Positions 1 through 64,000 of a stretch of 64,000 bases of DNA are shown here, in pieces (the first letter of the stretch is position 1; every line of letters begins with the position of its first letter). Source of the DNA: Paracoccus sp. DMF-8 (GTDB taxonomy: Bacteria > Pseudomonadota > Alphaproteobacteria > Rhodobacterales > Rhodobacteraceae). The stretch covers positions 186,001-250,000 of the forward strand of contig NZ_JARJHL010000003.1 in NCBI RefSeq assembly GCF_029309835.1. The letters are read 5' to 3'. Position numbers and translations under genes: made by a program. A model generated the notes under the pieces. That model had not been told where the DNA came from. It saw only the letters and a program-made list of their open reading frames with translations, and made no database searches.

Positions 1-1161
1 GTGGCGCGACAGGGCGGCGGCCAGTTGATCCTCGCCCTCGGCGGGCAAAAGCGAACAGGTCGCATAGACCAGCCGCCCGCCGGGTTTCAGCACATCCAGC
101 GCGTGATCCAGCAGATTCGCCTGCAATTCGACCAGCGCCGGGATGCCCGATCCGTCGCGGATCAGCGGCAGTTCGGGGTGGCGGCGGATCGTGCCGGTGG
201 CCGAACAGGGCGCGTCCAGCAAGATCGCGTCGGGGGCGGTTTCAGGGCGCCACTCCAGCGCATCGCCCGCGACCATCTGCGCGCGCAGCCCGCAGCGGGT
301 CAGGTTTTCGCCCACCCGTTCCAGACGCGCGGCCGAGATATCCAGCGCCGTGACCCGGCAGCCCGCCGCAGCAAGCTGCAAGGTCTTGCCCCCCGGCGCG
401 GCGCACAGATCGGCGACAACCTCGCCCGGTTGCGGGTTCAGGATCCGCGCCGCCATCGCCGCCGCTGCGTCCTGCACCCACCAGTCGCCCGCCTCATAGC
501 CCGGCAGCGCGCTGACCTGCGCACCCTGCGGCTGACGGAACGACCCGCCCGGCAGGGCCGCGCCCGGCGCCTCACGCCCCGGCTTGACGGTCAGGTCGAT
601 CGGCGCGCCGCGTTCATGCGCGGCCTCGATCGCCAGCGCGACATCGCCGCCCCAGGTCGCGGAAACCGGGTTGCGCAGCCATGCGGGCAGGTGCTGCGGC
701 GACAGGTCGCGCCATTCGCCCGCCATCCCCGACGCCCGGCGCAGCACGGCATTGACCATGCCAGCGGCCTCTTGCCCCTTGCGGCCCATGCTGCGGGCCA
801 GCGCGACACCGGCATAGACGACGCCATGCGGCGCCTCGTCCAGCGCCAGCATCTCGACCACGGCCAGACGCAGCAGCCAACGGATATCGGGACGCGGGCG
901 GCGCGACATCAGGGGGGCCAGCAGCGCATCGGCACGGTCGGCGCGGCGCAGCGTTTCCGCCGCCAGCCGCCTTGCCCGCGCCCGCCCCGCCGGGGGCAGC
1001 GGCCCGGCCACGGTCACCGCCTCGTCCAGCGTCGCGCCTTCGCCCACCGCCTGCAGCATCGCCAGCGCCGCCTGACGCACCTCGTCGGGGCGGTCGCCCC
1101 TTGGCCGATGCCTGCCCTGTCTTCGCTTGTCCAATCCGCGCCCCTTGCCTAGATTGTCCAC
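1..1161 (-). CDS. rsmB: 16S rRNA cytosine-C5 methyltransferase RsmB (partial, 3' end outside window)
   Basis: RsmB/Sun transfers a methyl group from SAM to C967 of 16S rRNA in the cytosol. The frame is open to the left edge and encodes about 387 residues, so only the extreme C-terminus is missing. An N-terminal NusB-like helical domain is followed by the Rossmann methyltransferase. I read the SAM-binding motif DLCAAPGGKT and both conserved cysteines of the m5C family, in DAPCSATGT and YATCSLLP. The start is taken as GTG at 1161, preceded at the right distance by an AAGGGA Shine-Dalgarno; an in-frame TTG 27 bases further in is an alternative. The gene diverges from the SDHAF4-like gene at 1189. 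Confidence 0.9.
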   Translation of the reverse strand, partial: MDNLGKGRGLDKRRQGRHRPRGDRPDEVRQAALAMLQAVGEGATLDEAVTVAGPLPPAGRARARRLAAETLRRADRADALLAPLMSRRPRPDIRWLLRLAVVEMLALDEAPHGVVYAGVALARSMGRKGQEAAGMVNAVLRRASGMAGEWRDLSPQHLPAWLRNPVSATWGGDVALAIEAAHERGAPIDLTVKPGREAPGAALPGGSFRQPQGAQVSALPGYEAGDWWVQDAAAAMAARILNPQPGEVVADLCAAPGGKTLQLAAAGCRVTALDISAARLERVGENLTRCGLRAQMVAGDALEWRPETAPDAILLDAPCSATGTIRRHPELPLIRDGSGIPALVELQANLLDHALDVLKPGGRLVYATCSLLPAEGEDQLAAALSRH

Positions 1162-1188
1162 ATCTATCCCTTTTCCAAGGAAATCGCC

Positions 1189-1377
1189 ATGACCGAACGC
1201 GCCATGACCGAACGCAAGGACCTGCCGCCTGCGGCGCAGCGCGCCCTTGCCGAAGCCGAAGAGCGGCGCCGGAACGCCGCGCCGCTGGACCTGCCGACAG
1301 AGCTGGGCGGACGCGACGGCCCCGAGCCGGTCCGCTACGGCGATTACGAACGCAAGGGGCTGGCCGTCGATTTCTGA
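1189..1377 (+). CDS. DUF1674 / SDHAF4-like succinate dehydrogenase assembly factor
   Basis: A 62-residue protein ending in GGRDGPEPVRYGDYERKG and then LAVDF, the signature of DUF1674, the bacterial relatives of mitochondrial SDHAF4, which protects the flavinated SdhA subunit during complex II assembly. It has no signal peptide and is charged throughout. AAGGA lies 8 bases before ATG 1189, which fixes that start even though the codons ATGACCGAACGC are repeated 15 bases later at 1204. It diverges from rsmB. Family assignment is confident; the SDH role is inferred from the eukaryotic homologue. Confidence 0.8.
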   Translation: MTERAMTERKDLPPAAQRALAEAEERRRNAAPLDLPTELGGRDGPEPVRYGDYERKGLAVDF

Positions 1378-1531
1378 CGGCCGGATTCTGATGGCCGGCG
1401 GGTCGTTGTTCGACCGGTTTCCCACGCATCTCACAGAAGCGTGACACGAAAGACGCGACCGTTTACCTGTCGTTTACCGTCCAGCCGCGAAGTTGACGCC
1501 ACGCACCGCCCCGACGAGAAAGATCGATATC

Positions 1532-2734
1532 ATGTCCGGCCGCATCCTGCCGAGGTGGCAAACAGCCGCTGTCCTTCTGTTGGCTCTGGCCGCTCAGGCG
1601 GCGGCGCAGGGCATGTTCGGGGGCGGATCGCGCGGCACGCCCGGTCCGCGCGAAGTCGGCGTGATGACCGTGTCGGATGAAAACGTGCCCTATACGGTGA
1701 CCCTGCCGGGCCGGGCCGTCGCCTATCAGGAAACCGGCATCCGCCCGCAGGTCGGCGGCGAAGTGCTTGAAATATCGTATGAACCCGGCCAACCCGTCGC
1801 GCAGGGTGAGGTGTTGTTCCGGCTGGACCCGGAAACGCTGTCGGCGGCCCTTGCCGCAGCCGAGGCATCCGTCGCGGGCGCCGAAGCCAGCCTGAGTTCG
1901 GCGCAGGCCACGGTGGAACGCTATCGCCGGCTGGAAGGTTCGGGCGTGACATCGGTCGACCGCTCGAATGCCGAAGTCGCGCTGGCGCAGGCGCAGGCCG
2001 AACTGAAAGCCGCCGAGGCCGCCCGCGACACCGCCCAGCTTTCCCTGAAGCGCACCGAAATCGTCAGCCCGATTCAGGGCATTCCCGATGTCGCCGCCGT
2101 CTCGGTCGGCGATCTGGTCACCGCGAACCAGTCCGAACTGCTGACGACGATCACCCAGCTTGATCCGATCTATGTCGATGTGAACGAATCCAGCGCGCGC
2201 CTGCTGCGCAACCGCGAAAGGGTGCAGGCCGGCAGCCTGCTGGTGAACGGCGAGGCAGGCACCCGCGTCATTCTGGAAACCGGAGAGGCCTATCAGGGCA
2301 CGGGCAGGCTGGTCTCGCCCGGCATCGCGGTATCGCCGACCACGGGGACGGTGCCGATCCGGCTGCAATTCGACAACCCCGACGGGATGATCCTGCCCGG
2401 CCAGTTCCTGCGCGTCGAAATGACCGTGGGCACCACCCGCGCCGTGCTGATCCCGCAGCGCGCGACACGCCGCGCGACCGACGGCACGCTGACCGCCTTT
2501 GTCGCGCGCGACGGCACCGCGCAACAGATCACCCTGACCGAATCGGGCAGCTATCGCGGCTCGTGGATCGTGACCCAGGGCATCACGGCGGGCGAGGAGG
2601 TCATTCTGGACGGGCTGGAAAACCTGCGCTCGGGCGCGGAAATTGCCACGGTTCCGGTGGCGCTGGATGCGCAGGGCGTGGTCAGACCCGCCGAAGCACC
2701 AGAAGCCAGCCCCCCCGCCGCGACGGCGGGCTGA
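1532..2734 (+). CDS. RND efflux periplasmic adaptor (AcrA/MexA family)
   Basis: Membrane-fusion protein of about 400 residues that links an inner-membrane RND pump to an outer-membrane TolC channel. The start is placed at ATG 1532 rather than an in-frame ATG at 1493, because translation from 1532 begins directly with a signal peptide (MSGRILPRWQ, hydrophobic LLLALAAQAAAQ). The mature part has the expected order: biotinyl-lipoyl half-motif, an Ala/Glu-rich alpha hairpin (about residues 110-180), the second lipoyl half (IVSPIQG), then beta-barrel and membrane-proximal domains. The pump gene follows 6 bases downstream, so the two are surely co-transcribed. No regulator is adjacent; the substrate cannot be told from sequence. 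Confidence 0.93.
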   Translation: MSGRILPRWQTAAVLLLALAAQAAAQGMFGGGSRGTPGPREVGVMTVSDENVPYTVTLPGRAVAYQETGIRPQVGGEVLEISYEPGQPVAQGEVLFRLDPETLSAALAAAEASVAGAEASLSSAQATVERYRRLEGSGVTSVDRSNAEVALAQAQAELKAAEAARDTAQLSLKRTEIVSPIQGIPDVAAVSVGDLVTANQSELLTTITQLDPIYVDVNESSARLLRNRERVQAGSLLVNGEAGTRVILETGEAYQGTGRLVSPGIAVSPTTGTVPIRLQFDNPDGMILPGQFLRVEMTVGTTRAVLIPQRATRRATDGTLTAFVARDGTAQQITLTESGSYRGSWIVTQGITAGEEVILDGLENLRSGAEIATVPVALDAQGVVRPAEAPEASPPAATAG

Positions 2735-2740
2735 CCCGGA

Positions 2741-5700
2741 ATGGCGCAGTTTTTCATCCACCGCCCCGTCTTTGCCTGGGTTCTGGCCATCGTCACCATG
2801 CTGGCGGGGGGCTTTTCGATCCTGACCCTGCCGGTGTCGCAATATCCCGACATCGCGCCCACGACGATCCGCATCAGCGCCAATTATTCGGGTGCGACCG
2901 CGCAGGCGGTGCAGAATTCGGTGACGAAACCCATCGAGGATTCGCTGACCGGGCTGGACGGGCTGTTATATACCGTTTCGTCATCCGCCACCGGGCGTTC
3001 GACCCTGACCCTGACCTTCGACGATTCCGTCACCCCCGTCGATGCGCTGAACGAAGTCCAGTCCAAGGTCCGCTCGGTCGAGGGGCGCCTGCCCTCTCCG
3101 GTGCAGACCGACGGGGTGCGGATTTCGCGGTCCAGCACCTCGATCCTGATGGTGGCGGCGCTGGTTTCGACCGAAAACCGCCACAGCCGGATCGAATTGG
3201 GCAACCTCATCGAAGAGGTGATCGAAGGTCCCGTCAAGCGGGTCGAGGGCGTGGGCGAGGTCAACGTCTTTGGTTCCGGCTATGCGATGCGGATCTGGCT
3301 GGACCCACTGCGGCTGGCGCAGTTCCAACTGACGCCATCCGACATCACATCCGCCGTCGCGGCGCAAAACACCACCGTATCGGTAGGCAGCCTTGGCAGT
3401 CAGCCCGTCACCGAGGGCCAGCAGTTCACCGCGACGATCACCGCGCAAAGCCAGCTGACCTCGGTCGATGATTTCCGCAACATCCTGCTGAAAACCGGCA
3501 CGGATGGGGCGACGGTCCGGCTTGGCGACGTGGCCGAGGTCGAAATCGGGCAGGAAAGCTATGGCGCGGATTCGCGCTTCAACGGCAACAGCGCATCGGG
3601 TTTTCGCGTCAGCCTGGCCAATGGCGCCAATGCCGTCGATACCGCCGCGGGCGTCCGCGCGGTGCTGGAAAACCTGAAATCATCCCTGCCCGACGGGCTG
3701 GAGGTTCAGATCGCCTATGACACCGCCCCCTTTGTCGAGCTGTCGATCGAAAAAGTCTATCACACCCTGATCGAGGCCATCGTCCTGGTCTTTCTGGTCA
3801 TCCTGATTTTCCTGCAGAACTGGCGCGCGACCCTGATCCCGATCATCGCCGTGCCGGTCGTGTTGCTGGGCACCTTCGGGATGCTGGCGGCGCTTGGCTA
3901 TTCGATCAACACGCTGACCATGTTCGCGATGGTGCTGGCCATCGGGCTGTTGGTCGATGACGCCATCGTCGTGGTCGAAAACGTCGAGCGCGTCATGACC
4001 GAAGAAGGCCTTGGCCCGGTCGAGGCGACCGAGAAAAGCATGAAGCAGATTTCCGGCGCGCTGATCGGCATCGCGCTGGTCCTGTCGGCGGTCTTTGTGC
4101 CGATGGCCTTCATGCCGGGATCGACCGGGGTGGTTTACCGGCAGTTTTCGGTGACGATCATCACCGCCATGGTGCTGTCGCTGTTCGTCGCGCTGATCCT
4201 GACGCCCGCAATGTGCGCATCCATGCTGCGCCAGTCGCATGGCCCGGCCCGTTTCGCCCCCGCGCGCTGGTTCAACGCGGCGTTCGAGCGGGCGACGAAC
4301 GGCTACGGCGCGACCGTCGCGCGGACGTTGCGCAGGCCCTTTGTCGTCATGGTCGCGCTGGCGATCATCAGCTTCGGGGTTTACGATCTGTTTGCGCGCA
4401 TGACCTCCAGCTTCTTGCCGGCCGAGGATCAGGGCGTGTTGCAGGTCCAGATCAACCTGTCCGAAGGCACGACCAGCCAGCAGACCGCCGCCGTCGCCGC
4501 CGAAATCGAGGATTACCTGCTGAACGACGAATCCGACACGGTCGAAGGCGTGCTGGCAACGCTTGGCTGGAACTTTGCCGGATCGTCGCAGGCGCGCGGG
4601 CTGATGTTCGTCAAGCTGCGCGATTTCGCCGAACGCAAGGGCGCTGACCAGTCCGCACGGGCGCTGGCCGCGCGGGCCAATGCGAAATTCGGCAGTCACC
4701 GCGCCGGGCGGATCATGTTCCTGCAACCGCCCGCGATTCCGGGTCTGGGCAATTCGTCAGGCTTCAGCATGTATCTGCTGGATCAGGCCGGCAATGGCCG
4801 CGAGGCGCTGACACAGGCTTCGGAACAGTTGGAGCAGATCGCGACCAGCGATGCCCGCCTGCAAAACGTCGAGGCGCGCGGCACCGATGACGACGCTGCG
4901 CTGAAAATCGACATCGACCAGCAAAAGGCCGAAAGTTTCGGCGTCCGCGTGGCCGAGGTGAACGCCATGCTGTCGACGATCTTTGCCGGGACCGAGGTGA
5001 ACGACTTTGCCCTTGGCGCGCAACTGCGCCCGGTCATCGTCCAGAGCGGCGCCGAAAACCGCATGCAGCCCGAGGATGTGGAAAAATGGTATGCCCGCAA
5101 TTCCGGGGGCGAAATGGTGCCGTTTTCCGCCTTCATGGCGACGCGGTGGGAACCGGTCGATCCGCGCCTGCAACGTATCGACGCCATCGACGCCATCGAG
5201 TTTTCGGGCCAGCCAAGCGAAAGCGCCAGTTCCGGCACCGCCATGGCCGCGATGGAGGAACTGGTTTCCGACATGCCCGGCTATGGCATCGCCTGGACCG
5301 AACTGTCCTATCAGGAACGCCAGTCGGGCAATCAGGCGCCCTTTCTGTATGCGCTGTCGGTGCTGGTCGTCTTTCTGTGCCTGGCCGCGCTGTATGAAAG
5401 CTGGTCGATCCCGTTTTCGGTGATGCTGGCCGTTCCGGTCGGTGTCCTGGGCGCGGTCATCGCGGCGCTGACATTCGGTCAGGCCAATGACGTCTATTTC
5501 AAGGTCGGCATCCTGACCACCATCGGCCTTGCCGCCAAGAACGCCATCCTGATCGTCGAATTCGCCCGCGATCTGGAAGATCGTGGCCGCGAAACCATCG
5601 CCGCCGCCATAGAGGCCGCGCGGCTGCGGCTGCGCCCGATCCTGATGACCTCGCTGGCCTTTATCCTGGGCGTGACGCCTTTGGCGATTGCCACCGGCGC

Positions 5701-5881
5701 CGGTGCCGCCGCGCAGAACGCCATCGGCATCGGGGTGATGGGCGGCATGATCGCTGCCACCTTCCTTGGGATTTTCCTGGTGCCCGGCTTTTATGTGGTG
5801 ATCCGCCGCCTGACCACGCGACGCGGCGGCAAGGGCCGCAGCAAGGACAGCGGCATGAGCCCGACCGGGCCACAGGTCTGA
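2741..5881 (+). CDS. RND multidrug efflux permease (AcrB/MexB, HAE1 family)
   Basis: Proton-driven inner-membrane pump of 1046 residues, the normal length of the HAE1 family. It starts with the typical MAQFFIHRPVFAWVLAI helix. Two large periplasmic loops (about 30-335 and 560-870) separate the twelve expected membrane helices. The proton-relay pair is present as Asp406-Asp407 in GLLVDDAIVVVENV, and the partner lysine as Lys933 in GLAAKNAILIVEF. It lies 6 bases behind its adaptor. No outer-membrane component is in the same operon; the TolC at 7316 is the obvious candidate partner. Substrates are unknown. Confidence 0.95.
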   Translation: MAQFFIHRPVFAWVLAIVTMLAGGFSILTLPVSQYPDIAPTTIRISANYSGATAQAVQNSVTKPIEDSLTGLDGLLYTVSSSATGRSTLTLTFDDSVTPVDALNEVQSKVRSVEGRLPSPVQTDGVRISRSSTSILMVAALVSTENRHSRIELGNLIEEVIEGPVKRVEGVGEVNVFGSGYAMRIWLDPLRLAQFQLTPSDITSAVAAQNTTVSVGSLGSQPVTEGQQFTATITAQSQLTSVDDFRNILLKTGTDGATVRLGDVAEVEIGQESYGADSRFNGNSASGFRVSLANGANAVDTAAGVRAVLENLKSSLPDGLEVQIAYDTAPFVELSIEKVYHTLIEAIVLVFLVILIFLQNWRATLIPIIAVPVVLLGTFGMLAALGYSINTLTMFAMVLAIGLLVDDAIVVVENVERVMTEEGLGPVEATEKSMKQISGALIGIALVLSAVFVPMAFMPGSTGVVYRQFSVTIITAMVLSLFVALILTPAMCASMLRQSHGPARFAPARWFNAAFERATNGYGATVARTLRRPFVVMVALAIISFGVYDLFARMTSSFLPAEDQGVLQVQINLSEGTTSQQTAAVAAEIEDYLLNDESDTVEGVLATLGWNFAGSSQARGLMFVKLRDFAERKGADQSARALAARANAKFGSHRAGRIMFLQPPAIPGLGNSSGFSMYLLDQAGNGREALTQASEQLEQIATSDARLQNVEARGTDDDAALKIDIDQQKAESFGVRVAEVNAMLSTIFAGTEVNDFALGAQLRPVIVQSGAENRMQPEDVEKWYARNSGGEMVPFSAFMATRWEPVDPRLQRIDAIDAIEFSGQPSESASSGTAMAAMEELVSDMPGYGIAWTELSYQERQSGNQAPFLYALSVLVVFLCLAALYESWSIPFSVMLAVPVGVLGAVIAALTFGQANDVYFKVGILTTIGLAAKNAILIVEFARDLEDRGRETIAAAIEAARLRLRPILMTSLAFILGVTPLAIATGAGAAAQNAIGIGVMGGMIAATFLGIFLVPGFYVVIRRLTTRRGGKGRSKDSGMSPTGPQV

Positions 5882-6029
5882 TCCGGGTGGCGATCCGGGT
5901 TGCCTGCGGTTCGGCACAGGCGGGCGCCCATGCCGCGACTGCCCGGCCCGACCCGGCGGGACACGCGCCATTCACTTGACCGGGGCATCCGCATAGGATC
6001 GCGCCCGAACCGAAAGACAAGGGACCAGC

Positions 6030-6449
6030 ATGGACCAGCCAGACCTGCGTGCAACCGCCGCCGACACTCAGCCCGAATTCGCCAACATGCTGGGAATCCG
6101 CGTGATTTCCGCAACCGCCGACGAAGTTGTCACCGAAATGCCCGTCACCGTTTCGCTGTCGAACCGCAACGGCGTGCTGCATGGCGGCGCGATCATGGGG
6201 CTGGCCGACAACACCGGCGGCACGGCAGCCGCGATCAATCTGCGGCAGGGCATGGCGACCACCACCATCGAAAGCAAGACGAACTTCCTGCGCCCGATCC
6301 GCATCGGAGACACCGCCCGCGCCACCGCGATTGCGCTGCACAAGGGCCGCAAGACCGAAATCTGGCAGACCACGATCCGGCGCGGCGACGGCAAGGTGGC
6401 GGCAATCGTCACCCAGACCCAGATGACACTGGAATGGCAGGAGGGTTGA
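6030..6449 (+). CDS. PaaI-type hotdog-fold thioesterase
   Basis: A 139-residue single hotdog domain of the PaaI/4HBT superfamily, which hydrolyses acyl-CoA thioesters in the cytosol. The family core is visible: the [17 protein letters not shown] helix, where the Asp is the usual catalytic acid, and the later strand [13 protein letters not shown]. It ends in the usual MTLEWQ-type strand. It stands alone, 148 bases after the RND pump and on the same strand, with no obvious operon partner, so the substrate is unknown. Confidence 0.85.
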
Positions 6450-6639
6450 TTGCGCCCGCGAATCGGTCCGGCAACACCGCTTTCCAGCACCCGGCGGATT
6501 TCTGTCCAACCGTTCGGCAATCGGCGAAAAAGAGCCGTCACAATCGCCGACAGCCGTGATTTCCACGCCTTCCCGCCGTTGCCGATCCGCGATTTTCGTG
6601 GCAATAGGATGCAAAAGCAAACCAGAGCAGGGCATGCCA

Positions 6640-7293
6640 ATGACTGACTTCGCGCAGCGGCGGACCATGATGGTCGACACTCAGGTCCGACCCAATGATG
6701 TGACCAGCTATCCGGTCATCGAAGCCATGCTGAACATCCCGCGCGAGGCATTCGTCCCCGAAACCATGCGCGACGTCGCCTATGTCGGCGAAAACATCGC
6801 CATCGGCCACGGCCGCGAATTGCTGGCACCGCGCACCATCGGCCTGATCCTTGAAACGCTGGAACTGAAAAACTCGGATCTGGTTCTGGATGTCGGCTGT
6901 GGCTATGGCTACGCCTCTGCCTGCGCCGCCCGCGTGGCCGAGGCCGTGGTCGCCATCGACGACATCCCCGATTTCGCGACCGAGGCGCAGCAGCGCCTGA
7001 CCGATCAGGGCATCTTCAACGTCGCCGTCGCGCAGGCCCGCCTGACCGAAGGCTGGCCCGGCCAGGGCCCCTATGACGCGATGATGATCGGCGGCGCGAT
7101 CGAGGTTTTCCCCGACAGCGTGGCCGACCAGCTGCGCGAAGGCGGGCGTATCGTCGCGATCTTCAAGGAAAGCAACCTTGGCACTGCCCGCATCGGCCGC
7201 AAGATCGACGGCCGCATCAACTGGCGTCTTGCCTTCAACGCATTCGCCCCTGTGCTGCCAGAGTTTTCACACGTCCCGGGCTTTGCCCTTTGA
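6640..7293 (+). CDS. Protein-L-isoaspartate methyltransferase family protein (PIMT-like)
   Basis: A 217-residue SAM-dependent methyltransferase of the Pcm family. It has the family's N-terminal helical part ([20 protein letters not shown]) and SAM motif I as [16 protein letters not shown]. The start at ATG 6640 is chosen because homologues begin with MTDFAQ; an ATG six bases upstream and a longer frame from 6556 also exist. This is the divergent copy that in alphaproteobacteria commonly sits directly before tolC, as here (22 bases). A canonical pcm is at 10708-11409, so this one may have another role. The lack of the usual isoaspartyl-binding context makes real isoaspartate repair doubtful. 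Confidence 0.8.
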
Positions 7294-7315
7294 CGGCCAT
7301 CAAAAGGTGATCCCG

Positions 7316-8731
7316 ATGATCCGCAAGAAACTGGCCGCGCTGCGCACGCCCCTGATCGCGGCGCTGATGGCTGGCGCCACCGCTTTGCCCGTCATGGCTG
7401 AATCGCTGGCCGATACGATGGTGTCGGCCTATCGCCACTCGGCCCTTCTGGACCAGAACCGCGCCGTGCTGCGCGCCGCCGACGAAGATGTCGCGGCCGC
7501 CATGGCCGCGCTGCGCCCGGTCATCAGCTGGGTTGCCGAACATAGCTATCGCAACACCGAAGGCTATGACTCGCGCACGACCTCGCTGAATCTGCAGGCG
7601 CAGGTGACGCTGTATGACTTTGGCCGCAGCCAGTTCGCCATCGACATGGCCAAGGAAACCGTGCTGGCGACCCGCGCCGCGCTGGTCGGCGTCGAACAGG
7701 ACGTGCTGCTCAGCGCGGTGCAGGTCTATCTGGACGTGCGCAGTTCGCGCGAACAGGTCGAGCTGCAGGAAAACTCGGTCCGGCTGCTGTCCGAAGAACA
7801 GCAGGCCGCATCCGACCGCTATGAGGTCGGCGAAATCACCCAGACCGACGTGTCGCTGGCCGATGCCGCGCTGGCCGCGGCGCGGGCGGGGCTTGCCTCG
7901 GCGCAGGGCACGCTGGAAATCTCGGCCGAGAATTTCATGATGGTGACCGGCCACAAGCCCGGCGCCCTTTCGGCACCGCCGCCGACGCCCCGCCTGCCCG
8001 CTTCGGTCGACGAGGCGCGGGCGATCGCACAGCGTTCGCACCCGCTGATCAAGCAGGCACAGCGCACCGCCGCCGCCGCAGAGCTGCGCGTCGGGGCCGC
8101 CGCCGCGGAACGCAACCCGACCATCACCGGCACGCTCGGGGTTGGCAGTTCGCGCGGGAATTCGATGCAGGGCAACGCCCTGACCGGCTATCGCGACGTG
8201 AACGAAACGACCGATTCCGGCAGCGCCTCGATCAGCATGCAGCAGACGCTGTATTCCGGTGGCCGCCTGCCTGCGGCCCATCGCAAGGCGATGGCCAATC
8301 GCGATTCGGCGCGGGCTGACCTTTTGAACACCTCGCGGCAGGTCAGTCAGGCGGTGGGCACGGCCTGGGCGGGAATCGACGTGGCGCGCGCGCAGATCCG
8401 GTCGATCGACGAACAGATCGTTGCGGCACAGCAGGCATATAACGGTGTTCGCGAAGAGGCGACGCTTGGCGCACGCACCACGCTGGACGTTCTGGACGCC
8501 GAACAGAACCTGCTCGAAGCCCGCGCGGACAAGATTTCCGCAGAGGCCGAACTGCAGTTAGCACATTATCAACTTTTGTCCGCTATGGGTTTGTTGACGG
8601 TAGAAAACCTTCAACTGGGAATTCCGACCTATGACCCATCGGCCTATTACAACGCAGTTCGCAACGCCCCCTACACCAGCAATCAGGGCCAAAGCCTTGA
8701 TCGCGTTCTTCGGGCGATCGGTCGGGAATAA
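7316..8731 (+). CDS. tolC: TolC family outer-membrane channel
   Basis: Outer-membrane efflux/type I secretion channel of about 471 residues. A signal peptide (MIRKKLAALRTPLIAALMAG ending near VMA) precedes two OEP repeats made of long coiled helices with beta strands between them. Typical phrases are LYDFGRSQ and TLYSGGR, one per repeat, and the second helix pair ends in TLDVLDAEQNLLEA. The start is ATG 7316, with AAAAGG upstream; the frame runs open further upstream but lacks a signal sequence there. It is probably shared by the RND pump at 1532-5881 and by type I exporters. The last stretch (SAYYNAVRNAPY onward) is the usual variable tail. Confidence 0.95.
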   Translation: MIRKKLAALRTPLIAALMAGATALPVMAESLADTMVSAYRHSALLDQNRAVLRAADEDVAAAMAALRPVISWVAEHSYRNTEGYDSRTTSLNLQAQVTLYDFGRSQFAIDMAKETVLATRAALVGVEQDVLLSAVQVYLDVRSSREQVELQENSVRLLSEEQQAASDRYEVGEITQTDVSLADAALAAARAGLASAQGTLEISAENFMMVTGHKPGALSAPPPTPRLPASVDEARAIAQRSHPLIKQAQRTAAAAELRVGAAAAERNPTITGTLGVGSSRGNSMQGNALTGYRDVNETTDSGSASISMQQTLYSGGRLPAAHRKAMANRDSARADLLNTSRQVSQAVGTAWAGIDVARAQIRSIDEQIVAAQQAYNGVREEATLGARTTLDVLDAEQNLLEARADKISAEAELQLAHYQLLSAMGLLTVENLQLGIPTYDPSAYYNAVRNAPYTSNQGQSLDRVLRAIGRE

Positions 8732-8778
8732 GTCTCTCCCGATCCTGAACATCCGCCCTGTGGCGGGGGCTGGTCGCC

Positions 8779-9453
8779 ATGGCTGACCTTGCCCGCCACA
8801 GCGCATCCCCCTCCGGTTCCGATAATATCGGCGATGTGCTGGCCTCGATCCGCCGCCTGATCGCGCAAGACGAAGCCAACGGCCTTTCGGACACCACCGC
8901 CCGCCGCCTTGGCGCGCTGCATCAGCGCGGCGACGCGGCCCCGGTCACGGACCTGCGCCTCACCCAATCGACAGGTGCAGAGGACGCGCCCCTTGTCCTT
9001 GGCGGTGACGATTTCATCGGGCCCGTCCAGCAGACCCTCTCGGCACCGCAGGTGGCAGCAGAACCGCCGCAAACCGAAGTCGAAACGCCCGGGATGGAAC
9101 CCTGCGGATCCATCCCGCCCGTCGCCCATGCCGGGACGCAAGAGCAGGCAGAACCGGCAACCCCCGAAGAAACTCTCACCACCATTCACGAGCAGGTTGA
9201 TACCATGATCCAACAAGCCCAGGCCACCGCCCCGACCCAGCTTCACCCCGCCATCGCCACCGAAGAGCCGCGCAACCTGTTCCTGATGGAAGAGGAGGAA
9301 TTCGTCATGCCCGACACGCCCCTGCGCGGCATGATCCGTGAAACGCTGGTGCAGGAACTGCAGGGCGAATTCGGCGACCAGTTCAGCCGCAAACTGCGCA
9401 ATCTGGTCCGCGCGGAAATCGCCATGGCCCTGAAAGAGGCGATCAAGGGCTGA
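8779..9453 (+). CDS. PopZ/DUF2497-like acidic protein
   Basis: A 224-residue protein built like PopZ, the alphaproteobacterial pole-organising scaffold. It has a short N-terminal helix (GDVLASIRRLIAQDE), a long Pro/Glu/Thr-rich acidic linker with no predicted structure (about 40-165), and a C-terminal helical domain (LRGMIRETLVQELQGEFGDQ, then FSRKLRNLVRAEIAMALKEA) suited to oligomerisation. No signal peptide or membrane helix. It follows tolC by 47 bases. The resemblance is one of architecture and the N-terminal helix rather than strong identity, so the function is an inference; related Rhodobacterales proteins are usually called hypothetical. Confidence 0.5.
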   Translation: MADLARHSASPSGSDNIGDVLASIRRLIAQDEANGLSDTTARRLGALHQRGDAAPVTDLRLTQSTGAEDAPLVLGGDDFIGPVQQTLSAPQVAAEPPQTEVETPGMEPCGSIPPVAHAGTQEQAEPATPEETLTTIHEQVDTMIQQAQATAPTQLHPAIATEEPRNLFLMEEEEFVMPDTPLRGMIRETLVQELQGEFGDQFSRKLRNLVRAEIAMALKEAIKG

Positions 9454-9472
9454 ACAGCCGGAAACGAGCCGC

Positions 9473-9499
9473 CCTGATGCGCGGGTTTTGCGCGTCAGG
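9473..9499. terminator. Hairpin between convergent genes
   Basis: A 10-bp stem (CCTGATGCGC paired with GCGCGTCAGG, one G-U pair) around a 7-base loop ggggttt-like, between the PopZ-like gene and the convergent nlpD. There is no run of T after it on either strand, so termination efficiency is uncertain. Confidence 0.4.
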
Positions 9500-9579
9500 C
9501 CCGGTCAGGCAATGCGCGGCCGGGCCCCCTGCCGTTCCCGACCTGAAAGCTGACCGGACCCATTCGCCGGAAAGCCGCG

Positions 9580-10707
9580 TCAGTTCAGATATTTCTCGGG
9601 GTCGACGCTTTCAAAGCCGTTGCGGACCTCGAAATGCACAAGGCCCTGACTTCTGGCCTTGCCAAGCGGCGTTCCGGCCTGAACGGCCTGCCCCTTGGAC
9701 ACAGCGACATCATCCAGACCGGCATAGACGGTCATCAGATTGCCTTCGTGGCGCACGACAATGATCGGCACCTGATCGACATCGCGGGTAACCGCCGCCA
9801 CGGTCCCGGCACCGGCCGCCGATACCGCAGCACCGGGCGCGGCGGAAATGTCGATCCCTTCGTTCTTGCCCTTTTCATAGACCCGCGCGATGGCGCCATT
9901 GACCGGCATCCGGAATTTCGCGCTGCCCGATGCCGCCGTTCGCGTGCTGCCCATATCGGGGGCGGCCGGGGTTTCGACCGCAGCGGCGGCGGGGGCTGTT
10001 TTTTCCGCAGGCAGCGCGGCCGAGGCCGAGGGCGGCTGCGGGGTCGGGCTGCCGCTGCCCGGCGCGGTCGTGACCTCGGACTGGCGCGGCGGCTGCGCGC
10101 CCGCGACCGGGATCATCAGCCGCTGACCCGGCCGCACGGCCATATCCGCAGGCAGACCGTTCCACTGGGCCAGATCGTTCACGCCAACGCCGTAACGCCG
10201 GGCAATCGACCAGGCGGTTTCGCCGCTGGCGACGACATGCTGACGGGGTTGCGGCGCGGGCTGCGTCGTCGTCACCGTCCGCGTCGCGCCCCGATCGTTC
10301 GTCGCGGGCACGCGCGCGGTCACCGTGGCGGGCTGCGCGGCGGCAACGCGCGTCGGCAGGGCCACCACCGCACCGGCGTTCAGCACGGTATTCGCGTCAA
10401 TCGCATTATACTGCGCAACCTGCGCCGCGTTCAGCCCCAACCGGGCCGAGATCGAGGAAACCGAATCCCCCTGACGCGCCACCGCGACCTGATAGCCGGG
10501 ATAGGAAATCACCCCGCCCGGGTCCGGTTGCGGACGCGGCATCGCGGCTGCGGCAGCCTGCGTCGTGCTGAGCCCGCCGCCCCAGCCACCCCGGAAATCG
10601 GGGTCGAAATTGTCCAGACGCATCCCGGTATATTCACCGTTCGGCCCGCAAGAGGCCAAGGTCACAGCGATGAAAGAGCCTGTCGCCCACAGCCCGAAAT
10701 TCGACAT
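9580..10707 (-). CDS. nlpD: NlpD-like LysM/M23 lipoprotein (amidase activator type)
   Basis: From the internal ATG at 10707 this is a 375-residue lipoprotein. A signal peptide ends in the lipobox-like LASC, followed by a Pro/Gln-rich linker, a weak LysM, a clear LysM ([18 protein letters not shown]) and a C-terminal LytM/M23 domain. AAGGA sits 9 bases before the ATG. The M23 metal ligands are incomplete: the first His of HxxxD is Asn (KNEGIDI), and the later His is Gly (VYAGLDD), while VHFEVR is kept. E. coli NlpD shows the same loss and acts by activating amidases, so the protein is likely a septal amidase activator. It is continuous in frame with upstream pcm. Confidence 0.82.
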
Positions 10708-11409
10708 CTGCCCGTCCTTATATGCCACATGTAGTTGCGGGGGCCGCGTATGCCCCAACCCCTCGACCAGCGGAACAAAGCGCACCTGGCGCAATTCGTC
10801 GTAATCATAGCCGCTTTCGCTGCGCCGCACGCGGATCAGCGTCTGCACGGCATCGGACTGTCCGACCGGCACGACCATGATACCGCCGATCTTCAACTGC
10901 GCCAAGAGCGGGCCGGGCGGATCCTCGGCTGCGGCGGTCACGATAATGCGGTCAAAGGGCGCCTGTTCGGGCAGGCCATGCGACCCGTCGGCGACCATCG
11001 TCGTGATATTCGACAGTCCGAAATGGCGAAACAGGACCTCTGCCTCCTGCACCAGACGGCGGTGGCGGTCGACCGTATAGACCCGCCTGCACAACAGCGC
11101 CAGAATCGCCGCCTGATAGCCCGAGCCGGTGCCGACCTCCAGCACCTTGTCGCGCGGCCCGACCTCCAGCGCCTGCGTCATCAGCCCCACGACCGAAGGC
11201 TGGCTGATCGTCTGCCCGCAGGGGATCGGCAAGGGCGTGTCTTCATAGGCGCGATCTTCGAAATGGCCGCGCACGAATTCGCCCCGGTCGATCCGCTCCA
11301 TCGCGGCAAGCACACGCGGATCCGTCACCCCACGCGAGCGAAGCTGGAACAGGAAACGCATCTTGCGTTCGGGCATATCGGCGTCGGGCAGATCGTCGGC
11401 GTCGCTCAT
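10708..11409 (-). CDS. pcm: Protein-L-isoaspartate O-methyltransferase (Pcm), no stop before nlpD
   Basis: Canonical Pcm that methylates L-isoaspartyl residues for repair. The sequence has the N-terminal helix region ([16 protein letters not shown]), substrate-pocket motif [17 protein letters not shown] motif [13 protein letters not shown] and the typical end PLVEGLG. Its ATG overlaps the surE stop codon (ATGA). Oddly, no stop codon follows PLVEGLG: about 15 further codons run straight into the nlpD start at 10707, giving a single frame of 609 codons from 11409 to 9580. Either a real fusion or an indel/substitution that removed the stop. The 3' limit given here is the nlpD start, not a stop codon. 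Confidence 0.85.
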
Positions 11410-12200
11410 CCGTCCTCGAAAATCTTGACCAATCCGGTCAGGCTGTCACGACAGGTCAGGTCGGCCCGCATCGGCGTGACCGAAACATAGCCCTGCATGT
11501 TCAGATCGACATCGCTGCCCGGCGTCGCGGGAACGGTCTGCGACCCGCCGACGACCCAGAAAAAGCGCCGCCCGTTCGGGGCGATATTCGCCTCAACCTC
11601 GAAATTGCTGCCCCGGCGCCGCCCCTGGATCGAGGCGCGGGTGCCGCGCACATCCGCCGCGCTGGTCGGCGGGAAATTGATGTTGTAAAACAAGGTGTAA
11701 TCGGTATCCGACGACCAGTCGCCGTGATCCAGGATCTGGCGGATGATGCGCGGGCCGTGCTGGCGCGCCGCCTCGAACGGGTCGGCCAGATTGACGGTGC
11801 CGACGCCCATGTATTGCGACAGGGCAATCGCGGGCAGACCTTGCAGGGCCGCCTCCATCGCGCCGCCGATCGTGCCGGAATACATGACGTTTTCGCCCGA
11901 AGTATTGCCGCGATTGACCCCGGACAGCACCAGATCCGGCGGCGCATCGCGCATCACATCGTAAAGCGCGGCCAGCACGCAATCGGCGGGGCTGCCCTCG
12001 GCCGCGAAACGGCGATCATCGAATTTGGCGATCATCGTGGGCTGGGTATAGCTGATGCAATGGCCGACGCCGGATTGTTCAAAGGCGGGCGCCACGGTCC
12101 AGACCTCGCCATCCGGCCCGGCAAGCTCGCGCGCGATATCGGCCAGGGCGGCCAGCCCCGGTGCGTTGATGCCGTCGTCGTTGGTGATCAAGATCCGCAT
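11406..12200 (-). CDS. surE: 5'/3'-nucleotidase SurE
   Basis: A 264-residue survival protein, a metal-dependent nucleoside 5'/3'-monophosphatase active in stationary phase. The start is ATG 12200 because SurE proteins begin with [15 protein letters not shown], whose Asp-Asp pair binds the metal. Further family motifs are visible: [20 protein letters not shown], with the metal-binding Asn, and the C-terminal [14 protein letters not shown]. It heads the surE-pcm-nlpD operon, overlapping pcm by 4 bases. Length is usual. Confidence 0.95.
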
Positions 12201-12309
12201 ATTCGTCCCGTTTCCGCCCTGTCCGCCCCCGGTCATGATTAGCCGCACGCACCGGTTGCGGCAACCCGGCATGGCCGCGTCAAAACCCCTTTGATGGCGC
12301 GCTGTTCAT

Positions 12310-12338
12310 TTGACGGGAACTGTTTGCACATGCAGTAT
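12310..12338 (+). promoter_or_regulatory. Candidate sigma70-type promoter for the TSUP gene
   Basis: TTGACG (12310-12315), 17-base spacer, CAGTAT (12333-12338), 29 bases before ATG 12367. Placed by consensus only. Confidence 0.35.
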
Positions 12339-12366
12339 CGGCGCAGTCGCGAACACCGGACCGAAC

Positions 12367-13284
12367 ATGCAAATCTATCTGCCCATCGCCGAGGTCGTCG
12401 TTAACGGCTTCACGCTGATCGCGCTTGGCGGGATCGTCGGCCTGATGAGCGGGCTTTTCGGGGTCGGCGGTGGCTTTCTGATCACGCCTTTGCTGTTTTT
12501 CATCGGCATTCCCCCGGCGATTGCGGTGGCGACCGGCGCCAATCAGGTCGTCGCCTCGTCCTTTTCGGGGGTGCTGGCGCATGTCAAACGCAAGACCGTC
12601 GATTTCCGCATGGGTGGCGTCTTGCTGGCCGGGGGCGTGGTCGGATCCTCGCTTGGCGTCTGGATCTTCAATTTGCTGCAGAAACTGGGTCAGGTCGATC
12701 TGGTCGTGCAGCTTTGCTATGTCGTCTTTCTGGGGCTGATCGGGGCGATGATGCTGCATGAAAGCGTCGGCGCGATTCGCCACGCGCGCGGCGGGCCGGT
12801 CAAGCGGACGCGGCGCAACCAGCATGGCTGGGTCCATCGCTGGCCGGGCAAGATGAAATTCCGCGCCTCGGGCCTGTATATCAGCGCCATCCCGCCGCTG
12901 ATCGTCGGCGCCTTTGTCGGCATCCTGGGCGCGATCATGGGGGTCGGCGGCGGCTTCATCATGGTGCCCGCGATGATCTATCTGCTTGGAATGCCAACGA
13001 AAGTCGTCATCGGCACATCGCTGTTCCAGATCACCATCCTGTCGGCCTATACGACCATGATGCATGCGGTCGCGTCGAATACGGTCGACGTCATGCTGGC
13101 CATTCTGCTGATCGTCGGCGGCGTCGTCGGGGCGCAGATCGGGGCCAATCTGGGCGCGAAACTGCGGGCGGAACAGTTGCGCATCCTGATGGCGCTGCTG
13201 GTGCTGGGGGTCTGCGGCAAGCTGGCATTCGATCTGTTCCTGCGCCCGGACGAGTTGTATTCCATCGCGCCGGGGTTGATCTGA
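12367..13284 (+). CDS. TSUP (TauE/SafE) family permease
   Basis: A 305-residue inner-membrane protein of the sulfite/organosulfonate exporter family. Two copies of the family's glycine-rich helix hairpin are present, LMSGLFGVGGGFLITPLL and AIMGVGGGFIMVPAMIYL, each opening a half of the protein, with about eight membrane helices in all. A longer frame begins at 12310, but ATG 12367 gives the normal N-terminus and lies after a plausible promoter. The next gene overlaps its stop codon. Substrate likely sulfite or a sulfonate by family, not demonstrable here. Confidence 0.88.
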   Translation: MQIYLPIAEVVVNGFTLIALGGIVGLMSGLFGVGGGFLITPLLFFIGIPPAIAVATGANQVVASSFSGVLAHVKRKTVDFRMGGVLLAGGVVGSSLGVWIFNLLQKLGQVDLVVQLCYVVFLGLIGAMMLHESVGAIRHARGGPVKRTRRNQHGWVHRWPGKMKFRASGLYISAIPPLIVGAFVGILGAIMGVGGGFIMVPAMIYLLGMPTKVVIGTSLFQITILSAYTTMMHAVASNTVDVMLAILLIVGGVVGAQIGANLGAKLRAEQLRILMALLVLGVCGKLAFDLFLRPDELYSIAPGLI

Positions 13285-14129
13285 TGCCGCGCCTGATACC
13301 CCGTCTTGCGCCCGCCATGCCCCCCGCCCTGGCCTTTGCGGCGACACTGGGTCTGGCGCTGACCCTGCCCATGTTGGGGCGGTCGCAAAGCCAGAACCTG
13401 CCCCCCGCGCCAGAGCCGGTCAGCGAACATATCGTTGCGGGACTGTCCCATGATGACGTTAATATCACGACGAATTTCGACGGGTCGGATATCATCATCT
13501 ATGGCGCGATCAGCCGCGAAACCCCCGCGCCCGCGGGGCCGCTGGATGTCATCGTCGCGGTTCAGGGGCCATCCAAGGCGGTCACGATCCGGCGCAAGGA
13601 CCGGCGTTTCGGGGTCTGGGTGAACACCGATTCCGTGCGCATCGGATCGGCGCCCGATTTCTATGTCGTGGCGACGACGCGGCCCTCGGACCAGATCCTG
13701 ACGGCGGAACAGGATGCGCAATACCGCGTCTCGATCCCGCAGGCGGTGCGGTCCTTTGCGGGCGAGCTGACCGTCGCCGACACCGTTCCCTTTACCGAGG
13801 CCTTCGTCCGCCTGCGACAAGAGGCGGGCCTGTATCGGCTGGATGACGGCGCGGTCACGCTGGCGGAACAGACGCTGTTTCGCGCCGATGTCCAGATGCC
13901 CGCCAACCTGATCGAGGGGATGTACAGCAGCCGCATCCTGCTGGTGCGCGACGGCCGCGTCATCGACACCCACCGCGCGCCCATCGAGGTCCGCAAGGTC
14001 GGGTTGGAACGCTGGCTGTATCGCATGGCGCTGGACCGGCCGCCGCTTTACGGGCTGATGTCGCTGCTGATCGCGATTGCGGCGGGCTGGACGGCCTCGG
14101 TCGCGTTCCGCACGCTTCAGCGCAAGTGA
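13284..14129 (+). CDS. TIGR02186 family membrane-anchored protein
   Basis: A 281-residue protein with an N-terminal signal/anchor, a periplasmic beta-rich body and one C-terminal membrane helix (GLMSLLIAIAAGWTASVAF). The phrase EHIVAGLSHDDVNITTNFDG and the overall layout fit TIGR02186, a family of unknown function regularly encoded right after TauE/SafE genes. Here its ATG shares one base with the exporter's TGA, so translational coupling is likely. I infer an accessory role to the exporter. Confidence 0.8.
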   Translation: MPRLIPRLAPAMPPALAFAATLGLALTLPMLGRSQSQNLPPAPEPVSEHIVAGLSHDDVNITTNFDGSDIIIYGAISRETPAPAGPLDVIVAVQGPSKAVTIRRKDRRFGVWVNTDSVRIGSAPDFYVVATTRPSDQILTAEQDAQYRVSIPQAVRSFAGELTVADTVPFTEAFVRLRQEAGLYRLDDGAVTLAEQTLFRADVQMPANLIEGMYSSRILLVRDGRVIDTHRAPIEVRKVGLERWLYRMALDRPPLYGLMSLLIAIAAGWTASVAFRTLQRK

Positions 14130-14138
14130 TCGCCGCCA

Positions 14139-15272
14139 TCATTCGCTGCGCCGGAACGGTCCCCAATCGGCGATTTCGATGATTTCCTCGCTGACGGCGC
14201 GGCGTTCCCGATCCAGATAGTTTTCCAGCGCGCGGCGAAAACCGGGGTCGGCGACCCAATGCAGCGAATGGGTCCGGGTCGGCAGATAGCCGCGCGCCAG
14301 CTTGTGATCGCCCTGCGCCCCGGCCTCGACCCGCGACAGGCCGTTGGCAATCGCCCAGTCAATCGCCTGATAATAGCACAGCTCGAAATGCAGGAACGGG
14401 TGGTCTTCAACGCAGCCCCAATAGCGGCCATACAGCGCATCCCGCCCGATCAGGTTCAGCGCCCCCGCGATGGGCTGGCCGTCGCGCAGTGCCAGAACCA
14501 GCAGGCAATCATCGCGCATCCTGTCGTGCAGGCAGTCGGAAAAGGCCCGCGTCAGATAGGGGCGCCCCCATTTGCGCCCGCCCGTATCCTGATAGAAATG
14601 CCAGAAGGCATCCCAATGTTCGGGCAGGATCCGGTCGCCGCGCAGGCTGACGATCTGGCCGCCAAAGCCCTGCGCGCGTTCACGTTCCTTGCGGATCGCC
14701 TTGCGCTTGCGCGACGACAGCGCCGCCAGAAAATCGTCGAAACTGGCGTAGCCGTCGTTCAGCCAGTGATATTGCTGGGTGACGCGGGGCAGGAAACCGG
14801 CCTGTGCGCCCAGTTCCGCCTCGGCCTCGGTGCAAAAGGAGATATGCGCGCCCGACAGGTCGGATTGCAGCGAAAATTCGGCCATCGCCTGCAACAGCGC
14901 GGCCTGGACCTGCGGGTCGCGGGCGATCAGGCGGGGGCCGGTGACGGGGGTAAAGGGCACCGCGCATTGCAGTTTCGGATAATAGCTGCCGCCCGCGCGG
15001 GCATAGGCCTCGGCCCAGTTGTGGTCAAAGATATATTCGCCCTGGCTGTTGGTTTTCAGATAGCAGGGCGCGACGCCCGCGACCTGACCGTCCAGACGCG
15101 CGACAAGATGGCTGGGATGCCAGCCCGTCCGCCCCCCGACCGAGCCGGAATCCTCCAGCGCCAACAGGAAACGATGGGTGGTAAAGGGGTTTTCTCCCGC
15201 ACCGCAGCCGTCCCAATCCGCCGCCGCGATGCCTGAAATGCCGGTAAGGACCGAAACGCTTAGCTCTGCCAT
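14139..15272 (-). CDS. GNAT-like acyltransferase of COG3146 (DUF482)
   Basis: A 377-residue cytosolic protein of COG3146, sometimes described as peptidogalycan biosynthesis/recognition proteins. It is a double GNAT fold related to FemAB. Recognisable stretches are the opening NPFTTHRFLLALEDSGSVGG, DHNWAEAYARAGGSYYPKLQ and the later GRYWGCVEDHPFLHFELCYY with QAIDWAIANGL. The natural acceptor is not known. It is convergent with the TIGR02186 gene, 9 bases away, and lies downstream of the gdpD/ridA pair on the same strand. Confidence 0.8.
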   Translation of the reverse strand: MAELSVSVLTGISGIAAADWDGCGAGENPFTTHRFLLALEDSGSVGGRTGWHPSHLVARLDGQVAGVAPCYLKTNSQGEYIFDHNWAEAYARAGGSYYPKLQCAVPFTPVTGPRLIARDPQVQAALLQAMAEFSLQSDLSGAHISFCTEAEAELGAQAGFLPRVTQQYHWLNDGYASFDDFLAALSSRKRKAIRKERERAQGFGGQIVSLRGDRILPEHWDAFWHFYQDTGGRKWGRPYLTRAFSDCLHDRMRDDCLLVLALRDGQPIAGALNLIGRDALYGRYWGCVEDHPFLHFELCYYQAIDWAIANGLSRVEAGAQGDHKLARGYLPTRTHSLHWVADPGFRRALENYLDRERRAVSEEIIEIADWGPFRRSE

Positions 15273-15315
15273 CAGGGCAAGCTATGCTGTTGTCCGCAAT
15301 GCGCAAGGGGGGCGG

Positions 15316-16074
15316 TCATTTCGGGGCGGCATAGCCTTCGAATGTGATGTTGTCGGCGGTGGCCCGGGCCATCGCCTCGTCCTGAGGGCTGCGGATGGTC
15401 CAGCACAGGATCGGCACGCCCCGCGATTTCAGCGCCTGAACCGCCGGGTTTTGCAGGTCGCGAAAGGCATGAGAGATAAAGCTGGCGCCGCTGCGGTCGA
15501 AATCGGCCAGCGCGGCCAGCCGGGCGCGGCTGTCATCGTCCAGCATCGGCCATTCGTCGGCGTCAAAGGCATCCGTGGTCAGCCCGACCGGAATATCCGG
15601 CGCGATTTCGTGAAAGCGCGCGACGACATGGGGGTTGAAGGACATCACCGCCACCGGCCCGTCATACCCGCCAAGCGTTTCCGCCACGCGGTCCTGCAGA
15701 TCGCCGATATTGTCGCCAAGCCGGCCGTCCTGATCCTTGATTTCGATCAGCAGGGGCGCGCGCCCCGCGACCTCGCGCAGCATGTCCTGCAAGGTCGGGA
15801 TCGTTTCATCGGTGCGCGACAGACGGCATTCGGCCAGATCCTCCAGCGAGATATCGGCGACGAACGCCTCGCTGCCCGCAAGACGGCTCAGGTCATAGTC
15901 GTGAAAGACGATGGGCGTGCCATCGGCGACATGCTGGATGTCGCATTCGATCGCATAGCCCGCCGCAATCGCCGCGCGAAACGACGCCAGCGAATTTTCA
16001 GGCACGCGCGGGCCATGCAGCCCGCGATGGGCCACCGGCATGGTCAGAAAGGCGGCGGGCAGCGGCGCCATCAT
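15316..16074 (-). CDS. Glycerophosphodiester phosphodiesterase
   Basis: A 252-residue GDPD-family enzyme that cleaves glycerophosphodiesters to glycerol-3-phosphate and an alcohol. The catalytic start AHRGLHGPRVPENSLASF and the metal-binding strand AIECDIQHVADGTPIVFHDY are both present; the His of HRG and of FHDY are the usual acid/base pair. No signal peptide, so it is the cytosolic UgpQ type. ATG overlaps the ridA stop by 4 bases (ATGA), so the two are coupled. Confidence 0.92.
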   Translation of the reverse strand: MMAPLPAAFLTMPVAHRGLHGPRVPENSLASFRAAIAAGYAIECDIQHVADGTPIVFHDYDLSRLAGSEAFVADISLEDLAECRLSRTDETIPTLQDMLREVAGRAPLLIEIKDQDGRLGDNIGDLQDRVAETLGGYDGPVAVMSFNPHVVARFHEIAPDIPVGLTTDAFDADEWPMLDDDSRARLAALADFDRSGASFISHAFRDLQNPAVQALKSRGVPILCWTIRSPQDEAMARATADNITFEGYAAPK

Positions 16075-16526
16075 TCGACCTCGAAAATCGCTTCGATTTC
16101 GACCGCGACACCGCGCGGCAGGGCCGGGGCGGATACGGCGGCGCGGGCGTGGCGGCCCTTGTCGCCGAAAACCTCGACCATCAGGTCGGAACAGCCGTTG
16201 ACGACCTCGGGCTGGTCGGTGAATTCAGGGGTCGAATTGACAAAGCCAGTCAGCTTGACGACACGGGACACCTTGTCCAGCGACCCAAGCGCGGCACGGG
16301 CCTGCGCCAGCAGCGCCAGACCACAGGCGCGCGCGGCCTCGGCACCCGCTTCGGCGGCCATATCGGCGCCAAGACGGCCGCGAATCAACCCGCCGGGGCC
16401 GGAACTGATCTGGCCCGACACGAACAGCAGGTTCCCCGACCGGACAAAGGGCACATAATTCGCCGCAGGCGCAGGCGCGTCGGGCAGCGTGATTCCCAGT
16501 TCCGCAAGTCTGCTGTCGATGGTCAT
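16071..16526 (-). CDS. RidA family deaminase
   Basis: A 151-residue member of the YjgF/YER057c/UK114 family; RidA proteins hydrolyse reactive enamine/imine intermediates released by PLP enzymes. Family motifs: LLFVSGQISSGPGG near residue 32 and the C-terminal VSAPALPRGVAVEIEAIFEV. In RidA proper an Arg in the R-x-A-V-x-V-x-x-L-P motif binds the carboxylate; here it reads RAAVSAPALP, so that Arg is present. ATG 16526 is chosen over an upstream in-frame ATG because it begins at the domain. Confidence 0.88.
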   Translation of the reverse strand: MTIDSRLAELGITLPDAPAPAANYVPFVRSGNLLFVSGQISSGPGGLIRGRLGADMAAEAGAEAARACGLALLAQARAALGSLDKVSRVVKLTGFVNSTPEFTDQPEVVNGCSDLMVEVFGDKGRHARAAVSAPALPRGVAVEIEAIFEVE

Positions 16527-16608
16527 GGCCGGTCCTTCCAGATTGGGTGATTTCGCGCGGATTGTTGCGCCACAGGGGGCCATGCGCAAGGCCCCAAGTG
16601 CTGCCGCT

Positions 16609-19600
16609 TCAGGCCACCAGCGCCTCGGCCCGTTTCAGATCGACGCTGACCAGCTGGCTGACGCCCTGTTCGACCATGGTCACGCCGAACAGCCGGTCCA
16701 TGCGCGACATGGTGACGGCGTGGTGTGTGATCACAAGAAACCGCGTGTCGGTGCGCCGGGTCATTTCGTCCATCAGATCGCAGAAACGCCCGACATTGGC
16801 ATCATCCAGAGGCGCGTCGACCTCGTCCAGCACGCAGATCGGGGCGGGGTTGGCCAGAAAGACGGCAAAGATCAGCGCCAGCGCCGTCAGCGTCTGTTCG
16901 CCCCCCGACAGCAGGCTGAGCACCGACAGTTTCTTGCCCGGCGGCTGGCACATGATTTCCAGCCCGGCGTCCAGCGGATCGTCGGATTCGACCAGCACCA
17001 GACGCGCCTCTCCGCCGCCGAACAGATGGGTGAACAGGTTGGTGAAGTTCTGGTTGACCACGTCAAAGGCCGCCAGCAGGCGCTCGCGCCCCTCGCGGTT
17101 CAGGCTGGCGATGCCGGCGCGCAGCTTGCGGATCGCTTCCTCCAGATCGGTTTTTTCGCCGGCCAGACGGTCGCGTTCGACCTCCAGCTCGCGCTTGTCG
17201 TCATCGGCGCGCAGGTTGACGGCGCCAAGCGCGTCGCGCTGCTGGCGCAGGCGGGCGATCTGTTCCTCCAGCGCGGTGGCGGCGGCCATTTCGGCGGGAT
17301 CGGTGTCCAGCGCGGCCAGCAGGGCCTGCGGCGTGTTTTCGGTTTCTTCCAGAATGCGGGCACGGGCGGCGGCTTCGGTTTCCGCCGCAGCCTCGGCCCG
17401 GGCCTCGCGCGCGGCGCGAAGTTCGCGGGCATCCGACGCGGCGCGTTCGGATTCGCGTTCCAGATCAGCGGCATCGCGCAGCGCGGCATCGGCGCGCGAC
17501 AGCGCCATGCGGGCCGCGTCCAGGCGGGCCTGCGCATCGGATTCCGATGCGATCAGCACATCGCGCCGTTCGGCCAGCAGGCCGGGCTGGGCGCGGGCAT
17601 CATTCAGTTCGACGGCGGTCGCGTCGCGGCGTTCGGCCAGTTCGGCGGCGCGGCCCCCGGCCTGTTCCAGACGCAGGCGCCAACCCGATTCCTCGGTCGC
17701 GATTTCCTGCAACCGCTTGGTGCGGGCATTGCCTTCGCGGCGCAATTCATCCAGCCCGGAACGGCGGGTCATGGTCGCGATCCGCGCCGCCTCGACCCCG
17801 GTGCGGGCATGTTCGACGGCCATCGCGGCGGCGCCCCGGTCGGGCAGTTCGGCCAGCGCCTGCCGCGCCTCGGACAGGCGGCGTTCGGCGTCACCGGCAT
17901 CGGCCTGATGGCGGGCCAGTTCCGCGCGGGCGGATTCGGCGCGGCTGCTGGCCAGCGACAGGTCGGATTCGGCACGGGTTGCGGCGCGGGCGCAATCGGA
18001 CAGGGCGCGTTCGGCATCGCGCCGGGCATCGCGGGCCTGACGTTCGGCGGCGCTGGCCGCGTCCAGCATCTGGCGCGCGTCCAGATGGGCGGATGCGGCC
18101 TCGTCCGCGCGGGCGCGGGCGGCGTCGGATTGCGCCGTCACCTCGGCCAACTGGTTGACCTTTTGCAGATGCAGCGCCGCCGATGACGAGGCATCGCCCG
18201 CATTCACCCGCATCCCGTCCCACCGGATCAGATCGCCCGCCAGCGTCACCAGCCGCTGACCGGGCGCCATCGCCGCCTGCATCGCGGCCCCTGCCGCCAG
18301 ATCGGCGACGATGCCCACCTGAGACAGCCGCCGCGCCAGCGCATCCGGCCCGCTGACATGCGGCGCCAGCGGCTGCGCGCCCGCAGGCAGGGGATGATCG
18401 GCGCCGTAACCCGGCAGGTCGTGCCAGCCCGAAGCGCCGTCATCGGCCAGCCCCGCGCGCAGGTCATCGCCAAGCGCGGCGCCGAAAGCGGCCTCATACC
18501 CCCGGCCGACGCGCACCGCGTCAAGGATGGATCTGCCGCCGGTTTCGCCACGCTCGACCAGCTTTTTCAGCGCGGCCATTTCGGCGGCAAGGGCGCTGGC
18601 CTCGCCCTCGGCCTCGGATCGCAGGGCGCGGGCCGTGGCCTCCTGGCTTTCCAGATCGGCGCGCATTTCTTCGGCGCCCTGCAGGGCGTCTTCGGCGGAT
18701 TCGGCGCGGTCGCGGGCGGCATCCTGCGCGGCTTCGGCCTGTTCCAGCGCGGCCTGCGCGGTTTCGCCCGCGGCCTCGGCGCTGGCGACGGTTTCGCCCG
18801 CAGCATCGGCAGCGCGGGCGGCGCGGGCCAGCATCGCGTCCAGATCCGACACCAGCCGTTCCGCCGATTGGTGGCGCGCAGCCAGCCGGGCGGATTCGTC
18901 GGTCAACTCGGCCAGTCGCGCCTCGACCTCGCGCAGGGCGTCGGCGGCTGCATCGGCGGCATCGGTCGCCGCGGCCAGCCGTTCGTCATGGCCCTGCCCG
19001 GCGCGGACCAGTTCGGTGCGCTCCCATACCAGCCTTTCGATCACCTCGCCCGCATCACGATTCAGGGCGGTTTCGCGGTCGATGTCGCGGTCCAGTTGCG
19101 CAATCCGCGCGGTCAGGGTGTCGATGGCCTGCAGCGCGCGGGCTTCGGCATCGTCCAGCGCCTCGCGTTCGACAGTGGCGCGGGACAGGACGGCGGCGGC
19201 GATCTGTTCTTCCTCGCGCAGCGGAGGCAGCGCGGATTCGGCGGTTTCGCGGGCACCGATGGCCTTGCGGGCCGCAGCCTCGGCCGCGCCCGCCGCGCGG
19301 ATGGCGTCATGCAGGGCGGCGGCGGCGGCTTCGCGGGCCTGATCCGCCTCGGACCAGCGGCGATACAATAGCACGCCCTCGGCCTGACGCAGGGCCGCGC
19401 CGATTTCGCGATAACGCGCCGCAGCCCGCGCCTGACGCGCCAGGGATGAGGCCTGCGCGGTCAGCTGATCCAGCGTGTCATCGACGCGGGTCAGGTTGGT
19501 TTCCGCCCCGTTCAGCTTCAGTTCGGCCTCGTGACGCCGCTGATAAAGCCCTGAAATGCCTGCGGCTTCTTCCAGAATGCGGCGGCGGGCCTTGGGCTTG

Positions 19601-20064
19601 GCATTGATCAGTTCCGAAATCTGCCCCTGCCGCACCAGCGCCGGCGAATGCGCCCCGGTCGAGGCATCCGCGAACAGCATCTGCACATCGCGCGCCCGCA
19701 CCTCTTTGCCGTTGATGCGATAGGCGGAACCGGCGTCGCGGGTGATGCGGCGGCTGATTTCCAGATGGTCGGCGTCATTCACCGCCGCAGGCGCCAGCCG
19801 GTCGCGGTTGTCGATGGTCAGGCTGACCTCGGCATGGGCGCGGGCGCCGCGCCGGGTGGTGCCCGCGAAAATCACATCCTCCATCCCTTCGCCGCGCATG
19901 GCGGTGGGGCGGTTTTCGCCCATGACCCAACGCAGGGCCTCCAGCAGGTTCGACTTGCCGCAGCCGTTCGGACCGACCACGCCAGTCAGCCCCTCGCGGA
20001 TGACAAGATCGGTCGGGTCGACAAAGCTCTTGAATCCGTTCAGGCGAAGGCGGTCGAAACGCAA
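16609..20064 (-). CDS. smc: Chromosome segregation protein SMC (TTG start)
   Basis: Condensin-type ATPase that compacts and segregates the chromosome. Walker A GPNGCGKSN is near residue 33; two long Ala/Arg/Glu-rich coiled coils flank a hinge at about 510-640; the C-terminal head has signature LSLLSGGEQTLTALAL and Walker B PICVLDEVDAP. The frame is open upstream to an ATG at 20190, but homologues begin at RFDRLRLNGFKSFVDP. Here that phrase is preceded by TTG at 20064, giving 1151 residues, the usual length. The upstream stretch contains two DnaA boxes, which also argues against it being coding. The Shine-Dalgarno is weak (GATAAG). Confidence 0.93.
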   Translation of the reverse strand: MRFDRLRLNGFKSFVDPTDLVIREGLTGVVGPNGCGKSNLLEALRWVMGENRPTAMRGEGMEDVIFAGTTRRGARAHAEVSLTIDNRDRLAPAAVNDADHLEISRRITRDAGSAYRINGKEVRARDVQMLFADASTGAHSPALVRQGQISELINAKPKARRRILEEAAGISGLYQRRHEAELKLNGAETNLTRVDDTLDQLTAQASSLARQARAAARYREIGAALRQAEGVLLYRRWSEADQAREAAAAALHDAIRAAGAAEAAARKAIGARETAESALPPLREEEQIAAAVLSRATVEREALDDAEARALQAIDTLTARIAQLDRDIDRETALNRDAGEVIERLVWERTELVRAGQGHDERLAAATDAADAAADALREVEARLAELTDESARLAARHQSAERLVSDLDAMLARAARAADAAGETVASAEAAGETAQAALEQAEAAQDAARDRAESAEDALQGAEEMRADLESQEATARALRSEAEGEASALAAEMAALKKLVERGETGGRSILDAVRVGRGYEAAFGAALGDDLRAGLADDGASGWHDLPGYGADHPLPAGAQPLAPHVSGPDALARRLSQVGIVADLAAGAAMQAAMAPGQRLVTLAGDLIRWDGMRVNAGDASSSAALHLQKVNQLAEVTAQSDAARARADEAASAHLDARQMLDAASAAERQARDARRDAERALSDCARAATRAESDLSLASSRAESARAELARHQADAGDAERRLSEARQALAELPDRGAAAMAVEHARTGVEAARIATMTRRSGLDELRREGNARTKRLQEIATEESGWRLRLEQAGGRAAELAERRDATAVELNDARAQPGLLAERRDVLIASESDAQARLDAARMALSRADAALRDAADLERESERAASDARELRAAREARAEAAAETEAAARARILEETENTPQALLAALDTDPAEMAAATALEEQIARLRQQRDALGAVNLRADDDKRELEVERDRLAGEKTDLEEAIRKLRAGIASLNREGRERLLAAFDVVNQNFTNLFTHLFGGGEARLVLVESDDPLDAGLEIMCQPPGKKLSVLSLLSGGEQTLTALALIFAVFLANPAPICVLDEVDAPLDDANVGRFCDLMDEMTRRTDTRFLVITHHAVTMSRMDRLFGVTMVEQGVSQLVSVDLKRAEALVA

Positions 20065-20069
20065 GGGGC

Positions 20070-20078
20070 TTATCCACA
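20070..20078 (+). promoter_or_regulatory. DnaA box 1
   Basis: TTATCCACA, an exact match to the high-affinity DnaA box TTATNCACA, 6 bases from the smc start. Confidence 0.6.
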
Positions 20079-20162
20079 GAATCAGGTCTTGAATTGGCGG
20101 ATTGTCCGGCACCCGCCCCTTCAGGTCAACAATATCCGCTAAATCTGGGGTGACGGAAAAAG

Positions 20163-20171
20163 TTATCCACA
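20163..20171 (+). promoter_or_regulatory. DnaA box 2
   Basis: A second exact TTATCCACA in the same orientation, 93 bases after the first, in the smc/lrgA divergent intergenic region beside an AT-richer tract (GGAAAAAGTTATCC and ACAAAATGTAAG). Confidence 0.6.
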
Positions 20172-20218
20172 AAATGTAAGGGCTAAACACAAGGCCCCCG
20201 GGATGTTATCAAAGCCGC

Positions 20219-20590
20219 ATGATCCCTGCGCTTGCCATCATCCTGTGTTTCCAGCTTATCGGCGAGACGATCTCTCGCGGATTGGGGCTGACGCTGCCCG
20301 GCCCGGTGATCGGGCTGGTGCTGCTGGTCTTGACCGGCATCGCCCGCCCGCGGGTGATCGAATACCTGCGCCCGGCGGCGCTTGGCCTCTTGGGCAATCT
20401 GTCATTGTTTTTCGTCCCGGCGGGCGTCGGCATCATCGCCCATCTGGGGCAATTCGCCGATAATGCCCTGGGGATCGGGCTGGCGCTGATCGTGTCGACC
20501 GTGCTGGCCATCGGAGTCGGGGCGCTGGTCTTTTGCCAGGTCGCCCGGCTGACCGAAGGGCCTGCGCAACAGGGCAAGAGCGATGGATAA
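20219..20590 (+). CDS. CidA/LrgA family holin-like membrane protein
   Basis: A 123-residue protein with four membrane helices and almost no soluble part, typical of CidA/LrgA (YohJ). The motif ETISRGLGLTLPGPVIGLVLL near residue 15 and NLSLFFVPAGVGI near 60 are characteristic. These proteins were first described as holin/antiholin-like controllers of murein hydrolase activity; later work links them to pyruvate or other small-molecule transport. It overlaps lrgB by 8 bases and diverges from smc. Confidence 0.88.
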   Translation: MIPALAIILCFQLIGETISRGLGLTLPGPVIGLVLLVLTGIARPRVIEYLRPAALGLLGNLSLFFVPAGVGIIAHLGQFADNALGIGLALIVSTVLAIGVGALVFCQVARLTEGPAQQGKSDG

Positions 20591-21299
20591 TGCCGCGCTG
20601 ATCTGGACCTATCTGTCGCGCGAACCGCTGCTGTGGCTGACCGCGACGCTGATCGCCTATTGCATCGGCGACGCGGCATTCCGCGCCACGGGGCGGCAAA
20701 GCTGGGCCAATCCTGTGCTGATTTCCGTCGCCCTGCTGGCGGCTTTGCTGGAACTGACCGCGACCGATTACGCAACCTATTTCGAAGGCGCGCAATTCGT
20801 CCATTTCATGCTGGGCCCGGCCACCGTCTGCCTTGGCCTGCCGCTGTATGAAAACCTTGGCCGGGTCAAACGGGCGGCATGGCCGCTGATCGCCGCGCTG
20901 GTCGCCGGGTCGGCGACGGCGGTGGTGTCGGTGCTGGTGATCGCGCGGGCCTTTGATCTGGGGCCGGTCATGGCGGCCTCGCTGGCGCCGAAATCGACCA
21001 CCGCCCCCGTCGCCATCGGCATCGCCGAAAAGCTGGGCGGAGAGCCGACGATCACCGCCACCCTTGTCATCCTGACCGGCATAATCGGAGCGATCGTGGC
21101 GACGCCCTTGCTGAACCTGCTGCGCATCACCGACTGGCGCGCGCGCGGCTTTTCCGTCGGCGTCGCGGCCCATGGCATCGGCACCGCCCGCGCCTTTCAG
21201 GTCCATGAAACCGCCGGGGCATTCGCCAGCGTCGGCATGGGGATGAACGCCGTCCTGACCGCGATCATCGCGCCCCTTGCGCTGCGCCTGCTGGGCTGA
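20583..21299 (+). CDS. LrgB/CidB family membrane protein
   Basis: A 238-residue polytopic protein of the LrgB/YohK family and partner of the preceding LrgA-type protein. Characteristic stretches are MLGPATVCLGLPLYENLG, LAPKSTTAPVAIGIAEKLGG and GVAAHGIGTARAFQ. Members form a complex with LrgA in the inner membrane. The 8-base overlap makes coupled translation likely. No LytSR-type regulator lies nearby. Confidence 0.9.
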   Translation: MDNAALIWTYLSREPLLWLTATLIAYCIGDAAFRATGRQSWANPVLISVALLAALLELTATDYATYFEGAQFVHFMLGPATVCLGLPLYENLGRVKRAAWPLIAALVAGSATAVVSVLVIARAFDLGPVMAASLAPKSTTAPVAIGIAEKLGGEPTITATLVILTGIIGAIVATPLLNLLRITDWRARGFSVGVAAHGIGTARAFQVHETAGAFASVGMGMNAVLTAIIAPLALRLLG

Positions 21300-21392
21300 G
21301 CGGCGACGAAAGTCGTAGCCGCATCCTGAGTGATGGACGGCGTGGCCGGGGCCAAGCTAACTGACGGCGAACAAGCTGACAGGATGACCTGA

Positions 21393-21737
21393 ATGAACGA
21401 CTTCGTGCATATGACGACCGACGGGATCCCGGCCGATGTCTCGCGCCCCGAGCCGGGCGATGTGATCGCGGGCGACCCGGAATTCACCTGCTGGGAAATC
21501 AACACGGCCGAGGGCGGCGTCTCTGCCGGGCGCTGGCAGGCGACGCCGGGCAAGTGGCATTTCGAAAACACCTATTGGGAATTCGTCCGCATCATCTCGG
21601 GCCTGTCGATCATCACCCCCGAAGGGGGCGAGCCGCAGACCGTGCGGGCAGGCGACAGCTTTGTGATGACGGACGGGTTCCGGGGCACCTGGGAATGCCT
21701 GGAAACCACGCTGAAGGATTACGTCGTCCGGGAATGA
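21393..21737 (+). CDS. Cupin domain protein (DUF861-like)
   Basis: A 114-residue single cupin of the (S)-ureidoglycine aminohydrolase-like DUF861 type. Visible features: the GRWQATPGKWHFEN entry strand, the FVRIISGLSIITPEGGEPQT core and the glycine turn GDSFVMTDGFRGTWECLET. The classic two-His metal motif is reduced, as is common in DUF861. The function is unknown. It is monocistronic, with its own terminator 24 bases downstream. Confidence 0.75.
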   Translation: MNDFVHMTTDGIPADVSRPEPGDVIAGDPEFTCWEINTAEGGVSAGRWQATPGKWHFENTYWEFVRIISGLSIITPEGGEPQTVRAGDSFVMTDGFRGTWECLETTLKDYVVRE

Positions 21738-21760
21738 CCCGGCTTTGCCGCAATAAAAAG

Positions 21761-21786
21761 GGCCGCCCCGGTGGGCGGCCTGTTTC
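21761..21786. terminator. Intrinsic terminator (bidirectional)
   Basis: Stem GGCCGCC/GGCGGCC with a 6-base loop. It is preceded by AATAAAAAG and followed by TGTTT, so it can serve the cupin gene on plus and the DUF6280 gene on minus. Confidence 0.75.
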
Positions 21787-21815
21787 GTATCGGCCCGCTG
21801 AAAAGGCCGCTGGCC

Positions 21816-22136
21816 TCAGGCGGCCTCTGCCTCTTCGGCGGCGTGGCGGCGTTCGCTTTCCTCGCGCGACAGCGCGACAGAGGTGCGCACACCCTTGGCC
21901 ACGAATTCCATCAACCCCTTGACCACGCGTTCGTTCGGGTCGATCCCGGCGCAGGACAGCACCTCGCGCCCGTCGCGCGAACGCGCCCAACGTGCGATCT
22001 GGTCGGGGCCGTTGCCGTATTTCTTGTCATCTGCAATCGCATCGTCCAAGGCAGCCAGAACGACCGCCGCGAACAGCTTGCGGGCCCGCTGGCCCTGCTC
22101 AAAATTGAATGCCGAACCGTCAACGAAGTCGCGCAT
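21816..22136 (-). CDS. DUF6280-like conserved small protein
   Basis: A 106-residue soluble protein of a family I know mainly from Rhodobacterales, with the invariant-looking core ARKLFAAVVLAALDDAIADD, then the stretch KYGNGPDQIARWARSRDGR and the helix KGLMEFVAKGVRTSVALS. No catalytic motif can be pointed out. ATG 22136 begins the conserved part; the frame extends upstream but with unrelated sequence. It diverges from efp across a 369-base gap. Function unknown; the DUF number is from memory. Confidence 0.65.
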   Translation of the reverse strand: MRDFVDGSAFNFEQGQRARKLFAAVVLAALDDAIADDKKYGNGPDQIARWARSRDGREVLSCAGIDPNERVVKGLMEFVAKGVRTSVALSREESERRHAAEEAEAA

Positions 22137-22505
22137 GATTTTACATCCTGTTTCTTTGCCGGTCCACCAGACCGGATGGTAGCGAAAGCTAGGCGCTTCT
22201 GACCGAACCGCCTGTTGATCTTCCGCCTGCTTTATGGCTGTGCTGGACGGGATATCCTTATAAGATGTGATTCGGTATGTCCTGCACCGCATGACCGCCA
22301 TGCATATAGCGCAATGCAGCATAAATACGAAAAATATCCGTTATCCATGAAGATGTCGCGACAGCGGTTGAATTTGTTCACGCCTTGACAACGCGGGAAA
22401 CGCGTTTTGGTTGCCTGTCGCCCCGCCAAAAGCTATAGCTGCGCGCAATCGCGCGGCGACAGATCCCTGCGCCGTGGAAAATTCATATATTTCAAGGTCC
22501 TCAAC
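22137..22505. other. Intergenic region between the DUF6280-like gene and efp
   Basis: A 369-base divergent region without a coding signal. It is AT-richer than its surroundings (around 22250-22345). It holds the candidate efp promoter; nothing else specific was recognised. Confidence 0.5.
22411..22439 (+). promoter_or_regulatory. Candidate efp promoter
   Basis: TTGCCT (22411-22416), 17-base spacer, TATAGC (22434-22439), 66 bases before the efp ATG. Consensus-based only. Confidence 0.35.
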
Positions 22506-23069
22506 ATGCCCAAGATCAACGGCAACGAAATTCGCCCCGGCAATGTGCTGGAACATGACGGGGGCCTGTGGGCTGCGGTCAAGGTCAGCCACGTCAAACC
22601 GGGCAAGGGCGGCGCCTTTGCCCAGGTCGAGCTTAAAAATCTTCGTGATGGCCGCAAGCTGAACGAACGCTTCCGGTCCGAGGACAAGGTCGAACAGGTC
22701 CGTCTGGACCAGAAAGACCAGCAATTCCTGTATGAGACGGACGGCAAGCTGGTGTTCATGGACAGCGAAACCTTTGAACAGACCGAACTGGACGCCGACC
22801 TGCTGGGCGACCGCCGCCCCTTCCTGCAGGATGGCATGACCGCCACCATCGAATATTACGGCGACGAAGCCCTGTCCGTCCGCCTGCCGCAGAAAGTCGT
22901 CTGCAAGGTCGTGGAAACCGAACCGGTCGTCAAAGGCCAGACCGCCGCCAACAGCTATAAGCCAGCGATTCTGGACAATGGCATCCGCATCACCATCCCG
23001 CCCTTTATCGGCACCGACGAAGATATCGTCGTGAACACCGAACTGTTCGAATATTCCGAACGCGCCTGA
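22506..23069 (+). CDS. efp: Translation elongation factor P
   Basis: EF-P of 187 residues, which binds between the ribosomal P and E sites and rescues polyproline stalling. All three beta-barrel domains are present. The modification-loop lysine is Lys34 in [10 protein letters not shown], the residue beta-lysylated by EpmA/EpmB in many proteobacteria. ATG 22506 gives the canonical [13 protein letters not shown] start; an upstream ATG in frame at 22407 lies inside the promoter region. Monocistronic, followed by a strong terminator. Confidence 0.97.
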
Positions 23070-23091
23070 TCGGGCGTCCTGCGACCTTCAA

Positions 23092-23122
23092 CGGCCCGGC
23101 ATCGCCGGGCCGTTTTCGTTTT
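23092..23122 (+). terminator. Intrinsic terminator of efp
   Basis: A 9-bp perfect stem CGGCCCGGC/GCCGGGCCG with a 3-base loop, followed by TTTTCGTTTTCG. Confidence 0.9.
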
Positions 23123-23323
23123 CGTCGCCCCAAATGGGCGAGCCGGAAAAGCCGCCGGCAACAGGTCAGTTCCGGGCGCCGGCACCGCTAAAACCGGATT
23201 CCATAAAGAAATTTCCTCCCCTTGACGTTGCGGCACTTGCCCTGCGGCGATTGATCCATCAGACATCTCCTGTGCCCGGCCCGGCGTCGGCATTCATCTT
23301 TTGCGTGCGCAGGAAACCGCCCC

Positions 23324-23926
23324 ATGTCCCTGTTCATCATCGCGACCCTTCGCGGCATTACCCCGGCCGAGGTGCCCGCGATCGCCGATGCCTTGATCGA
23401 AAGCGGGATCACCAGGCTTGAGGTGCCGCTGAAAGCACCCGAGGCGCTGGACAGCATCCGCCTGCTGGCCCGCAGCCGGGGCGAGACTGCCCAAATTGGC
23501 GCGGGCGGCGTGCTGAGCATTCAAGAGGTCAGGGCCGCAGCCAAAGCCGGGGCAAATGCGATCCTGTCGCCCAATACCGATACGATGATCATCACCGAAA
23601 CCTGCAAGCTGGGGCTGGCCTCTTACCCCGGTGCCGCGACGCCCACCGAATGCCTGACCGCGATCCGCGCGGGGGCGACGGCGCTGCGGCTGTTTCCGGC
23701 CTCTCTGATCGGTCCGCGCGGCATGGCCGCCTTTCGCCCGATCCTGCCCGATGGCGTGCCGATACTGGCGGCGGGCGGGGTCGCCCCGACCGAATTCGGC
23801 GAATGGATCGACGCGGGCGCATCCGGTTTCTGCATCGCCAGCACGCTTTACCGCGCCGGCGACCGCCCCGAGGCCGTGCGGCTGCGGGCACGGATCCTGA
23901 TCTCGGCGCTGGAGAACCCGATGTGA
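23324..23926 (+). CDS. dgoA: 2-dehydro-3-deoxy-6-phosphogalactonate aldolase-like protein with Lys-to-Arg change
   Basis: A 200-residue TIM barrel of the KDPG/KDPGal aldolase family, which splits KDPGal into pyruvate and glyceraldehyde-3-phosphate. It shows IATLRGI at residue 6, the base Glu in TRLEVPLK and the phosphate-binding AAGGVAP. In E. coli DgoA and in KDPG aldolase the Schiff-base Lys sits in the strand ending K-x-F-P-(A/S). Here that strand reads ALRLFPASLIGP, with Arg122 (codon CGG) at the Lys position. Unless another Lys takes over, the class I mechanism should fail. The next gene's GTG overlaps its stop by 4 bases. Confidence 0.8.
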   Translation: MSLFIIATLRGITPAEVPAIADALIESGITRLEVPLKAPEALDSIRLLARSRGETAQIGAGGVLSIQEVRAAAKAGANAILSPNTDTMIITETCKLGLASYPGAATPTECLTAIRAGATALRLFPASLIGPRGMAAFRPILPDGVPILAAGGVAPTEFGEWIDAGASGFCIASTLYRAGDRPEAVRLRARILISALENPM

Positions 23927-24927
23927 GTGCTGCGGCGGACCATGCGGGGCGCGCGCTCTTCGGCACATTGCCGGACGGGCAGCGGGTCCACATGATCCGG
24001 CTTGCCGCGCATGGGCTGACGGCGCGCATCATGTCGCTTGGTGCCAGCCTGTGCGACCTGCGGCTGGCGGACGGTGACCTGCCGCTGGTGCTGGGTTTCG
24101 CCGATCTGGACCCCTATCTGGACGAGGGCCGCGATTTCGGCGCCATCATCGGTCGCTGCGCCGGGCCGATCGCCGGGGCCAGGGCCAGAATCGGGGCGTT
24201 GATGCGTGAACTGGACGCCAATGATCGCGGCCGCCACTGCCGCGACGGCGGGCGCGACGGGCTGTCGCGGCGCAACTGGCGCATCGCCGGGTGGAAGGCG
24301 GACACGATCACCCTGACCGACCGCCTGCCCGCCGGGCATATGGGCTTTCCGGGCAATATGGACCTGCGCGTCAGCTATACGATCAACAGGGGGCCTGCGC
24401 TGCATATCGTCATGGTCGCGCGCACCGATGCCCAGACCCTGTGCAACCTAGCCGCGCATCATCTGCTGTCGCTTGGCTGTGCGGACAGCGCGGATCTGCG
24501 GGTGACGGTTCACGCCGACCACGTCCTGCCCGCCGGTCCCGATGGTATCCCGACCGGCGACATCCGTCCGGTTGCCGGAACCGGGCTGGACTTGCGCCAG
24601 CCGCGCAATCCGGGGCATCTGGCGGCGCAGGATTTCTGCCTGCGGCCGGGGCGCAGCCGCCTTGCCCGCCCCGCCGCGCGGGTCGAAGGGAACGGCATCG
24701 CGCTGGACCTGCTGACGACCGAGGCGGGCCTGCGCCTTGATCCCCGCCCCGCGATCACCCCCGGCGCGGCGGGGCTGGGCGGCCGGGCCTATGGGCCGCA
24801 TTCGGGCATCCTGCTGCGCGCGCAGGGGTGGCCCGATGCGATTCATCAGCCGGGCTTTGCACAATCGACGCTGCTGCCCGGCACGACCTATCGTCAGGAA
24901 ACCATCCTGCGGTTCGGGCGCGGCTAG
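23923..24927 (+). CDS. Aldose 1-epimerase family protein (GTG start)
   Basis: A 334-residue galactose-mutarotase fold protein. Motifs include GASLCDLRLADGDLPLVLG, the sugar-binding IIGRCAGPIAGARARIG and the C-terminal GILLRAQGWPDAIHQPGF, matching the usual residues around the catalytic Glu region. The start is GTG at 23923, which overlaps the aldolase stop (GTGA) and gives a normal N-terminus. Pairing with a KDPGal-type aldolase suggests galactose or a galactose derivative as substrate. Its TAG stop shares the tetranucleotide CTAG with the stop of the convergent gene. Confidence 0.8.
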   Translation: MSAAADHAGRALFGTLPDGQRVHMIRLAAHGLTARIMSLGASLCDLRLADGDLPLVLGFADLDPYLDEGRDFGAIIGRCAGPIAGARARIGALMRELDANDRGRHCRDGGRDGLSRRNWRIAGWKADTITLTDRLPAGHMGFPGNMDLRVSYTINRGPALHIVMVARTDAQTLCNLAAHHLLSLGCADSADLRVTVHADHVLPAGPDGIPTGDIRPVAGTGLDLRQPRNPGHLAAQDFCLRPGRSRLARPAARVEGNGIALDLLTTEAGLRLDPRPAITPGAAGLGGRAYGPHSGILLRAQGWPDAIHQPGFAQSTLLPGTTYRQETILRFGRG

Positions 24928-25860
24928 GCCACCGGGGTCAGGGCGGGCCGACCCGCCAGCACCGCCGCCAGATTGTCGCGCTGCAACTGGCCCATCGCCG
25001 CCCGCGTCTCGACCGTGGCGGAACCGATATGGGGCAGCAGCAGGACATTCGGCAGCGCCAGAAAACGCCGGTCGATATCCGGTTCGGACCGAAAGACATC
25101 CAGCGCCGCACCGCGCAGGCGACCCGCGCCAAGCGCCTCGATCAGCGCGTTTTCGTCGATCACCGAACCGCGCGCGACATTGACGATCAGCCCCTCGGGG
25201 CCAAGCGCCTCCAGCACCTGCGCCGACACGATGCCCTGCGTCGCGGGGCCGCCGACGATGGTGACGACCATATCCTGAACCGCCTGCGCCAGCGACAGTG
25301 GCATCACGGTGCCATGTCCAGCCGGGCGTCTGCTTTTCCTGACGCGACTGGTAGTGAATCTGGCAGCCAAAGGCCACCAGCCGGTCGGCAACCGCCCGCC
25401 CGATCCGGCCCATGCCCAGAATGCCCACCGGCCGCCCCGACAGGCGGCGCATCAGGGGCGCGGGTTGGCGCAGCCAGTTGCCGTCGCGCAGCCAGCCGTC
25501 AGAGCGGGTGATGCCGCGCGACAGGTCAATCAGCATGGCGACGGCCAGATCGGCGACATCGTCGTTCAGCACATCGGGCGTGTTGGTGACGGTGATGCCG
25601 CGCCGCGCGGCCTCGGCCACGTCGATCGCATCGTAGCCCACGCCGAAATTCGCGATCACCCGCAAGCCGGGCAGCACCTGCATCTGCGCGGCCCCAAAAG
25701 GCGCAGCACCCGCATAGGCCAGCCCCTGCACCGCCTGCCGCTGTTCGTCCGACAGGTCCCGCAGGTCTTCGGGCGTGGGCAGGATCAGCGCATCGAACCC
25801 CGTGCGCAGCGCCTGCGCATCCGCGTCCCGATAGTCGCCAATGGCCAGAACCCGGCTCAT
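24924..25860 (-). pseudogene. D-2-hydroxyacid dehydrogenase, broken by a frameshift
   Basis: The gene would encode an NAD(P)-dependent 2-hydroxyacid (hydroxypyruvate/glyoxylate-type) reductase of about 311 residues. The first frame, from ATG 25860, holds the N-terminal half and the nucleotide-binding motif GRPVGILGMGRIGRAVADRL. Near 25305-25320 the homology moves to another frame (AQAVQDMVVTIVGGPATQG), which carries the catalytic Arg region NVARGSVIDE, the Glu region and the His in LLPHIGSATVETR. The shift corresponds to one extra base or two missing bases; no homopolymer is there, so a real mutation is as likely as an error. ATG overlaps the SDR stop (ATGA). Confidence 0.85.
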
Positions 25861-26594
25861 CCGCGCCCCACGAACGGCATGTTCGTCGCCATGATCGTCA
25901 CATTCAGCATATTCGTCCCCTTTGGCTGGTTCGCCATCATCCACACGGCCTCGGCGACCTCTGCCACATTCATCGACGGCTCGACCTTCATTGTGCCATC
26001 GGCCTGCAGGGTGCCCTTGTCCATCACCGCCGTCAGATCGGTCGCGGCATTGCCGACGTCGATCTGGCCGCAGGCGATGGTATAGGGCCGCCCGTCCAGC
26101 GCCAGCGTCCGCGTCAGCCCGGTCACGGCATGTTTCGACACCGTATAGGGCACCGATCCGGGCCGGGGCGCAGAGGCGGAAATCGAGCCGTTGTTGATGA
26201 TCCGCCCGCCCACCGGGTCCTGATGGCGCATCTGGCGAAAGGCCGCGCGGGCGCACAGGAACATGCCGGTGATGTTCACATCCGTCACCGCGCGCCATTC
26301 TTCGGGCGAAATTTCGTCGATCAGGCGGGAAATCAGCATGGCGCCCGCATTGTTGAACAGCGCATCCAGCCGCCCCCATGCAGCCTGCGCCTGCGCAAAG
26401 GCCCGATCGACCGCCGCCGCATCGGTCACGTCGCAGGGCAGGATCAGCGCATCAGGGCTGTCCCCGGCGGTGTCACGCAAGGCATCGGCGCGCCGCCCGA
26501 TCAGCCCGACGCGCCAGCCCCCGTCCAGAAAGCGCCGTGCCGTCGCGCGGCCGATACCGCTGCCGCCGCCGGTGATGATGATCGTCTGGCCCAT
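25857..26594 (-). CDS. SDR family oxidoreductase
   Basis: A 245-residue classical short-chain dehydrogenase. The cofactor motif TGGGSGIGRATARRF, the NNAG strand in LFNNAGAML, the catalytic Ser in NNGSISASAP and the YTVSK pair for Tyr/Lys are all in place. The Arg after the first glycine motif (GRRADAL) suggests NADP preference. ATG 26594 starts exactly at the fold; the frame is open upstream to 26840 without homology. Co-directional and coupled to the broken hydroxyacid dehydrogenase. The substrate is not evident; sugar or hydroxyacid by context. Confidence 0.88.
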   Translation of the reverse strand: MGQTIIITGGGSGIGRATARRFLDGGWRVGLIGRRADALRDTAGDSPDALILPCDVTDAAAVDRAFAQAQAAWGRLDALFNNAGAMLISRLIDEISPEEWRAVTDVNITGMFLCARAAFRQMRHQDPVGGRIINNGSISASAPRPGSVPYTVSKHAVTGLTRTLALDGRPYTIACGQIDVGNAATDLTAVMDKGTLQADGTMKVEPSMNVAEVAEAVWMMANQPKGTNMLNVTIMATNMPFVGRG

Positions 26595-26661
26595 GTGCCC
26601 CCCCTTTGCGCGCCGCATAGTGTCGCGGCAACGCGCGATGGGCAAGGTCAGGGCAAAAGGA

Positions 26662-26687
26662 AACGGGGCGCCCTGCGACGCCCCGTT
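26662..26687 (-). terminator. Intrinsic terminator of the aldehyde dehydrogenase gene
   Basis: Stem AACGGGGCG/CGCCCCGTT, 8-base loop; on the minus strand it is followed by TCCTTTTGCC. It separates the aldehyde dehydrogenase from the SDR gene. Confidence 0.75.
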
Positions 26688-26709
26688 CCATGCTTGCCGT
26701 TGTGTCCGC

Positions 26710-28161
26710 CTAAGCGTCGGTATCCCAGCCCGAGATCTGCTTGGAATCCATGAACTCCTCGATCCCCCAGATGCCGCCTTCGCGCGCCCGGCCCGATGCC
26801 TTGACGCCGCCAAAGGCCGAGCCGCGGCCACGGCTGACACCGTTCATTTCGACCATGCCCGCTCGCAGCTGGCGCGCCAGCCGGTTGCGGCGCGCGCCGT
26901 CCTGCGTCTGGACGTAATTGGTCAGCCCGTAGATCGTATCATTGGCGATTTCGACCGCCTCTGCTTCGGTGTCGAAGGGGATGATGGACAGGACCGGGCC
27001 AAAGATTTCCTGCCGGGCGATGGTCATGTCGTTGTTCACATCGGCAAAGACCGTCGGGCGCACGAAATAGCCGCGATTGACGCCTTCGGGCAGGCCGGTG
27101 CCACCCGCGACCAGACGGGCGCCTTCGTCGATGCCCTGCTGGATCAGGTCCTGGATCTTGTCCCATTGCTGTTTGCTGACCACCGGGCCGATATGCTTGC
27201 CCGGCTGATGGGCGGTCGCAACCTCGGTTTCCTGCGCGACCCTGGCGGCCTGTTCGACGGCCTTGTCGTAGAAAGACCGCTCGACCAGCATCCGGGTCGG
27301 CGCGTTGCAGGACTGGCCAGAGTTGTAGAAACAATGCCGCGCACCACGCGCCACCGCCTTTTCATCGGCATCGGCAAAGACCAGGTTGGCACCCTTGCCG
27401 CCCAGTTCCAGAACGACCTTTTTCACCGTATCGGCGGCGGCCTTGGTGATCGCGATCCCGGCGCGGGTCGATCCGGTAAAGCTGATCATTTCGACGTCGG
27501 GATGGGTCGAAAGCTGCGTGCCGACACCCGCCCCGTCGCCGTTGACCATGTTGTAGACACCTGCGGGCAGGCCCGCCTCATCGACGATTTCGCTGAAGAC
27601 GATCGAGGACAGCGGCGCGATTTCCGACGGTTTCAGCACCACCGTATCGCCCGCCAGCAGCGCGGGAATCACCTTCAGCGTGACCTGGTTCATCGGCCAG
27701 TTCCAGGGCGTGATCAGCCCGACGACCCCCACCGGCTCCCATGCGACCATCGAGGTCGGCGCATGCGGGCCAAGCGGGCGGATGAATTCGAATTCCTTGA
27801 AGGCGGTGATGAAGTTTTCGATGTGATAGGTGCCGGCGGCGGCCTGATCGCCCAGTGACATGTCCTGCGGCGCGCCCATCTCATCGGTGATGGCGGCGGC
27901 CATATCGGCGGCGCGGCGCCTGTAGATGTCCAGAATCCGTTCGACATGGGCCAGCCGTTCGGCGGGCGGCGTCGCGGCCCATGCCGGGAATGCCGCCTTG
28001 GCCGCAGCGACCGCAGCATCGGTATCTGCCTGATCGCCCAGTGAAATCACGGCCACCGGTTCCTCGGTCGAGGGGTCGATGACCTCCAGATCGCGCGGTG
28101 CCGCGGGGTCGACCCAGGCACCGTTGATGTAGAATTTCCGCTTGTCAGCAAGCTGAGACAT
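26710..28161 (-). CDS. Aldehyde dehydrogenase family protein
   Basis: A 483-residue NAD(P)-dependent aldehyde dehydrogenase oxidising an aldehyde to the acid. The catalytic Cys lies in YNSGQSCNAPTRML and the general-base Glu in VLELGGKGANLVFAD; the Asn of PWNWPMNQ in the oxyanion hole is also present. The start is ATG 28161 with AAGGGAAA upstream. Single gene with its own terminator. The substrate cannot be assigned; the nearby sugar-acid genes make a role in sugar aldehyde or semialdehyde oxidation possible. Confidence 0.92.
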   Translation of the reverse strand: MSQLADKRKFYINGAWVDPAAPRDLEVIDPSTEEPVAVISLGDQADTDAAVAAAKAAFPAWAATPPAERLAHVERILDIYRRRAADMAAAITDEMGAPQDMSLGDQAAAGTYHIENFITAFKEFEFIRPLGPHAPTSMVAWEPVGVVGLITPWNWPMNQVTLKVIPALLAGDTVVLKPSEIAPLSSIVFSEIVDEAGLPAGVYNMVNGDGAGVGTQLSTHPDVEMISFTGSTRAGIAITKAAADTVKKVVLELGGKGANLVFADADEKAVARGARHCFYNSGQSCNAPTRMLVERSFYDKAVEQAARVAQETEVATAHQPGKHIGPVVSKQQWDKIQDLIQQGIDEGARLVAGGTGLPEGVNRGYFVRPTVFADVNNDMTIARQEIFGPVLSIIPFDTEAEAVEIANDTIYGLTNYVQTQDGARRNRLARQLRAGMVEMNGVSRGRGSAFGGVKASGRAREGGIWGIEEFMDSKQISGWDTDA

Positions 28162-28255
28162 GGGATTTCCCTTTTCGTATCCTTCACCCCAAGGTGGCAC
28201 TCTCGCATCGGCAGCGCAAGGGACGGCCCCCCGCCCTTCCAGATCCGGCAAATAT

Positions 28256-28274
28256 CACGACCAATAAGGTCGTG
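28256..28274. promoter_or_regulatory. Perfect inverted repeat abutting the peroxiredoxin -35
   Basis: CACGACC-aataa-GGTCGTG, a 7-bp perfect palindrome with a 5-base centre, ending one base before the -35 hexamer at 28275. The position suits an activator or repressor site. Confidence 0.5.
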
Positions 28275-28303
28275 TTGGCAATTCGCTTCGGGTTGATTAT
28301 GTT
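28275..28303 (+). promoter_or_regulatory. Candidate promoter of the peroxiredoxin gene
   Basis: TTGGCA (28275-28280), 17-base spacer, TATGTT (28298-28303), 31 bases before ATG 28335. Confidence 0.45.
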
Positions 28304-28334
28304 GCAGGCGGAAACGTCACCGAAAGGACCGATC

Positions 28335-28997
28335 ATGTCCCTGCGCATCAACGATATCGCCCCGGATTTCACCGCCCCCTCGACCGAGGGCGAGATCCAT
28401 TTCCACGACTGGCTTGGCGACAGCTATGCCATCATCTTCTCGCATCCGCGCGATTTCACGCCGGTCTGCACCACCGAATTCGGCGCCGTGGCCCGGCTGG
28501 TCCCGGAATTCGAAAAGCGTGGCACCAAGGTCATCGGCGTGTCCGTCGATCTGGTCGCGGATCACGGGAAATGGAAACATGACATCGAATCCCTTGCCGG
28601 TGTGCCCGCGAATTTCGCGATCATCGACGACAGCAGCCTGACGGTCGCCAAGGCCTATGACATGCTGCCCGCCGAATATTACCTGCCGACCGAAGGCCGC
28701 ACCCCGGCCCATTCGGCGACCGTGCGCACCGTGTTCATCATCGGCCCGGACAAGAAGGTCCGCCTGACCATGACCTATCCGATGTCGGTCGGCCGCAACT
28801 TTGCCGAAATCCTGCGCGCGCTGGATGCGGTTCAGGCCACCGACGGCGTGCCGCTGGCCACCCCGGCGGACTGGGTTCCCGGTCAGGACGTCATCGTCGC
28901 GCTGGCGCTGGACGATGCCGCCGCCGAAGAAAAATACGGCAAGCTGGACAAGAAACTGCCCTATCTGCGTTTCGCCAAGGACCCCAGGAACGCCTGA
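28335..28997 (+). CDS. 1-Cys peroxiredoxin (Prx6 class)
   Basis: A 220-residue thiol peroxidase that reduces hydrogen peroxide and alkyl hydroperoxides. The peroxidatic Cys45 is in HPRDFTPVCTTEF, with the supporting Arg in the later HSATVRTVFIIG. It is the only cysteine in the protein, and the C-terminal extension is the long one of the Prx6 subgroup (LATPADWVPGQDVI). ATG 28335 begins the fold; the upstream in-frame extension is promoter DNA. A palindrome next to its promoter suggests oxidative or other specific control. The last 37 bases overlap the convergent DUF6525-like gene. Confidence 0.93.
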   Translation: MSLRINDIAPDFTAPSTEGEIHFHDWLGDSYAIIFSHPRDFTPVCTTEFGAVARLVPEFEKRGTKVIGVSVDLVADHGKWKHDIESLAGVPANFAIIDDSSLTVAKAYDMLPAEYYLPTEGRTPAHSATVRTVFIIGPDKKVRLTMTYPMSVGRNFAEILRALDAVQATDGVPLATPADWVPGQDVIVALALDDAAAEEKYGKLDKKLPYLRFAKDPRNA

Positions 28998-29248
28998 TCC
29001 TGCGGCGGATGCCCCCAGATCGCGGGGGCATCGCGCATCAGCGCCCGCGCCTCGGCCAGATCCAGCCGGGCGCGGGCTTTTTCGTGGCAGCAGCCTTCGG
29101 CCAGCGCGCGCTGCCACAACCGGCGCGCGGAATGCGCGCTCCACGGCAGGGCGGCGCCGGCCAGCCATGCCCGCAGGGGCGGCGGCAACCCGTCATAGGC
29201 GGCCATGCCGCCCGCGCGGCGGCGCAACCCGGTGCGCAGATTGGTCAC
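28961..29248 (-). CDS. DUF6525-like small protein (GTG start)
   Basis: A 95-residue basic protein with [29 protein letters not shown], a tryptophan-rich core typical of a small Rhodobacterales family (DUF6525 from memory) found directly after CobW genes. The start is GTG 29248, overlapping the CobW stop (GTGA), hence translationally coupled to it. No catalytic or metal motif beyond a Cys-Cys pair (EGCCHEK). Function unknown; the coupling to a zinc-responsive GTPase suggests a role in zinc homeostasis. Confidence 0.65.
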
Positions 29249-30435
29249 AGCCCGATCTGCCAGTGCGGAAAGGGGTCGGGGATATTCGCGGGCGTGGGCA
29301 AGACGTCGCCGTCGGGCATCAGCGCCGCATCCAGCCGGGCGGTGATCGCCGCCTTGTCCATATCCGCGCCGATGAACACCAACTCCTGCCGCCGATCGCC
29401 CCAGGGTTCCTGCCAATGGGGCGCGACGCGCAGCTGCGCCCCGTCCGGCCAGTTCCGCATCGGAACCGCCGCCCACCAGCGCCCAAGCGGAGAGATCTGC
29501 GACAGGGCCCCGGCCAGCGAAAACTCGGCCGCCCAATCGGGGCGGGTGGCGATCCAGAAATGGCCCTTGGCGCGGATCACGCCGGGCAGATCGGCATTCA
29601 GGACGTCATGCAGGCGCTGCGGGTGAAAGGGCCTGCGGGCGCGATAGACGAAACTGGACACGCCGTATTCTTCGGTTTCGGGGGTGTGGTCGGCGTGGCC
29701 ATACAGTTCCTTGGCCCATTGCGGATGCAGATGGGCGCGGTCGAAATCAAAGCGGCCGGTGTTCAGGATATCGCCCGCCTCGACCCGGCAATGATCGGTT
29801 TCGATGATCCTTGCATCGGGGTTCAGTGCGCGGATGATCTGGCGCGCCGCAACGGCGCGTTCGGGGTCGGCATCGCTGATCTTGTTCAGGATCACCACAT
29901 CGGCGAATTCGATCTGTTCGGTCAGCAGGGCGACAAGGCTGCGCTGATCGCCCGCATCCACCTGCGCATCGCGATCCGCCAGAAAATCATGGCTGGAAAA
30001 ATCGCGCAGCAGGTTCACCGCATCGACCACCGTCACCATCGTATCCAGCCGCGCCAGATCGGACAGGCTGTCGCCGCTTTCATCGCGGAATTCAAAGGTC
30101 GCGGCGACGGGCAAAGGTTCGGCCACGCCCGTCGATTCGATCAGCAGGTAATCGAAGCGCCCGTCCCGCGCCAGCCTGCGGACCTCGGCCAGCAGGTCGT
30201 CGCGCAGCGTGCAGCAGATGCAGCCATTGGTCATCTCGACCAGCTTTTCCTGCGTGCGCGACAGGTTAGTGCCGGTGCGGATCAGGTCGGCGTCGATATT
30301 CACCTCGGACATGTCATTGACGATCACCGCGACGCGCAAACCGTCGCGGTTGTTCAGCACATGGTTCAGCAAGGTCGTCTTGCCAGCGCCCAGAAAGCCC
30401 GAAAGGACGGTCACGGGTAAGCGGGTATCGCGCAT
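29245..30435 (-). CDS. CobW-family GTPase, Zur-regulated zinc metallochaperone type (ZigA/ZNG1-like)
   Basis: A 396-residue COG0523 G3E GTPase. Walker [13 protein letters not shown] lies at residue 17, Walker B-like residues in [11 protein letters not shown], the zinc-binding CxCC motif in [12 protein letters not shown], the guanine motif in VILNKIS, and a C-terminal CobW_C domain from about residue 270. Such proteins hand zinc to client enzymes during zinc shortage. A Zur-box-like palindrome lies 21 bases upstream of the ATG (30456-30470), strongly supporting the zinc assignment over cobalamin. It is followed by the coupled DUF6525-like gene. Confidence 0.9.
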
Positions 30436-30455
30436 CTCTGCCTCATGATCTGTAA

Positions 30456-30470
30456 TGTTATACTATTACA
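30456..30470. promoter_or_regulatory. Zur box upstream of the CobW gene
   Basis: TGTTATACTATTACA matches the palindrome TGTTATANTATAACA at 14 of 15 positions. Its place just before the start codon suits zinc-dependent repression. Confidence 0.7.
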
Positions 30471-30517
30471 AATACATCAGGACGAACCCCGCAGGCAATC
30501 CCCCCGGACCTGCGCCT

Positions 30518-30865
30518 TTAGTGAGAGACGGCGCCCGAAAACAGGTTGATGACCACGACCCCGGTGATGATGCAGCCGATCCCGAAAAGCGCCGGCAGAT
30601 CAAGCATCTGGCCAAAGCGGAAATAGCCGACGGCGGAAATCAGGACGATGCCAAGCCCGCTCCAGATCGCATAGGCGATGCCGACGGGCATGACGCGCAG
30701 GGCCAGCGACAGGAAATAGAAGGCGATCAGATAGCACAGCGCCATCAGTAGCGTCGGGATGATCCGGGTGAACTGTTCCGAGCGTTGCAGAAAGGTCGTG
30801 CCGATCACCTCGAAGACGATGGCCGTGACCAGCGTGGCATAGGTCAGGACGATGGGCGGCATCAC
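30518..30865 (-). CDS. Small multidrug resistance (SMR) efflux protein
   Basis: A 115-residue four-helix transporter of the EmrE/QacE family, which works as an antiparallel dimer exchanging protons for cationic drugs. The essential membrane Glu is Glu19 in AIVFEVIGTTFLQRSE. The YAIWSGLGIVLI motif of helix 3, with the Trp, marks the drug-exporter rather than the guanidinium (SugE/Gdx) subgroup, though I cannot exclude the latter. ATG overlaps the stop of the TetR regulator (ATGA), so the pair forms one operon controlled by that regulator. Confidence 0.9.
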   Translation of the reverse strand: MMPPIVLTYATLVTAIVFEVIGTTFLQRSEQFTRIIPTLLMALCYLIAFYFLSLALRVMPVGIAYAIWSGLGIVLISAVGYFRFGQMLDLPALFGIGCIITGVVVINLFSGAVSH

Positions 30866-31410
30866 GCGGGTTCCTTTCTGGTCAGGTCAAGCAGGTGCTG
30901 GCGCAGCGCGTCGCGGTCGCCGATGCTGTAGGCGGCGGGCCAGAGATCGGCCAGCCAGACGCCATCGGCGGCCATCCGCACGGCCGCCAGCGCAACGCCC
31001 GAATCGGTCGCGGCATGGCGTTCCAGCCGCGCGGCCAGCCAGGCGGCCCAGGCCTCATTCAGGCCGGGTTCGGTAAACAGCGCCAGCGACACCGGCGCGG
31101 TCGTCGCCCCCATGGCAAAGATCGCCAGCACATAGGCGCGGGTAAAACAGCCGTGGCCGCTGTCGTGGACCAGCGCCTCGTCCACGACGACATCGACCTG
31201 CGCCAGTTGCTGGCGGATGACTTCGTGGATCAGGTCGTCCTTGTTGGCGAAATGGTGAAACAGCCCGCCCTTGGTCACGCCGGCGGCGGTGGACACCGAC
31301 TGGATCGTGACCGCATGCAGGCCCTGCGCGGCCGCAATCCCGGCGGTTGCGTCCAGCAGGCGCTGGCGCACGATTTCGGGCTGCTTCTTTCTGTGCTGCG
31401 ATCCGTTCAT
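30862..31410 (-). CDS. TetR/AcrR family transcriptional regulator
   Basis: A 182-residue repressor with an N-terminal three-helix DNA-binding domain (residues 13-60) whose recognition segment TKGGLFHHFANKDDLIHEV is textbook TetR. The C-terminal ligand domain is variable. It is the first gene of the SMR operon, and a palindrome typical for its family lies 10 bases upstream of its ATG, so autoregulation and drug-induced release of the pump are likely. Confidence 0.92.
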   Translation of the reverse strand: MNGSQHRKKQPEIVRQRLLDATAGIAAAQGLHAVTIQSVSTAAGVTKGGLFHHFANKDDLIHEVIRQQLAQVDVVVDEALVHDSGHGCFTRAYVLAIFAMGATTAPVSLALFTEPGLNEAWAAWLAARLERHAATDSGVALAAVRMAADGVWLADLWPAAYSIGDRDALRQHLLDLTRKEPA

Positions 31411-31419
31411 GCGAAATGG

Positions 31420-31439
31420 ATACCTACCGTCCGGTATGT
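31420..31439. promoter_or_regulatory. TetR-family operator
   Basis: Palindrome TACCG-TC-CGGTA (31425-31436) within ATACCTACCGTCCGGTATGT, close to the ACATACCG-type operators bound by many TetR/AcrR proteins. Confidence 0.6.
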
Positions 31440-31501
31440 TTTCAATCGCGGAAATCGGGACCTCATCCGAAAGTCAGCCGGAACCCCGGATGCCGCGACG
31501 G

Positions 31502-32641
31502 TCAGGAGATCAGGGGCCGCTGCTTGTCGAGGTGGCGCACGACCAGCTTGCGGCTTTGATGGCCCGACAGCATCGGCCGCGCGGGCGCGAACCCCGCATC
31601 GTCACCGCGCAGATGGGGGCACAGCGCCAACAACTCCCGCTGCATCGCGGGGCCGATCACCCGCAGCGCCCTTTTGCCGGGATAAAAGGATTCGACCACC
31701 GCGCCATTCGCCGTGATCAGTTCATGCTGGTCGAACATCAGGTGGAAATAGCTGACCGGCAGGGGCGGTTTGCGGATGTCGATACCCTCGATTTGACAAA
31801 GCTGCTTGGCCAGCACCAGAACCTGCAGGCTGTCGAACAGGTTGCGCGCGATTTTCGAGCGGATGCGCAGACGCAACTGCGGCGAGACCAGCAGGTCCCG
31901 CGCGGGCATATCGCGGCCAAGCGCCCCCGCCGCGATCAGGATCGGGCGCAACTGCGGCGTGTCCCGAAGATCGCCCGGCGCCAGATCGTGGCGCCCGACC
32001 CATGCCAAGGCGCGCGGACCGTGATCTATGGTGTCCACCAGATCGCCCGCCCGCAGGTTTTCGACCGGCACCTCGCCCATCGGCGTGGCGATCCGCGTGC
32101 CGTGGGTGAAACCGGATGACACGCCGGGGCCATCCACCACCTCCTCGACCGAGGTGCCGACGCGCGGCCGCTGCTTCAGCAGTTCGACCTGAAACAATGC
32201 GCGGTCGGTCGGGCCGCGATCCTGTGGTTCCTGCGGATACAGGATCGCGCCCGTCGCGTGGTCGGTCGGAATATAGATCTCGCCATTGCCAAGCCGCAGC
32301 ACCTGCAACAGGGCATTTTGCGTGAACGGACCGCTGCCCCCCGCGCCGTAACAGGTCAGCCGCGCCGTGAATCGCCCCTGCCAGTCCAGCGGGGTGACGG
32401 GGGCCTGACGGCTGCCGATCCGGAACCCCTCCGGCGCCCCGGCGGGGCCGGGAAACAGCGCGCGGATCGCCATGCCGGGCAGGGTCGTCGGGTTGAAGGG
32501 GCGTTTCAGCAATAACTCCGCTTCTTCGGACACGGTTTCCGTCCCGCCCGCGCCGGACAGATCGGCAAGATTGCCGATATAGATCGCGCTGGAGACACGG
32601 CCTTTGGTCATCACGCTCTCGATGAATAATGTTTGCGCCAT
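31502..32641 (-). CDS. Hint-domain protein lacking the N-terminal Cys nucleophile
   Basis: A 379-residue protein. Residues 1-170 form a beta-rich region of no recognised family. Residues 177-330 are a Hint (hedgehog/intein) domain: GTRIATPMGEVPVENLRAGD and LLVSPQLRLRI with ANGAVVESFYP. Active Hint domains start with Cys or Ser (usually CFTPGT); here the position reads Gly177 (SSGFTHGT), so self-cleavage by the usual N-S shift is not expected, although Ser176 is adjacent. No signal peptide. It is the last gene of the S8 peptidase cassette, 174 bases after the endonuclease gene. A role as adaptor or secreted structural protein is speculative. Confidence 0.75.
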   Translation of the reverse strand: MAQTLFIESVMTKGRVSSAIYIGNLADLSGAGGTETVSEEAELLLKRPFNPTTLPGMAIRALFPGPAGAPEGFRIGSRQAPVTPLDWQGRFTARLTCYGAGGSGPFTQNALLQVLRLGNGEIYIPTDHATGAILYPQEPQDRGPTDRALFQVELLKQRPRVGTSVEEVVDGPGVSSGFTHGTRIATPMGEVPVENLRAGDLVDTIDHGPRALAWVGRHDLAPGDLRDTPQLRPILIAAGALGRDMPARDLLVSPQLRLRIRSKIARNLFDSLQVLVLAKQLCQIEGIDIRKPPLPVSYFHLMFDQHELITANGAVVESFYPGKRALRVIGPAMQRELLALCPHLRGDDAGFAPARPMLSGHQSRKLVVRHLDKQRPLIS

Positions 32642-32815
32642 TTGCGGACCCGTCGCGATGTCAGAAGCGGTGCGGGATCGCCAGCCTTTGCGTCAAATTC
32701 GCATCAGAAAAGTGACTGTCGCGATTTTCCCGCAACTTCCGGGGCTTTGCAAGATAAATGGTCCCGGCGACCCCGCCGGAATTTCCGTGGATCATCGCGG
32801 CGGCTGCGTGCGGGC

Positions 32816-33748
32816 TCAGCGTTGCAGATACAGGTCGCCAAGCGTGGTCAGGCGCACCTCGATCCCGGTCGCGCCGGCCATCACGTCGAAATCGGCATAG
32901 GCCGACAGATCCAGCCCGGTTTCCTGCGCCAGTGCCGAAACCGGCACCTGCATATCCTGAAAATCGCCAAAGACGAAACGCGCCGCCGAGGGGCGGGGCA
33001 GGTATTCCAGCTGCGTGCGCAGATAGCCGATCACCGTCAATTCGCCGGTGACCGCATGGGTGAATGCGATGATTTTCCAGAAGGCGGCGGGGATCTGGCG
33101 GTTGTAATAAACCGGGTCGTCCCGCCCCAGAACCGGGCCGGTGACGACCGTCACGCGCATATTTTCGCGGTCGGTGTTGTTCAGGACGTAGTTTTCCAGA
33201 TCCAGCCAGATCCCGCCGTTGAAGCCCTGACGCTGCGGCGCGACATTGGTGATGTGAAACGTATCCGCATCGGCCTGTTCGGCGGTGGCCTGATCGCCCC
33301 AATTCGGGTCTTCGCGTCGGGTCATATGGCCCCGGCTGAACAGCCCGCGATTTTCCTGACCGTAACCTTCGCGCAGGTTTTGCAGGGCGGCATCAATGCG
33401 CGGATCGCGGCGCCAGATATCGGTGCGCCTGATCCCGCGCAGCAATTGCGCGCCGTCGATATTGCAGGCGCTGAACAGGGGCAGCGCGCGCGACCGCGAC
33501 ATGCGCAGGGAAAAATGCGTATATTTCAGCTCTGTCGGATCATGGCCGGGGACCTGCGCCTCGGGCAGCAATTCGACCAGATCATCGGCCCAGATCCCCG
33601 CGCCCGGCAGGGGCAAGGGGGTCCCGTGACCGATGAAACCGGGGTCATAGCCGCCGCGCCCGGCATAGTTGTCCAGCGGCAGCATCGCCTCGGATACGCG
33701 AAACGGATCGGCGCCCTGATCCGGGCCAAAGCTGCGGATGTTGCGCAT
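32816..33748 (-). CDS. NUC1-type DNA/RNA non-specific endonuclease
   Basis: A 310-residue His-Me-finger nuclease related to Serratia nuclease and EndoG. The catalytic block is SRGHMTRRED, with the general-base His141; the metal Asn is Asn168 in ITNVAPQRQGFN, followed by the WLDLENYV helix. Unlike the Serratia enzyme it has no signal peptide, so it may act inside the cell. The region 70-130 (LKYTHFSLRMSRSRALPLFS) is the standard beta core. ATG 33748 (MRNIRSFGP) is preferred; the frame is open to 33823. It lies between the small I9-like gene and the Hint gene in a run of minus-strand genes. Confidence 0.87.
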   Translation of the reverse strand: MRNIRSFGPDQGADPFRVSEAMLPLDNYAGRGGYDPGFIGHGTPLPLPGAGIWADDLVELLPEAQVPGHDPTELKYTHFSLRMSRSRALPLFSACNIDGAQLLRGIRRTDIWRRDPRIDAALQNLREGYGQENRGLFSRGHMTRREDPNWGDQATAEQADADTFHITNVAPQRQGFNGGIWLDLENYVLNNTDRENMRVTVVTGPVLGRDDPVYYNRQIPAAFWKIIAFTHAVTGELTVIGYLRTQLEYLPRPSAARFVFGDFQDMQVPVSALAQETGLDLSAYADFDVMAGATGIEVRLTTLGDLYLQR

Positions 33749-33829
33749 CGGCTGTTCCTGCTGGCCCCCGTCTTTGCTGGCCCGTCTTTTTCTGATTCCG
33801 GCCCCTACTGGTCCCGCCGACAACCGCGA

Positions 33830-34081
33830 TCAGCGGAATTGCGATTTATGCGGCGGGTTCAGTTCGAATTTCTTTTCGCTGGACAATTGCCACTGGCCAA
33901 GGCCGCTCAGGCTTTTCTCGACCGCGCGGCGCGAGCCTTCGACGCGAATCGTTCCGGGCACGATCACCTCGGCCTCGAAGGATTTCAGATGGTCCAGCGC
34001 CTCGGCCGTTTCTTCGCGGCTCGGGTCGCCATCATCCGAGAAAACAAGGACAAAACATTCCTTTTTGCGCTGCGTTGCCAT
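33830..34081 (-). CDS. 83-residue protein, possibly an I9-like inhibitor/propeptide
   Basis: Not a family I can name. It has no signal peptide. The pattern reads beta (FVLVFSDDG), helix (REETAEALDHLKSF), two strands (EAEVIVPG, TIRVEG), helix (RRAVEKSLSGLG), strand (WQLSSEKKFEL). That is the order of the ferredoxin-like fold of subtilisin propeptides (peptidase inhibitor I9). It starts 9 bases after the S8 peptidase gene, so it is almost certainly co-expressed with it. I infer a protease inhibitor or folding helper; this needs a structure prediction to test. Confidence 0.6.
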   Translation of the reverse strand: MATQRKKECFVLVFSDDGDPSREETAEALDHLKSFEAEVIVPGTIRVEGSRRAVEKSLSGLGQWQLSSEKKFELNPPHKSQFR

Positions 34082-34090
34082 AGGCTTTCC

Positions 34091-35635
34091 TCATTCGATA
34101 AGGCCCGCGCCCTCGTATTCCTTGCCGAAACCGATCGGGCGGGCCTTCGCATTGGCCATCCTGATGATATCGTCGGACCTTTGCTGGTCCCTGTCCATAT
34201 TCAACACCTCGGGCTGGCCCGAAAGCAATCTGGCGAAAAGGCCTGCCACGGCGGGACAGGCCATCGAGGTTCCGTCCATCACGCCTTTGGCCTGTTCGCT
34301 GACCCAGGATATAATACCGACCCCCGGCCCGATAAAGTCCACCTCGGGGCCGATATTGCTGAAACTGGCAAAGAAGGCATCGCCCACGGGTGCGGGCTTT
34401 TCGGCGATGCTGCGCCCGGTCATCGCGCCTTCGGGCCAGGCGTCCAGAACGCCCGCCGCCGTCACCGCCATGACCACGCCCGAGCGCGCCGGATAGGACA
34501 CGGGCGACATGTAGTCATTTCCCGCCGCCGCGATGCAGACCACCCCCATCGCGCGCGCCCGCCGCACCTCGCGCGAGATCGAGATCGGTTCCGACGACTG
34601 CCCAAGGCTGAGGTTGATCAGGTCGCAACCGTCCTCGACCGCCTGGCGAATGGCGCGGGCAATGGCGAATTCGCTGGCCCCGCCCCTGTCCTTTTCAAAG
34701 ACGCGATAGGCGTGGATTTCGGCGGCAGGCGCGATGCGCGACACGATGCCCGCGACATGGGTGCCATGGCCCGCGCCATTGTCGAACCATTCGTCCGCGG
34801 GTTCCGTCCCGGTGGTATTCAGCCCCCGCACGACATTGATGCCTTGCGCGGGCGATACGCCGGTGTCGATCACCGCAACCCGGACCCCCTGCCCGTCCAG
34901 CGCCCCCGCAGGCGCGAGCATGCGGTCCACGGCATCGCTGAAACCTTCGGCGATGGGGACCAGCGGCAGGGTGGTTTCGGTGTCGCCGCTGTCCAGAACC
35001 TCGACATCCACGGCCTGCGCGGGCCAATAGCCCGACAGGGGGGAACAGATCACCGCCTCGATCACGCTTTGCGCGGCGGGCAGCGCGGTCTTGATGCGGC
35101 CATCGGCATCGGTGCGGATATCGGCAATGCCGATGCCCTTGCGCCCGTTCAGCACGATGATGACATCCGCGCCGACCACCGGCGCGCCCGTCACGCTGTC
35201 CACGCAGCGCAGCGACAGCGACCGTTTCGACCGGAAACTGGCCGGGTTCGACTGTTGCCGGATCAGGTTCGGCAGCCCGTGGCGCAGCGGATACAGGAAC
35301 AGTTCGGGCCGGATGCGCAGCCCCGGATAGCAGCGCGCCAGCTCAAAGGCCTGATCGGGGGTCATCGCGACCAGCGAGGCCTCGTTCAGGTCCAGCGAAT
35401 CCAGCAGGCGGATGCGGCCCACCTCGGTCTGCATGATGCGGCCGCGCGGGCAGGTCGGCGGCGCCTCGCCTTCGTCAGAGGCTTCGGTCAGGGGGCGGGA
35501 CAGGATGCCCGGACCACCCCGGCCATACAGGTGTTTGTGCATGTCGTGGAACAGGTGGAAACTGGTCGTCTCCATCCGGTCGTTGAAGATATTGTCATCG
35601 GGGACGACGACATATCTGCGCTGCTTTGCTGCCAT
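34091..35635 (-). CDS. S8 (subtilisin-like) serine peptidase, cytosolic type
   Basis: A 514-residue peptidase with all catalytic residues: Asp257 (VAVIDTGV), His290 (GAGHGTHVAG), oxyanion Asn373 (AAGNDYMSP) and Ser457 (GTSMACPAVAG). There is no signal peptide (it begins MAAKQRRYVVVPDDN). Residues 80-125 could be a built-in prodomain, and 138-230 look like a carboxypeptidase-regulatory-like beta sandwich (LRCVDSVTGAPVVGADVIIV). It is the first gene of the cassette with the 83-residue protein, the NUC1 nuclease and the Hint protein. An intracellular protease next to a nuclease suggests proteolytic control, but neither target nor trigger is known. Confidence 0.9.
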   Translation of the reverse strand: MAAKQRRYVVVPDDNIFNDRMETTSFHLFHDMHKHLYGRGGPGILSRPLTEASDEGEAPPTCPRGRIMQTEVGRIRLLDSLDLNEASLVAMTPDQAFELARCYPGLRIRPELFLYPLRHGLPNLIRQQSNPASFRSKRSLSLRCVDSVTGAPVVGADVIIVLNGRKGIGIADIRTDADGRIKTALPAAQSVIEAVICSPLSGYWPAQAVDVEVLDSGDTETTLPLVPIAEGFSDAVDRMLAPAGALDGQGVRVAVIDTGVSPAQGINVVRGLNTTGTEPADEWFDNGAGHGTHVAGIVSRIAPAAEIHAYRVFEKDRGGASEFAIARAIRQAVEDGCDLINLSLGQSSEPISISREVRRARAMGVVCIAAAGNDYMSPVSYPARSGVVMAVTAAGVLDAWPEGAMTGRSIAEKPAPVGDAFFASFSNIGPEVDFIGPGVGIISWVSEQAKGVMDGTSMACPAVAGLFARLLSGQPEVLNMDRDQQRSDDIIRMANAKARPIGFGKEYEGAGLIE

Positions 35636-35736
35636 GTCCCACGCTCCTGCCTGCTTATGTCCGTTAACCTTAATCCCCCTGCCCCGCCCGGTCCATGCCC
35701 ACCTGCCCCATGCCCGCCAGCCCTATGGTTGCGGCC

Positions 35737-36117
35737 CTATGGTTGCAGCCCGTGGCCGATCTGCGGTGCCTGCGCACTGCCTGCGGGCGCGGCCTCGGCA
35801 TTGGCGGCGCGCGGCATCGACTGGCCAAGCAGAATTGTCGCGGACATGCCAAAGACAAAGGCCGCCAGCAGAAACATCACCGGATTGCCGTTCGTCGTCG
35901 CGGCCAGCAGCGCATCCTGCCCCGGAAGCCGCCCGATCCACACCGCATTCATCAAGCCATTCGCCGATTTCAGCATGGACCAGCCAAGCATCGGCAGCGC
36001 GAACAGCAACAGCGCAGGACCGATCGGCCCGGAAATCAGGGTTTTGTCGATCAGGGTTTTGCCGGTGCCGGCGTCAGTTCTGGGGCCGCTTTCGGGGCCA
36101 TTTTCGGGATTGGCCAT
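35737..36117 (-). pseudogene. MATE efflux transporter remnant (N-terminal piece)
   Basis: The frame of 126 codons contains the first two membrane helices of a MATE family exporter (ISGPIGPALLLFALPMLGWS and MNAVWIGRLPGQDALLAATT, then FLLAAFVFGMSATILLGQ). It then stops in unrelated Ala/Pro-rich codons. Full MATE proteins have 12 helices and about 450 residues, so over three quarters are missing. The remainder is not found in the flanking DNA. A deletion relic beside the S8 cassette. Confidence 0.75.
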
Positions 36118-36231
36118 TCGGTCCTGTCCTTGTTCCCGGTCCCTGCTTCCGGTGCGCGTCGTCCCGCCATCGTTTGCCGGATACCTGTTTCCGGGCCGAA
36201 CGCGGCGCGGGGTCCCGGCGTTCCGCGTGGT

Positions 36232-36433
36232 TTACAGCGACGCCATCCACAGGCAAAAACGCCCCCGGCCAATCATCTCGCGCAGGATGCCCAACTCCTG
36301 CAAACGCGCAAGGCCGCGTTCAGCGGTGTCGCGCGACGCATCCGGCAGGCTTTCGGCATCCCGCGTGCCGATCAGGGGTCGGCGCTGCGCCAGACCGACC
36401 AGCCCCGCCGCGACCATCGGGCGGCGTGGGAAA
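36232..36433 (-). pseudogene. Winged-helix C-terminal remnant (DUF1612/Fic-tail-like)
   Basis: About 66 codons directly after the XRE-cupin stop encode a piece with no start codon of its own, RDTAERGLARLQELGILREM followed by IGRGRFCLW. It resembles the C-terminal winged helix of DUF1612 (RHE_PE00001) or of Fic proteins, where the ending L-x-E-x-T-G-R-G-R is common. The N-terminal several hundred residues are absent. Together with the MATE piece it marks a deletion zone. Family choice between DUF1612 and Fic is open. Confidence 0.5.
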
Positions 36434-37099
36434 CTAGCGCTGCGGATAGCTGATGATCGACAGATAGCGCGCGGGCAGGTCGACCAGCCGCTCGGGGCCG
36501 TGGCGTTCGTCGGCATCGAACAGCAGGCTGTCGCCCGGCTCCAGCCGGAAAATCTGGTCGCCGTGGCGGTAATCGACGCAGCCCTCCAGCATATACAGCA
36601 GCTCGATCCCGTCATGCTGAAAGGTCGGAAAGGCGTCGGATTCGCCGGTCAGGACGATCAGATAGGGTTCGACCACCACGCCCGAACTGTTCGCGCCGAT
36701 ATGGCCCAGCAGGTGATACTGATGCCCGGCCCGCGTGCCCCGCCGTTCGATTTCGACATGTTCGCCGGATTTGACATGCTGGACCTCGCGGCGTTCCTCA
36801 TAGCCCTTGAAAAAGCTGGTGATCGGCACGGACAGCGCATGGCTGAGCGCCTGCAGCGTGTTCAGCGAAGGCGAGGTGATGCCGTTTTCGATCTTGGACA
36901 GCATCCCGATGGAAATATTGGTGCGCAGCGACAGTTCGACCACGGTCATGTTCTGCTGCTGACGCACGGCACGCAGCGCGCGACCGATCGCGGCTTCCAG
37001 ATTGCGTTCACCGACATCGCGCACCTGATGGGGATTTTGCTTGAGCGCACCGGGCAGCCGGGTGCTGTTCAAGCCGTCCAACTTGGTCTCGGCGCTCAT
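36434..37099 (-). CDS. XRE-type HTH regulator with C-terminal cupin
   Basis: A 221-residue regulator. Residues 35-90 are a Cro/C1 helix-turn-helix (TVVELSLRTNISIGMLSKIE), and residues 145-215 a cupin (GIELLYMLEGCVDYRHGDQI ending LLFDADERHGPERL), the layout of PuuR/SutR-like sensors of small metabolites. ATG 37099 is chosen because GGAGAG lies 5 bases upstream; another in-frame ATG is at 37114. It lies between gene relics and amt on the same strand. Its target is unknown. Confidence 0.87.
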   Translation of the reverse strand: MSAETKLDGLNSTRLPGALKQNPHQVRDVGERNLEAAIGRALRAVRQQQNMTVVELSLRTNISIGMLSKIENGITSPSLNTLQALSHALSVPITSFFKGYEERREVQHVKSGEHVEIERRGTRAGHQYHLLGHIGANSSGVVVEPYLIVLTGESDAFPTFQHDGIELLYMLEGCVDYRHGDQIFRLEPGDSLLFDADERHGPERLVDLPARYLSIISYPQR

Positions 37100-37210
37100 C
37101 AACTCTCCAATCATCGGGCGCGGAAAATGCCCGCGTCACCCAAGTTTAGACGCTTTCTTGCTCATGGGGAAAAAAAATTGCCACAACAGGACAAAAGATC
37201 GGGCAAAGGA

Positions 37211-37233
37211 AGGGCCGGGGATATCCCGGCCCT
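37211..37233. terminator. Candidate terminator of amt
   Basis: Perfect 9-bp stem AGGGCCGGG/CCCGGCCCT with a 5-base loop, 46 bases after the amt stop on minus. The following sequence has only short T runs (CCTTTG, ATCTTTTG), so it is a moderate terminator. Confidence 0.5.
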
Positions 37234-37278
37234 GACCCTCATCTGGCAATGCCCATGTCACTGGCGATGCCCGCGCGA

Positions 37279-38628
37279 TCAGCCGTGATAGGCCTGTTCG
37301 CCATGTTCCACGATGTCCAGACCCTGACGCTCTTCGTCGCGGGTGACGCGCAGGCCGATGGTCAGGTCGATCAGCTTCCACAGGATGAAGGATACGGTCG
37401 TGACATAGACCAGGGTGACGACGACCGCCTTGATCTGGATGAAGGTCTGCGGCCAGATCGCGTAATCCGCATCGCCGATCCCGCCAAGACCGGGGGCGGT
37501 CAGGATGCCGGTGCCGACCGCGCCGATGATGCCCGCGATGCCGTGGATGCCGAAGACGTCAAGGCTGTCGTCATAGCCCAGTTTGATCTTGACCACGGTG
37601 ACGAAGTAATAGGCACCGGCCGAGCCGACAGCGCCCAGGACCAGCGCGCCGATGGGACCGACCAGACCGGCCGCCGGGGTGATCGCGACCAGACCGGCGA
37701 TCATGCCCGAGATCCCGCCCAGGAGCGATGCCTTGCCGCGCATCGCCCTTTCCAGCCCGGCCCAGACCAGGATCGCGGCGGCGGGGGCGGCAAAGGTGTT
37801 GATCATGGCCAGCGCCGCGTCGGGACCGGCCTCCAGCGCGGAACCCGCGTTGAAACCGAACCAGCCGACCCACAGGATACCCGCGCCGGTCAGCGCCAGC
37901 GGCAGCGAATGGGGCGCCATCATGTCCTTGCCATAGCCGACCCGGGGACCGGCGACGACCGCGCCGACAAGCGCCGCAAGGGCTGCGTTGATGTGAACGA
38001 CCGTGCCGCCCGCGAAATCCAGCGCGCCCCAGTTGAACAGCAGGCCGGCGCCGTCCCAGACCATATGAGCCATCGGATAATAGATGAACAGCGCCCACAG
38101 CAGGCAGAAGGCCAGTATCGCGGAAAACTTCACCCGCTCGACCAGGCCGCCGACGATCAGCGCGCCGGTGATGGCAGCAAAGGTCATCTGGAACGAGATG
38201 AAGACATATTCCGGCAGCACGATCCCGTCGGTAAAGGTCGCGGCCGTGGTATCCGTGCCGACGCCCGACAGAAAGATCTTGCCGAAACCGCCCCAGAAGG
38301 CGCTGGTCGATCCGCCAAAGGCCATCGAATAGCCGACCAGCAGCCACAGGATCATCAGCGCGGCGGCGACGCCCGTGACCTGCATCAGGACCGACAGCAT
38401 GTTCTTGGACCGCACGAGGCCGCCATAGAACAGCGCAAGCCCCGGCAGGATCATCGCCATCACGATCACGGTCGCGGTCATCATCCAGGCGACATCGCCC
38501 TTTTCGATGACATCGGCCACAACGGCCGCGACGGGTTCGGTTGCGGGGGCCGCCTCTTGCGCCAGGGCGGTCGCGGCGATGCTGCCCACCGCCCCCGCCG
38601 TCAGAAGATATTTCCAGGCTTTGTTCAT
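37279..38628 (-). CDS. amt: Ammonium transporter Amt
   Basis: A 449-residue trimeric channel protein moving ammonium/ammonia across the inner membrane. A signal-like N-terminus (MNKAWKYLLTAGAVGSIAAT) leads into eleven helices. I read GDVAWMMTATVIVMAMILPG, LFYGGLVRSKN, the AGGTVVHINAALAALVGAVV segment with the first pore His, and FGIHGIAGIIGAVGTGILTA with the second. ATG 38628 is used; a second in-frame ATG is 15 bases upstream. The usual glnK partner is absent on either side. Confidence 0.95.
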   Translation of the reverse strand: MNKAWKYLLTAGAVGSIAATALAQEAAPATEPVAAVVADVIEKGDVAWMMTATVIVMAMILPGLALFYGGLVRSKNMLSVLMQVTGVAAALMILWLLVGYSMAFGGSTSAFWGGFGKIFLSGVGTDTTAATFTDGIVLPEYVFISFQMTFAAITGALIVGGLVERVKFSAILAFCLLWALFIYYPMAHMVWDGAGLLFNWGALDFAGGTVVHINAALAALVGAVVAGPRVGYGKDMMAPHSLPLALTGAGILWVGWFGFNAGSALEAGPDAALAMINTFAAPAAAILVWAGLERAMRGKASLLGGISGMIAGLVAITPAAGLVGPIGALVLGAVGSAGAYYFVTVVKIKLGYDDSLDVFGIHGIAGIIGAVGTGILTAPGLGGIGDADYAIWPQTFIQIKAVVVTLVYVTTVSFILWKLIDLTIGLRVTRDEERQGLDIVEHGEQAYHG

Positions 38629-39386
38629 CGTCGTTTCCTTCATAGTGGCGCGTCAGAGGACCGGGCGGTGCGGGCAGGGCGCGGTCTTGGCCCGCCGCGC
38701 CCTGTCCGGGGTTTCGAAAAATCGTGCCGCCTGCCTGATCGCTGTCATCGTTGGCTCATCCTTGCTGCCGCCCCTGTCCTGCGCTGTCGCTGTCCTGCCC
38801 TGTCACGCTGGCCGTCGGGCGGCTGATGCCTTCACGGAAACGGGATGGCGGGTGTGCTGCAAGAAATGGCAGCCGCGAAACCGGCACGGGCTGTCGCAAG
38901 GTGAAAGCGCGGGCAGAACTGGCGGCTGATGCACAATTTTTAGGCAAGGTTTTCGTCTGGCTCACGCGGCAGCGCAGCATGATTCTGTGTCGTGATGGCG
39001 CGGATGCGCACAGGACCGCGCATAAAGCATCCGGCGATCCGGGGTTGAGGACCGCTGCGCCATACACGGGCCTGCGGCTGAAACCCACCCCTGAAAATTC
39101 CCGATAATATCAAGTATATAATACTTTCTGCGGTCCCGCCCGCCGCGATTGTCGGAACTTGCTGGAAACGCCGGATCGTTCGATCACAAGCGTTCCACAG
39201 CATCCCCGACTTCGGGGCAGGGCCGGCATCCTGCGCCCATGCCACCGACATAAAAGAGTCGCAGGTCAACGGATACACTCTACGCGTGTAGCGAGTTCCC
39301 CCCTCTGAACGGTAGTCTGTCTGGCCACCATCTCTCAAAAGTTGTATTCCGCCTGACATTCTGTCTGCACACCTGATCGATAGATA
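38629..39386. other. Large divergent intergenic region amt / glycosyltransferase
   Basis: 758 bases with no frame that resembles a protein. The amt half is GC-rich. The half near the glycosyltransferase is AT-richer and contains a perfect 15-bp palindrome AAGTAT-ATA-ATACTT at 39112-39126 plus CTCTACGCGTGTAG near 39277. It marks the left border of the glycan island. No sigma54 site with correct spacing was found. Confidence 0.5.
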
Positions 39387-41378
39387 ATGCCTGACGAAGC
39401 CATAGATCTGGACAACATGCCATTCTCCAAGGCCCGGGAGCATTGGCTGGCTGCCAAGCAGGTCAATGCCAGAAGCGCCGTCGATCTGGCGTGCAGGCTG
39501 ATTCCATCCTATCCGGACCGACCATTTTTTTCGGCACAGGCGCTGGATCTTGCCAGGGCAATCGGCGAGGAACTGCGTGTTGCGCGGTTCCTGCTGGATA
39601 CGGCCTCGGACAAGGCCGGAATCCAACTGCAGCCGGTGCTTGCCGCCGTCGACATCATACTGGCTTCGCCACAAGCAACGCCATCCGAACGCACGGCGGC
39701 CATAGGTTTACGCGACCGGTTGATAGAAGCTGCGCCACAACGGCATTTCTTTCGCGCTCAACTGGCCAGGCGAGAGCGCGACCTCGACACCGCGATGGCA
39801 GAAATCTCGGCGCATCTGAGCCTGTATCCGTCCGACGTTTCCGCTCTTGTGCTGCGCGCCTCCATCGCCATGCAAACCGGGCGTTGGGGAAAATACGCCT
39901 CTGAAATCCTGGCGCTGGCCGCGATAGAAGGGAACGAGCGGAGCGCGGAATTGCTGGACCTGTTCCAGCGGTTCCAGGCTGCACAGGGGTTTTCGCCGGA
40001 CGCCGCTGACGATATCGCACTGCACCACGAACGCCTGGAAACGCCGGGCGCGGTTTACGAATACGCGATGGATCGTGCGCCTGCGTGCGACACATCTGCA
40101 CGAAAAGGGGTCGTGTTGCTGACCGGCTCTTTGGCTGGCGGCGGGGCCGAACGCATCGTGGCCACCATGTTCCGGCAGTTTCGGACGATGGAACCGGACG
40201 AAGACCTGCAATTATGGCTTTTTTCCAAGACCGACGGTGCTGCCGGCAACGCCCTGTTTTATTTGCCGCTGACGGGACTTCACGAAGATCAACTACACAT
40301 CGTCGAACCCGTGCTGAGGCCCGGCGAACCATTCTGCTGGCTGCCGCCTTTCTACGCGCAGCGGGCGCAGGCCATATACGACGATCTGATCCGCACGCGC
40401 CCACGCGTTCTCTACATCACGCTGGACGAGGCGATCATCGCCGGAGGCATCGCCGCCGTCATGGCCGGAGTCCCCGAGATCATCCTGCATTGCCACAACA
40501 TGAGCCCGCCCAACCTGCATGGCGACGACCGTCTGTCCTTTGGCTGGGACCGGGCCTTCCGGGCGCTGCTGGCCCGCCCCAATGTGCGCTATGTCAACGT
40601 GGCCCGCGTCGCCGTCGACGATTACCTGAACTGGTGCGGCACCCCCGCCGGTGATTGCCGGGCCGAGGTGATCCACAACGGGGTGGATTTCACGCCCATC
40701 GACGAGGGGCTGGCCCGCGATCTTGCGCCGCAGGTCAAGGCCGAGCTGGGCATCCCCCCGGACAGCCCCGTCATCGGCGCCGCGATCCGCTTTACCGATG
40801 TCAAGCAGCCGCTGCTCTGGCTGGAATCCGCGCGGCTGATCCGGGACGCGCGGCCGGATGCGCATTTCCTGATCTATGGCGATGGCATCCTGCTGGAAAC
40901 CTGCCAGGCGCGCGCCGCCGAGCTTGGGCTGGCGGAATGCGTGCATTTCCCGGGGCGTGTCTCGGATCTGCCGCATCGGATCGGGGTCTTCGACATCCTG
41001 ATGCTGTCCTCGCGCTCGGAGGGTTTCCCGAACGTGCTGATCGAGGCGCAGGCCGCAGGGGTCATTCCGGTGGCCTTTGACGTCGGCGGCTGCCGCGAAA
41101 CGATGGAGCCGGGGCGCTCGGGCCTCGTGGTTGGCGAACACACCGCCGAGGCACTGGCGGCCGAGGTCATCACCTTGCTGAACAAGCCGCGCCGGCTGGA
41201 ACGGATGAGAAAGCGCGCGCTGAAATTCGTGCGCCGCACCTTTTCCGTCGATCATATGATGGGGCAATTGCACGATCTGGTCTACACAGGGCAGGACGCG
41301 CATCGACCGGCGTCCGCAAAGAACGCGGGCAAGGGCAAGGGCAAACGGCAGAAACAGCCGCGGAAGGCGCTGGCCTAA
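39387..41378 (+). CDS. GT4-type glycosyltransferase with N-terminal helical domain
   Basis: A 663-residue protein. Residues 1-230 are TPR-like helices; 240-640 form a GT-B glycosyltransferase with GSLAGGGAERIVATMF (N-lobe glycine loop), EIILHCHNMSPPNLHG, the acceptor-to-donor linker HNGVDFTPIDEG and the donor-binding E-x7-E block SRSEGFPNVLIEAQAAG. The C-terminus is Lys-rich (GKGKGKRQKQPRK). The second copy at 46036-47971 has the same architecture. It is the first gene of the glycan island, 31 bases before the epimerase. The first 1 kb has more AT-ending and AGA/ATA codons than the rest. Donor sugar unknown. Confidence 0.87.
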   Translation: MPDEAIDLDNMPFSKAREHWLAAKQVNARSAVDLACRLIPSYPDRPFFSAQALDLARAIGEELRVARFLLDTASDKAGIQLQPVLAAVDIILASPQATPSERTAAIGLRDRLIEAAPQRHFFRAQLARRERDLDTAMAEISAHLSLYPSDVSALVLRASIAMQTGRWGKYASEILALAAIEGNERSAELLDLFQRFQAAQGFSPDAADDIALHHERLETPGAVYEYAMDRAPACDTSARKGVVLLTGSLAGGGAERIVATMFRQFRTMEPDEDLQLWLFSKTDGAAGNALFYLPLTGLHEDQLHIVEPVLRPGEPFCWLPPFYAQRAQAIYDDLIRTRPRVLYITLDEAIIAGGIAAVMAGVPEIILHCHNMSPPNLHGDDRLSFGWDRAFRALLARPNVRYVNVARVAVDDYLNWCGTPAGDCRAEVIHNGVDFTPIDEGLARDLAPQVKAELGIPPDSPVIGAAIRFTDVKQPLLWLESARLIRDARPDAHFLIYGDGILLETCQARAAELGLAECVHFPGRVSDLPHRIGVFDILMLSSRSEGFPNVLIEAQAAGVIPVAFDVGGCRETMEPGRSGLVVGEHTAEALAAEVITLLNKPRRLERMRKRALKFVRRTFSVDHMMGQLHDLVYTGQDAHRPASAKNAGKGKGKRQKQPRKALA

Positions 41379-41409
41379 GACCGGCAGCAGCAAAATGATT
41401 GGATCGAAC

Positions 41410-42360
41410 ATGACACATCGGACGCTTGTCACCGGGGGCGCGGGCTTCATCGGCAGCCATCTTGTCGAGCGGCTGCTGGCCGCCGGTGAACAGGTCGTGG
41501 TGCTGGACAACCTGTCCAGCGGCAAGCGCGAAAACCTGCCGCCGCAGGCCGAGCTGGTCGTCGGCGACATCACCGATGCCGCGCTGGTCGGCGATCTGGT
41601 GCAGCGGGCCGACAGCGTCTGTCATCTGGCCGCGCTGGTTTCGGTCCAGGAATGCATCAGGGACTGGGATCTTGGCCATCGGGTCAATCTGGGCGCGACG
41701 ATCGGGCTGTTCCGCGCCGCGGCCGACGCGCGGCCCGGCGGGATTCCAGTGGTCTATGCCTCCTCGGCGGCGGTCTATGGCGACAGGTCGGGGTCGGATT
41801 GCGCCGAAGCCGACCCGCCCGCGCCGATCTCGCCCTATGGCGCCGACAAGCTGGGCTGCGAACATCAGGCCCGGGCCATGGCGGAAATTCACCGGCTGCC
41901 TTCGGTCGGGCTGCGCTTCTTCAACGTCTATGGCCCGCGCCAGGACCCGCGCTCGCCCTATGCCGGGGTGATCTCGAAATTCTGCGCCAACCGCCTGGCG
42001 GACAGCCCCCATACCGTGTTCGGCGACGGGCGGCAAAGCCGCGACTTCATCTATGTCGCCGATATCGTCGAGGGGCTGGTCCGCGCCCGCGCCCATGCCC
42101 GGGATCAGGGCGGCGCCAGCGTCTTCAACCTGTGCACCGGGGCCGGGACGACGCTGACCGGCCTGGCCGCCGAGATCGACAGCGTGGCCGGTCGCGGCAC
42201 AACCCCGATCCAGCACGCCGAGCCGCGTTCGGGCGATATCCGCATGTCACTGGGCAACCCGTCGCTGGCCGCGCGCGAACTGGGCTTTCACGCCCGGACC
42301 GATATCCGCACCGGGCTGGGGATGCTTTGGGCATCGTTGGCCGGTGCGGAATGCGCCTGA
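41410..42360 (+). CDS. NAD-dependent sugar nucleotide epimerase/dehydratase (GalE-like)
   Basis: A 316-residue extended SDR that acts on a UDP-sugar. Motifs: TGGAGFIGSHLVERLL for NAD binding, ASSAAVYGDRSG with the active Ser, and YGADKLGCE with the Tyr-x3-Lys pair. RLFFNVYGPRQDP-like LRFFNVYGPRQDP marks the UDP-hexose 4-epimerase/dehydratase branch. The start is ATG 41410; another in-frame ATG lies 15 bases upstream. It would supply an activated sugar to the neighbouring glycosyltransferases. Confidence 0.88.
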   Translation: MTHRTLVTGGAGFIGSHLVERLLAAGEQVVVLDNLSSGKRENLPPQAELVVGDITDAALVGDLVQRADSVCHLAALVSVQECIRDWDLGHRVNLGATIGLFRAAADARPGGIPVVYASSAAVYGDRSGSDCAEADPPAPISPYGADKLGCEHQARAMAEIHRLPSVGLRFFNVYGPRQDPRSPYAGVISKFCANRLADSPHTVFGDGRQSRDFIYVADIVEGLVRARAHARDQGGASVFNLCTGAGTTLTGLAAEIDSVAGRGTTPIQHAEPRSGDIRMSLGNPSLAARELGFHARTDIRTGLGMLWASLAGAECA

Positions 42361-42467
42361 GATAAACCGGGCCAATCGGCCCCGCCGAGTTCTTGTTGTT
42401 TGCCCCTCGGGTTTTGAGGGTGGTGCGTTGGTTTTCTTTCAATCCCCTCAACGAACAGGAATGCTCC

Positions 42468-43163
42468 ATGCTGACCAGAATTGCCCCCATCGGGACCTAT
42501 CGTGTCTTCAAGCCGGTCCGCGACCTGCAACAGCGCAACCTTGCCCGGCTGAACGTGGCGCGCAACTATGGCTATGTTCATTCGGCCGCCGAGGCCTTGC
42601 AGCAGGCCCGGTTCATGACCGGCGACATTGACAGCATCCCGAAAAAGCTGTTCCCGATGATCGCCACCGTCGACGCCGATGCGCCTCGTCTTGCGGCCCG
42701 GCATTTCCGGCCGGACGTCTATCTGGTCGAGATTTCATCGCGCAAGGCGTTCAAGGATGCTTCGGGATGGTATCTTCAGGCCAACCTGCTCAAGGACAAG
42801 AAACACGATGCCGAGGTGGTCAATATCACCAACAGGCCGCTGAAGGACTATATGAAGCAGATCACCGACCTGCTGGGTGCGGACCGGGTTTGCTTCGTCA
42901 CCCATATCAATGCGGTCGGCACGAACGGCGAGACCCTGCCGTTCCGTTCCTCGCTGATCGAGGCGGTCACCAAAATCGCCGCTGATCTTGACGTCCCGGT
43001 GATCGACCCGACCGAACTTTTGGAAAGCCACGCTCAGCGCAATCTGCTGGACCGGGATGGCGAGGACCTGAACCACTATCACGCCGATGCCACGGCCATC
43101 ATCGGCGATTTCTACCTTCAGAAACTGAAGGCTCTTGGCTGGTCCAAGGCCACTGCCGCCTGA
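42468..43163 (+). CDS. SGNH/GDSL-like protein of unknown function
   Basis: A 231-residue soluble protein. There is no classical GDSL start, but PDVYLVEISSRKAF, RVCFVTHINAVG, IDPTELLESHA and the closing NHYHADATAIIGDFYLQKL resemble the strand order and the C-terminal D-x2-H-like block of SGNH/GSCFA-type proteins found in polysaccharide loci. No signal peptide. ATG 42468 opens the conserved part. Co-directional with the epimerase and sulfotransferase-like gene. I infer esterase or transferase activity on glycan; not proven. Confidence 0.55.
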   Translation: MLTRIAPIGTYRVFKPVRDLQQRNLARLNVARNYGYVHSAAEALQQARFMTGDIDSIPKKLFPMIATVDADAPRLAARHFRPDVYLVEISSRKAFKDASGWYLQANLLKDKKHDAEVVNITNRPLKDYMKQITDLLGADRVCFVTHINAVGTNGETLPFRSSLIEAVTKIAADLDVPVIDPTELLESHAQRNLLDRDGEDLNHYHADATAIIGDFYLQKLKALGWSKATAA

Positions 43164-43242
43164 TCCGTTCCGGCGCCGGCCGCTTTGGACGCCGGCGCCG
43201 CCCGCAGGCTTTCGCCGATATGAACTGAACCGGAACTGACTG

Positions 43243-43320
43243 ATGATATTGAATGAATTTCTGGCCGCGACCGATGCTGCCACCAAAAAGCCGTCCACCA
43301 ACACGGCATCGGAGGAATAA
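43243..43320 (+). CDS. Possible 25-residue leader ORF
   Basis: ATG 43243 to TAA 43318-43320, encoding MILNEFLAATDAATKKPSTN plus five residues. The stop abuts the next ATG (TAAATG), and its last codons GAG-GAA form the Shine-Dalgarno of the sulfotransferase-like gene, so its translation could couple to that gene. Without comparative data it may be chance. Confidence 0.3.
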   Translation: MILNEFLAATDAATKKPSTNTASEE

Positions 43321-44046
43321 ATGGCCAAGCTTGTAATTCTGCTCATGCCCTGGGGGCGCGTCGGCAGCAACATGGTCAATGGCATCGTGCAGCGTTCCAA
43401 GGCCATGAAGGTCTGGAACGAACCGCTTACCGGCGTGCAGACCCGCGTCATCGGCGCGGGCGGGACGCTGGCCGATGTCTGGCCGGCGCAAGAGGAATGG
43501 TTGATGGAAAACATCCTGACGGCCGAAACCGACATCTTCCTCAACGTCGCGGCCAACTCGGTCGCCGATGCCGCAGCGTTCCGCGAGACCGTGCGTCCGC
43601 TGGCCCCGGTCCATCTGGTCCTTGACCGCCGCGACGATCTGGCAACGGCGCTTTCGTCGCTGCGGACCGAAGAATGGGTGCGCGAAGGCATCGCCATGGG
43701 GGAACAGCGCAACTGGTCGATCCCCAGCGGACAATCGGTCAATTTCCGTCCGAATATCGACGCATCGAAGCTGAAGGCGGCGATCGCGATCATCCGGCAG
43801 GGCCGCGACAATATCGCGACCATTACCGAAGGCTATGATACGGCGCGCTATTCCTATGAGGAACTCGTCTCGGACATGGCGGGTGTGGTCGGCGACATGT
43901 TGCAGCGCAGCGGCATTCCGCCCTATCCGTTCAAGGCCGGGACCGAGAAATTCGGCGCAGGGTCGCTTTCCAAGATGGTCAGCAATCCGCAGGAAATCAT
44001 GGACACCGCCAATGAACTGGGCGTCGAATCCGAACTGACGGTCTGA
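43321..44046 (+). CDS. Sulfotransferase-like P-loop protein
   Basis: A 241-residue cytosolic protein. The N-terminal LLMPWGRVGSNMVNGIV is the 5'-phosphosulfate-binding loop of PAPS sulfotransferases (the Stf0 type has R-x-G-S). LVLDRRDDLATALSSLRTEEW matches the 3'-phosphate Arg...Ser motif, and YSYEELVSD the following helix. The length is shorter than many sulfotransferases but similar to bacterial Stf0-like ones. Position in a glycan locus suggests sulfation of the product sugar. It could also be a relative that has lost PAPS binding. Confidence 0.65.
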   Translation: MAKLVILLMPWGRVGSNMVNGIVQRSKAMKVWNEPLTGVQTRVIGAGGTLADVWPAQEEWLMENILTAETDIFLNVAANSVADAAAFRETVRPLAPVHLVLDRRDDLATALSSLRTEEWVREGIAMGEQRNWSIPSGQSVNFRPNIDASKLKAAIAIIRQGRDNIATITEGYDTARYSYEELVSDMAGVVGDMLQRSGIPPYPFKAGTEKFGAGSLSKMVSNPQEIMDTANELGVESELTV

Positions 44047-44089
44047 CGCGGCCGCATCCCGGATCGCTTCCGCCGGGTCGAAAAGACTG

Positions 44090-44125
44090 GCGCAAGGCTG
44101 CGGGTCCTGTGGCCCGGCCTTGCGC
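44090..44125. terminator. Large hairpin between convergent genes
   Basis: A 9-bp stem GCGCAAGGC/GCCTTGCGC around an 18-base loop that can itself pair (CGGGTCC...GGCCCG). It lies exactly between the sulfotransferase-like stop and the methyltransferase stop; no T run. Confidence 0.5.
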
Positions 44126-46026
44126 TATTCCACGCGATCACGATCCTGGCGCCGCAGGCGTTCGCATTCGGCCCGCAGCGCGTCGCGTTCAGCCTCGATG
44201 GCGCGCAGGTCGGCAAGGCGGACCGACCGCGCGGCCTGCTCTGCCGCCTTCAGCGCCGCCGCCCGCAAGGGGGCGCCATGGCGATGGCAAGCCAGTTGCG
44301 CCAGCGCCAGCGCCCAGGTCCATGCCACGCCCCGCGCCGGTGTTGCCATATGTTCGGCCAAGGCCAGATTGGCCGTCCGGATGCGGGCCCGCGCCTCGGG
44401 CTCGTGATACAGCGCCCGCAGCGCCTGACCCAGCGCAGCCGCATCCGGTCGCGCCATGATCAAGGGCTTCTGAATATCCCCCAGCAGCGGCACCAATGGA
44501 TGCGCAACGGGCAGGATCACCGCCAGCCCGCGACGGATCGCCAGCGCGGCGACGCGGCGTGCCATGCCCGAACCGTCAAGACATAGCAGCGCATCCGTTT
44601 CGGCAAGGAAAGCCGCGATCTGCGCCTGCGTCAGACCGGGCGTGATCGGGCAAAGCGCCAGATCCGGCAAGCCCGCCTCTGCCCCAGCCTCTGCCCGCGC
44701 GGCGGCAAGCAGCGCCGTGACGGTATCGCTGTCGGTATCATCCGGCATCACCACCCCAACGCGATGCAGCGGGGGGGGAACGGCGGCGGGGGTCTCGGCG
44801 TCGAACGCCGTCGGGTCCCAAAGCACAGCCATATTCCCCGCCGCTGTGCGCACATGGCGCAACGCCCCGGCCCGGCCCAAAGCCCCATCGGCAAAAGCCA
44901 GATTGTGATCGGACGGCACATGCAGCCCCGGCCGCAGCGTCAGCGTCGCCGCCGACCAGCGCGCCCTGGCGGCGTCGAAATCTTCCTGCGTCAGCGCCGC
45001 GCCGCTCACCCAATCAGCCAGCGCATCGAATGCCTGCGGGGTCTCGAAGTGGATATTGTCGAAAACCTGACCATTCAGAACCGCATCCGCCAGCGCCTCG
45101 GCCTTGCCGGTCCACGCCACGGCACTGACGTCGTACTTGCCGCGCAGAAGATGGCGCAGCGCCGCGATCTCTTCGGTCGTGACCTCGCTGTCATGCACCA
45201 GCGCCATGCGGCGCACCGCCCCTTGCGAAATGTCATCCGAGACGCTGCGCATGTCGTTCAGCCGATGGTCCGAGCCAAAAGGGATTGCGACGCCATATGC
45301 GCCGCGAAGCGGCAGGTCCCCCCAGATCCCCAGATAAAACAACGCATTTTCCGGGATCAGGCCCAGCTTGGTCCCGGTCGGAACCGGGGCCATTTCACCG
45401 CTCAGCAGCCGCCGCCGCGCAAGCGCGTCCCGGTAATTCCCGGCAGTCACCGCCGCGCTGCCCTGCGGAAACAGGCCAAAGCCGTTCAGCGGCGCGCCGA
45501 AGGCCCAGGCCCCCGGACCCAGCACCGTTTCCGCCAGTTCCTTGAACGCGGCAAAGGAATAGCTGGCCAGATGATAGCGGTTCATGGTCTGACCGCCGCC
45601 GTAATAATAGGGGTCGTTGGGACAGCTGACGACCAGACTGCCATCGGCAGCCAGTCGCGATCTGCACAATTCAAGAAAGCGGCACGGATCATGCAGATGC
45701 TCGATGGTTTCGGCGCTGATAATCAGGTCAAAATCCTCGGCCACCTCCTCAAGGTAGCGGATTGCATCGGCGCAAATGAACTCGACCTGCGCCTTCCCCT
45801 GATCCGCCAAACGGGTCCTTGCCGCGGAAATTGCATCCGCCGCGATATCGACCCCGACCACCCGCTCTGCCCCCCAGTTACTGATCAGCGCAGTGCCCAG
45901 ACCTTCGCCGCAGGCAATGTCAAGGACACGCTTGCCCGCCACCGCACCGCGCAGCGGGAGATATCGCAGGCTGTGAATCGCAAACTCTGTCGGGCTGTAG
46001 GGCAGTGAAAGATTGAGACGTTCCAA
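44125..46026 (-). CDS. Class I methyltransferase fused to a glycosyltransferase-like domain
   Basis: A 633-residue two-part protein. Residues 35-200 are a SAM methyltransferase (RVLDIACGEGLGTALISNWG, then LIISAETIEHLHDPCRFLELC). After a linker to about residue 270, residues 275-560 look like a degenerate GT-B fold (VGVVMPDDTDSDTVTALLA, LCLDGSGMARRVAALAIRRG, KPLIMARPDAAALGQAL). Residues 585-633 are an Arg/Glu-rich coiled coil. The GT half lacks a convincing donor-binding Glu pair. It starts 9 bases after the stop of the frameshifted glycosyltransferase, so the two are an operon. Probably decorates the island's glycan. Confidence 0.75.
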   Translation of the reverse strand: MERLNLSLPYSPTEFAIHSLRYLPLRGAVAGKRVLDIACGEGLGTALISNWGAERVVGVDIAADAISAARTRLADQGKAQVEFICADAIRYLEEVAEDFDLIISAETIEHLHDPCRFLELCRSRLAADGSLVVSCPNDPYYYGGGQTMNRYHLASYSFAAFKELAETVLGPGAWAFGAPLNGFGLFPQGSAAVTAGNYRDALARRRLLSGEMAPVPTGTKLGLIPENALFYLGIWGDLPLRGAYGVAIPFGSDHRLNDMRSVSDDISQGAVRRMALVHDSEVTTEEIAALRHLLRGKYDVSAVAWTGKAEALADAVLNGQVFDNIHFETPQAFDALADWVSGAALTQEDFDAARARWSAATLTLRPGLHVPSDHNLAFADGALGRAGALRHVRTAAGNMAVLWDPTAFDAETPAAVPPPLHRVGVVMPDDTDSDTVTALLAAARAEAGAEAGLPDLALCPITPGLTQAQIAAFLAETDALLCLDGSGMARRVAALAIRRGLAVILPVAHPLVPLLGDIQKPLIMARPDAAALGQALRALYHEPEARARIRTANLALAEHMATPARGVAWTWALALAQLACHRHGAPLRAAALKAAEQAARSVRLADLRAIEAERDALRAECERLRRQDRDRVE

Positions 46027-46035
46027 AATCGTTTC

Positions 46036-47971
46036 CTATGTCGTGTCGCGTCTGGCAGGGGCGCGCGCTGCATGCAGCGTTCTTATTGGCTTGTCGCGCA
46101 ACAATCCATTGAAGGCTCCGACCATGCGACCGACGGAAAACAGTTCCCGCACATATTTTCGACCCTCGACCTTGGCCGCATGGCGCCATTCAGCGTCGTC
46201 CAGAGCGCGCAGCACGGCGTCGGCCAGCCTGTCCTCTGACTGGTCGCCAACCAGAAAACCGGTGACGCCGTCGATCATCGCCTCGCCGCAACCACCTACG
46301 TCAAAGGCCACCGGGACGGCACCGGCCGCCTGTGCCTCGAGAAGGACATTCGGAAGACCCTCTGACCTCGACGACAGAACAAACACATCCAGAAGCGGCA
46401 GCCGACGATAAAGATCGTCTACATGACCCGGGAAATGCACCTGCCCATCAATTTCCAGATCCCGACACATCTGGCGCGTCACCTCCAAAAGTGCGCCCTC
46501 GCCAAAAAGAACGAAATGAACATCCTGCCTTGTCTCGAATACACGCCGGGCCATTTTAATCCAAATATCCGGACGCTTGACATCTTCGAAGCGAAAGGCG
46601 GTGCCGACAATCGGCGAAGCACTGGGGAATTCCAAGATCGGACCTCAAGGCATCGAGGAATTTCCTGTCCCGCCGCATGAGTGGGTTCAGATCGAGACCG
46701 TTCCGGATCACTTCGATTTTTCCCGGATCAATGCCGGCCCAACTTGCATAATCCTCGGCTACGGTGGCGCTGACCGCAATCATGCGGACCTCAGGTCGCT
46801 CCAGCAAGCTGCGATAGGCCGCCGCCCACCCTTCCATTCCCAATGCTGCATAAACACTGGAGGGTCGCTGGTTGTGACAGTGCAAAATGATGTTCGGAAC
46901 GCCTGCAAGCACCGCCGCGAAGCCTCCGGCCAGGTTCGGCATATCCAAGGTCAGATAAACCGTGTGGGGACGTCGCTCCACCAGAAAATCGTGAATGGCT
47001 TGCGCCTTTCTTGAAAGATTTGGCGGCAGCCATGTGAAAGGTTCGCGCAGGGATGCCGACAGATCCAGGATCTGGATATCTTTCCGATCAAGACCGGTCA
47101 TCGGCAGATAGAACAGGGGATCCCGGCCAGATTTCCCCTCAACCTCATAGATTGCCATTTCAATCCGCTTTCCCTTGGCCTTCACGCCACGAAAGATCGT
47201 GGCGGCGATCCTTTCGGCGCCGCCGCCTGCCAATGAAGGCGCGATCATGACGGCGCCTTCCCGGTTCTCAAGGGACGGCGCAGGAAAGGAGCTCAAAACA
47301 TGCTGGAACACGGATCCGGGGCTATTCACGCCTGTAAGGCGATCCACATCCATTGGAAAACCCGGTGAATCCGCGCGTGCCTGAAAAAACGTTTCTACGG
47401 CCTTCAAGGCTTCTCTTGCCCGTTCGTTATGGGGATAGTCCGACAATGCATGGATCGCCGAAGCACGCTCTCCCCATACGCCGCTGCGGTAGGCAAGCAG
47501 GCCGAGTTCGAGACGCCGCTTTTCATCGTCCGGATGATCTTCAACATACCGGGCCAATATTCCATATGCATCGTTCCATCGCCGGTCCAGCTTTGCCTTG
47601 TGGAACTTCTTTAGGGCCGCATATCTATCTCGTATATCATTGACGCAGGGCGGCAGCGCAATATCTGGCGATTCATCGGACAGTTCTGCAAGCGCCTCGA
47701 CAGCCTTCACCTGTAGTCTGACATCCACCTCTGCCCCATCTTCGGACATCTGAAGCAATGAGATGGCCGCACGCTTTCGTATATCGGGATCGGTATTGTC
47801 TGACAGCAATCGGCGATAAAAGAATTGACTCGTGCCGAACTGCGGGGCTACAGATAAGGCGAATTCATCGGCGTGCCGGGAGCTTCTGGTTTTCAGATCC
47901 TCATATCTTGCCCGGGCTTCCTGAAGGGTCGGTTCCGAAGACAAAACTGTTTCGTCCTTGATGCCATTCAT
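46036..47971 (-). pseudogene. GT4-type glycosyltransferase, frameshifted paralogue
   Basis: The first frame from ATG 47971 covers the helical N-terminus and the N-lobe (SLAGGGAERIAATIF, PNIILHCHNQRPSS, VIRNGLDLNPL) and then goes out of frame after LGIPQ. The second frame resumes with SASPIVGTAFRFEDVKRPDI and carries the donor motif SRSEGLPNVLLEAQAAGAV. Removing one base from the run GGGG at 46624-46627 joins them into a 644-residue protein, close to the 663 of the paralogue at 39387-41378. So either a genuine 1-bp insertion, a slippery phase-variable site or a sequencing error. The lower GC matches the first part of its paralogue. Confidence 0.88.
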
Positions 47972-48196
47972 GAGAGCGACATGAGAATGTCGAAGACCGT
48001 CAGGGAACCGGCCGCCTCCGCTTCTCGGGCGGTCAAGTCGGTCATCCTATCCCGCGATGCGACGCAAGTGGGAGGCATGAGCAAAAGAGATGCTCCGTGT
48101 CTGGCAGGCAGCTTTTCGGCTGCAACCTTACCGCAAGTTCAGTTTCCATGCCACCATTGGTTGCAATCATGACGGTTTTCCGGCGCGACATCCCCG

Positions 48197-48890
48197 ATCC
48201 GCGATGTCACCCACAAGGACGGCGCAGATCTGCAATTCGCCCCGGTCGCAGGCGGGCTGGCCGCATGGTTGGCGGGATTCACGGCCTCGGTCACGGCCAA
48301 GCCGCAGGAGGCGGGCCATCCTGAAAATCTTCACCTTTCTGCGCAAGATTGCCGGAAAGATGGTCGAACTGGTCCGCGCGCTGAAGCGCGGGATCGATGA
48401 GGTTGTCGAAAGCGCCACGGATGTCGTGACGCGTATCGTCCGGCGCTGCGGCAAGAGTTCCTGCAGCAACTGCAAGAGCGGGAAAACGCCATCAACAACA
48501 GCGATCTGTCGGGAGCTCTGCGGCGGCGGGAACTGGTCAGGCAGCAGGGAACGGGTGCGCTGAGGGATAGCGCCGCGCGGCAAGATGTCCGGGTAACGTG
48601 GATGAAGACATCATGAGCGCGGGGCGTTACGCGTCGCAGGGCATTGGAAATGGCTCCGGCAGAAGCCTCTCAGCTGGATGCCGCGCAGGTGTTGGACATT
48701 GTGGCGGGTGGTGATCCATCGGCCATTCCAGGCCCGCAAAACAGGTCTGTCAATCGCTCATTGGGCAGCCAAAGGCGGGCGCCCTTGATGACGCGCTGTC
48801 CCGTCACGCCGCCCAAGGTGCCGCCAAGGCAAATGCAAGACGCAGGTCGTGCTGGATCATGACAAACAAGAACATCGACGCAATTCTTTC
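48197..48890 (+). pseudogene. Polymorphic toxin remnant, Ntox15-like
   Basis: Pieces of one protein are spread over three frames. Piece A (48197 on): IRDVTHKDGADLQFAPVAGG then LAAWLAGF. Piece B (48318 on): KIFTFLRKIAGKMVELVRAL then KRGIDEVVESAT. Piece C (48446-48616): EFLQQLQERENAINNSDLSG then QGTGALRDSAARQ, ended by TGA at 48614. Piece D, same frame: VLDIVAGGDPSAIPGPQNRS then VNRSLGSQ; piece E, shifted: GALDDALSRHAAQG. Pieces C-D match what I remember of polymorphic toxin type 15 (NAIN..., LDxxAGGxP, VNSSLGSQW). At least three frameshifts and one nonsense codon: the gene is dead. It lies just before a PAAR gene. Confidence 0.7.
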
Positions 48891-49033
48891 GTGCAACGGG
48901 CCATTTTCCCCGCATGATGACGTCCCGCCCGGACCCGTCATTTTCCCGGGAAACACGCATCTCGCGCGTCATTCGGCGGGCGTTTCATGCATGATCCTGC
49001 ACGCGCTTGTCGCGGGGATGGGCTGCGCATAGC

Positions 49034-49339
49034 ATGGTGGCGCAGATTTCAGCCAAAGGGACCGCCGCCATGCTGTCACCCAGTGGAAAAACCGTCGCGC
49101 GGGTCGGCGACAAGGTCACCTGCCCCTGGCACGGCCCGAATGTCATCGTCGAGGGCGCGCGCAGCACCATCGACGGCCGCCCCATCGCGCGGGTCGGCGA
49201 CAAATGCGCCTGCGGCTGCATCATCATCGAAGGCGAAACAAGGGCGCTGCTGGACGGCCGCCCGGTGGCTCACATCGGATCGAAACTGATCAGCGGCGGC
49301 ATGATCGTCGAAAGCATGGGCAGCGCCTCGTTCGGCTAG
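49034..49339 (+). CDS. PAAR domain protein
   Basis: A 101-residue PAAR-repeat protein, the spike tip that sharpens VgrG in type VI secretion or caps toxin-delivery particles. Two PAAR-like repeats are visible, KTVARVGDKVTCPWHG and RPIARVGDKCACGCIIIEG, with Cys/His residues for the tip metal and a third RPVAHIGSKL. ATG 49034 gives MVAQISAKGTAA; ATG 49070, with AAAGGGA upstream, is a good alternative. No vgrG, hcp or tss genes are in the window. The dead toxin upstream was probably its cargo. Confidence 0.85.
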   Translation: MVAQISAKGTAAMLSPSGKTVARVGDKVTCPWHGPNVIVEGARSTIDGRPIARVGDKCACGCIIIEGETRALLDGRPVAHIGSKLISGGMIVESMGSASFG

Positions 49340-49343
49340 ATGC

Positions 49344-49982
49344 TCAGCCTTTCAGTTTGCTGACCAGATTGGCCGCACGGCGCAACGCGGTCAGGGCGGC
49401 GCCAATGGCGATGACCCACAGCGCGGCGGTCAGGATTTCACCACGCCAGCCCCAGAGCGGCGCCAGCACCGACAGGACCGCCGCCCCGGTGACCAGCGCC
49501 ATGCGGTGCTGCTTGGCCATCGGCCCGGAAAAATCCGCTCCCACCCCGCAATTCACCCCCAATTCGCGCGTATAGGCGGTCAGAAAGGCAAAGCCGACCG
49601 CCGCCCAGCCAAGCGCGGGTTCGCCCACGCCCAATGCCACGCCGATCAGGATCAGCCCGTCCGACACGCGGTCGGGGAATTCGTTCCAGAACGGGCCATC
49701 CGGCGCACCGCGCCCGGCCTCGACCGCGACCATGCCGTCGAACAGGTTGCACAGCAGCCGCGCCTGCACGAACAGCGTGGCCAGCAGCAGCAAAATCACC
49801 CGCCCCGCCCCGGTGGCGCCACCCGCCGCCCAGAAGGCCAGCCCCGCGACCAGCGCCGCCGCCATACCGATCATGGAAATCTGATTCGGCGTGACCTGCG
49901 TCGCGGCCAGCCTGCGCGTCGCCCAAGCCGCCCATCCGGTCTGGCGGCTGGCAAGGGGGCGGCGGTTTTCGGTCGGGTTCAT
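49344..49982 (-). CDS. CDP-alcohol phosphatidyltransferase family protein
   Basis: A 212-residue membrane enzyme that replaces CMP of a CDP-alcohol with another alcohol in phospholipid synthesis. The family motif is D-G-x2-A-R-x8-G-x3-D-x3-D. Here it reads DGMVAVEAGRGAPDGPFWNE followed by FPDR: the Arg is Val and the third Asp is Asn, while both outer Asp and the Gly hold. Activity could be altered, or this is the form typical of the subfamily. ATG 49982 overlaps the stop of the upstream gene; last gene of the phospholipid operon. Product headgroup unknown. Confidence 0.8.
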   Translation of the reverse strand: MNPTENRRPLASRQTGWAAWATRRLAATQVTPNQISMIGMAAALVAGLAFWAAGGATGAGRVILLLLATLFVQARLLCNLFDGMVAVEAGRGAPDGPFWNEFPDRVSDGLILIGVALGVGEPALGWAAVGFAFLTAYTRELGVNCGVGADFSGPMAKQHRMALVTGAAVLSVLAPLWGWRGEILTAALWVIAIGAALTALRRAANLVSKLKG

Positions 49983-50356
49983 CGGCTTCTCCACAGGGCA
50001 AGGCTGTAGCTGGTGGCATAGATCGCGGTGACGGTCAGCGGCAGGGCGATGGTCGCGACGATTTCGGGCGTGCCGGCGATGCGGTGCAGCGTGATCAGCA
50101 CGACCAGCGACAACAGAACCGCCAGCAGGGGCGGCAGGACCAGCCCCGCCCGACCCGGCAGGCGGGTCGAGAGGGTTTCCATCATGCGCTTCATCACCAG
50201 CGTCAGCAGCGCCGACAGCGCGCCCTGCACCAGCCCGGCGACCAGCGGCGCAGGCAGGGCATGGGCGCGGTTGGCAAAGACCGCCCATCCGCCCATGCCC
50301 AGAAAGGCCACCGCCATATGCAGCGCGGAACTGCGCAGGGGGCGGGTCGCGCTCAT
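49979..50356 (-). CDS. Four-helix membrane protein of unknown function
   Basis: A 125-residue protein with about four membrane helices (LHMAVAFLGMGGWAVFANRA, LVAGLVQGALSALLTLVM, LPPLLAVLLSLVVLITL, ALPLTVTAIYATSYSLAL) and no recognised domain. It overlaps both neighbours by 4 bases, so it is translated as part of the PlsC-CdsA-CDP-alcohol operon. I infer an accessory role in that lipid pathway, for example as a flippase-like or scaffolding subunit; this is guesswork from context. Confidence 0.7.
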   Translation of the reverse strand: MSATRPLRSSALHMAVAFLGMGGWAVFANRAHALPAPLVAGLVQGALSALLTLVMKRMMETLSTRLPGRAGLVLPPLLAVLLSLVVLITLHRIAGTPEIVATIALPLTVTAIYATSYSLALWRSR

Positions 50357-51300
50357 CCCCAGAAATAGCGGGTGATGTGGAAAAAGATCGGCGCTGAATA
50401 GACCACCGAATCCAGCCGGTCGATGAAACCGCCATGGCCCGCGATGGCATGGCCCCAGTCCTTGACGCCGCGGTCACGCTTGATCGCGGACATGACCAGC
50501 CCGCCGAAAAAGCCCATGATCGTGATGATGAATGCCATCAGCGCCGCCTGAGGGATCGAAAACGGCGTCATCCACCACAGCGCCGCGCCGATCGCCGTGG
50601 CCGACAGGCTGCCGCCAACGAACCCCTCGACGGTTTTCGAAGGCGACAGGTTCGGCGCGATCTTGCGTTTGCCGATCAGCTTGCCCCAGACATATTGCAG
50701 CACGTCCGACAGTTGCACGACGACGACCAGAAAGGCGATCAGCAAGACATTGCGCCCCTCGAACCCGTCGATCTTCAGCGTCAGCAGGGCGGGGACGTGG
50801 GACGCGCAAAAGACGCAGATCATCAGCGCCCATTGCACCTCGGCCACGCGGACAAGGTAGTTGCGGGTTTCGCCGCGCAGCGCCGACACCATCGGCAGCA
50901 GCAAAAAGACATAGACCGGGATGAAGATGGCAAACAGCCCATACCATTCGATCCAGATCAGGTAATATTGCACCGGCAGGACGACGAAAAAGGCCGCGAC
51001 CAGCGACCAGTGATCGGCGCGCACGGCATTGGTCAGGGTCAGGAATTCGCGCAGCGCGGCGAATGAACAGATCCCGAACAGTAGCACCACCCCGGTCTTG
51101 CCGCCCAGCAAAGCCAGCGCCAGCAGCAGCACCATCGCCCACCACGACCGGATGCGGTCGTTCAGGTTTTCGATCGTCGCATTCTGCCCGTCCGGCGAAT
51201 AGCGCCATGCCAGCATCGAGCCGATGGCCGTCGCCACGACCAAAAGCCCCCCGGCGGCCGGGATCACCATCAACAGATCGCCATTCGCCTGATCCATCAT
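50353..51300 (-). CDS. Phosphatidate cytidylyltransferase (CdsA family)
   Basis: A 315-residue inner-membrane enzyme making CDP-diacylglycerol from phosphatidate and CTP. The C-terminal CDS signature is clear in SPSKTVEGFVGGSLSATAIG and the acidic end KRDRGVKDWGHAIAGHGGFI with DRLDS. About eight helices precede it. ATG 51300 overlaps the PlsC stop (ATGATG), which decides the start although the frame is open to 51417. A house-keeping cdsA is normally elsewhere beside ispU, so this is likely a second, operon-specific copy. Confidence 0.9.
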   Translation of the reverse strand: MMDQANGDLLMVIPAAGGLLVVATAIGSMLAWRYSPDGQNATIENLNDRIRSWWAMVLLLALALLGGKTGVVLLFGICSFAALREFLTLTNAVRADHWSLVAAFFVVLPVQYYLIWIEWYGLFAIFIPVYVFLLLPMVSALRGETRNYLVRVAEVQWALMICVFCASHVPALLTLKIDGFEGRNVLLIAFLVVVVQLSDVLQYVWGKLIGKRKIAPNLSPSKTVEGFVGGSLSATAIGAALWWMTPFSIPQAALMAFIITIMGFFGGLVMSAIKRDRGVKDWGHAIAGHGGFIDRLDSVVYSAPIFFHITRYFWG

Positions 51301-51986
51301 CCGGCCTCCGCAGGGTTGGGGCGCAGCGCCAGCAGCGCGTCGCGGGAACGGGCCAGAAAATCGTCCCGACTTTCGCCGGGTTCCAGCCGCAGCGGTGCGC
51401 CAAAGATCGTCTTGCACATGATCGGCACGGGAATGATTTCACCCTTGGGCATGACGCGGTTCAGGTTCTCGATCCAGACCGGGACCATATCGATATCGGG
51501 GCGCTGCGTGGCCAGATGATACAGGCCCGTCTTGAAGGGCAGCAGGATGTCGTCGGTCAGGTTGCGCGTGCCTTCGGGGAACAGGATCAGCGACTGGCCC
51601 TGATCCAGCGCCCCGGCCATCTGGGCAATCGGGTCGGTGTCGCGGTTTTCGCGGTCGCGCTGGATCAGCACGGCGTTGAAGACATCGCGCCCGACAAAGC
51701 CCTTGATCCCCCGACCGCCCCAGTAATCGGCCGCAGCGACAGGGCGCGTGCGGCGGCGCTGCTGGTCGGACAGGACCGACCATATCAGGATGAAATCGCC
51801 GTTGCTGTTGTGATTGGCGAAATAGATGCGCTGGCCGCCATAGGGTTCGATCCCGCGCCATTCGGCCTGAACGGCCGTGATCAGCCGCGCGAATGTGCGG
51901 ATCGCCGTGCCGGTGATCCCTGCCGCCAGCCGCCGCAGCGGATTGGCGCGCGCCTGCGTGACTGATGGTCCTGTCGCCTTGTCCAT
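51297..51986 (-). CDS. 1-acyl-sn-glycerol-3-phosphate acyltransferase family protein (PlsC-like)
   Basis: A 229-residue acyltransferase. The catalytic H-x4-D box appears as ANHNSNGDFIL, and the substrate motif as ILFPEGTRNL; a third motif VPVWIENLNR follows. One N-terminal membrane-associated helix region is likely. The start is uncertain: ATG 51986 has AGGGTGATCGGG upstream, ATG 52028 has none. First gene of the four-gene phospholipid operon, overlapping CdsA. Together they cover phosphatidate, CDP-DAG and a CDP-dependent headgroup step. Confidence 0.88.
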   Translation of the reverse strand: MDKATGPSVTQARANPLRRLAAGITGTAIRTFARLITAVQAEWRGIEPYGGQRIYFANHNSNGDFILIWSVLSDQQRRRTRPVAAADYWGGRGIKGFVGRDVFNAVLIQRDRENRDTDPIAQMAGALDQGQSLILFPEGTRNLTDDILLPFKTGLYHLATQRPDIDMVPVWIENLNRVMPKGEIIPVPIMCKTIFGAPLRLEPGESRDDFLARSRDALLALRPNPAEAG

Positions 51987-52091
51987 CCCGATCCGATCAC
52001 CCTGCCCGATTGCGGTTTGCGCGATCATGCAAGGGTTTTTACCGTGGATTCAAGGGCCGGGCGCCGCACAAGGCCCGCGCCGCCGCGTCAG

Positions 52092-53591
52092 CTACAGCAC
52101 AGCGCCGATCCGCCATGGCACGAATTCGGCATCGCCATAGCCGAATTCCTCGGATTTGGTGCGTGCGCCCGACGCCGTATCCAGCAGCTTGTGATAGATT
52201 TCCTGCCCCATTTCAGGCAGCGATATCGTACCCTCGACCACCTTGCCGCAGTCGATATCCATATCCGCCTGCATCGCGTGCCACAGCGCCGAATTCGACG
52301 CGAGTTTCAGCGAAGGCGCGGGATGGGCGCCAAAGCACGACCCCCGCCCCGTGGTGAAGGCGATCAGGTTCGCGCCCGAGGCCACCTGCCCCGTCGCCGC
52401 GACCGGATCATAGCCGGGGCTGTCCATATAGACGAAACCGGGTGTGCGGATCGGCTCGCCATAGCCATAAACCCCCGCGACCGGCGCCAACCCGCCCTTG
52501 GCCACGGCGCCAAGCGATTTTTCCAGAATGGTGGTGATGCCGCCGCGCTTGTTGCCGGGGCTGGGGTTGTTGTCCAGACTGGCGCCGTTCTGGCTGGTAT
52601 AGCGTTCCCACCAGCCGATCATCGCCCGCAGCTTGTCGCCGTCGGCATCGCTGGCCCGCGCGATCAGCAGATGTTCGGCGCCATAGATTTCCGGCGTTTC
52701 CGACAGGATCGAGGTCCCCCCACCCGCCACCAGCAGGTCCGAGGCAACCCCAAGCGCCGGGTTCGCCGTGATCCCCGAAAACCCGTCCGACCCGCCGCAT
52801 TGCATCCCGAGCGTCAGGCCCGAAACCGGAACGGTCTGGCGGGTGTCGCGATTGGCGGCTTCGGCGATACCTTCCAGAATCTCCAGCGCACGGGCAACGG
52901 CCGCCGCCGAACCGCCGACATCCTGAATGTTGAAACTGGCATGGCGTTCGCGGGTCCAGTCGTCGCGCTGATACAGGGTGAGCTGGTTCACCTCGCAGCC
53001 CAGACCGACCAGCATGACACCGCCGAAATTGACGTGATCGCGGTAGCCCTTCAGGACGCGGACCAGCAGCTCGAACCCCTCGCCGCCGGTGGCGATGCCG
53101 CAGCCCTGATCATGGACGATGGGCACGAAGCCGTCGACATTCGGAAAACGCGGCAGCAGCCGGTCATTCGCCGCCCGCGCAATCGCGTTGCACACGGTCG
53201 AGGAACAGTTGACCGAGGCGATGACCCCGATGAAATTCCGCGTCCCGACCCGGCCATCCTTGCGCAAAATGCCCTGAAAATTGCGGCGATCCGGCGGGGG
53301 CGGCAGTTGGCCACGGCTTTGCGCGGGGCCAAGGCCATGCGGGCTCATCCCGGCGTTCTGGGTATGGACATGTTCGCCCGCGCGGATGGGCGCGGTCGCC
53401 TGCCCCATCACCTGCCCGTATTTGACGATGGCATCGCCGGGGGCGTGGTCGCGCAGCGCGAATTTATGCCCGGCGGGGATATCGTCCGCCAGCGTCACGC
53501 CAAGCTGCGTGTCGCCTGCATTCAGCAGGGTCAGCGCGATGCCGACGCTGTCGGTGTCGCCCAGAAGCAGGGCGGAAGGGGGCTGGCTCAT
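52092..53591 (-). CDS. uxaA: Altronate dehydratase (UxaA family)
   Basis: A 499-residue iron-dependent dehydratase converting D-altronate to 2-keto-3-deoxygluconate. It has an N-terminal SAF domain (residues 1-90: IPAGHKFALRDHAPGDAIVK) followed by the UxaA domain with GRVGTRNFIGVIASVNCSST, GLTLGMQCGGSDGFSGITAN and a Cys in GRGSCFGAHPAPSLKL. A Gly-rich GNKRGGITTILEKSLG is typical. ATG 53591 overlaps the UxaB stop by 4 bases. Last gene of the long minus-strand hexuronate operon; galactarate dehydratase GarD is related but usually longer at the N-terminus. Confidence 0.92.
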   Translation of the reverse strand: MSQPPSALLLGDTDSVGIALTLLNAGDTQLGVTLADDIPAGHKFALRDHAPGDAIVKYGQVMGQATAPIRAGEHVHTQNAGMSPHGLGPAQSRGQLPPPPDRRNFQGILRKDGRVGTRNFIGVIASVNCSSTVCNAIARAANDRLLPRFPNVDGFVPIVHDQGCGIATGGEGFELLVRVLKGYRDHVNFGGVMLVGLGCEVNQLTLYQRDDWTRERHASFNIQDVGGSAAAVARALEILEGIAEAANRDTRQTVPVSGLTLGMQCGGSDGFSGITANPALGVASDLLVAGGGTSILSETPEIYGAEHLLIARASDADGDKLRAMIGWWERYTSQNGASLDNNPSPGNKRGGITTILEKSLGAVAKGGLAPVAGVYGYGEPIRTPGFVYMDSPGYDPVAATGQVASGANLIAFTTGRGSCFGAHPAPSLKLASNSALWHAMQADMDIDCGKVVEGTISLPEMGQEIYHKLLDTASGARTKSEEFGYGDAEFVPWRIGAVL

Positions 53592-54685
53592 GGCGCGGGA
53601 TCCTTGGCGCTTTGGCTGATGGCGTGAAGTTTCGGGGCCTGATCGGGCGACAACCCGGCCCAATACAGAAAGGCGGTGATGCGGTGATCGACCTTAGAGG
53701 CGTGGTTTTGCGCGATATCCGACAGCCGGTGGTCCAGAAACGGGTTGTCGAACCGTTCCAGCGTCACCGTCAGATAGTCGCGGGCCTGATCGCCCATGCC
53801 GCGCCGCGCGAAACCGGGCAGGACCTCGGTTTCCATGATATCCAGCAGCGCCGCGCGCAGCGGGCCGGACATCGCCTGACGCACATAGGTTTCCTGTGCG
53901 CCCGCGCGCTGCCACAGGTCGATCAGCGTGCTATGGCCAAGGTTCAGGATATGCAGCTTCAGCCGCTGCACCGGCTCCAGATCGGGGACGATCTGGATGG
54001 CCGGATGGGTGACCGGCAGTTCCAGCCCCGGCTGCGCGGCGATGGCCCACAGCCCATAGGGTTCGGCCACGGCACCCGCCGGGCGGATTTCTTCGGAGAC
54101 GATGCGATCAACCAGCGAATTCGCCCAGATATGGGCGTCCAGAAACGCCGGATCCTCGCCCTGCGCCACGGCGATCTGACGCACACGGGCGCGCAGCTTG
54201 TCGCCATTGCCGGGCACGAGTTCCGTGGGCAAGACGACCAGCGGACCGCCACCCGCGACATGGCGCGCGCGCATCAGGTGAAACAGCTTGGCCGGATAGC
54301 TTTGCGCCGGGTCGGGATGGGGCAGGTCATCGGCAGGCTGCGGATCAAAGCCGCGATCTGCGGTGTTCGACACGATCCACCGCGCCTCATGCACGAAAAT
54401 TCGCTGCAATTCCGCGTAATCGCCATCATAGCCAAGGCCGCGCCTGACGACCTGCACCCATTCCTGACGGTCGACGGGCTGGCCGTTTTCGATGCCGCGC
54501 ACGCGCACCGGATAGCCGCCGGGCGCGGACAACGCATCCAGCCTGCCGCGCCGCGCGGGATCGGATGTCGATTGCACCACCGTCACCGCAGGCGCCGCGC
54601 CTACAGGCGTGCCGGTCTGGAAATAGGCAAGGGCATGGGCTTGCAGAAAGCGGCTGGTGCCGAACTGGATGATGGGGGTCTGCAT
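53588..54685 (-). CDS. uxaB: Tagaturonate reductase (mannitol dehydrogenase family)
   Basis: A 365-residue NAD-dependent polyol/uronate dehydrogenase. The Rossmann start is FGTSRFLQAHALAYF and the catalytic K-x4-N-x2-H motif is LKLHILNLGHSTL. Adjacent uxaA argues for UxaB, reducing tagaturonate to altronate, rather than UxuB or mannitol dehydrogenase. It is shorter than E. coli UxaB (about 480), mainly at the C-terminus, but the frame is intact and the C-terminal LDHRLSDIAQ region is there. Coupled to uxaA. Confidence 0.82.
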   Translation of the reverse strand: MQTPIIQFGTSRFLQAHALAYFQTGTPVGAAPAVTVVQSTSDPARRGRLDALSAPGGYPVRVRGIENGQPVDRQEWVQVVRRGLGYDGDYAELQRIFVHEARWIVSNTADRGFDPQPADDLPHPDPAQSYPAKLFHLMRARHVAGGGPLVVLPTELVPGNGDKLRARVRQIAVAQGEDPAFLDAHIWANSLVDRIVSEEIRPAGAVAEPYGLWAIAAQPGLELPVTHPAIQIVPDLEPVQRLKLHILNLGHSTLIDLWQRAGAQETYVRQAMSGPLRAALLDIMETEVLPGFARRGMGDQARDYLTVTLERFDNPFLDHRLSDIAQNHASKVDHRITAFLYWAGLSPDQAPKLHAISQSAKDPAP

Positions 54686-54736
54686 GGCTGAATCCTTGGG
54701 GTTGCCCCGCCCGGTCTGCGGGCGAGGCGGTGGGCA

Positions 54737-55735
54737 TCAGGCTTCGATCAGCGCGATCATCCGCTCCAGCCGCTGCATCGCCAGCCAGCCGTCGCGGATC
54801 TGCGGCGCCGCATCGCTGTCGCCGCGCATGGTCGCCGCGACATCCAGCAGCAGGGCGTGATAGCCCTTGTGATCCTCGTTCGCGGCGGCGGTGAAGTTCG
54901 GCGTCCAAATAAGGCTGTCACAGGCCGGGTCCAGCACCGCGCGGGCGTCATCGGCCTTGAAGGGCGGATTGCGGTGCCATGCGACGTTGATGATGTTTTC
55001 AACCTCGACCCGGTTATGGTCTCCCATGATCTGGACATATTCCATCGGCGTGCCGCGCGACTGCACGGTGCCCATGATGATATTGCCGATCACGCCGTTT
55101 TCGCATTCGAAATTCATGTGCAGCAGCATCTTGCCCGCATCGGGAACATTCTTGCGTAGCCGCAGATCGGCGAATTCCGAACCCGCGAACCATGTGATCA
55201 GGTCCATGTAATGGACGCAGTGGTGCAGGTAGAAACCGGTATAATCGACTTCGCCCGCGAAATAGGTCGGCGCGGTCATATAGCTGCCGTGAATGCCCAG
55301 AACCTGCCCGAAATCGCCGCCATCAAGGATATTTTTCGCGATCTTGTTGCCGGTCGAATAGCGTTTCATGAAACCGACGGTGACCGGCACCTTGGCGGCT
55401 TCGGATGCCAGCATCAGCTCCTTGGCCTGTGCGGCGGTCGCGGCCGAGGGCTTTTCCATGAAGACGGGCAGACCGCGACGCAGCGACGACAGGGTGGCGC
55501 GGAAATGGATTTCCGGGCCGACCGCCATGCCGACCGCGTCGATATCGGCATTGGCGATCATCTCGTCGTAATCCGAATAGACGGCCTTGGCGCCGAACTG
55601 GCGCGCGGCATTCTGTGCCGCCGCCTCGTCACGGTCGCAGACCGCCGCGATGTCAAAGCCGCTGCGCGCCAGTTGCGGCATCAGCATCCAGGTTGCGTGG
55701 CGGCCGCAGCCGATCCAGCCGATCTTGATCGTCAT
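54737..55735 (-). CDS. Gfo/Idh/MocA family oxidoreductase
   Basis: A 332-residue NAD(P)-dependent sugar oxidoreductase: Rossmann motif IGWIGCGRHATWML, the catalytic Lys in VFMEKPSAATAAQA, and a C-terminal beta-sheet domain with HHCVHYMDLITWFAG that supplies the substrate His/Asp. ATG 55735 overlaps the stop of the isomerase gene by one base (TGATG). The operon suggests that it oxidises a hexuronate or a related sugar, but the family is too broad to say which. Confidence 0.88.
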   Translation of the reverse strand: MTIKIGWIGCGRHATWMLMPQLARSGFDIAAVCDRDEAAAQNAARQFGAKAVYSDYDEMIANADIDAVGMAVGPEIHFRATLSSLRRGLPVFMEKPSAATAAQAKELMLASEAAKVPVTVGFMKRYSTGNKIAKNILDGGDFGQVLGIHGSYMTAPTYFAGEVDYTGFYLHHCVHYMDLITWFAGSEFADLRLRKNVPDAGKMLLHMNFECENGVIGNIIMGTVQSRGTPMEYVQIMGDHNRVEVENIINVAWHRNPPFKADDARAVLDPACDSLIWTPNFTAAANEDHKGYHALLLDVAATMRGDSDAAPQIRDGWLAMQRLERMIALIEA

Positions 55736-56622
55736 CAGTGGTTGACCTCTGCAAAGGTAAGAGCCGAGCGGATCAGGGCCAGACCCGCGCGCAGCTTGTC
55801 GTCTTCGTCTTCGTGGGGGGCGCGCCAATGCGCGATGGGCAGGGCGATGCGGTCGTCTTCGCGCCGGAACGGTTCCAGCGAGACCGGCCCGGCATAGCCG
55901 ACATCGGCCAGCGCGCGCATGATCGCGGTCCAGTCCATATTGCCGGTGCCGGGGAAACCGCGATGGTTTTCATTGGCCTGAAAATGCACCAGCCGGTCGC
56001 CCGCCGCACGGATGGCGTCGGGGATCGAGCGTTCCTCCATATTCATATGGAAGGTGTCCAGCATGACGCCCAGACCGGGCGAATTCACCGCATCGACGAT
56101 TTCATTCGCCTGGCTGGTGGTGTTGACGATATCGGTTTCGAACCGGTTCAGCGGCTCCAGCCCGAACACCTGCCCGGCGGATGCGGCCAGAGGCGCGACC
56201 TCGGCCAGCCCGTCGATGGTGCGTTTCGCCCGCGTCGCGATCTGATCGGCGGTCCATGGGTAGGGCGGGCGGCCCGCGAAAACCAAAGGTTCGCCATAGA
56301 GCGGCCCGCCGATGATTTTCGCGCCGACTTTATCCGCCGCCTCGACGCAGAATTTCAGATAGTCAAGACCGCCCCGACGGTTCGCCACATCCTCGCTGGC
56401 GATCGAGCGTTGCAGGTTCACCCGCGCGGCCAGAACCACCTCCAGACCTTCGCCTTCGCAGATGCGACGGACCTCTGCCGGGTCCAGATCATCCTCGGGT
56501 TCGGGGACCAGAAGCTCGATGAAATCGAAACCCAACTGCTTGGTTTTCTTCAAACAGGGCAGCGCGGCATTTGTGAAGGGCCGGATATATTGCATCGAAA
56601 TGATGCCAACAGGATTTTTCAC
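55735..56622 (-). CDS. TIM-barrel sugar phosphate isomerase/epimerase family protein
   Basis: A 295-residue AP-endonuclease-2-like barrel (IolE/tagatose-epimerase family). Metal-ligand regions are visible: [31 protein letters not shown] with Asp/His, [15 protein letters not shown] and the final Glu in [12 protein letters not shown]. Such enzymes epimerise or isomerise ketoses or inosose. It is co-translated with the Gfo/Idh gene. A uronate-isomerase-like task is possible because no uxaC is present in the locus. Confidence 0.85.
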
Positions 56623-56677
56623 GTTCTTCCCTCGGGGATTGGGGCTGCCGTCCGGGTGGGCGGCAGCGGAAATTGGG

Positions 56678-57511
56678 TCAGCCCTTGACGGCGCCTTGGG
56701 TCAGCCCGCCGACAAGGCGGCGCTGCACGATCAGGAACAGGATGGTTGCAGGCAGCGCGCCGACGATGCCGCCGGCGGTCAGCAGCCCCCATTGCACCTG
56801 ATATTCGCCGATCATGGTCTGCACGGCGACGGTGATCGGGCGCACGTTCTGCCCGCCCAAGGTCAGCGCATACAGATATTCGTTCCATGCGGTGATGAAG
56901 ATATAGATGCCCGTCGCAATGATCCCCGGCGCACACAGCGGCAGGATCACCTTGCGCATCGCCTGCAGGCGCGAACAGCCGTCCGTCATCGCCGCCTCGT
57001 CCAGCGATTTCGGGATGCCGTTGATATAGCTGGTCATCATCCAGACCGAAAACGGGATTGCGATGGTCGAATTCGCGACGATCAGCGCAAAATGCGTGTC
57101 CAGCAGGCCCAACTGCCGCATCAGCACGAACAAGGGCAGGATCAGCAAGACCAGCGGGAACATGTTGATCAGCAGGAATTGCAGCAACAGCACCTTTTTG
57201 AAACGGAACTCGAACCGCGAAAAGCTGTAGGCGGCGGTCACCGACAGGGTCAGGCCGACGACCACCGTGCCCGCCGCGATGATGAAGCTGTCCAGCATGT
57301 TGCGGGCAAAGCCGACATTGGCGAACAGGCGTTCGTAATTGCTCCACACCAGATCAAAGATCGACGGGCCGCGGGTGAACAGCTCTGATTCCGCGGTCAG
57401 AGAGGTCAGCAGCATCCACAGATAGGGCCCGAGCGTGAAGGCCAGAATCGCCAGCATCGGCAGATCGACGGTCAGCACCCGGTTCAGGGTCGATTTGCGT
57501 CCCAAGGCCAT
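56678..57511 (-). CDS. Carbohydrate ABC transporter permease (MalG-type)
   Basis: A 277-residue inner-membrane subunit with six helices and the EAA loop [20 protein letters not shown]-like (residues 180-205) that contacts the ATPase. Its ATG overlaps the stop of the MalF-type permease by one base. With that protein, the binding protein at 58534 and the UgpC-type ATPase at 61534 it forms one complete CUT1 importer. Confidence 0.93.
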
Positions 57512-58437
57512 TATTGCACCGCCTTTGCCGAGCGTTTCAGATACAGGATCACGATGCCCAGCAGCATCAGCGTGAAGGTCATCGCCAAGGCCGAGCCATA
57601 GCCGAAATTCAGGTTCGTCCGCGCCTCAAGGAAGGAATAGAGCGGCAGGGTATAGGTCGAATAACCGGGGCCACCGCCGGTCATGACAAAGATCACATCC
57701 ATCGAATTCGCGACCCAGATGGTGCGCAGCAGGATCGCGGTGAACAGCACCCCGGAAATCCCCGGCAGGGTGATATGCCAGAACTGCCGCCACGGCGTCG
57801 CACCATCCAGCGAAGCGGCCTCGTAATAGCTTTGCGGGATGGATTGCAGGCCGGCCAGAATCATCACCGCAAAGAAGGGAAAGCCCTGCCAGGTCAGCGT
57901 CAGGATGATCGCGTAAAGCGCGGTATCAGGGTTCGCCAGCCACGGGATCGAGGTTTCCAGAATCCCGATCCGCAACAGCAGGTCGTTCAGGATCCCATAG
58001 TTGCTGTCGTAGATCCACGCCCACATCAGCGCGATCACGACCGAGGGCAGCGCCCAGGGGATGATGATCAGCGCCCGCGCCAATGGCCGCCACGGAAAGG
58101 ACTGGTTCAGCAGCAGCGCGGTCGCCAGCCCCAGCAGCGCCTGCGCGGGCACGGTGATGACGATCCACAGCACCGTGTGGCGCAGGGAAATCCAGAACAC
58201 CTCATCCTGAAAGATGTTGAAATAGTTCTGCAATCCGACCCAGTCGAAATTCTTGGGGCGGAACAGAACATAGTTGTGCAGGCTCATCCATGCGGTCTGG
58301 ATCATCGGGAAAAAGACGATGGCCAGCGTGACCAGAACGGCGGGCGACAACAGGGCCAATGGCATGACCTGCCGCCACAGCGCGGCGCGTCTGCCTGAGG
58401 TGGGACCCTCTTGCTCGGGGACGGAGGTGGTTGTCAT
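57511..58437 (-). CDS. Sugar ABC transporter permease (MalF-type)
   Basis: A 308-residue membrane subunit of the CUT1 family with six predicted helices, the EAA loop as YYEAASLDGATPWRQFWHIT and the conserved WALPSVVIALMWAWIYD segment. It follows the binding-protein gene by 96 bases. Its natural partner is the MalG-type permease downstream. The substrate is probably an oligo- or monouronide from context. Confidence 0.93.
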   Translation of the reverse strand: MTTTSVPEQEGPTSGRRAALWRQVMPLALLSPAVLVTLAIVFFPMIQTAWMSLHNYVLFRPKNFDWVGLQNYFNIFQDEVFWISLRHTVLWIVITVPAQALLGLATALLLNQSFPWRPLARALIIIPWALPSVVIALMWAWIYDSNYGILNDLLLRIGILETSIPWLANPDTALYAIILTLTWQGFPFFAVMILAGLQSIPQSYYEAASLDGATPWRQFWHITLPGISGVLFTAILLRTIWVANSMDVIFVMTGGGPGYSTYTLPLYSFLEARTNLNFGYGSALAMTFTLMLLGIVILYLKRSAKAVQ

Positions 58438-58533
58438 CGGGCAAAACTCTCTTGGCCCTGCGCGGACGCGTCCGACAGGAAATTTCGGTCAAGGCGGGGA
58501 TGGGCCGGGGTGTGGCGCCCGGCCCGTCAGGGG

Positions 58534-59748
58534 TCAGTCGTCGGTGAACAGCTTGGCAATCGCCTCGTTCATCTGTTGGGCGGTGATCTGCCCCAGCAGG
58601 GCGCGCTGCATGTTCGCGGGCCAGACGGTGTTGACGAATTCCGGCGTGTTCGACGATGCGGGCAGCAGATGCGCGAATGGCAGCGATGCCTGCGTCGCCT
58701 CGACAAAGCGCGGCTCATGGCCCTGCCATGCGGCGGTGTCGGATTGCGTTACCGGCAACTGCCCGGTCGCGGTGTTGAACAGCGCGTTGTTTTCCGCCGT
58801 GGACAGAAAGGAAATCCATTTCCACGCCGCTTCCTTGTCCGACGCATTCGACAGCACCGCCGTCGATTCATCGCCAAAGGTCGTCCAGCGCCCGCCGCCG
58901 CATTCCGGCACGGTGGTCGCCGCAACCTTGTCGCCCAGCACCTCGACCAGATCGTTCGAGGAACCGACATGGTGGATGGTCATCGCGGTCACGCCGGTCT
59001 TGAAGGCGCCGATGATTTCCTGAAACCCGTCATTCGGGGCCGAAGGCGGGAACACCTTGTCCGTCTGGAACAGGTCGATGACGAATTGCGTGCCCGCGAC
59101 ACCCGCGTCCGAGGTCAGGCTGGCGTCCAGCGCGACGCCGGTGCGGCCAAGGGTAAAGCTGCCCCAATGTTCATGGCCCGACTTGCCGCCCCGGAAGCCG
59201 AAACCATAGGTGTCGATCTTGCCATCGCCATTGGTGTCGCGGGTCAGCTTGATCGCCGCATCGCGGAGTTCATCGCAGGTCTGGGGCGGGTTCAGGCCCA
59301 GTTCCTGAAACATATCGGCGCGGTAATACAGATACAGCGCAACATATTGAACCGGCAGGAAATATTGATTTCCATCCTCGGCACGGGTCAGGTCGAACAG
59401 GTTCGGCAGGATGTCATCCTTGCCCTGCCATGCGGCGATCCGGTCGTCCAGCGGCTCCAGCGCCTCCATCTCCAGCAGGCGGGGCAGCGCGAACATTTTC
59501 AGCATGGCCGCATCAGGGGCATTGCCGCCCACGATCGAGGTATAGAGGTTGTCGTAATAGCTGTTCCACGGCACGTTCATCGCGTCGATCTTGATGCCGG
59601 GGTTTTCGGCCTCGAATTTCGCGACCAGATCGCCCATCGGGTTTTCCGGATTGTCGAAGTGATACCAGAACTTCACCGTGCTGTCGGCACTGGCAAGCCC
59701 CGGCGCAAGCCCGGCAAGAAGCGCAAGGGCGCTGATCGTTCTTTTCAT
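58534..59748 (-). CDS. Extracellular sugar-binding protein (ABC family 1)
   Basis: A 404-residue periplasmic binding protein. The signal peptide (MKRTISALALLAGLAPGLAS, cleaved near ASA-D) has GGAGAGAAC just before the ATG. The mature start VKFWYHFDNPENP and the later PWNSYYDNLYTSIVGGNAPD and MTIHHVGSSN identify solute-binding family 1. The Trp and acidic residues that line such pockets are present, but the ligand cannot be predicted. Neighbouring uxaA/uxaB favour galacturonate or a pectin fragment. Confidence 0.92.
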   Translation of the reverse strand: MKRTISALALLAGLAPGLASADSTVKFWYHFDNPENPMGDLVAKFEAENPGIKIDAMNVPWNSYYDNLYTSIVGGNAPDAAMLKMFALPRLLEMEALEPLDDRIAAWQGKDDILPNLFDLTRAEDGNQYFLPVQYVALYLYYRADMFQELGLNPPQTCDELRDAAIKLTRDTNGDGKIDTYGFGFRGGKSGHEHWGSFTLGRTGVALDASLTSDAGVAGTQFVIDLFQTDKVFPPSAPNDGFQEIIGAFKTGVTAMTIHHVGSSNDLVEVLGDKVAATTVPECGGGRWTTFGDESTAVLSNASDKEAAWKWISFLSTAENNALFNTATGQLPVTQSDTAAWQGHEPRFVEATQASLPFAHLLPASSNTPEFVNTVWPANMQRALLGQITAQQMNEAIAKLFTDD

Positions 59749-59788
59749 GTTCTCTCCTCCCTGGATCGAATGGGTCTTGGTCTGTGGC

Positions 59789-60715
59789 TCAGGTCATGAC
59801 GCGAAAGGCGTCGCCTGCGCGGCGATAGGCATCGACGGATTGCGGCAGCCACAGGCTCATCTGCATGAAGCCGTGGACGACCCCCGCGATCCGGTCGAAA
59901 CGGTCCTTGCGGCCCAATGCGTGCAGGCGCGCGGCAAAGCGTTCGCTGTCGGAACACAAGGGGTCGATTTCGGCGGCGTTCAGATACAGCGGCGGCAGGG
60001 CCGCCAGCGCCGCATCGGATGCGCGGGCGGGCGTCAGGCAGGGATCGGCCAGCCGGTCGGCATCCGCGCCCGTATAGAAATCCCAGTAACGGCGCATCTT
60101 GTCGCGCGTCAGGCCGGGACCATCGGCCACGGCGCGATAGCTGGGGCTGTCGAAATCGGCGTCATAGACGCCGTAAAACAGCAACCCCGATTGCGGCAGG
60201 TCGCGCCCGTCCAACCGCAGCATCATCGCGACGGCCAGATTGGCACCCGCGCTGTCGCCCGACACCGACCAGATGCGGCCCGGCAGAATGGCGTCACGCC
60301 CCGCCCAGACGGTCAGGCAGTCGTCCAGCCCCGCCGGATAGCGATGTTCCGGGGCCAGACGGTAATCGAATGTCACCACCGCCGCGCCCGTCGCCTGCGC
60401 CAGCCAGCGCGCGGCCCCGTCATGCGTCGCGGCCGAACAAAAGCTGAAACCGCCGCCATGCACATAGAGAATCGCCTGCGCACGGCTGTCATCCTGCGGG
60501 ATATGGACATAGGCGCGGCGCCCGTCAGGGGTTTCTACGATCAACTCGCGCGCCATCGCCGGGCCGCCCCGGTTCCAACGCCGGTTCGCGGCCTCGGCCA
60601 CGGCACGGCCTTCGGCGGGGGGCAGCAGGGTCGGGTCGGGCTGCGGGCCGTCCTCGGTCGCCAGCCGGTCCAGAACGGCGCGCATTTCGGGGGCCAGTGT
60701 CGCGGCGGCGTTCAT
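59789..60715 (-). CDS. Alpha/beta hydrolase of the hormone-sensitive lipase family
   Basis: A 308-residue esterase. The oxyanion motif HGGGF is in LYVHGGGFSFCS, the nucleophile in GDSAGANLAVA, the Asp near AAEIDPLCSDSE and the His in AGVVHGFMQ. No signal peptide, so it acts on imported compounds. ATG overlaps the GntR stop by 4 bases and the gene precedes the binding protein by 40. A role in removing acetyl or methyl esters from imported uronides fits the locus; a carboxylesterase of unrelated use is possible. Confidence 0.88.
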   Translation of the reverse strand: MNAAATLAPEMRAVLDRLATEDGPQPDPTLLPPAEGRAVAEAANRRWNRGGPAMARELIVETPDGRRAYVHIPQDDSRAQAILYVHGGGFSFCSAATHDGAARWLAQATGAAVVTFDYRLAPEHRYPAGLDDCLTVWAGRDAILPGRIWSVSGDSAGANLAVAMMLRLDGRDLPQSGLLFYGVYDADFDSPSYRAVADGPGLTRDKMRRYWDFYTGADADRLADPCLTPARASDAALAALPPLYLNAAEIDPLCSDSERFAARLHALGRKDRFDRIAGVVHGFMQMSLWLPQSVDAYRRAGDAFRVMT

Positions 60716-61401
60716 GGTTCGGAACTTTCACCGGCCGCGAAAACCTCGGGGCCGAAATCGACGATAGTGGCGATATGATGCGACAGCGCCCGCGTCAGCC
60801 CATCGGCATCGCGCGCCGCGACCGATTCCAGAATCGACAGGTGGCGGTCGGCGGTGTCCTGCAGATTGCGGCTTTCGGGTTCGCTGTTCAGGATCTTGAA
60901 GCGCTGCGTGTGCAGCAGGCAGCGAAACAGCACGGGTTCGACAACCGGGGTCGCGGCGGCTTCGAACAGGCGCAGGTGAAAGCCCCGGTCATATTCCATC
61001 AGCGTATATTCATCGCCCTGCAGCGCCGCCAGACGCATCGACTGCATCAGCGTTTCCAGATCGGGCAGCAGGCTGTCGTCGCGCGATTCGATGACGCGAA
61101 TCGCGGCGCGGCATTCGATATCGCGACGGATGCACAGCAATTCCTGGGCATCATCAGGATTGGCGGCGGCAACATGGGTGTCGCGGCGGGCGCGGCGCGT
61201 GACCAGACCGTCTTCGGACAGACGCATCAGCGCCTCGCGAATCGTGCCCTGCGCACAGCTGAAACGCTGCGCCAGATCCAGTTCGCGCAAGGCCGCGCCG
61301 GGCGCCAGCGTGCCCAGCACGATATCGCGCCGCAGGGCGTGTTCGGCCGTTTCGCTGCGGCTGCGCTGCCGTCTTGGACCAAGGGTTTCCGCCAGGCTCA
61401 T
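60712..61401 (-). CDS. GntR family regulator, FadR/FCD subgroup
   Basis: A 229-residue regulator. The N-terminal winged helix is seen in ALRRDIVLGTLAPGAALREL and FSCAQGTIREALMRLSEDGL, and the FCD ligand domain spans residues 90-220, with metal-type residues in DRGFHLRLFEAA and SEHH-like LSHHIATIV. Start choice: ATG 61401 has GGAG 5 bases upstream, whereas ATG 61437 would overlap the first operator copy. First gene of the minus operon; it very likely binds the three repeats at 61436-61483 and responds to a hexuronate intermediate. Confidence 0.9.
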   Translation of the reverse strand: MSLAETLGPRRQRSRSETAEHALRRDIVLGTLAPGAALRELDLAQRFSCAQGTIREALMRLSEDGLVTRRARRDTHVAAANPDDAQELLCIRRDIECRAAIRVIESRDDSLLPDLETLMQSMRLAALQGDEYTLMEYDRGFHLRLFEAAATPVVEPVLFRCLLHTQRFKILNSEPESRNLQDTADRHLSILESVAARDADGLTRALSHHIATIVDFGPEVFAAGESSEP

Positions 61402-61435
61402 CACCACTCCATCATGCGCTGTCATTCGCGCTTGC

Positions 61436-61483
61436 ATTATTGATAATCACTGTATTATTGATAATGTCAAGATTATTGATAAT
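61436..61483. promoter_or_regulatory. Three tandem 12-bp palindromic operators, 18-bp period
   Basis: ATTATTGATAAT occurs at 61436-61447, 61454-61465 and 61472-61483, each exactly 18 bases from the last. Each copy is a 5-2-5 palindrome (ATTAT-TG-ATAAT). It lies between the divergent gntR and ugpC-type genes. Confidence 0.8.
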
Positions 61484-61533
61484 ACCAGCGCGCCACCGTT
61501 TCAGACAGCGGCGCAGTCACGGGAGGGGGGACG

Positions 61534-62613
61534 ATGGCGCAGATCAGCCTGGACAGGATTTTCAAGCGTTATGGCGCGGTGCAGACCATTCACGGCGTCG
61601 ACCTGGATATCGGGAATGGCGAATTCGTGGCCTTTGTCGGGCCGTCGGGCTGCGGCAAATCGACGATGCTGCGCATGATCGCGGGGCTGGAGGAAATCAG
61701 CGACGGCCGCCTGACCATCGGCGACAGGGTGGTCAACGACATCGAACCCAAGGGCCGCGACGTGGCCATGGTCTTTCAGGATTACGCGCTTTACCCGCAT
61801 ATGACCGTTGCCCAGAATATCGGTTTCGGGCTGAAGATGCGCGGCGAATCCCCCGCCGTCATCGCCGAAAAAGTGGCCGAGGCCGCGCGCATCCTGCAGT
61901 TGGACGAGCTGCTGGACCGTCGCCCCGGCCAGTTGTCGGGCGGTCAGCGCCAGCGCGTCGCCATGGGTCGCGCCATCGTCCGCAAGCCCAAGGTTTTCCT
62001 GTTCGACGAACCGCTGTCGAACCTCGATGCCAAGCTACGCGTCGAAATGCGCACCCAGATCAAGCGATTGCACCGGATGCTGCGCACCACGACCATCTAT
62101 GTCACGCACGATCAGGTCGAGGCGATGACGCTGGCCGACCGCGTCGTCGTGCTGCGCAAGGGCGAAATCATCCAGCACGGCAAGCCGCTGGACCTGTATG
62201 AACGGCCGAACTGCCGCTTTGTCGCGGAATTCATCGGCTCGCCGCAGATGAACATCCTGACCGGGCGGGCTGTATCCTCGGATCGCGGTGCGGCGGTCGA
62301 ATTCGACGGCGGGGCGATTGCGCTGAACCAGTTGATCGCCCCCGCAGGCGCCGCGATCGACATCGGGTTGCGCCCCGAACATCTGCTGCCCTGCCCCGAG
62401 GATCAGGCCGATTTCATCGTCGATGTCGATGTGCTGGAGGAACTGGGTTCCGACACGCTGGCGATCTGTTTTCTGAACGGGCGCGAACTGACCGTGCGCA
62501 TCCCGGCCGAAGAAAGCCGCGACCTGCCTGTCCGCCTGCCCCTGCGATCTGAACGCAAACACCTGCATCTGTTCGACGCAGCCAGCGGCGCGCGGCTGGA
62601 TTTCGTGGCATGA
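61534..62613 (+). CDS. ugpC: Sugar ABC transporter ATP-binding protein (UgpC/MalK type)
   Basis: A 359-residue ATPase. Walker A GPSGCGKSTMLRM, signature LSGGQRQRVAMGRA, Walker B KVFLFDEPLSNLDAKLR and the H-loop YVTHDQVEAMTLADR are complete. The C-terminal TOBE/MalK regulatory domain covers residues 240-359. The start has GGGAGGGG 5 bases upstream. It diverges from the rest of its transporter, which lies on the minus operon, and overlaps the kinase gene by 4 bases, so the triple operator likely controls both sides. Confidence 0.94.
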   Translation: MAQISLDRIFKRYGAVQTIHGVDLDIGNGEFVAFVGPSGCGKSTMLRMIAGLEEISDGRLTIGDRVVNDIEPKGRDVAMVFQDYALYPHMTVAQNIGFGLKMRGESPAVIAEKVAEAARILQLDELLDRRPGQLSGGQRQRVAMGRAIVRKPKVFLFDEPLSNLDAKLRVEMRTQIKRLHRMLRTTTIYVTHDQVEAMTLADRVVVLRKGEIIQHGKPLDLYERPNCRFVAEFIGSPQMNILTGRAVSSDRGAAVEFDGGAIALNQLIAPAGAAIDIGLRPEHLLPCPEDQADFIVDVDVLEELGSDTLAICFLNGRELTVRIPAEESRDLPVRLPLRSERKHLHLFDAASGARLDFVA

Positions 62614-63536
62614 GCCGGATCGCGGGGCTGCAACCCGGCCCCGTCCTTTCTCTGGGCGAGGCGATGCTGGAACTCAGCCCGCGCGGCGACGACCAGTGGC
62701 GGATGGGGGTCGCGGGCGACACGCTGAACACCGCATGGTATCTGCGCGCGGCGCTGCCTGCGGCTTGGTCGGTGGGTTACCTGACCCGGCTTGGCAGCGA
62801 TGCCTTTTCCGACCGGATCGCCGATTTCATCGCCGGTGCGGGCATCGACACCTCCGCGATATCGCGCGATCCGCAGCGCGGTTGTGGGCTTTACGCGATC
62901 TCGCTGGTGAATGGCGAACGCAGCTTTACCTATTGGCGCGGCCAGTCGGCGGCGCGCCATCTGGCCGATGACCGCGACAGGCTGGCGCAGGCGCTGGCCC
63001 CGGCGCGGGTGATCTATCTGTCCGGCATCACGCTGGCGATCCTGACGGATCAGGGCCGCGAAAACCTGCTGGACCTGCTGCGCGCGCGGCCCAAGCATGT
63101 CGTGCTGGGTTTTGATCCGAACATCCGCCCGCGCCTATGGCCCGATCCCGAAACGATGCGCCAGACCCTGACCGCCGTTGCCGCGCTCAGCGATCTGATC
63201 CTGCCCAGCTTTGACGACGAATCGGCCCATTTCGGCGACTCCAGCCCCGAAGATACCCTGCACCGCTATCTGGACCACGGCGCGACCGAGGTGGTGGTCA
63301 AGAATGCCGGCGGCCCGATTCTGGCCGCCTCCGGCGCGGATCTGTTCCGCCACGACCCCGCGCCCGTCACGCCGATCGACAGCACCGGTGCGGGCGACAG
63401 CTTCAACGGCGGCTATCTGGCGGCGCGGCTGCAGGGGCAGACCGTCGATCACGCCCTGCGCGCGAGTGCCGGTCTGGCCGCCCGCGTCATCCGCCATCCC
63501 GGCGCGCTGATCCCGCTGGACCAGTTGACCGGCTGA
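62610..63536 (+). CDS. kdgK: 2-keto-3-deoxygluconate kinase (PfkB family)
   Basis: A 308-residue sugar kinase phosphorylating KDG to KDPG. The N-terminal SLGEAMLELSPRGDDQWRMG with GGDTLN-like GVAGDTLNTAWYLRA and the ATP-site DSTGAGDSFNGGYLAARL (catalytic Asp in GAGD) fit KdgK rather than ribokinase. ATG overlaps the ATPase stop. It continues the pathway from UxaA's product; the KDPG aldolase needed next is not in this locus. Confidence 0.9.
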   Translation: MSRIAGLQPGPVLSLGEAMLELSPRGDDQWRMGVAGDTLNTAWYLRAALPAAWSVGYLTRLGSDAFSDRIADFIAGAGIDTSAISRDPQRGCGLYAISLVNGERSFTYWRGQSAARHLADDRDRLAQALAPARVIYLSGITLAILTDQGRENLLDLLRARPKHVVLGFDPNIRPRLWPDPETMRQTLTAVAALSDLILPSFDDESAHFGDSSPEDTLHRYLDHGATEVVVKNAGGPILAASGADLFRHDPAPVTPIDSTGAGDSFNGGYLAARLQGQTVDHALRASAGLAARVIRHPGALIPLDQLTG

Positions 63537-63582
63537 CGCCATCCCGCCTGTCTGACGGCCGGATCCGCAGATGGCAGAAAAA

Positions 63583-63608
63583 CACCCGGCCAGAGATCTG
63601 ACCGGGTG
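63583..63608 (-). terminator. Intrinsic terminator of the minus-strand gene at the right edge
   Basis: CACCCGG/CCGGGTG outer stem with inner CAGA/TCTG; on the minus strand it is followed by TTTTTCTG. It may also stop kdgK readthrough. Confidence 0.85.
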
Positions 63609-63619
63609 CCTGAAATCGC

Positions 63620-64000
63620 TTAGCTGCGCGCCTTGGGACGGCGCGGGGCGGCATTGCCGCCGCTGCCACGACGGGGGGCGGGGCCGCGCGATTCGGGCTT
63701 TCCCCCCGCAGGTTTCGTCCCGGCAGGTTTGGCGCCCGCGCGCGGCTTGCCCTTGGCGACAAAAGGTTTTCCGTCGCGCGCGGGCGCATCCTTGCGGCTC
63801 TTGGCGGCCTTTTCCTCGGCGCTCCACCGCGCTTTCTTGCGCGGGGCATCGCTATCGTCAGGCGTCCAGCCTTTGGCCGGGGCCTCATCCGCCGCGACTG
63901 CGGATTTGCGCGGCTTGGGGAACGGCTTGTCGCCAAATCTTGCGCCGAATGTCTCGCCGAATTCCTGCTGCGGCGTTTCGGCGGATTTCCCGGCGTATTT
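63620..64000 (-). CDS. Basic C-terminal tail of an RNA-binding-type protein (partial)
   Basis: The frame is open to the right window edge; 126 residues are visible. They are low-complexity and rich in Lys, Arg, Gly, Pro and Ala, with repeats such as AGAKPAGTKPAGGKPESRG and a final PRRGSGGNAAPRRPKARS. Tails of this type end DEAD-box RNA helicases and the RluB/RsuA pseudouridine synthases of Rhodobacterales. The catalytic part is outside the window, so no choice is made. Confidence 0.6.
   Translation of the reverse strand, partial: KYAGKSAETPQQEFGETFGARFGDKPFPKPRKSAVAADEAPAKGWTPDDSDAPRKKARWSAEEKAAKSRKDAPARDGKPFVAKGKPRAGAKPAGTKPAGGKPESRGPAPRRGSGGNAAPRRPKARS

What the first reader, a model, noticed from the sequence alone, without database searches (positions are those of the whole stretch)
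31502..35635. S8 peptidase, small I9-like protein, NUC1 endonuclease and Hint protein in one cassette
Four minus-strand genes run in the same direction: a full-triad S8 peptidase without signal peptide, an 83-residue protein 9 bases later, a His-Me-finger nuclease without signal peptide, and a Hint-domain protein. Seen: the order, intact catalytic residues (Asp257/His290/Ser457; His141/Asn168) and no export signals. Known: proteases and NUC1 nucleases are fused or linked in some bacterial conflict proteins. Inferred: the peptidase may control an intracellular nuclease, as in a suicide or anti-phage switch. Gene relics beside it mark a variable spot. I know of no described system with this composition.
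Basis: partly seen in the sequence, partly recalled or inferred. Interest (0 to 1): 0.75.

Follow-up and report, generated by a model that had tools for sequence, protein, structure and literature searches.

The report
Protease, inhibitor-like protein and nuclease cassette
A small movable bacterial gene set joins a cell-internal protein-cutting enzyme, a tiny protein that probably holds it in check, and a DNA/RNA-cutting enzyme; it looks like a new version of a predicted but unproven bacterial self-defence machine.

Summary
The four genes are as described, but only three form a unit: subtilase (S8), an 83-residue protein and an Endonuclease_NS (NUC1/NucA) nuclease. Hint is a bystander: no relative near 18 other cassettes. 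In the window's genus (Paracoccus by inference), 18 of 125 genomes carry this S8; all 18 have the small gene directly downstream, and 12 then have the nuclease. The close nuclease occurs in those 12 genomes only. Cassettes sit in 8-11 different flank contexts, and all three genes are under purifying selection. S8+small pairs reach other Alphaproteobacteria and a betaproteobacterium; Agrobacterium and a Rhizobium have S8+small+trypsin-NUC1. The general idea is published: "System 3" of Kaur et al. 2020 couples trypsin, sometimes S8, to NucA and proposes a proteolytic cascade. New here are the trypsin-free layout and the conserved stand-alone partner, predicted to have the element order of S8 propeptide inhibitors. 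Most likely mechanism: an intracellular protease-inhibitor switch that activates a nuclease, for defence or suicide. Inhibition, activation and defence are inferred. In one tested relative (LypC) the protease mattered and the nuclease did not.

The parts
34091..35635 (-). S8 subtilase, 514 aa, no hydrophobic N-terminus; triad D257/H290/S457
   Evidence: Pfam 6e-31; residues intact in 19 of 19 copies; in 18 of 125 genus genomes
35291..35635 (-). N-terminal region of the S8 (about residues 1-115), propeptide-like order strand-helix-strand-strand-helix-strand
   Evidence: secondary structure of a low-confidence model, pLDDT 56 overall; inference
34991..35209 (-). small beta domain of the S8 (about residues 143-215), weak CarboxypepD_reg-like match
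   Evidence: Pfam 0.035, under cut-off; 0.0056, also under cut-off, in the Agrobacterium relative
34196..34894 (-). S8 catalytic domain (residues 248-480)
   Evidence: Pfam
33830..34081 (-). 83-aa partner, I9-like by predicted topology; likely inhibitor or chaperone of the S8
   Evidence: directly downstream of S8 in 18 of 18 genus loci; predicted b-a-b-b-a-b, pLDDT 72; dN/dS 0.29
32816..33748 (-). Endonuclease_NS (NUC1/NucA) nuclease, 310 aa from ATG (a TTG start at 33823 gives 335 aa)
   Evidence: Pfam 7.8e-44; catalytic residues intact in 13 of 13; close copies only beside S8+small in the genus

Best explanation
A three-gene intracellular conflict module. The S8 subtilase is kept quiet by its own propeptide-like N-terminal region and by the stand-alone I9-like 83-aa protein, probably made from the same mRNA. 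When an unknown trigger (infection or stress) removes the small protein, the protease becomes active and releases or activates the NUC1 nuclease, by cutting it or a bound partner. The nuclease then destroys DNA and RNA and stops invader and cell. Shown here: gene order and spacing, conservation, intact sites, lack of hydrophobic N-termini, presence at different genomic sites, and repeated union of this nuclease family with peptidases. Inferred: inhibition by the 83-aa protein, activation of the nuclease by proteolysis, the trigger, and the defence role.
For: S8+small in 18 of 18 genus loci and the nuclease next in 12 of 18. The close nuclease is found in 12 of 125 genomes, all of them cassette carriers. 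A 13th trio lies in another genus. S8+small+Trypsin_2-Endonuclease_NS occur in Agrobacterium and Rhizobium CIAT894 at 33-35% S8 identity. 16 of 20 scanned same-family relatives of the nuclease are Trypsin_2 fusions, two of them Trypsin_2-NUC1-S8. Stand-alone NUC1 follows CHAT + SIR2 genes in R. leguminosarum and trypsin-AAA + NLR-like genes in Polaromonas. 19 cassettes lie in 8 to 11 flank contexts. Purifying selection on all three genes. The small protein's model has propeptide order and matches chain 4zoq_A of a lanthipeptide protease, Z 6.8, rmsd 1.8, 55 aligned; that this chain is the LicP propeptide is recalled.
Against: The nuclease is not next to the pair in 6 of 18 genus loci and in several other S8+small loci. 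No Inhibitor_I9 match for any of 11 small proteins, and the fold match does not stand out from other ferredoxin-like folds. No defence gene, by Pfam names, among the ten window neighbours scanned. Four of the 20 scanned nuclease relatives have no recognisable peptidase domain, and one of 11 plasmid loci has a lone nuclease. The tested relative LypC needs its peptidase but not its nuclease residues for lysis. No sensor is recognised in the cassette.
Confidence: 0.5

Rival explanations
1. S8+small is a self-contained protease-inhibitor (or protease-chaperone) module with its own client, for example a maturation or stress protease, and the nuclease joined it secondarily without being its target.
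For: The pair is wider than the trio: found without a nuclease next to it in 6 of 18 genus loci and in Pararhizobium, R. leguminosarum 9B, Variovorax, Aminobacter, Hyphomonadaceae and G780 (in G043 the contigs end too soon to tell). The S8 tree needs 4 gains or losses of the nuclease. One distant S8 lies beside a LanC-like gene (LanC-like by eye).
Against: A nuclease is present in two separate S8 groups (Paracoccus and relatives; Rhizobiaceae), and the close nuclease never occurs without the pair in 125 genomes.
Confidence: 0.25
2. The protease is the killing or signalling part, and the nuclease is an accessory or stabilising component, as reported for LypC of Caulobacter.
For: LypC (trypsin-NUC1): S296A blocks lysis, H471A/N505A do not, and deleting the nuclease domain destabilises the protein. 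S8+small occurs without nuclease.
Against: Nuclease active-site residues are intact in 13 of 13 separate nuclease genes with median dN/dS 0.27; here it is a separate protein, so it need not stabilise the protease.
Confidence: 0.15
3. The 83-aa protein is an inhibitor of the nuclease (NuiA-like), and the S8 frees the nuclease by destroying it.
For: Gene order small-nuclease; nuclease-inhibitor pairs of this kind are known (NucA/NuiA, recalled).
Against: The small gene follows the S8 also where no nuclease is next to it, in 6 of 18 genus loci; two of those six genomes (G824, G865) have a distant nuclease relative elsewhere.
Confidence: 0.06
4. Exported enzymes for feeding on outside protein and nucleic acid.
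For: Many subtilases and NucA nucleases are secreted (established knowledge).
Against: No hydrophobic N-termini; relatives are fused to trypsin domains or linked to CHAT, SIR2 and NLR-like genes.
Confidence: 0.04

Closest known systems
NucA-peptidase conflict system ('System 3', Kaur, Burroughs, Iyer, Aravind, eLife 2020, PMC7159879; passages seen, section 32 read in full)
   Same: Alphaproteobacteria; Endonuclease_NS nuclease coupled to serine peptidases, S8 included in some fused proteins; proteolytic cascade proposed to deploy the nuclease
   Different: No trypsin in the window cassette; S8 and nuclease are separate genes; a conserved stand-alone small partner of the S8, which that section does not mention
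LypABC / CARD-NLR systems (Banks et al., Nat Microbiol 2026, PMC13236601; abstract, passages, sections 9 and 13 read)
   Same: LypC is trypsin + the same kind of nuclease; stand-alone NUC1 lies in a trypsin-AAA + NLR-like gene row in Polaromonas
   Different: No NLR and no CARD-trypsin protein in the window cassette; S8 instead
Stand-alone I9 (propeptide-type) subtilisin inhibitors and S8 propeptides (family recalled; chains 4zoq_A and 3cnq_P by fold search)
   Same: Predicted strand-helix-strand-strand-helix-strand order, about 80 aa, gene beside a subtilase, conserved C-terminal tail
   Different: No Inhibitor_I9 sequence match; fold match not distinctive
IetAS
   Same: Uses a subtilisin-type protease (recalled); weak IetS match, 5.8e-4
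   Different: No AAA-type partner among the cassette genes or ten neighbours; match very weak

Membership tests
Kaur et al. System 3 (NucA-peptidase) | NucA / Endonuclease_NS nuclease | tested here: met
   Pfam 7.8e-44
Kaur et al. System 3 (NucA-peptidase) | trypsin-like peptidase as second core component, fused or in the operon | tested here: not met
   No Trypsin match in the four genes or ten neighbours; met in the Agrobacterium and Rhizobium versions. A trypsin elsewhere in the genome was not searched for
Kaur et al. System 3 (NucA-peptidase) | S8 peptidase with the nuclease (in some members) | tested here: met
   12 of 18 genus S8 loci have the nuclease
Kaur et al. System 3 (NucA-peptidase) | EAD1 or STAND/Death-like components (subset only) | tested here: inconclusive
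   None reported by Pfam in cassette or neighbours; not searched for by name
CARD-NLR (LypABC-like) | NLR-like ATPase and CARD-trypsin protein in the operon | tested here: not met
   No such domain by Pfam in the cassette or ten neighbours
CARD-NLR (LypABC-like) | endonuclease-type component (in some variants) | tested here: met
   role as effector not shown
Inhibitor family I9 | sequence match to Inhibitor_I9 | tested here: not met
   0 of 11 small proteins at E <= 1
Inhibitor family I9 | I9 propeptide fold | tested here: inconclusive
   Right order of elements at pLDDT 72; 4zoq_A Z 6.8 at rank 3 among many ferredoxin-like folds; prosubtilisin 3cnq_P at rank 38, E 0.11
Inhibitor family I9 | inhibits a subtilase | not testable with these tools
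   needs an assay
Anti-phage defence system | protects cells from phage | not testable with these tools
   needs a challenge test

The most novel reading that the evidence does not exclude
The subtilase + stand-alone I9-like protein is a portable, sensor-like protease-inhibitor switch, a protease analogue of a toxin-antitoxin pair. It has taken the place of the trypsin/NLR or CHAT/SIR2 control parts in front of one shared NucA-type nuclease. Loss of a short-lived small protein on infection would unleash protease and nuclease together.
Probability: 0.35. Interest if true: 0.72.

Novelty: new variant of a known kind. Interest (0 to 1): 0.5.

Why it matters
The proteolytic-cascade idea for NucA systems rests on gene neighbourhoods, and the one experiment on a fused relative that I found (LypC) showed the nuclease residues dispensable for lysis. 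Here protease, candidate inhibitor and nuclease are three short separate genes, so each step (inhibition, release, nuclease activation, protection) can be tested one gene at a time. If the small protein is an inhibitor, a subtilase with an in-trans inhibitor as an immune switch would be a new control principle in this class.

Tried and rejected
Hint as a part: rejected, no relative (E <= 1e-3, ORFs of 100 aa or more) within about 4-10 kb of 18 other cassettes. Against this stands one distant case: in G388 (L156) a Hint relative (3.3e-10) lies 0.8 kb behind a trypsin-NUC1 gene; I take it as chance, one of 20 loci in that call.

Phage origin: no phage record covers 80% of the S8 or nuclease query; 72 and 4 records match in part. 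No scan of viral contigs was made.

83-aa protein by sequence: Pfam, NCBIfam and PADLOC gave nothing relevant; its profile against solved structures gave only weak unrelated matches, best 0.049. Profile comparison of the small family with the S8 N-terminus was not significant (E 0.1 at best for the like-for-like sets), so a shared origin of the two is not claimed.

S8 structure model: pLDDT 56 from eight sequences; not used for a fold search.

The S8 half of the Trypsin_2-NUC1-S8 chains in L162 and L163 is only distantly like the window S8 (71 and 57 bits), so those look like a separate union. Three phylum-level S8 relatives (L222-L224) had no small gene by profile; in L224 an ORF upstream of the S8 resembles it by eye only. 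QhpE (89 bits, cut-off 165) and mycosin (83 bits, cut-off 279) models match under their cut-offs: not members. The PADLOC model named 'subtilase' (2.3e-38) was not traced to a system.

Caveat on circularity: the small-protein profile A5 has 11 sequences, five of them (L007, L040, L042, L043, L165) picked by position behind an S8, the rest found by sequence. Recoveries by this profile of genes not in it: 13 of the 18 genus loci plus L182, L183, L186, L187 and L188.

Rows dropped: dN/dS medians use 171 of 171 S8 pairs, 155 of 171 small-gene pairs (the others outside dS 0.05-1.5) and 78 of 78 nuclease pairs; the G029 S8 enters by its longest matched piece.

Mended on re-check: flank contexts are now given as 8 to 11 (before: about 11), the circularity note is corrected, and the L156 Hint case is added.
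Full report
Observation. The four minus-strand genes are present at the stated coordinates. Pfam gives Peptidase_S8 for the 514-aa protein, Endonuclease_NS for the nuclease, Hint_2 for the last one and nothing for the 83-aa protein. The S8 stop codon overlaps a ribosome site (GAGGAAA) in front of the small gene, 9 bases away. No N-terminus of the window copies is hydrophobic.

What belongs together. In whole-genome searches of the window's genus (125 genomes), 18 have this S8: the window copy, 16 full-length copies at 66-70% identity and G029 at 77% over residues 184-513. In all 18 the small gene lies directly downstream on the same strand, and in 12 of 18 the nuclease follows; the six without it are G011, G887, G824, G864, G819 and G865. 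The close nuclease (66-71% identity outside the window) occurs in 12 of 125 genomes, exactly the 12 cassette carriers. Eleven further genomes have only more distant nuclease matches, of which two (G824, G865) also carry S8+small. These genomes share descent, so the counts are not independent events. A 13th trio is in another genus of the family, G416. No Hint relative lies near any of the other 18 cassettes, so Hint is a bystander; one Hint relative does lie behind a trypsin-NUC1 gene in G388. The genus is Paracoccus by inference: contigs of G864, G011 and G005 have the same lengths as named Paracoccus plasmids.

It is a real, moving unit. Over the cassette copies, median pairwise dN/dS is 0.22 (S8, 19 copies), 0.29 (small, 19) and 0.27 (nuclease, 13). 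S8 triad and oxyanion Asn are intact in 19 of 19; nuclease Arg/His/Asn/Asn/Glu in 13 of 13. Flanks of the 19 loci were compared by shared ORFs (shadow ORFs inflate the counts, so only the grouping is used). Four groups share many flank ORFs: G014/G019/G029; G824/G864; G827/G846/G866/G851/G891; G011/G819. Weaker sharing (3 to 10 ORF matches, partly on the other side of the cassette) joins the last three groups and G831 to each other. Six loci share nothing with any other: G000 (the window), G887, G837, G865, G032 and G416. That makes 8 contexts by single linkage and 11 by strong sharing. The window's ten scanned neighbours are an HTH-cupin regulator, ammonium transporter, TetR, SMR pump, CobW, peroxiredoxin, aldehyde dehydrogenase, glycosyltransferase, epimerase and one ORF without a match: no defence island by Pfam names; PADLOC was not run on them.

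Wider relatives. S8 relatives were followed outside the genus in 17 loci chosen from the hits, not in all hits. By profile (E <= 0.01) the small gene is next to the S8 in 11 (L145, L007, L040, L165, L042, L043, L182, L183, L186, L187, L188) and not found in 6 (L166, L189, L190, L222, L223, L224). L007 and L040 are two copies in one genome, G043. In L189 a similar ORF is visible by eye. Six of the 11 (L145, L007, L040, L165, L042, L043) helped to build the profile. In Variovorax (L186, a betaproteobacterium) the small gene is unannotated. Small proteins of the genus and of the distant group match as profiles (hhalign E 1.2e-4, probability 55%). In Agrobacterium (L182) and Rhizobium CIAT894 (L183) the third gene is a Trypsin_2-Endonuclease_NS fusion. 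On the S8 tree the nuclease label needs four gains or losses, at least two of them forced by well-supported branches; several deep branches are long and unsure.

The nuclease family keeps company with peptidases. The family search found matches in 21 of 394 genomes. Of 21 relatives beyond the trio, 20 were scanned (the short G159 match was not): 16 carry Trypsin_2 and two of these also an S8 domain. Four have no recognisable peptidase: L151 second gene, L153, L158 with a Lamin Tail Domain, and L160. Of 83 plasmid records with a match I examined 11 loci: eight are Trypsin_2 fusions, one is stand-alone behind trypsin-AAA and NLR-like genes (Polaromonas, the first gene only in part), one stand-alone behind CHAT and SIR2/pYEATS genes (R. 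leguminosarum, 56% identity), and one alone (Pseudonocardia). In Agrobacterium a divergent CHAT + S8 + TIR group lies next to the cassette.

The small partner. AlphaFold2 gives strand-helix-strand-strand-helix-strand at mean pLDDT 72, the order of S8 propeptides (I9 type; recalled). Foldseek has no hit at E <= 0.001; prosubtilisin appears at rank 38 with E 0.11. VIA-align ranks a 61-residue chain of a lanthipeptide protease (4zoq_A; the LicP propeptide by recall) third (Z 6.8, rmsd 1.8, 55 residues), in a crowd of ferredoxin-like folds. Its C-terminal tail (LNPPHKAQLR-like) is strongly conserved in the genus; in known propeptide inhibitors the tail fills the active site (recalled). No Inhibitor_I9 match. 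'I9-like inhibitor' is thus an inference from topology and gene position.

Mechanism. I favour an intracellular protease held by an in-trans inhibitor, which on a trigger unleashes or activates the nuclease. Each causal step is inferred. The strongest result against it is on the tested relative LypC, whose peptidase was needed for lysis and whose nuclease residues were not (PMC13236601 section 9). The pair without nuclease shows that the protease has another use as well.

Known or new. Kaur et al. 2020 (PMC7159879 section 32) already describe NucA + trypsin systems in Alphaproteobacteria, with S8 in some fused proteins, and propose a proteolytic cascade. A 2008 survey lists one trypsin-Endonuclease_NS protein (PMC2605481, passages). 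Under strict membership the window cassette fails the trypsin criterion, so I call it a variant. The stand-alone small partner and the separate S8-small-nuclease layout are not in section 32 or in the passages seen, and the searches did not return a title on them. Supplementary files could not be read, figures are not held, and the library misses most subscription papers, so absence from print is not shown.

Noticed in passing
L185 (NZ_CP071627.1) 3426-8888: R. leguminosarum row of genes: abhydrolase/CHAT protein (1028 aa), SIR2_2 + pYEATS protein, then a stand-alone nuclease 56% identical to the window's; looks like another control unit in front of the same nuclease type.
   Followed up: partly
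L182 (NZ_CP039902.1) 2301-7624: On an Agrobacterium Ti plasmid, a CHAT protein, a second S8 and a TIR protein lie divergent to the S8+small+trypsin-NUC1 genes.
   Followed up: partly
L241 (NC_008757.1) 1-5310: Polaromonas plasmid: trypsin-AAA protein, 984-aa AAA_16/NLR-like protein and stand-alone NUC1 in a row, with IS5 transposase and integrase nearby; a LypAB-like set with a separate nuclease.
   Followed up: partly
L162 4508-8299 and L163 3770-7609: Single chains of about 1270 aa with Trypsin_2, Endonuclease_NS and S8 domains; the S8 is only distantly like the window's.
   Followed up: partly
L151 9713-12319: A Trypsin_2-NUC1 protein with an N-terminal N-acetylmuramoyl-L-alanine amidase domain.
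   Followed up: no
L156 7048-7791: A Hint relative 0.8 kb behind a trypsin-NUC1 gene in G388; probably chance, but the same two gene kinds as in the window.
   Followed up: no
L166 11-2706: A distant S8 relative directly after a LanC-like gene (by eye), suggesting peptide maturation in that branch.
   Followed up: no
window 35737-36117: 126-aa ORF upstream of the S8 that looks by eye like the start of a membrane transporter; no Pfam match at 1e-3, possibly a gene remnant.
   Followed up: partly
L188 (NZ_CP050098.1) 1-9618: R. leguminosarum 9B has the S8+small pair beside an 1849-aa DUF3883 protein and another S8 gene.
   Followed up: no
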